DNA of 64,000 nucleotides from Beroe forskalii (taxonomy: Eukaryota; Ctenophora; Nuda; Beroida; Beroidae). The notes under the pieces were generated by a model, which had not been told where the DNA came from, did no database searches, and saw only the letters and a program-made list of their open reading frames with translations. The stretch is from positions 62,001 to 126,000 of the forward strand of contig WFMF01000104.1 in NCBI GenBank assembly GCA_011033025.1, given 5' to 3'. Below are positions 1 to 64,000 of this stretch, in pieces (the stretch's first letter is position 1; each line of letters begins with the position of its first letter). Position numbers and translations under genes: made by a program.

Positions 1-1112
1 GAAAGTAAGAAGTTACAAATGCAAAGTAACAATGACCCACTCAAACAAACACTTACTGATCGTTAATATCATAATAGCATAATATGATATGAAATTGTGA
101 AGAGCTTATCAGGGGGCTAGCTGGCCCCCCGCAGCGGTTTGGAATCACTTACTGTTACTATGAAGGGTACAGCCAGGAGGGTACACGCTAGGAAGATTTG
201 TTTGTTGAGCACAATCAGGACCAGAGAAACAATTCTTGTGAGAAGAACTAGGAGAGTCAGGGTTATCATCGTATAGGAGGTGTTCTTCGGAAATCTCTTC
301 TTCGAATAGTTCTCATCTTCTGAAAGGTACATGATATAACAGCACTATGATTTGCTATACAAGTTACAACTCAGACATCACGCAAGCTGAAAAGTTGAGG
401 ATTATCAAGAAAAATTGAGCAAATTGATGAAAGACATCACCGCCCATGTCCCTACACTCAGTATACTCACCTTCCTTACAGTTTAGATTCCTTGTCAGAA
501 ACCCTGGCCTTTCCACTAGTGTATTATCCTTGAAGTGCGTTCCTTTCAGCCAGCAGTTCGGACTGAAGGTCCTGTCACTTGTAAAAGACACCGCTTTGCA
601 CTTCTTCGAGGCTGCCTCCTCCTCCTCCTTCTCATTCTCTTCTCTATTCTCATGATCGTTATTGTAGATCCGGCATTTCTCCAGGCACACATCCAGAGAT
701 CGGGTCGTCATCTTCAGCACATCCTCACCAGGCAGCTCGAAGTTCTGTCTCACACACGGGACTGAGGGGATGGAGGGTGTTAATTTTTTACATACCATTG
801 CATAATCTTTCGAGCTGGCCCGGGGCCAAGGCCCTCCTGCTCAAATTTTTCCTAGGGGGCCCTTTGAAAACTAATAGGGACCTCAGTTTTTTATTTTATG
901 GCAGTTAGATAAAATACAACTGGAAAAATGAAAAATATGTGGTTGCTCTGCAATCTTTCTATTTTCTCCCTGTGTAATTTTTTTTTCCAAATACCAAAAC
1001 ACATACCTTTTTCCCCTTGCAGACCAAGGGAGTACCCGATGAAGAGACTGAACTGTTTGAACTTGAAGACAATCAAGAAGCACAGCATGATGTGGAAGAA
1101 CAGAGTTCCAAA
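1..1112 (-). CDS. SURF4-like protein with PAN-like insert, copy A (partial, runs off the left edge)
   Basis: Minus-strand exons matching exons 2-4 of the complete copy at 15.6-19.4 kb. Exon 2 is 1007-1112 (first membrane helix, starting FGTLFF), exon 3 is 471-761 (six-cysteine PAN-like module with a Glu-rich stretch) and exon 4 is 153-319 (membrane helices). Exons 2 and 4 have exactly the same length as in the complete copy. Exon 3 is 3 nt longer, one extra residue in the acidic stretch, so the frame is kept. Splice sites are consensus (ttcag acceptors, GTATGT, GTGAGT and GTAAGT donors). Exons 5 onward would lie left of the window; positions 1-150 still match the intron of the complete copy. 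No exon 1 is found in the homologous block, which stops near 1505. SURF4 proteins are ER membrane cargo receptors; function here is inferred by homology. Confidence 0.6.
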
Positions 1113-1509
1113 CTGAAAAAGGTTTGAATTCAAAATTATATCGTGAGAATTATTTATTCAACTATGATTATTCAATTCTTTTGGTTGGGGCATCCTCATG
1201 TTTCATGAATTATTTTATATAGGGCAAGTGACAATGTATAATTTGTTGTGTATCCTATTTGTGATTTTAAATTAAAAAAAATAAATGCTAAGTATAAACA
1301 TCTTCACGAAACACCATAATGAGATATATTTCTCTATTCCACCTAATTTCATGGTTAAGCTGTTATACTGAGAGATACTGGTAGCATAATCATCTCTAAC
1401 TGCTTAGTCGGCGCAAGCATTTCATAGCTGTACAAGTTTTGTGTTTTGCCAATATATTTTACGGGGGAGAGATCCCAGAGAGCTGTTATGTGTGCAAAAT
1501 GTGTCGATT

Positions 1510-3425
1510 ATAGATTCGTCCGGGTTATTGCGTGAGGATTTAGCCAGCGGGAGGGGATAAAAAATAGAGCGATAGACACGCTGGCATAATCCCTCTATCA
1601 AGCATTCACTGTCTCTATCACATAGTTTCCAGTGTATTGTACTCCTTTCAAACAACACGCACTCTTACTCGCAACATGTATACCAAATGTTTCGTTCCCA
1701 CGAGAATCTCTAAACATGTAATTACCGTCCCACGTGACTCGCACGTGCCACTGTTACTGTACCAAATCAAGGTCACGTGTTGCGCGCGCGCACGTGCCAC
1801 TGGTTTCAGAGCAATATCCTTCAGCAAACGGTTTCTCATTCTCATACACAGTTTTTGCACTTAATTTCTGTTTCGTTTCGCCGTTCTGGCTCTGCTTTAC
1901 TTGTTAACACGGCGAGAAGAGGTCAATTTACCTCTTTTGCATGCTCCTGCAAATTATCGTAATGCCCTAATTTTCGTCGATATTGGGTTTGTTGTTTTGA
2001 TTCTTTGACGGATATTGTTTTTGTTGTTGCATTTGTTATCGTACAATAGTCCTCTTTAAAACATACTCCTGTTTAATTCATAGACTTATTTCTGTTCATG
2101 AACCATCCTTCTCCTGCCATCCTCAAGTCAATTCTGCAAAGTTTCAAATCAACCAATCAAAGCACTGAATCTCTTGAAAAGCTGAAATGCTTGTTCTGCC
2201 AATTGTGTTACCAGTTATTTCCATTAGTTGTGTTTTTACACTCTCATGCAATAACCCGGACTCATCTATAATAGCCCCCTTCCAGCAGGCGCCCCTGCGG
2301 ATATAATTTGGCAGGATTTGCCTTGAGGACAAATATCGCTGTCTGAGGCACTGATTTGACTCCATATCAATCCTGCGGAAATGAAGGCCGAACCTGCTTA
2401 ATCCAGCCCACTTAATTACATAATTACGTTAAAGCTTGTTGTCGAATACTGCGAATTGTGTCAAATCCTGCGTCGTCCCACCACCGACAGAGCATGGTTA
2501 TACCATTTTGGCAGGTTTCTTCTCCTAAATTTTGATTCAATTTTCGCAGGTTGCTGATCGAAAGCGCAGGATTAATGACTAAAATCTTGGAAGTTTCGGA
2601 GATTTGATTAAGGCAGTCGTGAATTGCTTCCGCAGGATTATCGATTAACTTGAGGTGTAAACTAATTGCATTTTACACCAAGTTTCTGTAGCACTATCAT
2701 ATGTTTATATGTACATTCTTACATTCCCTTACACACAATATTTTGTGCACCACGAACTTTGTTCTCTTGTTGTAGACTTTGCTTCGCAGAGAGATATAAT
2801 GTGAAAATTTGAATGGCATTCAATCGTCATTCACATATTGTCATTTGCGTGACAAATGACAAATAGCAAAATGGCAAATTACGCCGATAAGTCACCAAAA
2901 CTCAAAAACCAGAAAAATCACCAAAACTGGCAAAAAGTCATAAAAAGTTACCCAAAGTCGCAGAAATTTATCCAAAACTGGCAAAAGTCGTAAGAATAAA
3001 TTTTGAGAATGAAAATTTCATTTAAATGCAAATTTTTAAATGAAAACTGCATATCTTCACGTTAGCACGTCTTGGACCATAAATATAGGGGCCGGGATGG
3101 TCCTGGATTTCACGGGCTGAACATGGCATTCTGAAAGTAGTTAGTAATAGGTAGGTGCTCGTGAGCTGATCATCATGTTTTTATCCGAGAAGTTCCTAAC
3201 AAGGTCCTCAAAGAAGTTAACGAGGCACCCTATAATCGGCTAAAACCAGTCACTTGTTACAACACGCTTTGCAAATCGAGCTGGTTGCCAAAGGTTAACT
3301 CTCAAGTGAGCTAATGATAGCAGGTGATCACACCCGCACTCTGGCAGCCTGCCTAATTTGATTCACATGGATCACCACGAACAACTCCTCGTTCAGGGCC
3401 TTTCTGCCCTTCCTAATTTGATTCC
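1510..3425. other. Unique segment between SURF4-like copies A and B; no gene seen
   Basis: About 1.9 kb with no counterpart in the complete copy on the right. Open frames here are short and show no recognisable domain or credible splice pairing. It contains a cluster of four CACGTG motifs (separate entry) and AT-rich sequence with loosely repeated CCAAAACTGGCAAAA phrases near 2900-3000. I see no RNA gene. Confidence 0.5.
1731..1796. promoter_or_regulatory. Cluster of four CACGTG E-boxes
   Basis: CACGTG occurs at 1731-1736, 1742-1747, 1774-1779 and 1791-1796, four times in 66 bp. Two sites have GTCACGTG or CACGTGAC context, close to the GTCACGTGAC (CLEAR-type) preference of MiT/TFE bHLH-zip factors; the motif also fits MYC/MAX and USF. 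The tract includes GCGCGCGCG and is CpG-rich against AT-rich surroundings. The motif density is seen directly; regulatory use is inferred. Confidence 0.4.
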
Positions 3426-3430
3426 CCAAA

Positions 3431-5265
3431 ATTATCATCGTATAGAGGTGTTCTTTCGAAATCTCTTCTTCGAATAGTTCTCATCTTCTGAAAGGGTTAC
3501 ATGATATAACAGTGCACTATGATTTTGCTATACAAGTTACAACTCAGACATCACACAAGCTGAAAAAGTTGCGGATCATCAAGAAAAATTTCAGCAAATT
3601 GATGAAAAGACATCACCGCCATGTCCCTACACTCAGTATACTCACCTTCCTTACAGTTTTAGATTCCTTGTAAGAAACCCTTTGTCTTCCACTAGTGTAT
3701 TTATGTCCTTGAAGTGCGTTCCTTTCAGCCAGCAGTTCCGGACTGGTCCTGTCACTTGTAAAAGAAACTGCTTTGCTTCTTCGAGGGTGTCTCCTCCTCC
3801 TCTTCCTCATTCTCTTCTCTATTCTCGTGATCGTTATTGTAGATTCGGCATTTCTCCAGGCACACGTCCAGAGATCGGGTCGTCATCTTCAGCACATCCT
3901 CACCAGGCATCTCGAAGTTCTGTCTCACACACGGGACTGAGGGGATGGAGGGTGTTATTTTTTTATACCATTGCATAATCTTTCGAGCTGGCCCGGCCAA
4001 GGCCCTCCTGCTCTAATTTTTCTGAGGGCCCTTTCAAACCAATAAAGGGACCTCCGCTTCTTATGTTAGGTCGTTAGATAAGAAATACAACTGGAAAAAA
4101 TAGAAATATGTGGTTGCACTGCAATCTTTCTATTTTCTCCCCTATGTAACTTTTTCCAAATACCAAACCACTTACCTTTTTTCCTTGCAGACCAAGGGAG
4201 TACCCGATGAAGAGACTGAACTGTTTGAACTTGAAGACTATCAAAGCACAGCATGATGTGGAAGAACAGGTTTAAACTGAAAAAGGTTCAAATTCAAAAT
4301 TATATCGTGAGAATTATGCTAAATATTAAGTATAATAAACATCTTCACGAAAACACCATAATGAGTTGTATTTCTATGTTCCACCTAATTTCCTGGTTAA
4401 GCTGTTATACTGAGAGATACTGCTCGCATAATCATCTCTAACTGCTTAGTCGGCGCAAGCATTTATGCTGTACAAGTTTTGTGTTTTGCCAATATATTTT
4501 ACGGGGAGAGATCCCAGAGAGCTGTTATGTATTGCAAAATGTGCCGATTATAGAACCCTGCCGTGAAAAATAATATACCGTTCTAAGTCGTCAATTGATT
4601 ACTCAAGCTATGAAAATGACGTATCTCAGCGCCTATCTCTTAAACTGCCGGGTACTAAATGTTCAAAGTCCTGTACCGAAAAAGAAAGCCTAAACTTTGA
4701 ATGAGGCTGCTCAGAAAAACTACTTTAGAGCAGAGTAAACGGGAGGTTAATTACTGTTGTAGGTCTGCATGTTGGCTACTATACTTAGCTAGTTACTTTT
4801 CCTGGGAGTTAAACTTTGTTTTGAACAATGTAAAGTTTACTTTGTTACAAGATGGTATTTGAGATGGACTTGATTTACTTATAAATGATCACTATTTTTC
4901 TTTTCGTCATGTGCGAAAAGTCCGACCCAATCTTTCCGCCGAAATTCATGCTATCGCTATTTTCGTGATGAATTAATAGTCGGAAATTTATGATAATAAT
5001 TTTTATCAGTGGCTTCAGTGGTGTTATACTCAAGAGTCGCATCGTTTCAATTGATCTGAGTAAATTCTTACATTCTTCCTATGTTTCGAACTGGTTTAGT
5101 GAAACAAGGGGTTATTGATCAAAAGATATTAATGCAATATATTCATTGTGAGCATACCTTAGCTAGACCCTTGGCATGAGGTTTGATGATCTGAATGCAC
5201 CGCTCAGCACAGGACTCCGATCTTTCCACCACCTCACCCATGATCATATCCAGAGAAACTGTCAT
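3431..5265 (-). pseudogene. SURF4-like/PAN copy B, broken
   Basis: Exon 1 is intact at 5158-5265 (36 codons, MTVSLDMIMGEVVERSESCA onward, GTATGC donor). Exon 2 (about 4185-4276) has lost bases, so the first membrane helix shifts frame. Exon 3 (about 3651-3936) has several single-base indels that split the PAN-like module into fragments in different frames. Exon 4 is cut off at about 3431, where homology to the complete copy ends, and no later exons follow. The differences from the complete copy are mostly 1-3 base indels. This fits either decay or uncorrected long-read error in a fold-back assembly. Exon 1 could in principle still splice to copy A further left. Confidence 0.6.
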
Positions 5266-5751
5266 CCTTTCCGCTGACTACTGTACAAGACAGTTGATAA
5301 TAATAGCAATAAAATTTTCACTCCGGAAACACATATACTAAAAAAAGATTCCCTACGACCCACATTCAACACTTTCAATCAAATTAATATGAACAAAATT
5401 CGAAGATCTTATTTATTAGTGACAACTGACTACCCGAGGTATATGAAGTCGGACTTAAGCCCTTAGGGGGTAATTTCTTGAAAGCTCACATATATGTTTA
5501 CATCTTATCTTGATTCCAAATGTCAATTAATTATACTATAACTTTGAAAATATTCTATAGCGAAAACTGATTGATTAGTTAATGAAATAAAGAATACCTT
5601 ACTGAATAATTTGAATAGGGTCGCCGATTCACCCTAAACACACCGATTGCATGTGACCTAGGCAAGGACAGAAGAAAGCAAAGAGTTTCATTCTAAAACG
5701 AAGAGCACAGCAGCAAACGCCACTTTGTAACGAGTATAGATGTATCAATGT

Positions 5752-8700
5752 CATAGCTGCCAATTTGCCCTTCTTTCGCAGGGTGCCCTGCTTTGCCCTT
5801 CTTTTTGCCCTGCTTTGCAAACCGAGCCCTGCTTTAGCAGGGCAAATCAGTCCGAAAGGTACCTATATTTTCCTGTATCATAGGAATAAGATTTTAAAAT
5901 CGGTGAGTTGGAAAAATAAATACCTACACACGAATTGATTAGTATACCTGTAGCCTGAACCCATAATTTTTGGTGTAACTGGTGGTTCAAAAGGTACCCA
6001 TAATTGGTTTGTGTAACTGGTGGTTCAGAAAAGTACCCATAATTGGTAACTGGTGTAACTGGTTATTGAAAGGTACCCATAATTGCTTAGTGTACCTGGT
6101 GGTTCAGAAGGGTACACATAATTGGTTGGTGTAACTGGTGGTTCAAAAAGGTACCCATAATTGGTTGGTGTAACTGGTGGTTCAGAAAGGTACCCATAAT
6201 TGGTTGGTGTAACTGGTGGTTCAGAAAGGTGCCCATAATTGTTAAGTGTAACTGAATGTTAGAAAAAGGTACCCATAATAGGTTGGCGAAACTGGTTATT
6301 GAAAGGTACCCATAATTGCTTAGTGTAACTGGTGGTTCAGAAATGTACCCATAATTGGTTGGTGTAACTAGTGGTTTACAAAGGTACCCATAATTGGTTG
6401 GTGTAACTGGTGGTTCAAAAAGGTACCCATAATTGGTTGGTGTAACTGGTTATTGAAAGGTACCCATAATTGCTTAGTGTAACTGGTGGTTCAGAAATGT
6501 ACCCATAATTGGTTGGTGTAACTAGTGGTTTACAAAGGTACCCATAATTGGTTAGTGTAACTGGTGGTTCAGACTTTAGAAAGGTACCCATAATTTGTTA
6601 GTGTAACTGGTGGTTCAGAAAGGTACCCATAATTGGTTAGTGTAACTGGTGGTTCAGAAAGGTACCCATAATTAGTTGGTGTAACTGGTGGCTCAGAAAG
6701 GTACCCATAATTGGTTAGTGTAACTGGTGGTTCAGACTTTAGAAAGGTACCCATAATTGGTTGTGTAACTGGTGGTTCAGAAATGTACCCATGATTGGTT
6801 GGTGTAACTAATGGTTCAGGAAGGTACCCATAATTAGTTAGTGTAACTAATGGTTCAGAAAGGTACCCATAATTAGTTAGTGTAACTAATGGTTCAGAAA
6901 GGTACCCATAATTGTTTAGTGTAACTGGTGGTTCAAAAGAGTACCCATAATTTGTTAGTGTAACTGGTGGTTCAGAAAGGTACCCATAATTGGTTAGTGT
7001 AACTGGTGGTTCAGAAAGGTACCCATAATTAGTTGGTGTAACTGGTGGCTCAGACAGGTACCCATAATTGGTTAGCATAAGTGGTGGTTCGGAAAGGTAC
7101 CCATAATTAGTTGGTGTAACTGGTGGTTCAGAAAGGTACCCATAATTGGTTGGTGTAACTGGTGGCTCAGAAAGGTACCCATAATTTTTAGGGTAACTGG
7201 TGGTTCAGAAAGATACACATTAATGGTTGATGTAACTGTTTGTTCGAAAAGGTACCCATAATTGGCTGGTGTACCTGGTGGTTCAGAAAGGTACCTATAA
7301 TTGTTTAGTGTAACTGGTGGTTCGGAAAGGTTCCCATAATTGTTTAGTTTACCTGGTGGTTCAGAAAAGTACCCATAATTGTTTATTGTAACTGGTAGTT
7401 CAGAAAGGTACCCATAATAGGTTGGTGTAACTGGTGGTTCAAAAGGTATCCATTATTGGTTGGTGTAACTGGTGGTTCAGAAAGGTACCCATAATTGGTA
7501 ACTGGTGTAATTGGTTATTGAAAGGTACCCATAATTGGTTGGTGTAACTGGTGGTTCAAAAAGGTACCCATAATTGGTTGGTGTAACTGGTGGTTCAAAA
7601 AGGTACCCATAATTGGTTGGTGTAACTGGTGGTTCAGAAAAGTACCCATAATTGGTAATTGGTTATTGAAAGGTACCCATAATTGCTTAGTGTAACTGGT
7701 GGTTCAGAAATGTACCCATAATTGCTTAGTGTAACTGGTGGTTCAGAAAGGTACCCATAATTAGTTGGTGTAACTGGTGGCTCAGAAAGGTACCCATAAT
7801 TGGTTAGTGTAACTGGTGGTTCAGACTTTAGAAAGGTACCCATAATTGTTTAGTGTAACTGGTGGTTCAAAAGGGTACCCATAATTTCTTAGTGTAACTG
7901 GTGGTTCAGAAAGGTACCCATAATTGGTTAGTGTAACTGGTGGTTCAGAAAGGTACCCATAATTAGTTGGTATAACTGGCGGCTCAGAAAGGTACCCATA
8001 ATTTGTTAGTGTAACTGGTGGTTCAGACTTTAGAAAGGTACCCATAATTGGTTGGTGTAACTGGTAGTTCAGAAAGGTACCCATAATTGGTTGGTGTAAC
8101 TGGTGGTTCAGAAATGTACCCATAATTGGTTGGTGTAACTAGTGGTTCAGAAAGGTACCCATAATTGGTTAGTGTAACTGGTGGTTCAGAAAGGTACCCA
8201 TAACTAGTTGGTGTAACTGGTGGTTCAGAAAGTTACCCATAATTGGTGAGTGTAACTGGTGGTTCAGAAAGGTACCCATAATTGAATAATTGATAAGTGT
8301 ATCTGGTGGCTCAGAAAGGTACCCATAATTGGTTAGCATATAAGTGGTTGTTCAGAAAGGTACCCATAATTAGTTGGTGTAACTGGTGGTTCAGAAAGGT
8401 ACCCATAATTGATTGGTGTAACTGAATGTTAGAAAAAGGTACCCATGATAGGTTGACGAAACTGGTGGTTCAGAAAGGTACCCATAATTGGTTAGTGTAA
8501 CTGGTGGTTCAGAAAGGTACCCATAACTAGTTGGTGTAACTGGTGGCTCAGAAAGGTACCCATAATTGGTGAGTGTAACTGGTGGTTCAGAAAGGTACCC
8601 ATAATTGAATAATTGATAAGTGTATCTGGTGGCTCAGAAAGGTACCCATAATTGGTTAGCATATAAGTGGTTGTTCAGAAAGGTACCCATAATTAGTTGG

Positions 8701-9113
8701 TGTAACTGGTGGTTCAGAAAGGTACCCATAATTGATTGGTGTAACTGAATGTTAGAAAAAGGTACCCATGATAGGTTGGCGAAACTGGTGGCTCAGAAAG
8801 GTACCCATGATTTTTTAGTGTAACTGGTGGTTCAGAAAGATACACATTAATGGTTGGTGTAACTGTTTGTTAGAAAAGGTACCCATAATAGGTTGGCGAA
8901 ACTGGTGGTTCACAAAGGTACCCATGATTGGTTGGTGTAGCTGGTGTTCAAAAAGATACCTAAAAGCCTATAGTAGCATGCGTTCATCAGGTGATTTGCC
9001 TGCTAAAATGACGAATTTTGCTCCGCAAAAAGGTACCTATTGCCCTTCTTTTTGCCCTTCTTTTCGTCAAAAATCTTGCCCTGCGACGGTTTTTTCAAAA
9101 TTTGGCAGCTATG
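5752..9113 (-). mobile_element. Nonautonomous hAT-like element with minisatellite core (copy 1)
   Basis: The ends are inverted repeats: CATAGCTGCCAATTT at 5752 and its complement AAATTTGGCAGCTATG ending at 9113. The element is flanked by a perfect 8-bp direct repeat, ATCAATGT, at 5744-5751 and 9114-9121. Inside each end lies a short region rich in AGGGC/GCCCT words, including a GCCCTGCT-AA-AGCAGGGC hairpin near 5830. The rest is the 39-bp tandem array. No transposase frame is present. An 8-bp target duplication plus short ends beginning CA and ending TG is typical of the hAT superfamily; the assignment is inference because no transposase is seen. Orientation is opposite to the copy at 52.6 kb. 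Confidence 0.75.
5950..8950 (-). repeat. 39-bp tandem array (about 75 units)
   Basis: Tandem units of 39 bp. On the minus strand each reads ACCAATTATGGGTACC then TTTCTGAACCACC then AGTTACACTA. The unit is 13 codons long, so spurious frames coding [13 protein letters not shown] repeats stay open in long blocks. Units vary by point changes and by indels such as TTTCTAAAGTCTGAACC, which break any reading frame. Every unit carries a GGTACC palindrome. Higher-order blocks of several units recur (for example 8200-8460 and 8480-8780), showing block duplication as well as single-unit slippage. Confidence 0.9.
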
Positions 9114-9274
9114 ATCAATGTACATTTCAGTAGCTTTGTAACAGATGTAACCGTCAAGTTGAGTGAGCTCAATATTCCCACTTGAGCTCAAAATAATGTA
9201 AAGTCTTTGAAATTTTAGCCAAAGCGACTAAAAACGGGAATTATAGACGATGTAAAGCAACTGCGCACTATATA

Positions 9275-9605
9275 CAGGGTGAGGGTGTTTCAAGTCTCGT
9301 GTTTAAAAAGTAAATCTTTATTGCTGAGTTTATAGAGGAGCAAATGTTTGATTTTCGTTTTGTAAATCAAGGAATTTTGTGATTAACCTCTTTTTTGGTA
9401 ATTCTCTCAAAAAATTTTGACAATTTTTGTGCTCCGATTTCTGTCAAGCCCAAATTCATGTAAAATCCAATATAATGTTCCAAAAACATCGGAAAATCAA
9501 ATGAGGGACACTTTTTGAGACTTAAAAAACAATAGTGAACAATTGCTACTCTATCAACTCAGCAATAAAGATTTAATTTTTAGACACGAGACTCGAAACA
9601 CCCTG
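9275..9605. mobile_element. MITE with TA target duplication
   Basis: The terminal inverted repeat begins CAGGGTG and extends roughly 60 bp on each side. The left arm is 9275-9345 (with TTTCAAGTCTCGTGTTTA). The right arm is 9545-9605 (with TAGACACGAGACTCGAAACA). Both arms also share AATCTTTATTGCTGAGTT and its complement. The flanks are TA on both sides. No coding capacity. The structure suits a Tc1/mariner-type MITE; the family is inference. Confidence 0.65.
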
Positions 9606-10019
9606 TATCTACTGCACTTCATTGAGCTGAAACTTCAAAATTTAAAAAAATAATTCGCTACAAGCTTCAAGACCACAAAGCAATAAAGCATCAGCTCATC
9701 AAATATACCTTAGAGACCGTGTTAGCTCCCCCTTAATATTATTCTTTTCATGACTTACAAAAGACATTAATTTGACGCAATTTGACTACAGCTAGAAACA
9801 TATATCATACTACAACACAAATGATTTAGGAAACCCACCAATATAAAGGTACGCGTCTTTAATAACACCAGATGTGACTGGTTTCAAAGCTAATAATATA
9901 ATAGTGCACCAATGTACCAGCTCATGTATAGTGCATATTGTTAACATAAACGACGTGTGTATTACAAGAGTGCTATTGAGCGTCGTCAACCACGTTTCAT
10001 GTGATTTATACACGTCTTA

Positions 10020-10345
10020 GCTTCAGCAGAGATAGGGGTGAATTAACCTAGAGAACAATGACTCATGAGATCTGATTTGTATTATAAATTTTAGAATCCG
10101 GATCAGGGTCCCAGAAAGGGGTGGGCGGAGGATGGGTGATATGAAATTGATTTCCTGATTTTCCACTCAATAAAAGAATGAAGCAATAACTCCGTTTTGT
10201 CATCTTCTGCGGAGAGGGGTGAATTAACCGAGAACAGACACAGAAATACGAAGACAAATGTCTCATGAGACCTGCTTTGTCCTAGCATTTTATATCTTGA
10301 GATTCCGTCATGAACCCCACTCTACGGGGGACGGGGTGGGCAAAA
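10020..10345. repeat. Diverged direct duplication of about 150 bp
   Basis: Two adjacent similar blocks share GGGGTGAATTAACC, then CTCATGAGA followed by CTG with TTTGT, then AGATTCCG or AGAATCCG, then a G-rich GGGGTGGGC phrase. First block about 10022-10135, second about 10205-10360. No gene is recognised here. The block lies just upstream of the arylsulfatase exon. Confidence 0.4.
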
Positions 10346-10533
10346 GGGTGGGCAAACTGCGAGGGTAAGGATGCAGACTGATAAGTCTTGTTACTTTGCT
10401 ATACTTGATACATTCTCGCAATTTCCGAATAGGAAAGTGCGCTTTAATAGAATGGTATGCACTATCTTCCTGTTTTGGAACTTATGAAAATTGTTTTCAT
10501 GATGTTCTTATTATTTTCCTCTCAATAATTTAG

Positions 10534-11087
10534 CATTACACACCAAACCTCTTGACGGTATCAATCAGTGGGATGTTATTTGTGGTCAGCGTCCTCCTAT
10601 AAGAGAAGAGATCCTCATCAACATCGACCCTCTTTCGAGCACTAGCTTCAGGTCACACCAAACAGCACAATCGGCTATCAGGTGGAGGGATTGGAAGCTA
10701 ATCATAGGTGGAGGAGGTCCACCGTTTGGGTGGATTCCAATGCCAGTTCCAGTATCATGGGGCAGTGCTTCCTCAGATGACTACATTAGTTATGCAAATA
10801 ATGAAGAAGTTCATGACATTGACTACACAAACTACACCGAGCTGTATAACATCAAACACGATCCTGCAGAAACTTGGAACCTATACCGGCAGTGCCCCGG
10901 AGTTGTGGAATTCCTGCGGTGGAAGCTGGAGGAGTACTACCAAACTGCGGTTTCTCCTGGATGGTTTTCTGAGGATCCTGCGTCAAGCCCCGTGTACTTC
11001 AACAACACCTGGATGCCTTGGAAGGATGAGAGTGTGGTGCAACTGAGCTATGTGGAGGATGAACTGGTGGTGGGACCATGGACATGA
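10534..11087 (+). CDS. Arylsulfatase (ARSB-type), terminal exon only
   Basis: One long exon after a CTCAATAATTTAG acceptor, entering at phase 1 and ending TGGACATGA. The 183-residue product has the C-terminal marks of type I sulfatases of the ARSB/ARSI/ARSJ group: HTKPLDGINQWDV, EEILINIDP, AIRWRDWKLIIGG, then ELYNIKHDPAETWNL, and an end region with VYFNNTWMPWK (ARSB-like enzymes have a similar GVWGPW ending). These enzymes hydrolyse sulfate esters of glycosaminoglycans in lysosome or Golgi. The catalytic N-terminal half with the formylglycine motif CxPSR is not visible upstream to 9.1 kb. The exon sits between the arms of a large inverted duplication, so the gene may be truncated or misassembled. 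Annotated as partial. Confidence 0.8.
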
Positions 11088-13320
11088 GCTTGGAATAGGC
11101 AATGAATCAGCGCTCTTAATAAGTGTATGGGGAAAGGAATGCATGGGGTGCCCAGGACTGCAATAGTAATTCAATGATCACGTTTAAAGTATTTACGACT
11201 CTACTTTGCGGTTCTTAATTTCAGGTTAAAGACTACGTCTTTCAGGGGCGCCTCCCCTTTCCCCGCTGTGGATTTGCCCTTGAGCCCCTGATACCACTGG
11301 CCTCAAGACCGCTCTGTCCTTTGGACAGTCCCTCACTTCCCGCTATCCCCCCTTTTTTGTTTCTTTTCATACTTCAACTCAATTTCAAAATACATTATGT
11401 AACGCGCCCATGTCAAATTTACTCATCCATTAATGGACAATTGGGCCCATATTTGATTTTTAGTATTGCCGGAATTTGCACTGATAATTTTTATCTGTTA
11501 AAGGACATTCTAGACCTGCAGTGATGAATTAACAATATACGAAGTGACGACGCTCAGAATTCTTATTCGCTGGTGTAACAGAGAACGGTCTGACTGGCGA
11601 CTGCAGACAATGTATGCTATTAAATCATAAATTTTGACGCACTTTACTGAATTATTTACACAAAATCATACTAGCGTACTCCTTACTTATTTATTTCCAG
11701 TATCATGTTATGCAGGCTATTCTAAGTAATTTCCAGTATGTGACCTTAACTTAATAATAACTTTGTTGACTCAATATTATATGACTTGAACGAAAATAAG
11801 TAATTTTCGCCTAATAATCTTATGACATGAAAGTGGCTCCATTGGCAAAAGAGGATCAAAAGACGTCAGAACCAAAACTTGGCTTGGAAATTAAATCACC
11901 AAGGTGACAGAACTCCGTAGCAATAGTTCTGAGAAGTGAGAACTGTACTCCCACGATGCTATCGGGATGATCCTCTTGCTCTCTTGGAGTGAGAGTCATT
12001 GCTTTATCGCTCTCTCATCTCACGCGCTACCTCACGCGTTGCGTGGCAATTACACACACATATCCGGAGAAGTATATAAATACAGGCCGGGTGAGTGCTA
12101 GCTGGTTCTATACATATATTTGTGTGTGTATCAAGTTACGAGCTGCAGCGGCGGGAGAGCATTATAATGTACGTACACTAGATGACTACGCCAGCTCAAC
12201 CTGCTCCTGCCATCTGCCTTTGTAATTCCTGGATATGATGTGCTTCCATATATCGGTCAGAGTGAGAATATTATAGTGCTTTGCTTTAGTTGACGCACTG
12301 AGAGTAATCAGGGCTTTGCTTTTGTTGACGCGCGGTACTCAGCTATATAGTATTTGTATTTTTGTTTTTGTAGTTTACTTATACGCCAAAATATAAGGTT
12401 GTATTTGAGTATTTGTTATTTTATCACAACGTTCCATATTCCGTTACTCCTTAACTCTACATTGATTGTGATCATGCTTTACGAAAGAGCCGCTAAAAGA
12501 ACGAAGAACTCTAAATTTTCTTCCTGGACACTGTCAACAATTATATGTACAGTACGTAGGTACGTATAAAATTATCTGACAGACCTACGCGTGTACCTAC
12601 TACGTAGCATTGTATGAACGGAAATTGGAAATTGGAAAACGGAAATGTTCTTATATAATGTCATCTGCGGTGTAATATGAAATGGAGGATAATGTAAGTC
12701 GACCGGAAATTCGAGCACAACGAAAACTGGAAAAAATATGAGCGTAAAATTTCAATATTTCGCGTGAACGTCGCGAATACGCGCAATAATCCTCTATCCG
12801 AGCAGTGTTCAATGAGATATTCAATGAAATATTCGTTCAATGTGATATTAATCGGAAGGTCTGCAGGAAATATCTCGGTTCCAATTGAGCAATTGGGCCA
12901 CCGTAGAAAGTTAAATACGGGAAATCGCCGAGTATTTTGACGAATGAATCGTGTGACGCTTCCTTTACATCGTACATCATCGATTGTAGGTCTAGGCTTC
13001 TAGGGAATTAGGGAATTTTATTATCTCAATTATTTCATTAAAATCAACCACTAATTGTTTGGAGAATAATTCGGTTTTTTAATTTAATAAGAAATAAATC
13101 GCTCGCAAATCGTAATTGTTGTGCAGTCCATCAGAGCTTAATTTTTGAACGCATAGGTTCCTGGAAAAGGTACCCAGAGCAACCGGTATAATCTTTCCCA
13201 CGAAACTTTCAATAATTCCAGATTTGATTGATAATTTCAATCTTTCTACCATTGAATCAGACAATGGTCTACCTACATCATATTTCGAGCGTCTCTTGGA
13301 ACTTGTGATCAATTCTCAAA
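11088..13320. other. Intergenic, no gene seen
   Basis: AT-rich sequence with only short open frames. A TATATAAATA word at about 12074 with GT-rich sequence after it could be a promoter but no coding exon follows that I can support. At 13325-13520 the sequence turns into poorly ordered fragments of the 39-bp unit with unusual runs (GGGGCC, TTTTTTAACCCC), which looks like a junction or low-quality join. Confidence 0.4.
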
Positions 13321-13324
13321 TTTA

Positions 13325-15148
13325 CTTCAATTATGGGTCCCTTTTTTAACCCCGTTACCAACCAATTTTGGGGCCTTTTAAAAACCAATTTAACCCGTTA
13401 CCAAAAGGGGCCCTTTCTGAACCACCGTTACACCAACCAATAATGGATACCTTTTGAACCACCAGTTACACCAACCTATATGGGTACCTTTCTGGAACTA
13501 CCAGTTACAAATAAACAATTGTAGCAATTTTCTGAACCACCAGGTAAACTAAACAATTATGGGAACCTTTCCGAACCACCAGTTACACTAAACAATTATA
13601 GGTACCTTTCTGAACCACCAGGTACACCAGCCAAGGGTACCTTTTCGGAACAAACAGTTACATCAACCATTAATGTATCTTCTGAACCACAGTTACCCCT
13701 AAAAATTATGGGTACCTTTCTGAGCCACCAGTTACACCAACCAATTATGGGTACCTTTCTGAACCACCAGTTACACCAACTAATTATGGGTACCTTTCCG
13801 AACCACCACTTATATGCTAACCAATTATGGGTACCTGTCTGAGCCACCAGTTACACCAACTAATTATGGGTACCTTTCTGAACCAGTTACACTAACCAAT
13901 TATGGGTACCTTTCTGAACCACCAGTTACACTAACAAATTATGGGTACGCTTTTGAACCACCAGTTACACTAAACAATTATGGGTACCTTTCTGAACCAT
14001 TAGTTACACTAACTAATTATGGGTACCTTTCTGAACCATTAGTTACACTAACTAATTATGGGTACCTTCCTGAACCATTAGTTACACCAACCAATCATGG
14101 GTACATTTCTGAACCACCAGTTACACAACCAATTATGGGTACCTTTCTAAAGTCTGAACCACCAGTTACACTAACCAATTATGGGTACCTTTCTGAGCCA
14201 CCAGTTACACCAACTAATTATGGGTACCTTTCTGAACCACCAGTTACACTAACCAATTATGGGTACCTTTCTGAACCACCAGTTACACTAACAAATTATG
14301 GGTACCTTTCTAAAGTCTGAACCACCAGTTACTAACCAATTATGGGTACCTTTGTAAAAACCACTAGTTACACCAACCAATTATGGGTACATTTCTAAAG
14401 TCTGAACCACCAGTTACACTAAGCAATTATGGGTACCTTTCAATAACCAGTTACACCAACCAATTATGGGTACCTTTTGAACCACCAGTTACACCAACCA
14501 ATTATGGGTACCTTTGTAAACCACTAGTTACACCAACCAATTATGGGTACATTTCTGAACCACCAGTTACACTAAGCAATTATGGGTACCTTTCAATAAA
14601 CCAGTTTCGCCAACCTATTATGGGTACCTTTTCTAACATTCAGTTACACTTAACAATTATGGGCACCTTTCTGAACCACCAGTTACACCAACCAATTATG
14701 GGTACCTTTCTGAACCACCAGTTACACCAACCAATTATGGGTACCTTTTTGAACCACCAGTTACACCAACCAATTATGTGTACCCTTCTGAACCACCAGG
14801 TACACTAAGCAATTATGGGTACCTTTCAATAACCAGTTACACCAGTTACCAATTATGGGTACTTTTCTGAACCACCAGTTACACAAACCAATTATGGGTA
14901 CCTTTTTGAACCACCAGTTACACCAAAAAATTATGGGTTCAGGCTACAGGTATACTAATCAATTCGTGTGTAGGTATTTATTTTTCCAACTCACCGATTT
15001 TAAAATCTTATTCCTATGATACAGGAAAATATAGGTACCTTTCGGACTGATTTGCCCTGCTAAAGCAGGGCTCAGTTTGCAAAAAGCAGGGCAAAAAAGA
15101 AGGGCAAAGCAGGGCACCCTGCGAAAGAAGGGCAAATTGGCAGCTATG
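13325..15148 (+). mobile_element. hAT-like minisatellite element, copy 2 (left end missing)
   Basis: Reverse-complement duplicate of copy 1. The right end is intact: AGGGC-rich terminal region, then GGCAGCTATG ending at 15148, followed by ACATTGAT, the complement of the target duplication at copy 1. The left terminal sequence is absent. The array starts abruptly at about 13325 in degraded units and has about 40 repeats. Because it shares insertion site and flank with copy 1, it arose by duplication of the whole region, not by a separate insertion. Confidence 0.75.
13540..14940 (+). repeat. 39-bp tandem array (about 36 units)
   Basis: Same 39-bp unit as at 5.95-8.95 kb, now in plus orientation. 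The block order near 13810-14320 mirrors 6570-7080 closely, including the TTTCTAAAGTCTGAACC variant, which supports an inverted duplication. The array is shorter than its partner, so units were lost or collapsed. Confidence 0.88.
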
Positions 15149-15638
15149 ACATTGATACATCTATACTCGTTACAAAGTGGCGTTTGCTGCTGTGCTCTTC
15201 GTTTTAGAATGAAACTCTTTGCTTTCTTCTGTCCTTGCCTAGGTCACACATGCAATCGGTGTGTTTAGGGTGAATCGGCGACCCTATTCAAATTATTCAG
15301 TAAGGTATTCTTTATTTCATTAACTAATCAATCAGTTTTCGCTAAGTAGAATATTTTCAAAGTTATAGTATAATTAATTGACATTTGGAATCAAGATAAG
15401 ATGTAAACATATATGTGAGCTTTCAAGAAATTACCCCCTAAGGGCTTAAGTCCGACTTCATATACCTCGGGTAGTCAGTTGTCACTAATAAATAAGATCT
15501 TCGAATTTTGTTCATATTAATTTGATTGAAAGTGTTGAATGTGGGTCGTAGGGAATCTTTTTTTAGTATATGTGTTTCCGGAGTGAAAATTTTATTGCTA
15601 TTATTATCAACTGTCTTGTACAGTAATTAGCAGAAAGG

Positions 15639-18600
15639 ATGACAGTTTCTCTGGATATGATCATGGGTGAGGTGGTGGAAAGATCAGAGTCATGTGCTGA
15701 GCGGTGCATTCAGATCATCAAACCTCATGCGAAGGGTCTAGCTAAGGTATGCTCACAATGAATATATTGCATTAATATCTTTTGATCAATAACCCCTTGT
15801 TTCACTAAACCAGTTCGAAACATAGGAAGAATGTAAGAATTTACTCAGATCAATTGAAACGATGCGACTCTTGAGTATAACACCACTGAAGCCACTGATA
15901 AAAATTATTATCATAAATTTCCGACTATTAATTCATCACGAAAATAGCGATAGCATGAATTTCGGCGGAAAGATTGGGTCGGACTTTTCGCACATGACGA
16001 AAAGAAAAATAGTGATCATTTATAAGTAAATCAAGTCCATCTCAAATACCATCTTGTAACAAAGTAAACTTTACATTGTTCAAAACAAAGTTTAACTCCC
16101 AGGAAAAGTAACTAGCTAAGTATAGTAGCTAACATGCAGTAGACCTACAACAGTAATTAACCTCCCCGTTTACTCGCTCTAAAGTAGTTTTTCTGAGCAG
16201 CCTCATTCAAAGTTTAGGCTTTCTTTTCGGTACAGGACGAACATTTAGTACCCGGCAGTTTAAGAGATAGGCGCTGAGATATCACGTCATTTTCATAGCT
16301 TGGAGTAATCAATTGACGACTTAGAACGGTATATTATTTTTCACGGCAGGGTTCTATAATCGGTACATTTTGCACACATAACAGCTCTCTGGGATCTCTC
16401 CCCCGTAAAATATATTGGCAAAACACAAAACTTGTACAAGTATAAAATGCTTGCGCCGACTAAGCAGTTAGAGATGATTATGCGAGCAGTATCTCTCAGT
16501 ATAACAGCTTAACCAGGAAATTAGGTGGAACATAGAAATACAACTCATTATGGTGTTTCGTGAAGATGTTTATTATACTTAATTACTTAGCATAATTCTC
16601 ACGATATAATTTTGAATTTGAACCTTTTTCAGTTTGGAACTCTGTTCTTCCACATCATGCTGTGCTTCCTGATAGTCTTCAAGTTCAAACAGTTCAGTCT
16701 CTTTATCGGGTACTCCCTTGGTCTGCAAGGGGAAAAAAGTAAGTGGTTTGGTATTTGGAAAAAAAGTTACATAGGGAGAAAATAGAAAGATTGCAGTGCA
16801 ACCACATATTTCTATTTTTCCAGTTGTATTTTATCTAACGACCTTAACATAAGAAGCGGAGGTCCCTATTGGTTTTGAAAGGGCCCCCTAGAAAAAATTA
16901 GAGCAGGAGGGCCTTGGCCCCGGGCCAGCTCGAAAGATTATGCAATGGTATGTAAAAAAATAACACCCTCCATCCCCTCAGTCCCGTGTGTGAGACAGAA
17001 CTTCGAACTGCCTGGTGAGGATGTGCTGAAGATGACGACCCGATCTCTGGACGTGTGCCTGGAGAAATGCCGGATCTACAATAACGATCATGAGAATAGA
17101 GAAGAGAATGAGGAAGAGGAGGAGGCAGCCTCGAAGAAGTGCAAAGCAGTATCTTTTACAAGTGACAGGACCTTCAGTCCGAACTGCTGGCTGAAAGGAA
17201 CGCACTTCAAGGATAATACACTAGTGGAAAGGCAAGGGTTTCTAACAAGGAATCTAAACTGTAAGGAAGGTGAGTATACTGAGTGTAGGGACATGGGCGG
17301 TGATGTCTTTCATCAATTTGCTGAAAATTTTTCTTGATGATCCGCAACTTTTCAGCTTGTGTGATGTCTGAGTTGTAACTTGTATAGCAAATCATAGTGC
17401 ACTGTTATATCATACAACCTTTCAGAAGATGAGAACTATTCGAAGAAGAGATTTCCGAAGAACACCTCCTATACGATGATAACCCTGACTCTCCTAGTTC
17501 TTCTCACAAGAATTGTTTCTCTGGTCCTGATTGTGCTCAACAGACACATCTTCCTAGCGTGTACCCTCCTGGCTGTACCCTTCATAGTAACAGTAAGTGA
17601 TTCCAAACCGCTGCGGGGGGCCAGCTAGACCCCTGATAAGCTCTTCACACTTTCATATCATATTATGCTATTATGATATTAACGATCAGTAAGTGTTTGT
17701 TTGAGTGGGTCATTGTTACTTTGCATTTGCAACTTCTTACTTTCTCACTTTCTTCATATCAGTGAGTTGCACGAGCTGCTGTATCATTATTAACGATCTA
17801 TTTTCTAATCTACTTCGCAAGTGATAATATTCAAACGTTTCAGATTTTCATTCAATTGAAGTTTATGTTGGACATGAATTTCCATCCATCTTCTTTTCCT
17901 TATTTTCTAACGTGAGTTGAACGAAGTTGTCCCGAATTCTTAACTTAAAGCAGTTTTCTATAACTCTGCAACTTAACATCCTGCCCCCATTGACTAAATA
18001 TATTATTTAACTCAACATTTCATGCACTTTCAACCCTCTAACCCTCTGACATCTCCTGACTGCAGGATTCTGAGTCTGATTGGGTGTCTGCTGATGGTAT
18101 TAGCAGAGAGCTTGGAAGAGAAGGACCTACATCTGGTGGGTCTACCCAGCTGGGGCGTCAACAAGAGGATGAGTTACATAACCCTCATCTGCAGGATCAA
18201 CATCGTGTGTATCATTTTCGGGGTCAGTTTTACTTATAATAGGTTTTCTTGGCTGGTTTCCTAGACAGACCAGTGTTATCTATCGATCATGGCGGAAAAT
18301 CCTTACGCATTACTTCGTTAGTGTTTGTTTGTTCTCTGTTGATTTTAATTTGGATCTTGATTACCAAAAACATCAAATTAGCAAAACCACGTGATTGCAA
18401 CTTTAACATGTAAAAATACTAACAATATATTCAATTACAGAGTCAGATGAGTCGGACCCTTGATTACATCTTCCAGAGAAATGGAGATATAGGGATAATC
18501 GCTGTCATCCAGCTAATTGTAAGTCTTTTAGTCTTTTACGTAAGTAATTATTTGCTTTAATAATGTACTATGTCGTAGTAGGTAATGACTATAAAGATTA

Positions 18601-19443
18601 TAATTGTCTTAGAACTTTAGCTAGCAAGTTGAAATGTGATTCCATTTATGAATTGTTCATAACAGTTCATTACATTCTAAATTGCCGTCAACCACCCCAT
18701 GAAATGAACCATTCCACCCCTCCATCACCATCTCTTCCTCCGCAGCTTCTTATTCCAGTAGTGATATCAGTGGTAGTAGGCTACAAAACCAAAGTGATGT
18801 CAGTCATCCTTGCAGCTTGGCTTACTCTAGCCTCCCTCTTCCTGCATCCCTTCTTCCTCCACTTGGCTCAGGGCATGACCTTCAAGTACGTTATTTCCAC
18901 ATGTTCCGAGATGTTATCGATGATTTAGTAATTTCTTAAATTTACGGGTTCCGGTAACTTTGGATCAAATTAAACTCTAAAGGTCCGAGTACATATGGAT
19001 TTGAACGTTACAGTCGACTATCATACGATATGTTCTAAGAATCAAAGTGCAAAATTTTGAAATGATTATTAAGTTTCATAAGATCATACTTCAAATCTGC
19101 ACATCAAATTTCAGGTTTTGGATGGATGTTATTTTCTTTGGTGTCAACTTTTCTGGCGTGGGATCACTAATCTACATAGCTGTTTTAGGTAAGTGACTAA
19201 TCTACAATGCTGTTCTAGATAAGTTGTGCATTTATTTTTGTGTGTTCAGTGTTGCACGAGGTTTTGTTATGTCAATTGCTGGAGAAAAATAAGAAAAAAA
19301 AAAAACTTTCGTTATTGAACAATAATTTCTTTGACTACAGTAGCTTAGAAGATCATTATTTAAGTGTCTCCAGTCTGTTATATATGCCTTGAATTATTAC
19401 TATGAATACTCCAGGGGCTATAGATCCTGGTAGCGTTAATTAA
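15639..19443 (+). CDS. SURF4-like ER cargo receptor with a PAN-like luminal insert (complete, ten exons)
   Basis: Exons: 15639-15746, 16633-16738, 16982-17269, 17426-17592, 17844-17911, 18066-18222, 18441-18518, 18746-18885, 19115-19188, 19415-19443. All junctions are GT-AG and phases match throughout, giving 404 residues. Exons 4-10 follow SURF4 in order: LKFMLDM, LLMVLAESLEE, the GYKTKVMSVILAAWL helix (SURF4 has GFKTKLAALTLVVWL), FWMDVIFFGVNFSGVGSLIY, and a short glycine-containing tail. Exon 1 resembles the SURF4 N-terminal helix. Exon 3 encodes about 95 residues absent from human SURF4 (269 residues): PCVRQNFELPGED, LDVCLEKC, an EENEEEEE stretch, KKCKAVSF, PNCWLKG and NLNC, the six-cysteine pattern of PAN/apple modules. 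It lies between helices 1 and 2, expected to face the ER lumen. SURF4 exports soluble cargo from the ER. The last exon is the least certain. Confidence 0.78.
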
Positions 19444-19579
19444 GCAAAATTAAGTAATTATAGCTGACACTAGACCTGGGAAGTAGAGAAGAACAATCGC
19501 CCTCTCACGATCACATGTGGCACGTGTATAGTTAGAGATGAGGCAAAACTTGCTTCCATGAGCTTGTCTTCTAGCTTGA

Positions 19580-19780
19580 TCTGACTTGTATTTTATAGTT
19601 AGGCTTACTAAGGAGTCCGATAGGCTTACTTAGAGTGTGGATAGCTAACTTAGGAGTGATAGGCTTACTTAAGTACTTAGGAGGTGACGGGCTTACTTAG
19701 GTTAGTGATAGGCTTACCTAGGAGTGTGTGATAAGATTACTAAGGTGTGATACGGTTACTTGATACTTGGCTACCCATTA
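19580..19780. repeat. Imperfect repeats of GTGATAGGCTTACTTAGGA
   Basis: Six or so irregular units built on TAGGCTTACTTAGGAG and TGATAGGCTTAC, spaced 20-36 bp. They lie just downstream of the SURF4-like gene. No coding signal. Confidence 0.6.
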
Positions 19781-20105
19781 GTAAGAGGATTGCTGGGAGT
19801 CTGAGTGGGTTGCCTGTAGTACAATAGAGTTGTTCAGGAGAAGTGAGAAGGCTACAAGAAGACTATGTGTCTTAGCATAAGCTGCTGTTGCCTAAGCCTT
19901 GTACTGTTAAATCAGGGCAGTTTAGCGAGTTCATGGAGAGTAAAATTAGTGAGGTCCACCTCTGACCTTGCTTATGATAGATTATTAGCTTTGGCAGTAA
20001 GGAGTTACGGCAGAGACAAAATTGATGCCTGCCATATCCTTGGTTTTAATCAATGAAATTAAATTAACAAGATAGGAATCAAATAATTGCCTAAACGGGC
20101 TAATA

Positions 20106-20640
20106 CAAAGACTGCAGAACTCATAACACACTCTCTCTCCACTCACAACACACCCTTTCCACTCATAACACGCCCCTATCAACTCATAACACACCTCTCC
20201 ACTCATAACACACCACTCAACTCATAACACACCACTATTTACTCATAACCTGCCCCTTTACGCATCCTCTCCACTCATAACACACCCCTCTCCACTCATA
20301 ACACACCCTTCTCCACTCATAACACACCTTTATCCACTCATAACACGCCCCTATCAATTGATAACACACCCCTCTCCACTCACAACACACCTCTTTCCAC
20401 TCATAACACGCCCCTTTCTACTCATAACACACCTCTCTCCACCCATAACACACCACTCTCAACTCATAATACACCCCTCTCCACTCATATACCACCCCTT
20501 TCAAGTCATAACACACCCTATTTACTCATATCCCACCCCAATTTACTCGAAACACACCCCTCTCCACTCATAACCAACCCCTCTCCACTCATCACCCAAC
20601 CCTATTTACTCAAAACACACCCCTCTTCACTCATATTCCA
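20106..20640. repeat. Minisatellite of about 21-23 bp (CTCATAACACACCCCTCTCCA)
   Basis: About 24 tandem units built on ACTCATAACACACC followed by CCTCTCC, with point variation and occasional ATTTACTC variants. Strongly strand-asymmetric (C-rich on plus, G-poor). Frames open across it are by-products. Confidence 0.85.
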
Positions 20641-20644
20641 CATC

Positions 20645-21040
20645 TGAACAATGAACAACCCTCCCGTACCTAATTACTTAATTAGAGAAGCCCCTGGCTC
20701 TTTAAGCAAACTCTTCCCTGACTTTTCGAGCATTTCCCTTATTTGAAGCATTATCACAACTTTTGGACCTTTTCCCACTTTTAAGGGAATCCCTCATTTC
20801 TGCATACGGGCCCTTGAGTAGCATTTGTAGGTCGTTCACTGTTTGAATGGCCATTTCTAAAGTTAGTAGTTACATAGAAAAATAGCAAAAGTATACAAGT
20901 TTCCATACAAGGGTTACTGTACTTAACATGTTCAAGCCACAAAATGACCCGTGTAAAGGTTGAAAGAAATGCGAAAACGGTAACAAGCCAAACACACGCA
21001 CGAGCAAACACACAGAAACGAACAGGGGACAAAATCAGTG
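20645..21040. other. Intergenic, no gene seen
   Basis: Ordinary AT-rich sequence between the minisatellite and the CCCCGG composite repeat. Only short frames without recognisable features. Confidence 0.4.
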
Positions 21041-22940
21041 GTCGACCGGGGCCCCGGCCCCGGCCCCGGCCAAAATCACTGCCCCCGGCTCTTCCCGGCC
21101 CCGGCCAAAATTGAGGAAGAGACCGGGGCCCCGGCCCCGGCCCAGCCCCGGCCGAATTTTTTAACCCCGGCCCCGGCCTAAAATCGTGATTTTACCGGGG
21201 AATTGGCCGGGGATTTAACATTTACCTTTTCAGATGGAAATTTGTGAATTCCATACTAATTTCCTCATTTGACGTGAAACGGGACGATATATTTTTTCCA
21301 TCCAATGATATTACTAATGCTTAGGACATTTAACTTCTCAATAGGTCGCTCAAGACGCGTACTCACGTACATTTTAATTACTTGAAATTGAAGGGAAAAT
21401 TTTTATTGAGCTCATGCTGCTATCTATCGACCTCTAATCACCACCCCTAGACCAGCATCTATCATCGAAGTTTAACTTTCGTGTTATTTTTGCTTCGACG
21501 AGACATGTAAACACGTTGAAAATAGACGAATATGCTGTTTTAAAAAGGCTAAATTATATTGTTGAGGCATCACCTATTTTATCAGCCTTATTAAACACTT
21601 GGTTTCTGGAGGTTGTCGCCCCCAGGGCACTCGACACACTTAAGTTCCACAAGACTCTTGATCATTCTTCAGGACCAGACGTGTTGAAAAGATACAAAAA
21701 TAGAGCCCTGATGCTATAAAAGCGACTGTTCTATTTGCATTATAGGTCATCTAGCTTCTGGGGGCTGCCGCCCCCAGACCCCTACATATCATTCGTTTGA
21801 AAAATACGAGAATCGAGCTGAAATACTAAAGAGGCGATTATTCTATTTGCGCAGGTCGTCAGGCTTCTAAGGGCTGCCGCCCAAGACCCCTGCATATCAT
21901 TGAATTTCAGTGACAGTCTTGATTTTGCTCAGAAGTTAGACCAAATACGTCGAAAGAATACGAAAAATAAAGTTGAAATGCTACAGAGGCAACGATTCTA
22001 TTTCTTTTTGCTCAGGTCTTCTTGCTTCTGGGGGCTGCCGCCCCCAGACCCCTGCATATCATTGAATTTCAGTGACGGTCTTGATTCTGCTTCGACCAGA
22101 TTCGTTTGAAAAATACGAGAAATTGAGTTGAAATACTAAAAGGCGATTATTCTATTTGCTCAGGTCGTCTGGATTCTAAGGGCTGCCGCCCCAGACCCAT
22201 GTATATCATTGAATTTCAGTGACAGTCTTGATTTTGCTCAGAAGTTAGACCAAATACGTTGACAGAATACGAAAAATAGAGTTGAAATGCTACACAGGCA
22301 ACGATTCTATTTCTTTTTGCCCAGGTCGTCTGGCTTCTGGGGGCAGCTGCCTCCAGAGTACAGAGTCTGGAATCTGGAGGCGGCTGCCCCCAGAAGCCAC
22401 ACGACCTGAGCAAATAGAATATTCGCCTCTTAAGTATTTCAACTCAATTTCTCGAATTTTTCAAACGAATCTTGTCGAAGCAAAAGAAAGACCGTCACCG
22501 AAATTCAATGATATGGAGGGGTCTGGACTTCAGACCGCTGCATATCATTGAATTTCAGTGACGGTCTTGATTTTGCTTCGACCAGATTTGTTTGAAAAAT
22601 ACGAGAAATTGAGTTGAAATATTAAAGAGGCAATTATTCTATTTGCTAAGGTTGTCTGGCTTCTGGGGGATGCCGCCTCCAGACCCCTACATATCATTGA
22701 ATTTCAGTGATTTTGCTTAAATGTGTATATTTTTCGCATATTTTGTATTCCATTTCTTGTCTTAAAAGTACTCCGGCCCAATTTTCTTTATCTAAGTTTG
22801 GTCAGCAGTCCCCGGCCCCGGCTAAATTGATGCTTCCCCGGCCCCGGCCCCGGCCCCGGTCAAATTTCCCAAGTCTTCCCCGGCCCCGGCCTGAATCGCC
22901 ATCCCCGGCCCCGGCTGAGATCCCGCCCCCGGTCGGCCAC
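21041..22940. repeat. Composite repeat: CCCCGG tracts flanking roughly eight tandem units of about 110-160 bp
   Basis: Both ends are made of CCCCGGCC runs in the same orientation (21041-21190 and 22808-22935). Between them a unit recurs containing CTGGGGGCTGCCGCCCCCAG, then ACCCCTGCATATCATTGAAT, then TTTCAGTGACGGTCTTGATT, then GAGTTGAAATACTAAAG and TTCTATTTGCTCAGGTCGTC. Copies start near 21605, 21755, 21862, 22025, 22170, 22330, 22520 and 22660. One copy (about 22370-22520) is inverted, which gives a large local palindrome. The GC hairpin CTGGGGGC-TGCC-GCCCCCAG marks each unit. No protein is recognised. Confidence 0.75.
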
Positions 22941-23572
22941 TGGACAAGATTTGTCCATGCTCTCTCGCATCCACCACACACAGCAACCGCGCGCATTGGT
23001 TATTGTCACGTAACAGTGCTGCGGTACCTCTTTCGTAGACAGTAATGTACTTTTTTACACCCTTTCGGGGTTTTTCTTTATAGAAATCCACATTTTTGAA
23101 GATAGAGACTTGGGACCTTCGGGAATCGATAGAGGATAAAATTCTGCAGTGTAGGTTGATCATAGATTTTTGATATCATGTTCTGAGCTTCACAGTGAAT
23201 CGCTGAACGTGGCGCTACTGGAAAACCTTGTTTTCTGCTGCGAGGTGTTATTGATCATAACTTCTGACATGAAAGCCCTATTCCAATGATCTTTACACCT
23301 CTGAACTCCCTGTGCTGTGCTCTATTGAATGGCCATCTTCCAGATCACTCTATCTGAAGTTTAGTCCATGAAATGGGGCAATATCGTTGCAAAATTGCTG
23401 CGTTTCCCAAAACTGCGCACAAAGTACTAGCAGCTGCGGTACCTCGCGTTCCGGGGGTGATTAAAGCCGTTTTCATTTTTGACTGTTCTCCCTCTCCCGG
23501 TGTAGACTTTTCTGAGGAACGGATAATGATATTCCGGGAACTGGAAAGTGACGTTCCGCCTAACAATTAAAG

Positions 23573-23613
23573 AATTAGAGACAGAATTGACAGTGCCAAT
23601 TCTATCTCTAATT
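23573..23613. repeat. Short hairpin
   Basis: AATTAGAGACAGAATTG and CAATTCTATCTCTAATT are complementary except for one base, with a loop of a few bases. It lies about 350 bp upstream of the protease gene. No known RNA class. Confidence 0.6.
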
Positions 23614-23903
23614 GACACTCTCTTTTATTGAAACGTCTGAAACTTCTCAGTACTGAGAAATTATGCGGAATGTTCACAACTTTTCATTAAACATAGTTAA
23701 ACTTGTAACATTGTTAAACTTAATGAAACAGGTTCATTCTGCTCTATAAACGTCAGTGAGGTGTTACAACGCCCTAAAACGAGGTTGGAAAGTGGAAATA
23801 TTGATTAACAAGGGTCTAAATTCAAAGAAAGTGCCCAAGTAACACTTACCCAAGACATTTCATATAGCAAAGCTAAACATCTGGCAGAGATGCTAGAGGA
23901 GGA

Positions 23904-23909
23904 TATAAG
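23904..23909 (+). promoter_or_regulatory. Possible TATA box of the protease gene
   Basis: GATATAAGC stands about 55 bp before the ATG at 23962 in a purine-rich stretch, followed by an ACACATTCACAACTCACAACACACG leader in two short runs. Position suits a TATA box with a 5' leader of about 25-30 nt. Confidence 0.45.
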
Positions 23910-23961
23910 CAGAGGAGGCTGAGGATCCACACATTCACAACTCACAACACACGTCACAGAG

Positions 23962-25560
23962 ATGAAGTTACTAATTCTAGTGGCTACGATCCTTGCTCTG
24001 ACCAGGTCAGAAGATGTCCGGGACTTGTTTCGGCAAGCTATGGCAAAGTATGCTAAGGCAGACGGCATCCTGAAGTCCGAATCCCCCACTATGATGGAGA
24101 AAAGGTTCAGATCTTTCCTCAAATTCCATGCCATGGTGGAAGAAGTGAACAACGATGACTCACTGCCCTACACAGCTGCAGACAACTTCATGTCCGTTCT
24201 TACTGAGGAGGAACGGATGCTCCGTCTTGGTTTGAACATCACAGGACACGAATTCGACAACTCTGATGACAACGATGAAATCAACCTCCTCAGCAGATCT
24301 CCCATTCCAGACAAGAGAGACTTCAGTCAGGTCATATCTGATATCAAAGATCAGAGTACCTGTGGTTCTTGTTGGACTTTCGGTGCTACTGGAGCTCTTG
24401 AAGGAGAGATCTACTTCGCAACAGGAAACAAGAAAGTGAGTCTGGCAGAACGGGAGTACATGGAGTGTGTGAACACTAAAAAAGATGCTTGCGATGGAGG
24501 GTGGCCCACTAACTGCTACACTTACTCCAGGAACACTGGTAGGATCGCCCCAACCAGTGCCTACCCTTACGCCACCTGGGACAGAAGGAAGTGCCACGCT
24601 GACGCCAGCACCCCTAATGCTCTCGAGGATAATAATGTGCAGGTAACTGGCTACACGTACACTGGACAAGGCGATGTGAAACTGTTGGAGGCTGCAGCAT
24701 CCCACATCATTTCTGTGGCTATCTATGCCAATGGTTACTTCATGGGTTACGACAAGGGAATGTACATTGACAGCAGATGCCAGGATAGCGTAAACCACGC
24801 AGTGAACGTTGTGGGCTACGGAGTGCACAGCACTGGGAGAAAGTACTGGAAGATAAGGAACAGCTGGGGACGATACTGGGGTGAGAGCGGCTACATGTTC
24901 ATGGATCGTGAGAAGGAAAACATGTGCCAGATCTCCAAGTACCCTCACATCCCCAAGGTGATGTGCAGGAAGTTTGGTGCCTGCACGGCTCCCAACCCAG
25001 ACGATGGTGACAGTTCCGGGGATGAAGAAGATGAGGAAGAGGAAGAGGATCAGGATGATAATAGCAGCGATGACTTCACATATGATGACGTATGCTGGAC
25101 CAAGAGGTACTTCAGCACCTGTATGAAGAAGTTGAAAAAGGCTAAGTATCAGTGTGAAGTCAACCCTGACCAGTGTATCTTAGCAAAGATAGCTAAGAAG
25201 TGTCACTTGGGTACCAATGAAGGGACATCTGGAAACAACTATGTTGAGGTTCCCAGTAAATGCAGTAATGATCCATCTGCCATTATGGACACCGGTTGCA
25301 GAGAGAAATCCTTCCTAAGCGGCTGTTTGAAGACAATGGATGCTGCTGTGAAGGCTTGCGAAAAAGAAGTCGAAGCTAGCAAGTGTTTGATTGTGAGGCA
25401 AGACAAGTGCTTCTATGCTACAACCACCAAAACTTCCGGATCCAGATGGATAGAAAGACCGGTGAAGTGTGAGGAAGAGTGCAACAGTGCTGCAGGCATG
25501 GTTCTGTGCAGTGACTGCAACTGCTGCAAACACAAGCACATGTGCGCTGACACCAATTAA
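23962..25560 (+). CDS. Papain-family (C1A) cysteine protease with acidic linker and duplicated Cys-rich tail, intronless
   Basis: A 532-residue single-exon protein. Residues 1-16 form a signal peptide (MKLLILVATILALTRS). About 20-95 is an I29-type propeptide with a KRFRSFLKFHAMVEEVN helix. The mature domain runs about 115-335 with Gln131, catalytic Cys137 (QSTCGSCWTF), His279 (VNHAVNVVGYG) and Asn300 (IRNSWGRYWGESGY), so all catalytic residues are present, as is a CDGGWP motif. After residue 345 comes a very acidic linker (DEEDEEEEEDQDD). Two related Cys-rich repeats of about 60-70 residues follow (VCWTKRYFSTCMKKL to VEVPSKC; GCREKSFLSGCLKTM to IERPVKC), then a CSDCNCCKHKHMC end. Ordinary cathepsin L-like enzymes end near residue 335, so the tail is an addition of unknown role. 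It is probably secreted or lysosomal. No introns, unlike all neighbours, which suggests origin by retroposition. Confidence 0.9.
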   Translation: MKLLILVATILALTRSEDVRDLFRQAMAKYAKADGILKSESPTMMEKRFRSFLKFHAMVEEVNNDDSLPYTAADNFMSVLTEEERMLRLGLNITGHEFDNSDDNDEINLLSRSPIPDKRDFSQVISDIKDQSTCGSCWTFGATGALEGEIYFATGNKKVSLAEREYMECVNTKKDACDGGWPTNCYTYSRNTGRIAPTSAYPYATWDRRKCHADASTPNALEDNNVQVTGYTYTGQGDVKLLEAAASHIISVAIYANGYFMGYDKGMYIDSRCQDSVNHAVNVVGYGVHSTGRKYWKIRNSWGRYWGESGYMFMDREKENMCQISKYPHIPKVMCRKFGACTAPNPDDGDSSGDEEDEEEEEDQDDNSSDDFTYDDVCWTKRYFSTCMKKLKKAKYQCEVNPDQCILAKIAKKCHLGTNEGTSGNNYVEVPSKCSNDPSAIMDTGCREKSFLSGCLKTMDAAVKACEKEVEASKCLIVRQDKCFYATTTKTSGSRWIERPVKCEEECNSAAGMVLCSDCNCCKHKHMCADTN

Positions 25561-26100
25561 TGGGCCCTGATGGGATGATATTTTGATGTAATCCTTTATT
25601 TCAATGTAACATGCATAGTTCTAGTCAAACTTTGTTTCATTTTACTACATGGGTAAATGCAAATGGGTATCTTGATTGATAATGTCACTCACCGGCCATT
25701 TACCAGACCATTACCATTTGGTAGCATACTACTGGTGTAATTTTGTGCGAAGTGGGTCGTAGACCGTAAAGGGGTAAATCAAGAGTCGTGACTTCTCACT
25801 CTTTACATGAATACAAAATATTATTAGCAAAAAAACAGAATTAGCAAAAAAACGCTAGAAACTGATTGGCCATTGGGTTACTCTTTTTCATTTTTTCAAG
25901 ACAATCTGAAATCAACATGTCAACACTTCAATGGGCGTCAACCTTATATCATTATTTAGATATGTCTTATTCACGGATTTAATTCATCCCTTGCCCTTGA
26001 TTAAATGGTCATTGCTGTACAGGTTTACCCCCTTGAATAAACTTAAATAAACTTAAAATAATGGGGATATGAAACACGAAAATACTTGATTGTTTGAGCC
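25561..26100. other. Spacer between the protease gene and PCCA
   Basis: AT-rich 3' flank and PCCA 5' flank. ATGGGTAAATG- and GCAAAAAAAC-type phrases occur twice, but no conserved element or gene is seen. The PCCA promoter must lie here; no clear TATA box. Confidence 0.4.
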
Positions 26101-29100
26101 ATGGTCAGAGCTGGGATCTTGACACACCTAAAAAGGTCCCTTCAAAGTGCTGCTGCTGCTACAAAGCCCTTTGATAAAGTGAGTACGATACTCATTCACC
26201 ACAAACCCTTTCTCGGACTGAAAAAAATGCAAACATTTGAAAAAATAACTTAATTTGAAGTACTGAAATCTAATATCCGATTCATTGGTCACTACTTCAA
26301 GACACAATCGTACACTAGATCTAGAGTTAATACCTCAAGAGATCTAATTATACTTGGATAACACGAATTAATCAGGTTCTGATAGCCAATCGTGGCGAGA
26401 TCGCGTGTAGAGTTATGAAGACCTGTCAAACTCTTGGCATCAAGACGGTTGCTGTGCACAGTGACGTAGACGACCGGGCACTCCACGTGCGAATGGCAGA
26501 CGAGGCAGTCTGTGTGGGGCCTGCTCCTAGCAACCAGAGTTACTTGAACATGGAGGTTAGTTACTGCTCCTAGCAACCAAAGTAACTTGAAAATGGAGGT
26601 AAGTGACTACTCCTAGCAACCAAAGTTACTTGAACATGGAGGTTAGTGACTGCTCCTAGCAACCAAAGTTACTTGAACATGGAGGTTAGTGACTGCACCT
26701 AGCACCCACTAAACTCCATAGCCTAAATTATGAACTATAAAGTTGATGACGTGAACCGTAGGCAGAGTGATAGGATATCATTATCTCCACCTCAGGCTAT
26801 TATCGAGGCGGCTGTGTCCACTGGCGCTCAGGCTGTCCACCCTGGCTACGGGTTCCTCAGTGAGAACTGCAAGTTCGCTCAGCTGCTCGAGGAGAATGGA
26901 ATCGCTTTCATCGGACCCAAGGAGAAAGCTATTGAGGTGAGCAGCTGGCGCTTTGGAGTGTTTTAGGAGCACTGGACTCTGAACAAAAATTCTAAAATCC
27001 TTTAGATCCACATGTTCTGCTATTATAGTTATAGGATATTTTCTATAGTAAACTTGATGTGTATTTTCATCGTATTATCTGAGATATATCTGAGTATCAA
27101 TCAGGCGATGGGGGATAAGATCGAGAGTAAGATCATAGCGAGGGCTGCACAAGTTAACTGCATCCCTGGGTTTGATGGTGTGGTGGAGGATGAGACTGCC
27201 GCCGTCAGGATAGCAAACGAAGTGGGGTTAGTACTTAGCAACCAGACACAGTCCTATGTTTTCCAAATTCTCTTTATTTTGGGATAAATATGTGACACAA
27301 ATTTTAAAATCTAACCCCTTTAAATCCAGAGAATTTACAATTTTTAAGGTTTACAGAATCGATTGGAATCAATTCATTGTTCAATTTTCAAATCCTCGCG
27401 AAGTCGTGAGTTAATTTTGTTCTTGTTTTCAGGTACCCTGTCATGATCAAGGCTTCAGCGGGGGGAGGAGGAAAAGGTAGGCAAAAATATCAAAAGATCA
27501 AAGATTTTGTGACCCAGATAAACCTGACGCACTTGTGATAAGTTAATTTTGTAAGTTGAAAAATGAAATTACTAAATAGGAGTGATATTTATCAATAAGA
27601 CATTCGTGTCAGGTATGAGGATTGCATGGAATGACGCTGAAGTCAAGGAAGGGTTTAAACTCAGTTCAGAAGAAGCAGCCTCTAGCTTTGGAGATGATAG
27701 GCTTCTCATTGAAAGGTTATGAGCCATTGTGAGGTCATTACCGTGGTGCAATGGTGTCTCGTACACGGCGTATTACGACGCGCGTTGTGCTTTCTTGCTG
27801 CGCGCAAATGGAAAGCAGATTTGCGCGCAGCAAAAGCACAACGTACAGCGTACTACGCTGCGCACAAAATAATCAGGACACAACGGAAAAGAATATGAAG
27901 GAACCACTTTGGACCCTGCAAAATATTATGAAACTGCATCCTATAAGATTTTAGACTGGGTATTATACGCTAATTTAACGACGCATAGTGGTATTGAAAC
28001 CACTTTTGCACGAGGCAAGCCGATTATGAAAATGTATCTAATCACACGATTTGAAGCCGAGTGTTGATTAGTACACTAATGTGCACGAGGCGTCAGTCGC
28101 TGATTGCATTGTATTATTGTAAGTTCACGACAATGTAACACGTGTGATTAACAGGTACATTGACAATCCCCGGCACGTTGAGATACAGATTCTAGCAGAC
28201 AGCCACGGGAACTGCATTTACCTGAACGAGAGGGAGTGCAGTATCCAGCGCAGAAACCAGAAGGTACCTGCATTTACCGAAATTTCATGAATTGTACTGG
28301 GGTCCTTCCCGAAAAAACGGACTTAAATTTGATTTGAAATCTTAGCGCAAATTCGTAAATAGATTTCAGAATCAACCCCCAGGAAAAATCGTTAATATCA
28401 CCGATGCCACACGAGACTGAAAGTGACTTATTCATCAGGTTGTTGAGGAAGCTCCGAGCTCCTTCATTACTCCTGAGGTTCGGAAGGCGATGGGAGAACA
28501 GGCCTGTCAGCTAGCCCGTGCAGTCAACTACCAGGTATACTTGCAGCTGGTTAACTTGTGACCCAGAGTCAACGGTTCTGCTGCAGTTTGATCAATACCC
28601 ACTTTAGCTCAGAAGCTTGGTTCTTACACTTCATGATAAATTTTCCATCTCGTGCTCTAAAAGTAAACGCTGGAACTCGGATAGCAGTCACTTTTACCGT
28701 GGTAACTAGACCTTCTTTAAAAGCGCAGCGTGTTACGCCTTGAATGGTTGCTTTTTTGTAGCGAGTTACAGCTTGCAAATGTGTCATGTGATTTGAAATG
28801 TGATTTACTTACTTTCGCATAGAAAGTAAATTTTTTGCTTTGTTACCCCTCGCAAAAAAGAACAATTGCGCGGCTTAATGCGCGGCGCAAGAAAAGGTCA
28901 GGACACCACATCTGATGCCAATATGTTTCCCAGAGCGCCGGTACTGTGGAGTTCCTGGTGGACAGCCAGAGCAACTTCTACTTCCTGGAGATGAACACGC
29001 GCCTCCAAGTAGAGCACCCCATCACTGAGTGTATCACGGGGGTGGATATCGTTCAGGTAGAGTGGCTGATTTCACTTACCTATGTTCAATATTGCTGGAA

Positions 29101-32100
29101 ATTTCTGACATAACCACTCTCCGAATTGCTCCCTCCCCAGTCCCCATATTATGTCCCACCCCTGCATATGCCCCAAATCCCTAAAATGCCCCTCCCAATA
29201 TGCCAAACCCACAATATACCCCTAACAAATAATATGCCCCACCCCATATTATACCCCATCCCATATAATGCCCCACGCCATAATATCATGATATGAATCC
29301 CTGTGAATATCCATGGCATAATTTATACCGGTAAGAATTCCTTGATAGAATATATTTTTGTGAGTTTCTACTGAGTGTAATTATCAATTATCATACTACC
29401 ACAGGAAATGTTGCGAGTGGCAGCGGGGCACCCCCTCTCCTACACACAGACTGACATCCCCATCAAAGGCTGGGCAGTGGAGTGCAGAGTGTACGCTGAG
29501 GACCCCGTCAGATACCTCCCCTCTATAGGTAAGAGACATGTTTTGTCTGGATTCGTATTTTCGAAGGTTAGAATGCAATTAAGCGACATTTTATGCACAG
29601 AAATTAAAATTTCGATTAAATTCGACAACTTGTTTTCTTGAAGTCTTTTATCAGCATCTTAAGCTTGAGCTATCATCAATGTAGTTGCATCAGAGACGTA
29701 TTCCTTTCCATTGAGAGTGATAACTGCAACATAATCCCCGCCCGTCCTATTCCGCTTTCCCACCTTGTACTTGATTGCTCCTTTCTTGGTGACTTTCTTG
29801 CCCTTGCACTGTACTGGTTTCCCCTCGATTAGCTTGCACACCTTCACCTGGCTTTTCTTCAGCTTCTGTCCACTGGAATTTTCTACGGTGAAAAACATCA
29901 GGCACTTCTTTTTCATTTGACACTTGACAATTGGTTCCTTTGGTGTCACTACAATTTCAATCTTCTCCTCCTCTTTCACAGTGACTTTAAATGTAGCATC
30001 ACTTGTCTTATCTCCAAGTGTTGCCTGGCATCTCCATTCACCTGAGTCATCCAAAGCGGCAGATTTAACTTTTAGAACCTTTTTGTCACCTGATATCCCT
30101 GTCAAGTACTCTTCCTCTCCTTTGAACCACTTTATGTCTTTCTTCAGCACCCCCTCAGCATCGATCTCACAGGTCAATGCGATCATCTGTCCCTCGGTAA
30201 CGGTAACCTCAGGATTAACTGCCTTGACCCAGTCTGAAGCACAGAAGGGGCAGCAGTCGTCAGCTTTCACAGCCTCGATCTGATCAGCTGCACAGGAGAG
30301 GGCAGGACAGGGTAGATCAGTGCAAGACATGGCTCCATGCTCTTGACATGTGCACCTTTGACACTCTCCCTTCTTATCGATATCATCTCCTACGTTGTAG
30401 AATTTCCCTTCAAACAAGCACTTGCATTGAGAGGCGTCCACACACTGTCCATCCTGAAGGAACTGCCCCTTTGGACAGAAGCAGCCCCTGTCAGTCCCTT
30501 CTTGCTCTGGGTTCCTTTCCAAGCAGGTGGGAGCAGGAACGGGACCAGCAGCCATGTAAACTCTCCCTTCAGGACAATCATACGGACAATACTCCACCTC
30601 TCTTCTCCAGTCAGAGATATCCACTCCATGATGTACGCAGTTTGTTGCGTACGTGTCAAAGACTGAGCATGCACAGTTGGCTTCGAGAAAGCAGTTGCAG
30701 ACATCTTCCATGCAGTCAGAATAAGGACCCTCCTTGTCATTTCCATAAGGCACTGCGCTGTGACAAGATGAGAAAGGACTTCCCTTGAAAGCGTCACAGA
30801 TTTCAGCGGCAACTCGGTACCCATCATCTACTCTGTCACAAGGGTGGACAGGGTTTGGAGGAGCAGGACAATTCTCGTCGTATTCCTGGTAGTGAATGCC
30901 TGCGGAGTTGGGACTACCGCCAACCAAATCATCTGACGGGTTGCCGTTGAAGTTTCCACACAGACCCTCCGTCAGTACTGCACAGGACCCGTGGAGGGAG
31001 ATGGCGGCGTTTATGTACCTGCCGGCGTGAGAAGCCCTGATCCTGGCAGCAGGAACCCGGCCTTTCCTCATCTGGTACACCACTATCTCCAGCTGTCCGT
31101 TATTCTGGATCTTTATTATGTCTCCGTTGGTGAAGGTCTTCACGTAGGGTAGCTTGACTTGTTCTCCGTTCACCTTTGCCACATAGTTGTTGGAGATGCT
31201 GTAGGTGTTGCCGTAGAACTGCACCTCTGCACGCCCCGTGTATCGGGGGGCTCGACCAAGGAGGTCAAAGTTCTTCAGGAAGATGGTGAAATCATCACAG
31301 CTCGCTGCTTGATAGGTGCATGCTCCATGGAAGTTGAAGTACTTCCCGTCAAATGAGCGGTAGTGAGGGTCTCCTGAGCTGTAGCACATCCCAGTGCTGG
31401 GAATGCACCTCGGCTGGCATGTCGTCTGATCAGTCCACTTCTGGTGTCCCGCAGGGCACGAAACATGGCCCCCTTCGCACAGGCAAGCGAAGTTTCCATC
31501 AGGACCACATGTGCACCGAGCATTATTATCATCAATGTAATGTTGTCCTTCAAAGTAATCCTTCCCATTCTTGTCTTTGCAATCTGCAGAAACATTTCAC
31601 AATTTAAATAAGTTTTTAATTTGCATACCTAATTTCAGTGAATTTCTGATCTTATTTCAGTTAGTTATTTTAATAGTTAATTCAGTGGAAAAGGTAATTA
31701 AGTTACGATCTGTTCTTAGCAGTACTACTTTGATTCCTTCTATTGGGCGATAGTTAGCTCTCTAGACAAGGTTATTTGTATCAAGAAGCAAGATTACCTG
31801 GCGCACAGACGACTTCGTAAACACTGTTAGCCCAGTCACCACCCCTCCCACTGGCACAATTATTTGCTCGTCCATATCTCGTATACTCGTTATGAGCATT
31901 TGACGAAGTGAAACACTCAGTTCTGTACTGAACTGCGTAAACTTTCCAGCCGTTTCTTGCAGCGTGGTTTTTGCAGTCTTCTACTGGGTTATTTGAGTTG
32001 AATCTAATACCACCAGATATTGCCCTGTTGGCGTTGTCTCTCCAGCATCCCAAAGATTTGGCTGTGCATGCTGCATCAACTCCTGTATGAATGTGAATTT

Positions 32101-35100
32101 CAATATGAGTTAGATCATGCCTTTCTAACGTGAAAAAAATATGTTCTTAAGATTTGAAAATACTTTCACAGATGTTCATGAACCTAGGAGGACCGCATGA
32201 AAAACAAAATTTGCTAGATTTTAGCCTTTGAAATTGAAAAGATTTGGAAAAGATTCTGGCTCACCATGTAGGAGCGTTAGTGTTCCCAAGGCAACGAAGC
32301 TCCAGATGAGTGGTAGCATCTTGTTGAAAATAAACCTTGTTAGGAAAACCAAGCAAAGTTAGCAAGTACCAAAGCTTTAATTGAATTTGATTGATTCCAT
32401 TTGCAGTTGGCGGGTTCCAAATCACCAAGAGAAACTAGAGAGACATTAGTTGATGAGACTTACTGACGTTACCATTCCAATTACTCGAAATAACCCCATG
32501 GGGGATAGGTCTTGACTTCTTTGTGTCTCTTAATAACCTACGGTCTTGGATAATTAAAGTTGGGGTTGTGAATTGGCGAATTCTTGATTTGAGGTAACGC
32601 AATAGCAGCTGAAGCAGTATGTTATTTACCAGAGCAATTTAAAACTTATTGGCCTGGTATTTTAATTTTAATCTACGAACTACAGTACAGAAGTGCTGTA
32701 GTCCGATCCATCCATATCTCAGGGTTACAAATGAGCAAATGGCAGTATAATTCATTATTGGATTTAATATGTTGAATTCTAATATTATTAAATAGAGATT
32801 GGCAATTTTCAACGAAAAGGTGACACCCCCCTCGCTAAGGTAATAAACTTACTCTAATACTCTTCTTGCTTTCTCGCAGATTCTGTCATCTGGAAAACTT
32901 GTTTCGTCTTACTTAACGCCTTAAGTCCATGATTGTTACTGGACTAATGAAATCGACTATTGAAATGGAGAAATGGGTGCCAACGGGGGTCTCTATGATT
33001 AATTGGAAATGGTACTTCTCTATCAAAAATTAGAATCTAATATCTATATTAAGGAATGTTAATTATCAGAAATTTAATTTTATACCGTTTTATAAAATTC
33101 AAAACTATCATTTGGGAGCTAAAACTCTCAGAACGAAATTTTCGCGTTAACATTACTACTGCAGTAGCTGGGGGCAAGGTCGTGTACCCTTCATTGTCCA
33201 GAAGGTTTCTCAACGGTTTTCGGTACTTTAGACCATGCTGAAAAAAACGTACTTGCTGGCGTTCGATGAATCGACGTCAGGAGGGGTGATATGGCCACGC
33301 CCATTTTTGCCCTCAGGCAGTGATATAAGATCAGATTATTTCGACTTCTGATGGTCATAGAGACTTCGGAATTGAACCAGGGTGTCAATCTCATCGAGGG
33401 GAACAACTTTTTCTCTGACAACTTTTTTGTCAGATAATTAGTTAATTGGCCAATTAGCTAATTGGGCAATTTTCAAAAATTCGAAAAAAACTTTTTGGCT
33501 TAAAATGATCAAAATTTCATGAAACGTGGAAAAAAGTGTTTTTAAGAATATTTTGAAAATTTTTTCACTTCGAAAATTTTCTGACTTAGAAATTTTTTTG
33601 AAAAATCTTGAGCGAAAAAATCGAAATTTTCATTTTTTGCATCCTTTAACTTTGTCCAACAATGTTTGACTGCTAAAAGTCACTCTGAGACTGTGGTTGT
33701 TTTTTGCAACTGCTGTTCTGACAGCATATTTTACAGCTCCTACTGGGAGTGTGCCCTCTTCAGAACGTGTTTCAGAGCCAGGATCACCACCGTTGAGTGT
33801 TTACAAGCAGCTGACCACCCTGTTCCTGACCACTCCAACCATGGTGCGCAGAGAGCTGCCTCCACCGTCAACTTGCAGAAGCAGGAGCTTAAGAGCAAAG
33901 CTGTGGAAACTGAACACCCTTGCTGCTGATACCTCCACTTGAAGCCAAGATGGGCTGCCCCTCCTCCCTTCTTAGGATAGCCAGACGGACCTGTGCCCGG
34001 CAAGAAAACCCCCTGTTATCCCCAAAAACTGTAATACTCACAAAACTTTCTGACTTGATTCTCCCTCTCACAACAACCAGTGCCTCCTGCTTTGGGAATT
34101 GGGACTCCTGACACACTGAACAAACACCAATGCTGCCGGCATGGTGGACTACAATCACTGGATTATGGATGACACCCAAAAGCTCAAAAGTCCTTCCTCA
34201 CCCAGCCTCTATAAACAGCTCTTCACCATTTATGATTTCTTCCCAGACGTACTGCCCCTCCTTGTTCTAACTTTGTCCATCAATGTTTGACTGCTAAAAG
34301 TAACTGTGATGGCTTTTTGTATCTGACAGCATATTTCGACAGCTCCTTCTGGAAATGTGCCTTCTTCAGAACTTGTTGCAGGGCCACGATCAGAGGAAAG
34401 CTGTGACAGAGGAACGCTGTGGCAACTGATTTCGCCAAGTATTATTTGGGGAGGTCAATTCAATGGAGGCGTCATAAGTAAGGCACTTAAAGCGCCTTAC
34501 TTATGATGCCTCCACTGCACTTGATTTGAAGATATGGCCAAGATGGGCTGCCTTCCTCCTCCCTACTGGAAGAGTGCTCTTTTCAGAACTGGTTGCAGAG
34601 CCACTGTTGAGTGTTTACAGGCAGCTGACCACCCCTGTTACTGATCACTCCAATCATGATCGTGCTCCACCTTCAACGTGCGGAAGCAGGCAGGAATTGC
34701 CTCCCCTTTCTCCTTTGCTACTTGCCAGGTTGCTATGATAGCCATACGGACCTGCCAGGCTGCCCAGCCTGGAGAACTTCTGTTCTCCCCGATACAGTAC
34801 CTGGAAACCCCATCCTCTCTCTCGCACACTACAACCAGTGCCTCCTGCCATGGGACTCCCGAATCACTGGACAGACACCTATGCTGTTACCATGCTGGAC
34901 TGTACTTCACTTCTTCAAGCAGTTTATGCATATCTGTCGAGTAGAATTGCTGGGTGATTACCAGATTGAGAACTCGCCAATCAGGGAGGACTTCGCTGGG
35001 AATGGAGCAATCTCCTTCAGACAGAGTGAGGATAACCCTCAAGCCCTTCTTCCTGTAGACATGGCTGCCTTCACCTCCTACTAACCTACTTTGAGGCTAC

Positions 35101-38100
35101 CTGATCTGGATTGGGACCTGTTCCACGCCACTCATCTTCAGCCACGACGTGTGGAATGAGCCTATAACACGGGGCTTCCCTGAGTCTCCCCCACGGTCAC
35201 CCATCATTGCTGACGGCTGCCACCACTCCAATCTCCATGGCCCTCGAATGCTCGACAGCTTTACCCTGTGGAAGTTCCTGGATGTCCATCAGGGCTTAGG
35301 TTTCAATTCCAATAATCCATTCCAGGCGTCAGCAGTACAGCGCTCATTTGGGGTGATGAAGACAGCCATGTTTGCACTTTTGCAGGGAGAAGGGGCTTGA
35401 GGGTCTTCCACACAGCGTCAGTATCATCAAATGGAACTATGAAAAATTGAAAATGGCTTCAACCTTGGCAAGGTCCTGACCTTTTAGCTTTGATTATCGA
35501 GTTCTCAATCTAACACCGACTTATCCAGAGTTGAAGAGTTGAAGGGGGACTGTTGCAAAAAGTGGTAGTTGCATAAAGTTGGTAAAAGGCCAAACCAATA
35601 CACCATTGTGGATTGCCAGCTCGTAATCCAAGAGGATGGAGGAGGACTGTTAGGAACCCCATGTGTCAACTTCCTCCAAGTTTGACTTACCGAGAGGTGT
35701 GGTCTTGATCTCGCCAAGACAGAGTCCTTAGAATTTTAGAAGAAGGAGGGGCAGTGCGTCTGGGAAGAAATCATAAATGGTGAAGAGCTGTTTATAGAGG
35801 CTGGGTGAGGAAGGACTTTTGAGCTTTTGGGTGTCATCCATAATCCAGTGATTGTAGTCCACCATGCCGGCAGCATTGGTGTTTGTTCAGTGTGTCAGGA
35901 GTCCCAATTCCCAAAGCAGGAGGCACTGGTTGTTGTGAGAGGGAGAATCAAGTCAGAAAGTTTTGTGAGTATTACAGTTTTTGGGGATAACAGGGGGTTT
36001 TCTTGCCGGGCACAGGTCCGTCTGGCTATCCTAAGAAGGGAGGAGGGGCAGCCCATCTTGGCTTCAAGTGGAGGTATCAGCAGCAAGGGGTGTTCAGTTT
36101 CCACAGCTTTGCTCTTAAGCTCCTGCTTCTGCAAGTTGACGGTGGAGGCAGCTCTCTGCGCACCATGGTTGGAGTGGTCAGGAACAGGGTGGTCAGCTGC
36201 TTGTAAACACTCAACGGTGGTGATCCTGGCTCTGAAACACGTTCTGAAGAGGGCACACTCCCAGTAGGAGCTGTAAAATATGCTGTCAGAACAGCAGTTG
36301 CAAAAAACAACCACAGTCTCAGAGTGACTTTTAGCAGTCAAACATTGTTGGACAAAGTTAAAGGATGCAAAAAATGAAAATTTCGATTTTTTCGCTCAAG
36401 ATTTTTCAAAAAAAATTTCTAAGTCCAGAAAATTTTCGAAGTGAAAAATTTTTCAAAATATTCTTAAAAACACTTTTTTCCACGTTTCATGAAATTTTGA
36501 TCATTTTAAGCCAAAAAAGTTTTTTTCGAATTTTTGAAAATTGCCCAATTAGCTAATTGGCCAATTAACTAATTATCTGACAAAAAAGTTGTCAGAGAAA
36601 AAGTTGTTCCCCTCGATGAGATTGACACCCTGGTTCAATTCCGAAGTCTCTATGACCATCAGAAGTCGAAATAATCTGATCTTATATCACTGCCTGAGGG
36701 CAAAATGGGCGTGGCCATATCACCCCTCCTGACGTCGATTCATCGAACGCCAGCAAGTACGTTTTTTTCAGCATGGTCTAAAGTACCGAAAACCGTTGAG
36801 AAACCTTCTGGACAATGAAGGGTACACGACCTTGCCCCCAGCTACTGCAGTATACGGTGCATGAGGCGATTCCGAGCGGAAATTACAGCACATATAATGT
36901 CTTAGGTGGTAATGCTATGCCTAGTTACAACTTCTGAATTGATGCTACATTGTATAACACTTGCCCTACGAGCTCATACATCAGATAAATCCTTCAGCTA
37001 CGCCTTTGATCTTATCACTTGTGGCATTGACTACATTAAGTTACTGGGATACTCTAATTCCAAATGTTAAATTTATATTCTTCTGTTACTTGGATATACT
37101 AAGATCTTAAGGTATGGAAAAGCTCACCACAGCAGTTAACCAGTCCATTACACTGTTTGAGTTATGAAATGCATAGACACGCGACTATCAGGTCCATTTT
37201 GGGATACTTCCTGCAGGGCAGTCCGAAGGATGTATCTGTTTTATACCCAAAGAGCGAAGGTCTAAACCAATCTAGACCCGATCAGGCAACTATCTATGAC
37301 CTATGTATTATTGAAAGCGATGGAATCGTCTGAAGATGTAAATCAAAAATGGTTAAAACTGATGAATTTTGCTTATTTAAATTACAAACCTGAGCAAGGT
37401 ACATTCTGGTTGCACGGTTCAGTCTGTGAGTTTTGTCCCTGACAATTCTGTCCACCATGATAAGGTCCGTCGCACTCTCTACTTCTGTCCCTTGTCCCTC
37501 CATCACATGTTACTGTACACACCGTCCAGGCTGTCCAATCCTTCCAAACACCGTCAACTGAAATATTGGAATATTTCTATTAAAGCTGTATGGACAACTT
37601 GTATCTATTTTGAGATTTTCTTTTCGAATTTTATTAGCTTTATTGTGTTTTTATTTCAGCAGAACAGGATTCAGGCTATGATCTAGGCGAAAAATGTGTT
37701 AAACTGATTAATTTTGCTTATTAAAATCGCAAACCTGGACAAGGTACATTCTGGTTGCACTGTTCAGTCTGTGAGTTTTGTCCCTGACAATCCTGTCCAC
37801 CATGATAAGGTCCGTCGCACTCTCTACTTCTGCCCCTTGTCCCTCCACCACATGTTACTGTACACACCGTCCAGTCTGTCCAATCCTTCCAAACACCGTC
37901 AACTGAGAACGTTAAATATAGCATTCTTAGCAAGTTTGAGAATAAAGAGAACGACAAAGTAAGATGTCAAAAATTTCATTACGACACTATTTTTACACTA
38001 ACGTTTTTCATTCATACCATGTTCAGCGTGAACATGGTATGTTGATCATATTGAAAAGTTGCTTTGTAAAATAGTGTCATTATTTTCGTAATGAAATTTT

Positions 38101-41100
38101 TGACATCTTACTTTGTCGTTCTCTTTGTATTCTCAAACCGTCAACTGAAATATTTAAAGATTTCTATTAAAGCTGCATGGACAACTTGTATCTTTTTGGA
38201 GTGTCTCATTTCGAATTTTATCTGCTTTATTGTATTTTTATATCAGCGAAACAGGATTCGAGCTATGATACAGTTGAAAAATTGGTAAAACTGATGAATT
38301 TTGCTTATTAAAATCGCAAACCTGGGCAAGGTACATTCTTGTTGCAATGCTCAGTCTGTGAGTTTTGTCCCTGACAATTCTGTCCACCATAATAAGGTCC
38401 GTCGCACTTTCTACTTCTGTCCCTTGTCCCTCCACCACATGTTACTGTACACACCGTCCAGTCTGTCCAATCTTTCCAAACACCGTCAACAGCTTATATG
38501 TGACATTTTACATTGATATCAAGGTTGCATTGATATTTAGGCATTTTTGAGTGTTTCATTTCCAATTTCAATAGCTTTATTTAGTACAGTCATTTAGCAA
38601 AGAGAACCTGCAAAATGGTAGGGACATTTTTCCCTAAGCACACAGTCTCTTTGGGGCCCAGAAAAGCAAAGAGAAAATCTTTACCCCGGGCATATACCTT
38701 AATTAAATCAAGGAGCGTATACACTGTAACAATCATACAAGAAGGTGTAGAGCGATTCCTGTAACTGTACTTCCTTGTTACGTCAGCCATCCCGTGCAGT
38801 ACCACTTCCACTCCCTCAGTAGGCCATAGCTCACAAGGCAAGCTAATTTGGTTAATATAATGGTTATTGTCCCTAAGAAAGTAAGAAGCAAGATTACCTG
38901 TAGCGCAGACGACTTCGTAAACACTGTTAGCCCAGTCGCCACCCTTTCCATCGTAACAATTTGTTGCTCGTCCATATCTCGTATACGTGTTGTGAGCATT
39001 TGACGAACTATAACACTCAGATGCGACCTGGACTCCGAATACTCTCCAGCCGTTGCTAGCAGCATGATTTCTGCAGAACGTCACTGGGTCATTTGAGTTG
39101 ATTGGAAGGTACCCAGGTATTGCCCTGTCAAGAGCGTCTTTCCAGCATCCCAAACTCTTCACAGAAATGGGGATGCATGCTGCGTCAACTCCTGTAAGAA
39201 TTTACATAATTATCAGGCCCTTATCAATATGGATTTAGATTTTAATAAGTATCTAATGATCACGAAAATTCACACCTTGAAGTGATAAGTTTTTTTTCGG
39301 GTACTAAATTAAATGATAGGAGGACCAATTTTGTTTTTAGCCAATTTGACCATACTTTGATGCGAAAACAATGTTCATTACAGTCCCTGTGCCTCAAAAA
39401 CTTCTGCAATTAGTTAAATTTGAAGCCGTTGGACTAAAAGAAAATTTGAAAGATATTCTGGCTTACCATGAAGGAGCGACAGTGTTCCCAAGGCAACAAA
39501 GCTCAAGAGGAGTGTCAGCATTTGTTGCAAGATAGACTTCTTAGCTGTCTTGTATCAGAAGAAATGAACAAAAGTTTAAACAAAGTAGTTACCAAAGTTT
39601 AAATTGGTATCGATTGATTCCATGGGTCATAGAGACATCAGATGATGAGAAATTTACTGACTGAGTAATTAAAATTATAATTATAACTGAGTATTGAGTA
39701 ATTGAAATTGAAATTGAAATTGAAATTGAAATTGAAATTGAAATTAAAATTGAAATTGAAATTGTTTAAAATGTATTTAAAAAGTATGAAACAACGTTGA
39801 TAATGATATGAAAGTGTGAGAAAGTGGAGTCTGCTGCAGACACATTATGAAGGTGTCACATTGCCAGGCCCAGGAGATAATCACATTGTTGCAACATTGG
39901 TAGTGCTAAACTATATTGCTTCTACATTCAATATATAAGGTGGGGACCTTGCTGTCATCCATTTCCCAGTTATTCGTAGTAATTTTGCAATCTTTCGTCA
40001 GATACCAATCTTTTGTCAAATACAAAGTAATTTGTAGTAATTTTGCAATCTTTTGACAGATACCAATATATTGTCAAATACCAATCTTTTGTCAAATGCC
40101 AATCTTTTGTCAAATACCAATCCTCTCTTCTAGTTATAGGCAAATGAGGTTATGATATAACCTTGTTTGCCTGTAACTAGAAGGGATGATTATCATACGC
40201 TAACCTAACGGCGCATAATGATAGTATTGCAATATTTGCACGAGGAGAAGCCTAGTGTCAATCTATTTGCTAAATCATCGAGGCGAATCCGAATGTTGAT
40301 TAGTGCTCTAATTGGCACGAGGCGTCAGCTGACTTCAATTAGTGCAACAGTATCACTTCTGTGGCGTTATACTAAAACACGTTAGTAATCTGCACGGGAG
40401 TACAATATAATTAACGAAAGTGCAGCCAAAATCCAAATACAGGCATATTCAATGTTGGACTTATCAACTCAAAGCCACCGCCAGACTTTTCATACACTGG
40501 CCAGGATTGCCAGAGCATACGTGTATGCTCTGGCAATCCTGGCCAGTGGCCAATTTATATCCCAAAATCACGTCTTCGTTCCGAATCATCATGACTGATA
40601 TCCTACCCAGGTTAGCTCCAGTGCAGCACAATCCCACTCCTAATCTATCCTACACTCCAGGTCTCCTGACCCCCCCCCTTAGATTCAGTGCAACACAATC
40701 CCACTTCTAATCTATCCTTCACTCCAGGTCTCCTGACAAAGTACATTGAGCCCCCTGTCTCGGGTAACACCCCTGACACGGGGGTGCGGTGTGACAGTGG
40801 CATTGTGGAGGGCAGCAGCATCTCCATCCACTACGACCCCATGATATCCAAGGTTAATGTTTATTATTGGGCACCTAATTAAGTAATTAGGAGGAGTTTA
40901 CCTCCCAGTGATATCATGTCTTTTAATTTTTGGCCCCTTCATAGGTTTCTTATTTAATTTTCTATTTTCAAACTTTTATGTAGTAGTGTCTGTCAATAAA
41001 ATGTAATTTCTATTTCTAATTCTTATTCTAATTCTAACTCTAAGGGGCCATCCATAAAGGACGTCCGCAAAGAGGGGGGAGGGGGGAGTCTGGCCAATGC

Positions 41101-44100
41101 GGACGTTTGCGGACGTAAGGGGGAGGGGGTGTTTGGCCAAATGCGGACGTCCGCATTTATGAAACTTTTGAGTAGTTTTTCATTTAAAAATAGTCGATTT
41201 TTTAGAATTTTTTCTTAGATTTTCGACATTGAGTCGAATAATAAAGTTGATTCTGTCACCTTATTTGAGAAAGAGGGCATGAAAATGATGACACAAAAGA
41301 TTTTTAATGAAAATGCGGACGTCCGGAGGGGGGGGGGTATTTCAGGTTGCGGACGTTTGCGGACAAGGGGGGAGGGAGGGGCCTAAACTAACCAAAATTT
41401 TGCGGACGTCCTTTATGGATGGCCCCTAACTAAATTCTAATTCTATTTCTAACTCTAATTCTAATTCCAATTCTAATTCTAATTCTATCCAAGTTGGTAA
41501 CGTACGCTCCGACCCGGGACGAGGCGCTGGATCACATGGAGCAGGCGCTGGACAGCTACGTCATTGACGGGATTACTCACAATATCCCGCTGCTGAGGGA
41601 AATACTGAGGAATAAGAAGTAAGTGAGGGTGCCGAGGGAAATACTGAGGAATAGGAAGTAAGTGAGGGTGCTGCGGGAAATACTGAGGAATAGGAAGTGA
41701 GGGTGCTGAGGGAAATACTGAGGAATAAGAAGTAAGTGAGGGTGCTGAGGGAAATACTGAGGAATTAGAAGTAAGTGAAAGTGCTGAGGGAAATACTGAG
41801 GAATAAGAAGTAAGTGAGGGTGCTGAGGTAAATACTGAGGAATAGGTAGTAAGTGAAGGACGAAGGTGCTGGAAGTGAACTCCTAATAATATCGAAATTG
41901 GTTATAATGTCTCTGTTAAATTGTATTTTATATTTCCATTCAAGTGTCAATAATTAATAAAAGCACAGAATTTCCGTTGTAACGGATGCTGTCATTCTAC
42001 AAACTTATGATCCAACAAAAGCTCTGCCTCCCTAGCCCCTGCACTTCTAACACTCCCCTGCACTGCTAACCTCGCCTGCAGGTTCAGAGCGGGTGACTTC
42101 AGCACCAAGTTTCTGGATGAGGAATACCCGCAAGGCTACGGCGGGGGAGACCTCACCCTCTCGGAGAGGGAAGAGCTTGTGCCATGTCTGGCTGTGCTGC
42201 ACCACAAGAAAACACACCACCAGTCCGATGTGAGTTGGGTTTTGAGGAGCATACCACCGGGATTTACTACGCGTTGCGCGGGTTTTTTCAAGCACGTGCA
42301 TGTTGTGCACGAGCGTTCAAGACACGTAACGCCCTAAAATATATTTCTCTCTAAGGTTTAAGTCATATTTCTGAGACTAAATAATATGAAGGTATGCATC
42401 AAAACAGGAACAGCAGTTTTTCTCCTTTTGTTTCACACATAACTCAACTCTCAATGACCTTGCAGGGCTCCTTCGAATACGTGGTGAGCTACGACTCCAC
42501 CCAGCTACCTGTAACTGTAGTAGTGGAGGGAGGCAGCCATTCTGTTGTCATTGGTGGGGTGAAGACTACCGTACAAAATACAGGTATGTTATTAGATACA
42601 GAATACTTCAGTTTAAAATCAGCAATACTTTGAAGTTTATTGAAATAGGAATGCTTGCAGGAAGTGTGCAATTTTTAAAATTTCACTCTTAAATACAGGC
42701 AAAAATTATGGCTCCCTCTACAATTTCAATCTCAACGGGGATCAGACTGCGTCACTGCAACACATGCACTTTGATGGTTATTATAGTTTAGATACCTAAT
42801 TTACTTAATATTCGAAAAAAGCGGGGGAGCTCTTCCGTTGAACTCGGCCAACATGATGTTTGCATTTATTTTATGATTCTTGACGGAATTCGGTCGTTCC
42901 ATTTTTTAATTGTATCGGACCATGAGAGCCGAGCTATTTGTTTGTGAGTATTATCTTATCACTATTGTTCGACTGTCACAAATCAGGGACCCAAACCTCA
43001 CCTTTTTCCAGGAGTCTCGCACACTGTGAGGTATGCGAGCACCAGGCGAGTTATATCAGTCCTCACACCGTTACAGCAATCCTACATGAACCTCATGCCG
43101 GTCAAAGAGCCCGAGGACAACACTAACTTACTGCTCTCCCCCATGCCAGGTACATTCTCTTATGTTATCTAGGATTATAACCACTCCCCCATGCCAGGTA
43201 CACTTATCATGTTATCTAGAATTACTACCACTCCACATGCCAGGTACACTTCTCATGTTATCTAGAATTCCTACCACTCCCCCATGCTAGGTACACTTCT
43301 TATGTTATCTAGAATTATTACCACTCCCCCATGCCAGGTACACTTCTGATGTTATCTAGAATTATTACCACTCCCCCATGCCAGGTACACTTCTGATGTT
43401 ATCTAGAATTATTACCACTCCCCCATGCTAGGTACACTTCTCATGTTATCTAGAATTATTACCACTCCCCCATGCTAGGTACACTTCTCAAGTTATCTAG
43501 AATTATTACCGCTCCCCCATGCTGGGTACACTTCTCAAGTTATCTACAATTATTCCCGCTCCCCCATGCCAGGCACACTTCTCATGTTATCTAGAATTCC
43601 TACCGCTCCCCCATGCTAGGTACACTTCTCATGTTATCTAGAATTCCTACCACTCCCCAATGCTAGGTACACTTCTCATGTTATCTAGGATTACTACTAC
43701 TCCCTAATACTGGGTACACTTTTCCTGTTAAGCAGGCAGTGCTTTGTTTGTGTACCCCATTCTGAAATACCATCACTGCAGGCAGTACTTTGTGTACGCC
43801 ATTCTGAAATACCATCCCTGCAGGCAGTGTATCGTTTGTGGCTGTGGAAGAGGAGGATGAAGTTCTGGAAGGGACTGAGGTAGCTGTGGTGGTTGCGATG
43901 AAGATGAACAACTCTCTCAAGGTAATGCAATGCGTATTTAAATTGGTGATATAGTAGTTATTTATTAGTTATTATTTCATCGACAATTTCCCAAGATAGG
44001 TACTATCCTGTGAAATTGTCGCTGAAATATTGAACTTGTCCAATATATTGCCCATTCTACCAATGGTTATACAGTGTGAAAAAATGCGCATGGAGATAAG

Positions 44101-44286
44101 CAGCACGATTCTATACTTTTATGAACTTTAACAATGATGATACCAATCGCATAAATATAAATTTCACTAATAAAATATGATTATACCACTCTCACCCAGG
44201 CTCCTAAAAGTGGTAAAATCAAGAAAGTCTGGGCTAAAGTCGGTGATGTTGTTGAGGGAGATCAGAAAATCCTGGAGTTTTACTGA
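26101..44286 (+). CDS. PCCA: Propionyl-CoA carboxylase alpha subunit, mitochondrial (18 exons)
   Basis: Exons: 26101-26178, 26376-26555, 26796-26936, 27105-27226, 27433-27476, 27613-27715, 28155-28263, 28439-28534, 28934-29056, 29405-29528, 40728-40852, 41494-41618, 42082-42229, 42466-42583, 42699-42776, 43012-43149, 43824-43921, 44200-44286. All phases join, giving 678 residues. Exon 1 is a basic/Ala-rich mitochondrial leader ([15 protein letters not shown]). Biotin carboxylase domain: [23 protein letters not shown], glycine loop [24 protein letters not shown]. The linker is followed by the biotin carrier domain with SPMPG and VAMKM (usual EAMKM; biotinyl Lys about 644). The enzyme carboxylates propionyl-CoA to methylmalonyl-CoA with PCCB. 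Oddities: intron 10 is 11.2 kb and hosts two antisense genes; several exon borders carry tandem duplications; the carrier domain has an acidic EEEDEV stretch where human has KPGD. Confidence 0.95.
26535..26710 (+). repeat. Tandem copies of PCCA exon 2 end plus donor site
   Basis: A 43-bp unit (CTGCTCCTAGCAACC then AAAGTTACTTGAACATGGAG then GTTAGTGA) begins inside exon 2 and repeats about three more times into the intron. Each copy ends GAG|GTTAGT or GAG|GTAAGT, so several equivalent 5' splice sites lie in a row. The first one joins in frame. Confidence 0.85.
27788..27842. repeat. Long hairpin in PCCA intron 6
   Basis: TTGTGCTTTCTTGCTGCGCG and the following CAAAT are mirrored by ATTTGCGCGCAGCAAAAGCA with CAA after a 9-nt loop; one or two mismatches only. 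GC- and CpG-rich compared with its flanks. Confidence 0.6.
27958..28153. repeat. Dispersed repeat, copy 1 (PCCA intron 6)
   Basis: Shares with 40190-40400 the ordered phrases ATACGCTAA, TTTGCACGAGG, GTTGATTAGT, GCACGAGGCGTCAG and ACACGTG/ACACGTT. Diverged but collinear over about 190 bp. Both copies are in PCCA introns and in the same orientation. Family unknown. Confidence 0.6.
29145..29290. repeat. Low-complexity CCCCA/ATATGCCCC repeats
   Basis: Irregular units such as ATATGCCCCACCCC and CCATATTATACC in PCCA intron 9. Simple repeat only. Confidence 0.65.
29659..32319 (-). CDS. Secreted WSC-like, VWD-C8-TIL-VWC and Ig-domain protein (nested in PCCA intron 10)
   Basis: Three exons: 32265-32319 (signal peptide [18 protein letters not shown]), 31798-32082 and 29659-31583. 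Both joints are phase 1, giving 754 residues. Exon 2 is one Cys-rich domain ([13 protein letters not shown] to ANSVYEVVC), of a type common in cnidarian secreted proteins and resembling WSC-like modules. Exon 3: Cys-rich segment about 114-175; VWD from about 178 ([21 protein letters not shown], ending [13 protein letters not shown]); C8 (about 335-410); TIL ([11 protein letters not shown] to ASQCKC); VWC-like ([14 protein letters not shown]); Ig about 560-650 (ALTCEID to DSGEWRCQA); a basic C-terminal domain of about 95 residues. Probably a gel-forming or matrix protein, by domain content only. The whole gene lies antisense in the largest PCCA intron, its stop 130 bp from PCCA exon 10. Confidence 0.88.
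32330..33155. other. Non-coding part of PCCA intron 10
   Basis: Upstream flank of the VWD/Ig gene. The first 120 bp resembles the flank above the start codon of the TSP1 paralogue at 39521 (ACCAAAG then TTTAA and TTGATTGATTCCAT), so the promoters were duplicated with the genes. Otherwise nothing is recognised. Confidence 0.45.
33159..36850. mobile_element. 3.7-kb element with 1.1-kb inverted terminal arms
   Basis: The left arm 33159-34264 and right arm 35744-36850 are near-identical reverse complements. The outer ends read CTGCAGTAGCTGGGGGCAAG and complement, flanked by TA on both sides. The 1.5-kb centre contains diverged direct copies of part of the arm (34270-34440 and 34540-34860 resemble 33650-33900), followed by a unique stretch to 35700. 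No intact transposase is seen: open frames are short, interrupted and show no motif I recognise. It resembles a foldback or long-TIR DNA element. It sits between the two secreted paralogues, antisense or neutral to PCCA. Confidence 0.7.
37390..39521 (-). CDS. Secreted WSC-like protein with three TSP1 repeats (nested in PCCA intron 10; 3' end unresolved)
   Basis: Exons on minus: 39467-39521 (signal peptide [18 protein letters not shown]), 38898-39191 (WSC-like, [17 protein letters not shown] to ANSVYEVVC), then three TSP1 exons 38322-38492, 37735-37902 and 37390-37557. All are phase 1-1, so modules can be added or lost without frameshift. Each TSP1 begins VDGVWKDWT and has [13 protein letters not shown] (DGGTR in the third), RSR(K/E)CDGP and a final NVPCP or NVPCS. 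The signal-peptide and WSC-like exons are clear paralogues of those of the VWD/Ig gene 7 kb away, while the downstream modules are unrelated: two genes with a shared head and different tails. A terminal exon is not certain; a short phase-1 exon ending in a stop near 37190-37220 is possible. TSP1 modules usually bind matrix or glycosaminoglycans. Confidence 0.82.
37928..38142. repeat. Palindromic (MITE-like) element between TSP1 exons
   Basis: Inverted arms of about 65 bp (GAGAACGACAAAGTAAGATG and complement; TCAAAAATTTCATTACG and complement) around a central perfect hairpin TACCATGTTCAGCGTGAACATGGTA, given here as TACCATGTTC-A-GC-GTGAACATGGTA halves. A remnant TSP1 exon start (TTTCAGTTGACGGTTTGAG) at about 38135-38155 is joined to the right arm. 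This suggests the element landed in, and destroyed, a fourth TSP1 exon. Confidence 0.6.
39700..39770. repeat. (GAAATT)n microsatellite
   Basis: About ten GAAATT units with one AAAATT variant, in PCCA intron 10 upstream of the TSP1 paralogue. Confidence 0.9.
40132..40186. repeat. Hairpin next to dispersed repeat copy 2
   Basis: CTTCTAGTTATAGGCAAATG and AGGTTAT are mirrored by ATAACCT and TGTTTGCCTGTAACTAGAAG with a loop of two or three bases. Almost perfect pairing over about 27 bp per arm. Confidence 0.65.
40190..40400. repeat. Dispersed repeat, copy 2 (PCCA intron 10)
   Basis: Collinear with 27958-28153: ATACGCTAAC, TTTGCACGAGG, GTTGATTAGT, GCACGAGGCGTCAG. It directly follows the hairpin at 40132. 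Confidence 0.6.
40495..40548. repeat. Perfect 54-bp palindrome
   Basis: The left arm is CACTGGCCAGGATTGCC then AGAGCATAC, and the right arm is its exact complement, separated by two bases. Located 180 bp before PCCA exon 11. Able to form a 26-bp hairpin. Confidence 0.85.
40619..40740 (+). repeat. Duplicated 3' splice site of PCCA exon 11
   Basis: CAGTGCAACACAATCCCACT, CTAATCTATCC, ACTCCAGGTCTCCTGAC occurs twice, 68 bp apart. Each copy carries a CTAAT branchpoint-like word, a pyrimidine tract and CCAG|GTCTCC. The second copy is used; the first leads into a C-run and would not stay open. Confidence 0.8.
41044..41426. mobile_element. MITE with GGGGCCATCCATAAAGGACG ends
   Basis: Inverted ends GGGGCCATCCATAAAGGACG with TCCGCAAA continuing, flanked by a TAA duplication (41041-41043 and 41427-41429). 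The interior is rich in GCGGACGT words and G-runs. No coding capacity. A 3-bp TAA target duplication fits the PIF/Harbinger group; this is inference. It lies in PCCA intron 11. A decayed relative is at 61.27-61.56 kb. Confidence 0.7.
41590..41860 (+). repeat. Tandem copies of PCCA exon 12 end plus donor site
   Basis: A 39-bp unit made of the last exon codons and the donor (GTGCTGAGGGAAATACTGAG then GAATAAGAA|GTAA) is repeated about six more times after the true donor at 41619. Most copies keep an intact AAGAA|GTAAGT or a close variant. The unit is a different sequence from the hAT-like satellite, despite equal length. Confidence 0.88.
43135..43735 (+). repeat. Tandem copies of PCCA exon 16 end plus donor site
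   Basis: About twelve units of 47 bp. Each starts with the exon end TCCCCCATGCCAG followed by donor GTACACTTC, then ATGTTATCTAGAATTATTAC. The unit reproduces the coding SPMP motif and its splice donor again and again through the intron. The first donor (43150) is the one that keeps frame with exon 17. Confidence 0.9.
43735..43846 (+). repeat. Duplicated 3' splice site of PCCA exon 17
   Basis: CCATTCTGAAATACCATC then CCTGCAGGCAGT occurs twice in full (about 43758 and 43799), preceded by a further GCAGGCAGTGCTTTGT half copy. Both full copies carry CTGCAG|GCAGT acceptors; the downstream one is used. Confidence 0.8.
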
Positions 44287-44397
44287 AATGGCAAGACTCA
44301 GACTATTGAAACACGGATTGAACAGTAAAGCAATTTTCAAGATACAATTATTGTAAGTATAATTAATTTATTAGAAACAATTTGTAAGGATATTTAT

Positions 44398-44893
44398 ATA
44401 CCTTAGGAGGTCTATTTATATGGGTCGAAATTGCGGTGTTTGAAATTTTGGTAGGTTGAAAATATGGGGATTTCTTTCAAAAATCCCCAAATTTCACCTA
44501 CCAAATAAAATTGGGTGATTTTTCTAACTTTTTGCTGACAAATGAAAGATTTTTTGCGGAAAACAATGGAAAAATAGATTAATTCTAATATTACAAATCG
44601 AATTCTTGATCGTCTTCCTGAGCCTCTGCTTCATTAATTACAGTTCTAAATTTTTGAATTTTAATTGTTTTAACCATTTGACTTTGACTAAATTATCTGT
44701 AACTCTCTGAAAACTCATCTCTGAAACGGAATTGTACTGTTTTAGTACAGATAGTTCAAGAAATTTCGAAAGCGGGTTGAATTAAATCAGGGAGTAAAAT
44801 TTTGGCGGGCAAAATTTTGGTAGGTTGAAAATATGGGGATTTTTTCGAAAAATCCCCAAATTACAACCTTTATAAATAGACCTCCTAAGGTAT
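44398..44893. mobile_element. MITE with ATACCTTAGGAGGTCTATTT ends
   Basis: Perfect terminal inverted repeats of 22-23 bp (ATACCTTAGGAGGTCTATTT plus ATA). Subterminal hairpins of AATATGGGGATTT/AAATCCCC with GTAGG recur on both sides. The flanks allow a TA or TATA duplication. No coding capacity. It lies 110 bp beyond the PCCA stop codon, so may fall in its 3' UTR or flank. Confidence 0.75.
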
Positions 44894-44899
44894 AGTGTT

Positions 44900-45760
44900 A
44901 GTTAAGTTTTAAGTTATGTCAGATAGATAACTATACCGTAAGATAAATTATTTCAGAATAAATGCTCTTTTTTGTTGGGATTACTTATTACTATGAATAG
45001 AAAAAAGAGACCCAAATTCCCTTCATCATTTGTGATAATGATATGCAATAATTTAAGGGCTGGCATCCTGTTAAAAACTCTTTTGCCTTGAAGGCTAACT
45101 AAGATAAATTTTTTATTGAGTGATTGTATTTTTGCGTAGTCGTCAGATCACTGTTTTATGACGTCCTTAATAAGAGATAATAAACCTCCTCTGCTGTTTT
45201 TCCAGTGGCATCTAGTTGACTCAATCGCAGCCTGTATAATTATGTTAATAGACCTCCATTCAATTAATTAGATTAGATTATGTAAGATTTGACTTCAATA
45301 TGTTAACTACTTATGCTAACTATTGGCGAAATATTTAGCCATTAAAACTGGACCAACGTTCAATATTGGGCATTGGCGTTACCTATTGGATAAATAGATT
45401 TCGTTCCTATTTTATGGTTAGAATTGTAACCATTTTCTTGTATACGGTATGGGTGACAGTTAAGCTTGAATGTGAATTTATAGTGATATTTAAGTCAGGA
45501 TTGAGGTTATGGAAAGTTGGTACAATTTACAGTGATATACCTAAGATCATTTTTGAGAGTGTAAGCTAGTCGATCTGTAAAATATCGTGTTTTATATTTT
45601 TCAACCCTGATAACATAGTAGAATCTGCCTCCTGTTAGTTGTTACAGATACTCAAACGCCATCATCCTTATAATTTTTACAGGGGGCGAAATTTACATCA
45701 TGACTGAAATCGAAATGAAAATAAGCATGATAACTTATACAAACTGCACATGTCACTTAT
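44900..45760. other. Intergenic between PCCA and the GPCR gene
   Basis: AT-rich sequence, short frames only, no recognised repeats or RNA genes. Confidence 0.4.
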
Positions 45761-45767
45761 AGCAATC

Positions 45768-47647
45768 TTACTTCATGGGATCCAGTCTCTGAGTATCTTT
45801 TGACTCCACAACCGACATTTCACTGACAGGATTTTGCATAGACGATACACGACGCATTTTAACCGAGATAGCATTCATCAGCGGCTCTCTCAAGCTCTGA
45901 CTCCGCATTATCAAAATGAGCGGATTGAGAGCAGAGGAGAGGAAGGGGAATGTGGTGCTGGTGACGTAGCAGAACTGCAGGATAACAGGGTTACCCCAGT
46001 ACCCTATGTTGAGGACAAGGAGGGTCGTCATGAAGACCGTGTAGACTGTGTTACAGACCGCGAAGACGGCAGTCAGCATGATAATCGTCATGGTAATGTC
46101 TCGTTCTCTGCTGCTGGACTCGTCCGTTTTATTGCTCCTGACCCGGGCCTGGTTCCTGGCTAGAGTCCACCAGTTGATACCGAGACAGGTGAGAGATATG
46201 ACCACTGCAACGATGAAGGGACTGCAGGAAGTTCCAAATGTTACATAAAACGGAACTTTGATTGTTTTGTTGGTATCGTTTCCGGCATTGAGATTACTCA
46301 CTGATCCAACGATAGTTTTGATGGAAGATTCGCCCACAAACGGTACGAAAACGTACCGAAGTTTACTCTCGTAAAACGGTCCTTGGTCTAATATCTGAAC
46401 GGCGTCGTACATGATCAAACAGAGGAGAATGATGGGGCATAACGCAACGGACACCCACATGGGTCTCCGTCTGATCTGGTGGAAGGGTTGGGTGATGTTG
46501 ATTGTCCGGACTACGATGAGCACTATGTTGATAAAGACTGAAACTCGTAGCACCAGAGCCGTGAAGACGTAAACTGCTCCAAGAAGGTGCAGGAGGGTTG
46601 CACCTTCGGGCTCACCAATCACACCAGTGTCAGCTGAGGAGTGAGGGTGTTAACTGTTTCAGATAACTTATAATCAACATTCAACAACTGCAATGTCAAG
46701 TTTCTAAGGATTTATCTGTCCAAAGAACCGATTCGTTGCGTTTTGACCTTTATAGACATTGTTAACTAAATAAGTTAGTTTTGGACTTGGAGGGCCCTTT
46801 TTATGATCCATGGGAGTTCAATTTGAATTATCACTCCATTATTACGGTTACCCAGGTGTCGCCACATCGAGAAGTTAGCTGTTAGACTTAGAGTCACCTG
46901 GCTCTTGTGGATCTGGATGTACAATTAATACAAATAAAAGTTCAAAGTGGAACTTGCCTCGAAGAAGCAGAGCTAGAGCTGGGAAGTGCAGAACTGCTGC
47001 AAGGCTCACCAGCAGATCTGTCATGGAAAGAGCCAGGTAGAGGGACGGGACTAGGTCTTTCCTCTTGCTCCAGTAGAACCGGATTATCCGACTGTTAGCA
47101 GCCAAACCGCTGATACCTGAGTGAGTTGAAATTTATGTGAACTTCGATGCAGAGTCCCAGTGTCCAGAGGATTTTAGCAAGAGAAGAAAATTTCATGAGA
47201 TCAGTTGAAAATTTTATGCTGGCTCGGTCCTAAGATTCATTACATTCCATGACAAATTACAGAGGCCCATATTCTTGTCTTCGTTCTAAGTACCTACAAC
47301 AAGTCTGGGTTACCTATGAGGAGTGATATGACTGCAAGGACCCATCCTGCACCATCTTCCAGTTCCTCATCGATTTCAGACCAATCCTGCGTCCCATCCT
47401 GGAACCAGTCATCGAACCACGAGTCTGTAGCGGTGTCGAGCCCTGTGGATCTTACCGTTGAAAGCGAGAGAGTTGGAATGTGGCTGATACCAGTTTCAGT
47501 GGATGTGTTGTGGCTGATACCAGCTCCTGTGGATGTGTTGTGGCTGATACCAGCTCCTGTGGATGTGTTGTGGCTGGGCGTGGGGGACCAAGTGTTTGGG
47601 GGCCATGTTGGAGGTTCAGTAGATCTCGTGTAGTGTGCGTTGGTCAT
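45768..47647 (-). CDS. Rhodopsin-like (class A) G protein-coupled receptor
   Basis: Three exons on minus: 47314-47647, 46958-47116 and 45768-46633, about 452 residues. The N-terminus is Ser/Thr-rich with three repeats of HNTSTGAGIS (possible N-glycosylation) and an acidic stretch before the membrane. Helices: TM1 WVLAVISLLIGISGLAANSR (split by an intron; the Asn is in place), TM2 LALSMTDLLVSLAAVLHFPA, TM3 ending VVRTINITQPF where DRY usually stands, TM4 VSVALCPIILLCLIMY, TM5 FIVAVVISLTCLGINWW, TM6 with TMTIIMLTAVFAVCNT, TM7 FPFLSSALNPLILIM (NPLIL instead of NPxxY). Intron 2 appears to use a GC donor (GAG|GCAAGT), which is the only choice that joins phase 1 to phase 1. Ligand unknown. The start is uncertain: upstream in-frame FLGLFL could belong to a signal peptide. 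Confidence 0.82.
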
Positions 47648-47649
47648 GA

Positions 47650-49430
47650 GAAATAAACCTAGGAATTTAAAAATTTAGAAGGTAAGAACTGAAATGTTTG
47701 GTAGCACCTCAGGAATAAAGATTCATTGGTCACTGGAAGTGGAACCAGTTCAATGGCAATTGACTTAGCCGATTGAAGTTTATAAAAATCATAAAACGCA
47801 GGATTATTATATTCAAAAAGAAGGAACAAAAAAACAAATCGAATAGGGCCAAACAGACACTTGAAGGATGTTCAGCGGTCACGAAAACCCCCATCTGTCT
47901 ATGATAAAAATTCTAAAAGTGTGACTTTCAAATTTTCAGCCAAGCATGTACACTGTACAGTGAAAAAACTAAAAGGGCGTGGACATTTTGGGTGTGTTCT
48001 AATGACTAATTGCAACATGTTGCTTGAACCAGGGTGCTTTCAAAGGCACCAAACTAGCATATGCATACTCATCTTTGGCTAGCTACTGATTACTAGATTA
48101 TAACAGTGATTCAGCATAATTTATACTATAAAGAATAATTATGATAATTATGATAATTATAATAATTATAATAATTATAATAATTTATAACAATATGAAC
48201 ATTGAGTTAGTTGCATAATGTCTGCCTTACAACTTACACTAAGCAACTGCGTCACTTTATTACTATAAGTGCGATTTTGATAAACTAGCACTGATTAAAA
48301 TTGCCTTCTCAGAATAATGTATCATTGTTCAAAATATTGTGTATTTTCGGTACCATGTTAAGCTATAGATAAATGGGGCTGGAGGAAATTTAGCCAAAAT
48401 TTGGGGGTGATTGCGTGGGTAATGTAGCCAAAAGTTGGGGACAATTACGAAGAGGCCGGTGTCAGCTAGAGAATCTGAACGAGGGTCTGAATTCTCAAAA
48501 AGATGAAAATCTCTTATTTTAGTTGAGCTTATAGACAATAAAAATGTTCCTGAAATTGACTATTCCTCAAATACTATTCCAAGAGTACTCATGGAAAGAT
48601 ATTCGTATTGGACTCAAGTCAAGAGCCTATACTATTCGAAGTCAGCACAAAGGAGCAGGGTCCTGTGAAGTAGAAACAGATCCTATAAGGTCTGTACCAG
48701 TACTGTTCTGTAAGTCTATAAGAGCATTGAATAACAAGAGGTTATTATCATTTGATCTATGTACAGTCCATTACCATATTGCCCCTTGACAAAGTGGTTT
48801 CATTGTATCAGCTGCCCAATTGTTTGTATGTCATAGTTTTATACGCTCAATTGCTCTTAGCGGCGGATCCTAATTATGCGTCCTAACTACCCTTAGTACC
48901 GACCATACCATTGTTCCTTCTCGGCAGTAGGAAGTATTGCTAGATGTCCAGTAGGTACATCTCATAATATTGGATGAATGCTTCACTTTCATGGGCATTT
49001 CCACAAAATTACGCTGGTAAGTGGTAGCCGGTTGCAGAATTCAGCAAAATCTGATCGATTGAGTTCCAATTGTTAATTGGTTAATTTGGCATTTTAATTT
49101 TCTAACCATTTTGTCAGCATTGTAGCTATTCAAAATATGGCCGGTTTGAATAACATAATAAGGGCCAATAAACAACACGACTCGGAAAACAAAAAATCGA
49201 CTTTAGATGCATGGCATTAGCAATGGAAGTGAAAATATTCTTTGTTTATTAAACGTCAATTTGTTAAACGTCAATTGTCCGAATGAGAAAGGTGAATGAA
49301 AAATAATTAGGCGCTGTTATAGAAATAAACATAGTTCAATTTACACTGTTCAATGGGACATAGGACCTATCATCATTGCTCTGAATGCTCTTACATGACT
49401 AAACGAGCCGGTCTTACACATTCTTTACAG
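47650..49430. other. Intergenic, no gene supported
   Basis: Short frames only. It contains a (TAATTA)n microsatellite at about 48130-48195. No RNA gene seen. Confidence 0.4.
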
Positions 49431-49640
49431 TTAGCGGTGTGGTTAAGGGATCGTTCTCTCAAAGGAGAGGTCTTGGTTTGATTCGCGGCCGTGCCTAATT
49501 CGTGCTAAGGGTTAGAACTCTCACCAATTCGGCCACAGCCCACACGGTTCACTCGGCCGAGTGTACAGCAAAAGTTGCAGCAGTGTAGAAGGGTGAAATG
49601 GGGAGCTGCCCATTGCATCGAAGTTCCGGGCGATTGGAGT
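49431..49640 (+). mobile_element. Probable tRNA-derived SINE
   Basis: The head resembles a tRNA gene: TTAGCGGTGTGGTTAAGGG (A-box-like), a central CTCTCAAAGGAGAG stem, and GGTTTGATTCG (B-box-like, consensus GGTTCGANTCC). It is followed by an unrelated body. The acceptor stem does not close and the loops are off-size, so it is not a functional tRNA. The 3' end is not defined. Confidence 0.45.
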
Positions 49641-50777
49641 ATTGTCATTGATAACATTTACACAACACTTCCTAAACCGTCACTGGCTTGATTACTTGGA
49701 ATCCTTCGATTCTGTATGTCATTGAATGGGGCGTTCAAACACTCATGAGGTCCGATCAGTCTCCCAACTTTCCAGCGTACTGGACTAGGATTAAGGAAAA
49801 CTATGCACTCAACTGGTCTTCGTACAACCAGTTGAGAAGAACCCTGCAGTTTCAAATGACAATTGGCACTTCGTCTCAGTGCTGTGTATGGGAGAACTAT
49901 GTACGAGGCACTAAGTCTCCACGACAGTGTGGAAACTGTGGAATGTGAATGTGAAAACAAATGAGTCCCCTTCATTCTGCTAAAATGGCATGAAAGTAGT
50001 ACTTAAAAGAATTAAGCCATCCGATCTAATTCTCGCCACACGTTGTCTTATTCATATTGCTTATACAGGCAACACTCTTTTACATTCTGTCACAAATAAC
50101 CTATTAAACTACGTTCGCCAATAACCCTAAACTCCTAAACAAAGGCCGCCAATTTACCTAATCAATAATTAGTTGGATAAAGGTTTAAATCTGTGACAAC
50201 ACTCAGAGCGGTTTATTTGGGAGACATACCCAAAGATTGGTTAACTGTTTGTTGGAGTGATTGATCAATGCTACCGTTTAGAGGGGTCTACAAATGCTGA
50301 TAGAGGAGAGGAAGGGGATTGAAAAAGGCCAAAAAAAATTACGGCTGCCCTGTTGGACAAAAATTTGAATCGTCGCGCACGTACCGCCTAAACTTCGGTA
50401 TATCCAACAATGAATATAAGCGCGCGCGTTAATTAATTGAACTTTCGCGGCAAGTAATATAGAAAATTTATGGTGCGTGTAACGTTGATTCCATTGAAAA
50501 TAATTGCCACTCTGTGACAGTCTCTAAAATGGCTTCAATTTTGCAGCCAAGTAGGAGAGCGATGTTCTTATCTTGATAAGGCATTACATGACGCGAGATA
50601 CGTAGGTATACCGCGAGAATCTGAATACGTTAACCCACTAATGTACCGATTGAGAGGCAGTCCTGAAAATTTGGATACGCTGATTTCAAATATTTTGCTC
50701 TTAATACTGTCAGATGCCCGAGAAGGAAGGCAAACGAAGGTTTGGAGAAGGAAGGCAAAGGGGTGTTGGAGTAGGGG

Positions 50778-51003
50778 TTAGCCGGCCGGCTAACCGGCTG
50801 GCCGGTCGGCTAGCCGATTGGCTCACCGGCTAGCCGACCGGCTAACCGACCGGCTAGCCTGCCGGCTAACTGGCAAGCCGGTCGGCTAGCCGACCGGCTG
50901 ATTGACTAGCCGGCCGGCTAGCCGGTTGGCTCACCGGCTGGCCGGCCGGCTAGCCGACCGGCCAGCCGGCCGGCTAACCGGCTGGCCGGCCGGCCAGCCG
51001 GTC
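50778..51003. repeat. GC-rich self-complementary tract of GCCGGCNNGCTA words
   Basis: About 225 bp made of GGCTAGCC, GCCGGCCGGC and GGCTAACC words with a 10-12 bp rhythm. Nearly every word is its own complement, so the tract can fold in many registers. Abrupt GC contrast with the flanks. It lies just beyond the 3' end of RFC2 (minus). Confidence 0.85.
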
Positions 51004-51411
51004 GTGTCGGAATAGTTCAAGACTGCCGCAGAAAATCCAAGTTGGATATGAAATCAGAATTAAGACAATACTTTAAAGGAATAGCAGTTTGTTAATAAAG
51101 CCCATATTTGGAAAAAATGAAAAACACAGTTGAAGAATAAAAAGTAAAATGCGAAATAAATTACAATTAAATTAGGTTTATGAATTATGAAAAACCAATA
51201 ATAAAAAGCGATTCGTTTCATTGACCTAGCTACCTTAAAAGCATTTCGAAACATACTTCTTAATAAAAGTTCTCGGTTTAAATATCAAAATAAAAAGAGA
51301 AGTATCTGAGAAGTATCATCCGATAGAAACTTCTTTGCAATATCTATCCTCTATGGTGATCAATGTCATAGTAAAGCTACAAATTGATAGACAATAAATA
51401 TTAAGTTTACT

Positions 51412-51519
51412 GAGTCGTTGACTTAGTGACACTCACTCTGCACAGTCTAGCTAACATGCCACTAAGTCATTGACTTAGTGACACTCACTCTGCACAGTCT
51501 AGCTAACATGCCACTAAGT
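51412..51519 (-). repeat. 52-bp duplication at the coding end of RFC2
   Basis: TTGACTTAGTGACACTCACT then CTGCACAGTCTAGCTAACAT then GCCACTAAG occurs twice in tandem. The inner copy encodes the last residues ([15 protein letters not shown]) and stop; the outer copy is a non-coding echo downstream. Confidence 0.85.
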
Positions 51520-54500
51520 TGAAGCAGCGAGTTTACTCCCTGTGTTATCCTGAGGTGCGTATACCCCACTTCCTTGAGGTACAGTAACTTCTTGTACTCG
51601 GGCATGTCGTAGTTCTGACAAACCTGGAGGGTACAGTCATGACTTACAAAAATATGGAAAAAAAAGTACATTCCTCTGGGTTGTTATTAAAACAATTTTC
51701 ATCTCCATCGCTATCATCTCTTCATCGTTATCATCACTTCAACTAGGGATTATAGCGAGAAAAAAGAGAATTTAGGAAAGATACGAACCTTTCGCACGTT
51801 GTTAATGATATCTTCTGAGGAGTAGCCTAACTTCCAGAGGGAATGTAGGATCTTGTAAGCGGCGTCTATCTCCTGCTCGAGGCAGTGCTTCAACATGTCC
51901 TTGACAAGGAGGGGATGGGGCTCGTCACACACCTTGAACACATTCGTGCTGTTCACGATACCGTAGCCCTGGGGAGGCGAGGGGTAAGTGGGAGTGAGTG
52001 GGCGTGTGGGAGTGGGTGGGTGTGAGAGGTGAGAGAGAGAGTGAGAGGTGAGAGGGAGGGAGAGGTGAGTGCGAGTGAGAGGTGAGTAGGAATGAGAGGT
52101 GAGAGAGAGTGAGAGGTGAGAGGGAGTGAGAGGTGAGTGGAAGTGAGGTGAGTGGGAGTGAGAGGTGAGTGGAAGTGAGGTGAGTGGGAGTGAGAGGTGA
52201 GTGGGAGTGAGAGGATTAGCGGCTTAGTAGCATAATGAGGATTCTAGCGTTTAATAAGGAAAAGAAATGCCGAAATCCATGATGGATTGGAGTAGTGTCG
52301 GGAATAGTTAATGGAGGATTGGAGGAATACGGATTTGTAAGTTTGCCATATTCTTGAGAAAAAAGCCACCATTTACACTTGAAGCCGACCTGGTGTGTTG
52401 CTTGAAGGTTGTTAATAGCCTGCCTCATGTCCCCTTGAGCAGTGAAGATGACAGCCTCCAAACCATCGTCTGTTTTCACAACGTTCTCAGTGTCACAGAT
52501 CTGTAGGAGTCGAGACAGTACTTGAGCGTCCGTTACACGCGAATACCTGTAACAAAGGGTACTTGTAGTGCTATGCTGCATTTCCATATCATTTCGTAGA
52601 CGGTAGAACATGCCTTAGATCATAGTTGCCAAATTTTGAAAAAACCGTCGCAGGGCAAGATTTTTGACGAAAAGAAGGGCAAAAAGAAGGGCAATAGGTA
52701 CCTTTTTGCGGAGCAAAATTGGTCATTTTGGTCATTTTAGCAGGCAAATCACCATAGGCTTTTAGGTACCTTTTTGAACACCAGCTACACCAACCAATTA
52801 TGGGTACCTTTTCGAACAAACAGTTACACCAACCATTAATGTGTACCTTTCTGAACCACCAGTTACACTAAAAAATTATGGGTACCTTTCTGAACCACCA
52901 GTTTCGCCAACCTATTATGGGTACCTTTTCTAACATACAGTTACACCAATCAATTATGGGTACCTTTCTGAACCACCAGTTACACCAACTAATTATGGGT
53001 ACCTTTCTGAACCACCATTTATGCTAACCAATTATGGGTACCTTTCTGAGCCACCAGATACACTAATCAATTATGGGTACCTTTCTGAACCACCAGTTAC
53101 ACTCACCAATTATGGGTACCTTTCTGAGCCACCAGTTACACCGACTAATTATGGGTACCTTTCTGAACCACCAGTTACACTAACAAATTATGGGTACCCT
53201 TTTGAACCACCAGTTACACTAAACAATTATGGGTACCTTTCTGAACCACTAGTTACACCAACCAATTATGGGTACATTTCTGAACCACCAGTTACACCAA
53301 CCAATTATGGGTACCTTTCTGAACCACCAGTTACACCAACCAATTATGGGTACCTTTCTAAAGTCTGAACCACCAGTTACACTAACCAATTATGGGTATC
53401 TTTGTAAACCACTAGTTACACCAACCAATTATGGGTACATTTCTGAACCACCAGTTACACTAACCAATTATGGGTACCTTTCAATAACCAGTTACACCAA
53501 TTACCAATTATGGGTACTTTTCTGAACCACCAGTTACACTAACCAATTATGGGTACCTTTCAATAACCAGTTACACCAATTACCAATTATGGGTACTTTT
53601 CTGAACCACCAGTTACACCAACCAATTATGGGTACCTTTTTGAACCACCAGTTACACCAAGCAATTATGGGTACCTTTCAATAACCAGTTACACCAGTTA
53701 CCAATTATGGATACCTTTCTGAACCACCAGCTACACCAACCAATTATGGGTACATTTCTGAACCACCAGTTACACTAACCAATTATGGGTACCTTTCAAT
53801 AACCAGTTACACCAATTACCAATTATGGGTACATTTCTGAACCACCAGTTACACTAACCAATTATGGGTACCTTTCAATAACCAGTTACACCAATTACCA
53901 ATTATGGGTACTTTTCTGAACCACCAGTTACACCAACCAATTATGGGTACCTTTTTGAACCACCAGTTACACCAAGCAATTATGGGTACCTTTTTGAACT
54001 ACCAGTTACACCAACCAATTATGGGTACCCTTCTGAACCACCAGTTACACTAAGCAATTATGGGTACCTTTCAATAACCAGTTACCAATTATGGGTACTT
54101 TTCTGAACCACCAGTTACACCAACCAATTATGGGTACCTTTTTGAACCACCAGTTACACCAACCAATTATGGGTACCTTTTTGAACCACCAGATACACTA
54201 AAAAATTATGGGTACCTTTCTGAACCACCAGTTTCACCAACCTATTATGGGTACCTTTTCTAACATACAGTTACACAAATCAATTATGGGTACCTTTCTG
54301 AACCACCAGTTACACCAACTAATTATGGGTACCTTTCTGAACCACCATTTATGTTAACCAATGTCCAATTATGGGTACTTTTCTGAGCCACCAGATACAC
54401 CAATCAATTATGGGTACCTTTCTAAACCACCAGTTACACTCACCAATTATGGGTACCTTTCTGAACCACCAGTTACACTAACAAATTATGGGTACCCTTT

Positions 54501-57500
54501 TGAACCACCAGTTACACCAACCAATTATGGGTACCTTTCTGAACCACTAGTTACACCAACCAATTATGGGTACATTTCTGAACCACCACTTACACCAACC
54601 AATCATGGGTACCTTTCTGAACCACCAGTTACACCAAGCAATTATGGGTACCTTTCTAAAGTCTGAACCACCAGTTACACTAACCAATTATGGGTACCTT
54701 TCTGAGCCACCAGTTACACCAACTAATTATGGGTACCTTTCTGAACCACCAGTTACACTAACCAATTATGGGTACCTTTCTGAACCACCAGTTACACTAA
54801 CAAATTATGGGTACCCTTTTGAACCACCAGTTACACTTAACAATTATGGGTACCTTTCTGAACCACTAGTTACACCAACCAATTATGGGTACATTTCTGA
54901 GCCACCAGTAACACCAGCCAATTATGGGTACCTTTCTGAACCACCAGTTACACTAACCAATTATGGATACCTTTGTAAACCACTAGTTACACCAACCAAT
55001 TATGGGTACAATTCTGAACCACCAGTTACACTCACCAATTATGGGTACCTTTCAATAACCAGTTACACCAGTTACCAATTATGGGTACTTTTCTGAACCA
55101 CCAGTTACACCAACCAATTATGGGTACCTTTTTGATCCACCAGTTACACCAACCAATTATGGGTACCTTTCAATAACCAGTTACACCAGTTACCAATTAT
55201 GGGTACCTTTCTGAACCACCAGTTACACAAACTAATTATGGGTACCTTTCTGAACCACCAGTTACACTAACCACCTATGGGTACCTTTCTGAACCACCAG
55301 TTACACTAACAAATTATGGGTACCCTTTTGAACCACCAGTTACACTAAACAATTATGGGTACCTTTTTGAACCACCAGTTACACCAACCAATTATGGGTA
55401 CCTTTTTGAACCACCAGTTACACCAACTAATTATGGGTACCTTTCTGAACCACCAGTTACACTAACCAATTATGGGTACCTTTCTGAATCACCAGTTACA
55501 CTAACAAATTATGGGTACCCTTTTGAACCACCAGTTACACTAAACAATTATGGGTACCTTTCTGAACCACTAGTTACACCAACCAATTATGGGTACATTT
55601 CTGAACCACCACTTACACCAACCAATCATGGGTACCTTTCTGAACCACCAGTTACACCAAGCAATTATGGGTACCTTTGTAAACCACTAGTTACACCAAC
55701 CAATTATGGGTACAATTCTGAACCACCAGTTACACTCACCAATTATGGGTACCTTTCAATAACCAGTTACACCAGTTACCAATTATGGGTACTTTTCTGA
55801 ACCACCAGTTACACCAACCAATTATGGGTACCTTTTTGAACCACCAGTTACACCAACCAATTATGGGTACCTTTCAATAACCAGTTACACCAGTTACCAA
55901 TTATGGGTACCTTTCTGAACCACCAGTTACACCAACCAATTATGGGTACCTTTTTGAACCACCAGCTACACCAACCAATTATGGGTACCTTTCTGAACTA
56001 CCAGTTACAATAACCAATTATGGGTACCTTTCTGAGCAACCAGTTTCGCCACCAATTACACCAACCAATTATGGGTACCTTTCTGAACCACCAGTAACAC
56101 TAACAATTATGGGTACTTTTCTGAACCGCCAGGTAAACTAAACAATTATGGGAACCTTTCCGAACCACCAGTTACACTAAACAATTATGGGTACCTTTTT
56201 GAACCACCAGTTACACTAACCAATTATGGGTACCTTTCTGAACCACCAGTTACGCCACCAATTACCACAACCAATCACAAAAACCAATTTTGGGTACCTT
56301 TCTGAACCACCAGTTAAACTAAACAATTATGTGCACCTTTCTGAACCACCAGTTACACCAACCAATTATGGGTACCTTTCTGAACCACCAGTTACACTAA
56401 CCAATTGTGGGTACTGTTCTGAACCACCAGTTACCCCGAACCAATTATGGGTACCTTTTCGAACAACCAGTTACTCAGTTACACCATTCAATTATGGGCA
56501 CCTTTCTGAGCCACCAGTTACGCCACCAAGTACACCAACCAATTACGGGTACCTTTCTAAACCACCAGTTACACTAACCAATTATGGGTACCTTCCTGAA
56601 GCAACAGTTACAACATCAATTATGGGTACTTTTCTGAACCACCAGTTACACTAAACAATTATGGGCACCTTTCCGAACCAACGGTTACACTAACCAATCA
56701 TGGGTACCTTTCTGAACCACCAGTTACGCCAACCAATTATGGGTACCTTTCCGAACAACCAGTTACACCAACCAATTATGGGTACCTTTTCGAACAACCA
56801 GTTACACCAACCAATTATGGGTACCTTTCTGAACCACCAGTTACACTAACCAATTATGGGTAGGTACCTTTCTGAACCACCAGTTACATCAACCAATTAT
56901 GGTTACCTTTCTCAACCACCAGTTACACTAAACAATTATGGGTACCTTTCTGAACCACCAGTTACACTGAGCCATTATGGGTACCTTTTCGAACCACCAG
57001 TTACACTGAGCAATTATGGGTACCTTTTCGAATAACCAGGTAACTTTGGGTATTGGGTATTTTTGACACTTATGCTCATCCTGCTAAGTATACTTTTTTA
57101 AACTGCACTAACGTCCATACCAATATAAGTACTTTTAAAAATTGAAATAGTGCCGATACCATCTTCAGCATTTCTGTGTTCCACAAAATACACAACTTTG
57201 CAGAAATTCGATAAACCCATCGATGAAGATGCTTGTAATCCAAATGATGATTGATGAATCACTGATTCAGGCTACAGGTATACTAATCAATTAGTGTGTT
57301 TTTATTTTTCCAACTCACCGATTTTAAAATCTTATTCCTATGATACAGGAAAATATAGGTACCTTTCGGACTGATTTGCCCTGCTAAAGCAGGGCTCGGT
57401 TTGCAAAGCAGGGCAAAAAGAAGGGCAAAGCAGGGCACCCTGCGAAAGAAGGGCAAATTGGCATCTATGCCTTAGATACGTCACTGTACGATGCTGGGAG

Positions 57501-60500
57501 TGATATCACCAGCTTTGCTGATAATTGGTTTATATTTCAAATATTTCATATCAATCAAATAATCATAGTGAAATATAAAACAACAATTGCAATAGTAACG
57601 GTTAAATACGTTCAACGTTCTATATGTTCACACCAACGTATTGAAATGTTACTCATGTGATTTATGTTTGATAATTCGTTATGAAATTTCAACTTCATAC
57701 TTTGTCGTCTTATTCGTCTTGTCAAATTGGTATCATTTCGGAAAAGGCAACAAATTTTACAACGAAATGGCACCATTTCAGACAAGAGCCGAAAATGTCA
57801 AACAAATTCGGTAAAACTCGAGTCTTAACCCAAAAAAATTAAACCCTCCTTTCGCCAATTTGCATATCAACCCGGGGGTTTCAGGGTTGCCCCAATCACA
57901 CTTTTCATACGAATATTGACAAGTGTCTTGGTTGAATATAATGCGAATTTGCATAATCATCATTTTGGGCAAAGAAAATCTACCAAATTCTTAAGAAGCT
58001 GCATAATTATGGCATTATAATAAATTATTTCGTGAATCGATGAGATCATTCATCGCCACCAAAATTCTACCTGAGCATTGTACACCGGCTTTGTATTGGC
58101 TCTATGATCTTGTCGGAAGTGTTGCACGCCAGTGCAAACCTCGTGGTCTTGGAGTATATCTCCATTGTCCTCCGCAAGGCTTCCTGAGCCGCCCCCGTCA
58201 TGGAGTCAGCTTCGTCCAGGATGATGATCTTGTGCCTGCCTGAGCGGTGGACAATAGTTGAGCAGGGGCAAAGGTAGCAGGGGCTAATAACTCTAAAAGT
58301 GAGATATTAACAACGCACCAACCTCAATGGGGAAGTGAGAGACCTACAATTGTCGAAGCATTCATGTCACATGTCTATCCTGAACACTGGACAGCCTTTA
58401 TTGTGATATTAGCAAGGATTAGGCGTTAATCGGAGGCATATAATCTGAGTAGAGATCATTACCCTGACATCTATCACCTGATAATTATTAATTGTCGACT
58501 AATCCAAAATATCCTGACAATCCGCATGATTATATTATGGTAAATTATCATGCCATGCCACCCACACATCAAGATATATAAAGATGTAGGAATATTCATT
58601 TCATTTCCCAATTGGTCACATCTTTTTTGCATTATAAATTGCACACTTCATAAAATTATTCTATTATACTTATGCAATCAAGATAGTGGATTGCTATTGT
58701 TTACATTCTTCAATATTAAATGGTTGTTTATTAAGTTATGTGGTTAATCGCATATCTGACGATCATCGGACTTTCAAATTCCTCTCAACTTAAATGTGAG
58801 TGAATTTAGATGGTTTTCGAAACATCATGATCCACGAAAATGATCCTTGCTAGGCTAAATCAAACCCAATAAAAGCAATTTGTTCTTTTAGATTTTTAGA
58901 CAATAATATTAGATGTTTCGACAAAATGTGTTCAAACTCAGGGACGTTTCTCCCCGGTTTCCCCGAATCTTGCTACGAGACGGTATGCAACGTGCCACTA
59001 CGACCAGAAAATGATGATGGATTCAAGGAGGTAGATTTACGGTTCCTTGAGGTTGATAACTTGGAGGTTGATGACTACTTCTTGAATGTTGTTTTCATTA
59101 ATGCCCAAGGTAATTATTGGGGTCCAAATAAGTTTTGATTTCTTGTGCAGATTGTACACTAAGTGTACAAACTACAATCTGCACAATTGTACAATCTGCA
59201 CAAATCTTGTACAGAATATTACAATACACTATTTGAACTGATTATTAACATGACTAATACTGATGATTTATTTCAAGAAAACTGTATCTAAAAGATCGAT
59301 ATAAATTTGATGATTTTGATTTGTAAATTTTGTGAATAATTCCTAAGTTCCTAGTAACTCTTCATCCAACGCAAGGTAACATAGAAGTGAGCGTCGCACT
59401 TGAGAAATTCGAAGGAATAAAAAACATGGGTTTCAATTACCATGGCAATTGTCCAAAGGGCATGGTGATCCCCGTGCAGTCGATAGTAAATGGAGAAATT
59501 CCAGTGATTCATTGGAACATAGCGCTGAATCGAACTAACTTATACGCCAAAATAAACGGTAAGGACCATGTGGGTAAATCGTGCGGTACCTTATCGGTCC
59601 TTAGTTAACCGATATTTTTATTAACAGGCCCTTGGACCAAAATAGCGCAATTCCGGGCTATTTTAAAGCCATTTCAACTGACCCTCTAGACTAAAAATTC
59701 AAATTTTCACTAGAATAAAAACAAGAATTGCGCCTGCATAATTCTTGTTTGCCCGTTGTCCCCGTATGCAGGCGCTTAAATTTCCCTCCACTGCAGGCCA
59801 CGGTGCTTGACGTTACTTTGGCATTACGATACTACACGCAGTTCGAAATCATGTTGAGTCGAAAGTGGACTATAGTCTATAAGACATGTATTTTGATTGA
59901 AAGCCGCCGTGGCGCCGTAGGGGATATCCACATCTTATCGCCCATAATGGGCGATAAGATGTGGATTATAAATATACCACATTTAAGACCGGATAATTTT
60001 CTTTATTCTTTCTATATTCATGGACTAATCACCACACTTTTGTACTTTTGTAGTCGATACTTTCACCCAAAACACATCGATGGATGATACTCCATGAGTA
60101 AGTAATCGACAGCAAACACGTGCCATATTACTTTATAAGCCATGGCCCATAGTCAATTACTTATTATAAGCCACGAGTGTGCACCTCCTTCTCAATCAGT
60201 CAATCTGAAAATTGGTTTAGGAAAGATCGAATTATCGTGTCAACAGAAATTAATGGTTAGGTCATTTGGCCTAACTGGACATTTGTCCTAACGCCTTATA
60301 AAAAACTCACACAATTTTGAATTTATCTCTCTCCCTTGACCTTAACCAGTGTGAGGCCAAATGACCGAATTATAATGAACCAGCTATAATAGGCTCTGTG
60401 CCTATCTACAGTAGTTTGTATTGCGATATCACACCGATTCCCACCTCCTACGTAAGCATTGATATTTCAGCTTCCTATACTGTGTATCATATTATATTTT

Positions 60501-62906
60501 TATCTTCGAACCATTTCTAACAGATAAATTGCATCAAAGGACCCAAATTCCGGCTCGATATCATCATTTAGGCAATCAACTATGTTAAATCATGAGCTTC
60601 AAGTGGATTCAACACTGTATTTTAAAGTGTAAACTAATCTATAGAAGATCATTGATCGACCTTTTTATTTTTTACTTTTTTCCTGTTTTGGACCCGGCCA
60701 ACCTTTCTTTTTTAATAACTCATTTCCCCAGGCATGCTGGTGATGAGTGAAGAGTATGAAGATTACCTCCGGTTTCGAAATGATAATAACTGTTGGTTAG
60801 AGACCGTGGGAGCCCCCATAAAGAAAATCGACATTGGGGGCAGTGAAGCAATGGTTGATTTTGCGTATCTTGCCATAGATCAACAAATTGAACTTGATAA
60901 TAACGGTGAGTAACCACTCATCAGTTACAGATATACAGATATACGGACAGTAGGATTTTCATATTCTATCCACCTAGTGGTGAATAGCGCCAATTTTTTA
61001 AAGCAAGATTCTGTGGAAGAGAATTGAGACTGTTCCGAGTTATTTTTACTTAGAAAGTCCGCGTTGATGTCCTTTGGTAATGAGTAAGTACAAATTAATG
61101 TACAGGTAGCCATAGCTTGGGAGTTGGCGCATTTGATGTCTATTTAAAGAGTAGGTTTCAGGACTTCATGACCTCTGGTCCCTAGAAGTGGGCTCACGTA
61201 GCGGTGTGTTCCAAAGGAAATATTTGAACAAATTCTTTCCGGCTCGTCCAAAATACGAAAATCCACATCAAACGAAAAATGAAGGACGTCCGCAATGAGA
61301 AAGGAGGAGGAGTCTGGCCAATGCGGTGTTAGGTAAAATACAGACGTCCGCATTTTATGGAAATTTTATGAACATTTGACTGGTATTTCACTAGAAAATC
61401 GTGAAATTTCGGGCCAAAAAATGATGAACCAAAATATTTTAAAAGTAAATGTGGACGTCCGGGGAGAGGGAGGGTTTCTGGAATGCGGAAGTTTGCGGAA
61501 ATGGGGGAGGTACGGTCAAAATTTCTAAAATGGTCAAAATTTTGCGGACGCAAGGCTCTATCGGGCCTTAGGACCACAATTGGCTCCTTTTCACCGTCTA
61601 CCTTGCGACGATTTCCTTTTGACCGAGGAGCACACAGACGTTAGGCGCGTGTCATCCCAAGCTATCAGAACTAAATAGAGCTACCCACCTGTATTTGCAA
61701 TAATTTAATGTATAGCTAATGCCTATCAATTTTAAATGATGCAGAATGCTAGAAATACAAATTGATTTCGTAAACTGAGCAAGCTTAACTCAGATACCTA
61801 TCTACTTATCTAATACAAAGATACTCTATTGAAGTATTGAAAGGTGAAGTCTCTGCTACTAAATCCTTTCGACGAAGTGACACAGCCTAAGGTCAACTTG
61901 TTGCAGAAAGTCTTTGTTACTTCTTTACAAGTGTCAAGTTACAAGTTTTAAACTTACCATTACAGTTATGTATTTTATTTCAACAAACCAGCTTTCTATG
62001 CATCTTGATGAGCACGGAGAACCGAACGTAAATTATTAACGTGAACTTACCAGGGGGCAGGGTAACTTTCTTCTGAGCGAACATCTTGATCCTGTTCCTG
62101 ACAACATCAATCCCCCGTTCGTTGGAAGCGTTCAGTTCTAACACCCCTTCCTTCAGGGCAGGACCTGAAAGGGATCAGATGAAATAGTTGTTTGTTTCGG
62201 GTGGGATCAGACTATATATGAAGATTGAGGACACCACTACGTGAGGAATCAGCTGATGACAGTGTCGTGTGATATGGCAATGGGATCATTCACATAGTAT
62301 AACGTAGATAACTAGCTTTTCAATCAAGATTCAGAACTAAAACCTCCTCCTCTAACCTGATTAAGTTGTATCATGTTAACGATCACTGTATTGAATCTGA
62401 TAAAATTAAAAATATCACATTTGTGTAAAATTGACCCACCCAGGAGGGCTCTAGCAAGACACAAAATGGTCGTTGTCTTCCCGATACCAGGAGGTCCGGC
62501 TATTATGATGTTAGGGAGATTTCCCTGCTCTGCAAAGACTCCTAATCTCTTAATCGTATCCTCATTTCCTACTATTTCAGGCAAATACCTGGCGATGTTG
62601 ATAATAAGTGTTGAGCAGTTGCTTGGTTTCATAAGGCAGGTTGAAGGTTCCAGGATCATACCAAAAAGCGTTGAAGTTAGGAAAACTAAAAAAATTGTTA
62701 GGTGAGTCTGTGAGGTATCACTTGCACTAGGCATAAGTTCGAAAAAAACAAATTTAATTTAACTGAAATTGTTTTCTTCTTTTGTGGTGTTGAACAAACC
62801 TAGGCCTGTGCTTTTCAATCCAAGGTAGTTCGTATGAACGCTTACTTTTCTTCTTAACGTGCTGAACTTCTGTCTTCTCAGCAGCTTCCATATCCACATC
62901 AGTCAT
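51462..62906 (-). CDS. RFC2: Replication factor C subunit 2 (RFC40), seven exons
   Basis: Exons on minus: 62800-62906, 62440-62588, 62051-62164, 58071-58239, 52390-52546, 51789-51968, 51462-51623. Phases join throughout, 345 residues (human 354). Landmarks: [24 protein letters not shown]; Walker [10 protein letters not shown] (67-75; human GTGKTT); [10 protein letters not shown]; Walker B IIILDEAD (about 128-135); arginine-finger motif [32 protein letters not shown]-terminus [19 protein letters not shown]2 is part of the pentameric clamp loader that opens PCNA on primed DNA, in the nucleus. Intron 4 (58070-52547) holds the 4.85-kb hAT-like element. Intron 3 (62050-58240) holds three plus-strand exons of another gene. 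The pyrimidine tract before exon 6 is a long CT-rich minisatellite (51985-52215). Confidence 0.93.
51985..52215 (-). repeat. CT-rich minisatellite forming the 3' splice tract of RFC2 exon 6
   Basis: On the plus strand, units of GTGAGAGGTGAGTGGGA, about 20-26 bp. On the transcribed minus strand this is an unbroken C/T-dominated run that leads into the acceptor CCTCGCCTCCCCAG at 51969. Polymorphic expansion would lengthen the polypyrimidine tract. Confidence 0.75.
52621..57469 (+). mobile_element. Nonautonomous hAT-like element with minisatellite core (copy 3, complete)
   Basis: The left end is CATAGTTGCCAAATTTTG and the right end AAATTGGCATCTATG. They are inverted repeats of about 15 bp with two or three mismatches, flanked by a perfect 8-bp duplication CCTTAGAT (52613-52620 and 57470-57477). 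Left subterminal region: CCGTCGCAGGGCAAG and AAGAAGGGC words. Right subterminal region: TTTGCCCTGCTAAAGCAGGG hairpin and AAGAAGGGC words. The core is about 110 units of the 39-bp satellite (52745-57040), then about 300 bp of unique sequence. No transposase. It is inside RFC2 intron 4, antisense to RFC2. Confidence 0.8.
52745..57040 (+). repeat. 39-bp tandem array (about 110 units)
   Basis: Same unit as in the two left-hand arrays. Higher-order structure: blocks of 8-12 units recur (about 52980-53350, 54280-54660, 54670-55080, 55200-55800), and a variant TTTCAATAACCAGTTACACC with a shortened unit appears at regular places. Near 56030-56560 units become irregular (CGCCACCAATTAC). Confidence 0.92.
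58900..60905 (+). CDS. Unrecognised gene: three phase-1 exons in RFC2 intron 3
   Basis: Exons 58900-59109, 59376-59558 and 60732-60905, all entered and left in phase 1, with consensus acceptors (TTTTTAG, CGCAAG, CCCCAG) and donors (GTAATT, GTAAGG, GTGAGT). Joined they give about 189 residues. Phrases: [114 protein letters not shown]. The product is acidic, with few cysteines and alternating hydrophobic strands, which suggests a beta-rich extracellular or lectin-like fold. I do not recognise the family. First and last exons were not found, so the gene may extend beyond these or be a relic. Confidence 0.5.
59146..59190. repeat. Hairpin in intron of the unrecognised gene
   Basis: TTGTGCAGATTGTA and CACT are mirrored by AGTG and TACA followed by ACAATCTGCACAA; a third copy TGTACAATCTGCACAA follows directly. 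Small local inverted repeat. Confidence 0.6.
59926..59966. repeat. Perfect 41-bp palindrome
   Basis: ATCCACATCTTATCGCCCAT, one central base, then its exact complement. Second near-perfect long palindrome in this window. Confidence 0.85.
61265..61570. mobile_element. Decayed relative of the GGACGTCCGC MITE
   Basis: Begins GAAGGACGTCCGCAATGAG, then GGAGGAGGAGTCTGGCCAAT as in the 41.04-kb copy, and ends AAAATTTTGCGGACGCAAGG. The termini are eroded and no target duplication is left. Confidence 0.6.
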
Positions 62907-63860
62907 TGTAACTAGATATTATCAGATATTGAAATATTGAATTAAACTTATAGACTTCTTCTTTGATTCTAGTTCACTACCAACTGGTTGCCTACAATCA
63001 CCCATTCCGTCGATTCATTTCAGCATTAGGAAACTCGCTAATGAACTATTCCGAATCTCCTTAAATAAATCATCAATTTTTTCTAACTTATATATAATCC
63101 ACTTCGACAGGTGTCACGCCAAGAGTAAATAGATGATGTCCTGCGATTCAACAAAAGGAAAGCTTTCAGAGTCTTTTAACAAACTCCGATTACCGAACAT
63201 CGGAGAGGCAGCCTCGATTAGAGAGACTTAATAAATATGAATTCGCTAGTCTAATTAATTTGCTTGTTTAATAATTTAATGATAATGACACCTTGAAGGA
63301 AAGAACTGACGTCGATTGCGACTATTTCGTGTAGATATTCTTGAACTGCTAAAGATTTTGGATTATTTACACATTGTAAACTGTTTGGAATGATATTGAT
63401 AATTTTCCCGTCTCCCTCACGCATGATTTTGTTTTTTCATTACTGAGGAAAAAGGGGCCTATATAAAAACGTGGTTTACAAAACACAATGGCGATTAATT
63501 TACCCAAACATAAACAGCACTATATACCCGTTTGAAATTTATGAAAGAATTTAAAACTATTATCTTCTTATGATCTGAATAAATAAGCAAGATATTATAA
63601 AATATCAAAATCTTAATCACGTATGATATTATATCAACTTCCACTGATTCACTGAAACCACAATATAACCAACCTAGAGTTCTTCAATGAAGCATTATCT
63701 GCTGATCATTGTACAGTGTATTACTGATCACACTTAAAGGATTCATTTTAGAAGTCTCAGCATCCTGATTAAATTTGCTCTTGCCACCGCAAGCTCTGTA
63801 TTTAAATACGGAAGCTGAATAAAGGCTGGTGAGGTAACGATGACGTTTGAATCTTACTAC
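62907..63860. other. Upstream flank of RFC2; no gene supported
   Basis: AT-rich, short frames only. A CTATATAAAAACG word at about 63459 is TATA-like. The RFC2 promoter is expected just above 62906. Confidence 0.35.
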
Positions 63861-63864
63861 TACA

Positions 63865-63939
63865 GGGAACTGGGAAAAGATGATCTGTTTGGCTTGTCTT
63901 CGTTTACCCAGCTGAATCAAACTCAGAGCGAGGTAGAGC
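63865..63939 (-). CDS. Possible internal exon of a TPR-like protein
   Basis: Between a TTATTTCAG acceptor and a CCT|GTAGTA donor on the minus strand, one frame reads LYLALSLIQLGKRRQAKQII then FSQFP, with the spacing of a TPR helix pair (Leu/Ala/Gly pattern). No partner exons were identified and the window ends here. Could be chance. Confidence 0.25.
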
Positions 63940-64000
63940 CTGAAATAACAGCAAAATTTAAATGAACATGATATTTATCTAATGATCTGCCAACTAATTG

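Follow-up and report, generated by a model that had tools for sequence, protein, structure and literature searches.

The SURF4-family gene and its local copies

The window analysed here, a 64,000-nucleotide stretch of one contig of the ctenophore Beroe forskalii, carries on its forward strand a gene at 15639-19443 whose ten phase-consistent exons encode a predicted protein of 404 aa belonging to the SURF4 family. SURF4 is a well-studied animal receptor that exports soluble proteins from the ER. The ten exons proposed from splice sites by an earlier sequence-only reading of this DNA could all be located, with phases in agreement, and all nine introns start with GT and end with AG. Exon 1 (15639-15746) ends at a GT donor and encodes the N-terminus before the first transmembrane helix (TM1), aa 1-36, which aligns with the N-terminus of relatives in Mnemiopsis and Bolinopsis and would be cytosolic by homology with SURF4. 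Exon 2 (16633-16738, phase 1 at its end) contributes the predicted TM1 and the start of the predicted first luminal loop. It is followed by exon 3 (16982-17269), a symmetric phase 1-1 exon of 288 nt that encodes a six-cysteine PAN module containing an acidic stretch, assigned on the basis of the Pfam families PAN_1 and PAN_4, its splice sites and codon-level constraint. Exon 4 (17426-17592) supplies the end of the loop, with the sequons NYS and NTS, and then TM2 onward. The SURF4 core extends over exon 5 (17844-17911), exon 6 (18066-18222), exon 7 (18441-18518) and exon 8 (18746-18885), the latter with a GYKTK motif, while exon 9 (19115-19188) encodes the last predicted transmembrane helix.

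Exon 10 as proposed (19415-19443) would add a short tail before the stop and is doubtful, as 6 of its 29 sites and a 2-nt gap differ in a neighboring copy of the gene (copy A, described below), the tail of which reads otherwise. With this doubtful exon the predicted tail of the protein is GAIDPGSVN, without KKxx-type, DE or EW motifs, and a search of 4.9 kb did not detect the tail that the relatives in Mnemiopsis and Bolinopsis have. The model matches the SURF4 family (PF02077) over aa 179-397 with 58.4 bits, above the curated cut-off of 27. Its hydropathy fits a multi-pass core of about eight helices at poor resolution, as do the helices in a low-confidence structure prediction of the Mnemiopsis relative. 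The proposal that exons 1-2 and 4-10 follow SURF4 is borne out by the profile match and by the alignment of the relatives, exon 10 being its weak part. Omission of exon 3 from the model leaves a protein of 308 aa in the same frame.

Two further copies of the gene occur on the minus strand, and the gene at 15639-19443, which is open throughout, is referred to here as copy B. Exons 2-4 of copy A lie at 1-1153, with the PAN exon at 471-761 (288+3 nt), and exons 5-10 continue beyond the window on the same contig (locus L006). These three exons measure 106, 291 (288+3) and 167 nt, in agreement with the earlier statement that exons 2-4 of this copy are kept at equal or codon-multiple lengths. No exon 1 of its own directly precedes copy A; a partial third copy intervenes (3432-5897, read from about 5897 to 3432), which bears an exon 1 without indels and frameshifted exons 2 and 3.

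Compared with copy B, exons 2 and 3 of the third copy differ at about 6% of sites plus indels, more than the 1.3-2.6% of its introns. This pattern is opposite to that produced by selection and unexpected under plain decay, and consensus error or a mixed origin is a possible explanation. Another duplicate, restricted to the exon 1 segment (window 15149-16359) and 91% identical to it, is present elsewhere in the genome (C44:31471-32643, locus L065 of genome G000), with no other exons reported nearby. Repeated DNA is also common around the cluster. A 39-bp minisatellite forms three arrays (5959-8960, 13412-14938 and 52765-57027), and beside the second of them a unit of about 200 bp (14950-15150) occurs on many contigs, with at least 36 further matches among the 40 candidates scored out of 281; it looks like a dispersed mobile unit that ends about 490 bp before exon 1. 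A dispersed repeat of about 90 bp (16860-16955) is located in intron 2, close upstream of exon 3, and has at least 37 further matches among the 40 scored of 54 candidates.

A PAN-like exon under coding constraint

Exon 3 encodes six cysteines (aa 74, 97, 101, 125, 140 and 165), in agreement with the core of four to six cysteines given for the PAN domain in PMC9249922, together with 18 acidic and 15 basic residues. Taken alone it matches PAN_1 with 21.2 bits (E 2.6e-4; cut-off 21.4) and PAN_4 with 18.2 bits, and exon 3 of copy A matches PAN_1 with 20.7 bits. A 14-residue acidic stretch separates the third from the fourth cysteine, and without it the scores of exon 3 rise to 27.5 bits for PAN_1, above the cut-off, and 23.0 bits for PAN_4. 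None of seven shuffled versions of the exon matched a PAN family, one of them reaching E 0.0084 with an unrelated family. The exon resembles PAN/apple domains (PF00024, PF14295) in its six cysteines and in matching both profiles, and differs from them by the acidic stretch inside the domain and by its multi-pass membrane host. The description of exon 3 as a single-exon, six-cysteine PAN/apple-like module with an acidic stretch agrees with these results. The comparison with SURF4 and PAN profiles that had been suggested along with it was clear for the SURF4 part and mixed for the PAN part, which passes the cut-off without the acidic stretch, falls just below it as is and reaches only 15.3 bits for PAN_1 when the full 404-aa model is used.

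Exon 3 is absent from the genome-wide PAN_1 matches listed by an exon-by-exon search (best 150 of 222 candidates scored), a sequence search of solved structures returned two unrelated matches (best E 1.4) for exon 3 and none for the Mnemiopsis relative, and neither of the two has a match in NCBIfam. Structure prediction, which had also been suggested for placing the loop, gave a mean pLDDT of 36 for exon 3 (alignment of two sequences) and 53 for the Mnemiopsis relative (three sequences), values too poor for a judgement of the fold of the exon or for a fold search. Of the three forward frames of exon 3, just the one used is open; by chance, 2.8% of random 285-nt stretches of the window are open in a given frame. 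A separate gene nested at this position was considered and rejected, as the exon is a single 96-aa frame with an acceptor on one side and a donor on the other.

The comparison of copies A and B, which are recent copies with small numbers of substitutions, provides information on how this exon has been used. Over exons 2-10 the two copies differ at 24 of 1107 sites (2.2%), and over introns 2-9 at 138 of 1665 (8.3%); intron 8 is an outlier (53 of 226 sites), and without it the intron figure is 85 of 1439 (5.9%). Exon 1 and intron 1 enter neither figure. Exon 3 itself shows 7 substitutions in 288 sites and one in-frame indel of 3 nt, a lower rate than that of its two flanking introns (24/394; p 0.025) or of introns 2-9 minus intron 8 (85/1439; Fisher p 0.014). 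Once the split first codon is included, six synonymous changes in 60.2 sites are found against two nonsynonymous changes in 227.8 sites, one of the latter falling in the part of that codon contributed by exon 2; with the counts rounded, the Fisher test gives p 0.0013. The corresponding numbers for exons 2-9 are 13 in 242.5 and 5 in 834.5 sites; the synonymous counts cover neither exon 1 nor exon 10, nor the codon inserted in copy A. The excess of synonymous over nonsynonymous change in exon 3 argues for its use as protein-coding sequence in this frame ever since the two copies split, in support of the selection that had been claimed for it, and its splice sites are retained in both copies.

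The genome is rich in PAN domains, with at least 150 scored matches at E <= 0.1. Outside the cluster, the proteins nearest to exon 3 are encoded on contigs C304 (36% identity) and C1 (30%), over 33 aa and with E values of 0.53 and 1.1 that are not significant on their own. The local score between exon 3 and the C1 unit was reached by none of 1000 shuffles; the unit had been cut by hand and picked after the genome search, and the alignment covered no more than the first 34 residues of exon 3. The C1 locus (L033, C1:1265477) holds an open frame of 219 aa that comprises two PAN-like units and no SURF4 part; its start is hydrophobic and leader-like by eye, and the start of its first PAN-like unit resembles that of exon 3. 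A DNA search of the same genome did not find the source of the PAN exon, the only full matches among the 40 best of 54 candidates being the three local copies.

A diverged paralogue with an insert in its helix 1-2 loop

A separate, ordinary SURF4 gene is encoded on contig C323 and is the sole gene listed by a genome-wide exon-by-exon search for SURF4; its model lacks the N-terminal exon and the end of its third exon is uncertain. It is 62% identical to human SURF4 over 232 positions, whereas the window gene is 22% identical over 260 positions, and the window gene was rejected as the ordinary SURF4 on these figures. The two genes have two intron positions and phases in common, those before exon 6 (phase 2) and exon 8 (phase 0) of the window gene. 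Since the genome has this second, ordinary SURF4, the window gene is, judged by sequence, a diverged SURF4 paralogue and not the orthologue. The window protein shares with the SURF4/Erv29 family the profile match and the GYKTK and GxP core motifs; it differs, as modelled, in the absence of the FLEDG motif, of the acidic loop residues and of a coat-binding tail, and in the additional 96-residue PAN exon. The label of SURF4-type cargo receptor applied earlier to this gene is adequate for the family and has to be qualified in that the gene is a diverged paralogue, missing in its current model the acidic loop residues and a tail of the SEC24/COPI type.

Among about 5.8 billion proteins searched, three of 6962 candidates matched at E <= 10: ACHWQZ_G009442 of Mnemiopsis leidyi (307 aa), LOC134815251 isoform X2 of Bolinopsis microptera (307 aa) and an unnamed protein of 229 aa, which is devoid of the N-terminal part and so uninformative on the loop. 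A profile search, in which just the candidates sharing most words were scored, recovered the same three relatives (3 matches among 7999 scored). The Mnemiopsis and Bolinopsis proteins, both from ctenophores, are 48% and 46% identical to the SURF4 part of the window protein, and they are close in size to the 308 aa of the model without exon 3. Like the window protein, they have a loop between helices 1 and 2 that is longer than that of human SURF4; unlike it, they join these helices by a short loop with no PAN block, and they retain a basic tail ending in (DH)MKRQ or MKQQ.

The PAN module has been either gained in the window lineage or lost in Mnemiopsis and Bolinopsis, and we infer a gain. No PAN-bearing SURF4 was found by the profile search of the protein collection (7999 scored), a search of the same collection with the PAN region alone gave ten candidates and none at E <= 10, and no report of a SURF4 with a PAN or apple domain, or of SURF4 in ctenophores or Mnemiopsis, was found in the open-licence literature. 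Within the limits of these searches the earlier statement that no SURF4 is known with such an insert is upheld. By sequence comparison, and within the same limits, both the SURF4 family and the PAN domain would be of known kind and the presence of PAN in the helix 1-2 loop of a SURF4-type protein would be new.

The position of the insert can be compared with what is described for human SURF4. The termini of SURF4 are thought to be cytosolic and AlphaFold predicts eight helices; residues 49-60, E50, D53 and D56 among them, form the predicted first luminal loop, to which the basic CW motif of Sonic hedgehog binds directly (PMC8931250). Also described are a luminal pocket that accepts ER-ESCAPE motifs, a Phe-loop on the cytosolic side and, at the C-terminus, DE and EW motifs through which SEC24 is bound (PMC11557686). 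Exon 3 maps between helices 1 and 2, as had been proposed, and the human equivalent of this region is the predicted first luminal loop: the insert-bearing loop starts directly after the position of human residue 60 and ends at helix 2. By homology with SURF4 the loop would face the ER lumen, and the two sequons just past PAN in the same loop fit such a position without proving it. At the equivalents of E50, D53 and D56, aligned by eye, the window model is acidic at none of three positions and the ordinary SURF4 of this genome at one of three. Because of these missing residues and the lack of a lysine or EW tail as modelled, a cargo-receptor role of the window protein is not assured; that PAN acts as a dedicated capture domain is plausible.

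A probable ligand-binding domain on a SURF4-type core

The best explanation, to which we assign a probability of about 0.62, is that the locus encodes a second, diverged SURF4-family protein that carries a PAN domain, as one phase 1-1 exon, in its helix 1-2 loop, where it would expose a luminal ligand-binding surface. This variant apparently arose through exon shuffling, a symmetric PAN exon having been inserted into the cargo-contact loop of a SURF4 paralogue. With the loop expected to be luminal by homology with SURF4, the domain would fold there with its disulphides, in the ER lumen, and would become extracellular should the protein travel on to the surface. Its binding surface would lie at the place where human SURF4 binds basic cargo motifs by an acidic helix. 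Most likely, PAN binds ligands in the lumen, where the SURF4-type membrane core anchors it. Should this core have kept its cycling between ER and Golgi, the module would re-specify a cargo receptor; otherwise the protein would be a recognition protein of the cell surface or of granules. The more specific proposal that a shuffled-in extracellular recognition domain makes a new receptor, with the plug-in PAN domain and not the acidic helix setting the choice of cargo, is at present tentative, and it stands below even odds.

The assumption that exon 3 is constitutively included bears on how the gene is expressed. Exon 3 could be an optional cassette that most transcripts skip, giving the 308-aa form, with the PAN form as a minor or tissue-specific isoform. 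Since the exon is symmetric, skipping preserves the frame, and the resulting size is near the 307 aa of the Mnemiopsis and Bolinopsis proteins; moreover, the Bolinopsis record is titled 'isoform X2', so that another isoform presumably exists. However, the protein encoded by exon 3 is constrained between the copies and both copies preserve its splice sites, so the exon would be used at least sometimes, and we regard predominant skipping as unlikely, with odds near one in four. Far less credible is that the inverted copies are assembly artefacts or recent duplication debris, in which a PAN exon without lasting function sits in a decaying or mis-assembled cluster. The frameshifts of the third copy in exons 2 and 3, its many indels of 1-3 nt, introns included, and the dispersed repeats nearby are of the kind expected from such a history, but copy B is open throughout, its exons 2-10 differ less from copy A than introns 2-9 do, with or without intron 8, and neither decay nor sequencing error would yield the low nonsynonymous change observed.

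A different possibility concerns the site of action. The protein may have lost its retrieval or coat-binding tail and operate outside the ER, on the cell surface or within secretory granules, where PAN would serve in adhesion or recognition. The model does lack a KKxx-type, DE or EW tail, PAN is abundant in this genome, and PAN-bearing proteins are reported to be enriched in cell recognition (PMC9249922). Against this, the C-terminal exon is uncertain and the missing tail may be an error of the model, and the PAN-less relatives keep their basic MKRQ or MKQQ end; we consider a non-ER protein improbable, on a par with the skipped cassette.

The locus clearly illustrates the placement of a phase 1-1 exon within a multi-pass membrane protein. 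A whole domain of binding type lies, as a clean exon, in the loop to which the cargo contact of SURF4 has been mapped, and relatives devoid of PAN are available, which makes the re-specification of a receptor by domain insertion testable. If true, it would represent a natural example of a cargo receptor re-specified by a PAN domain.
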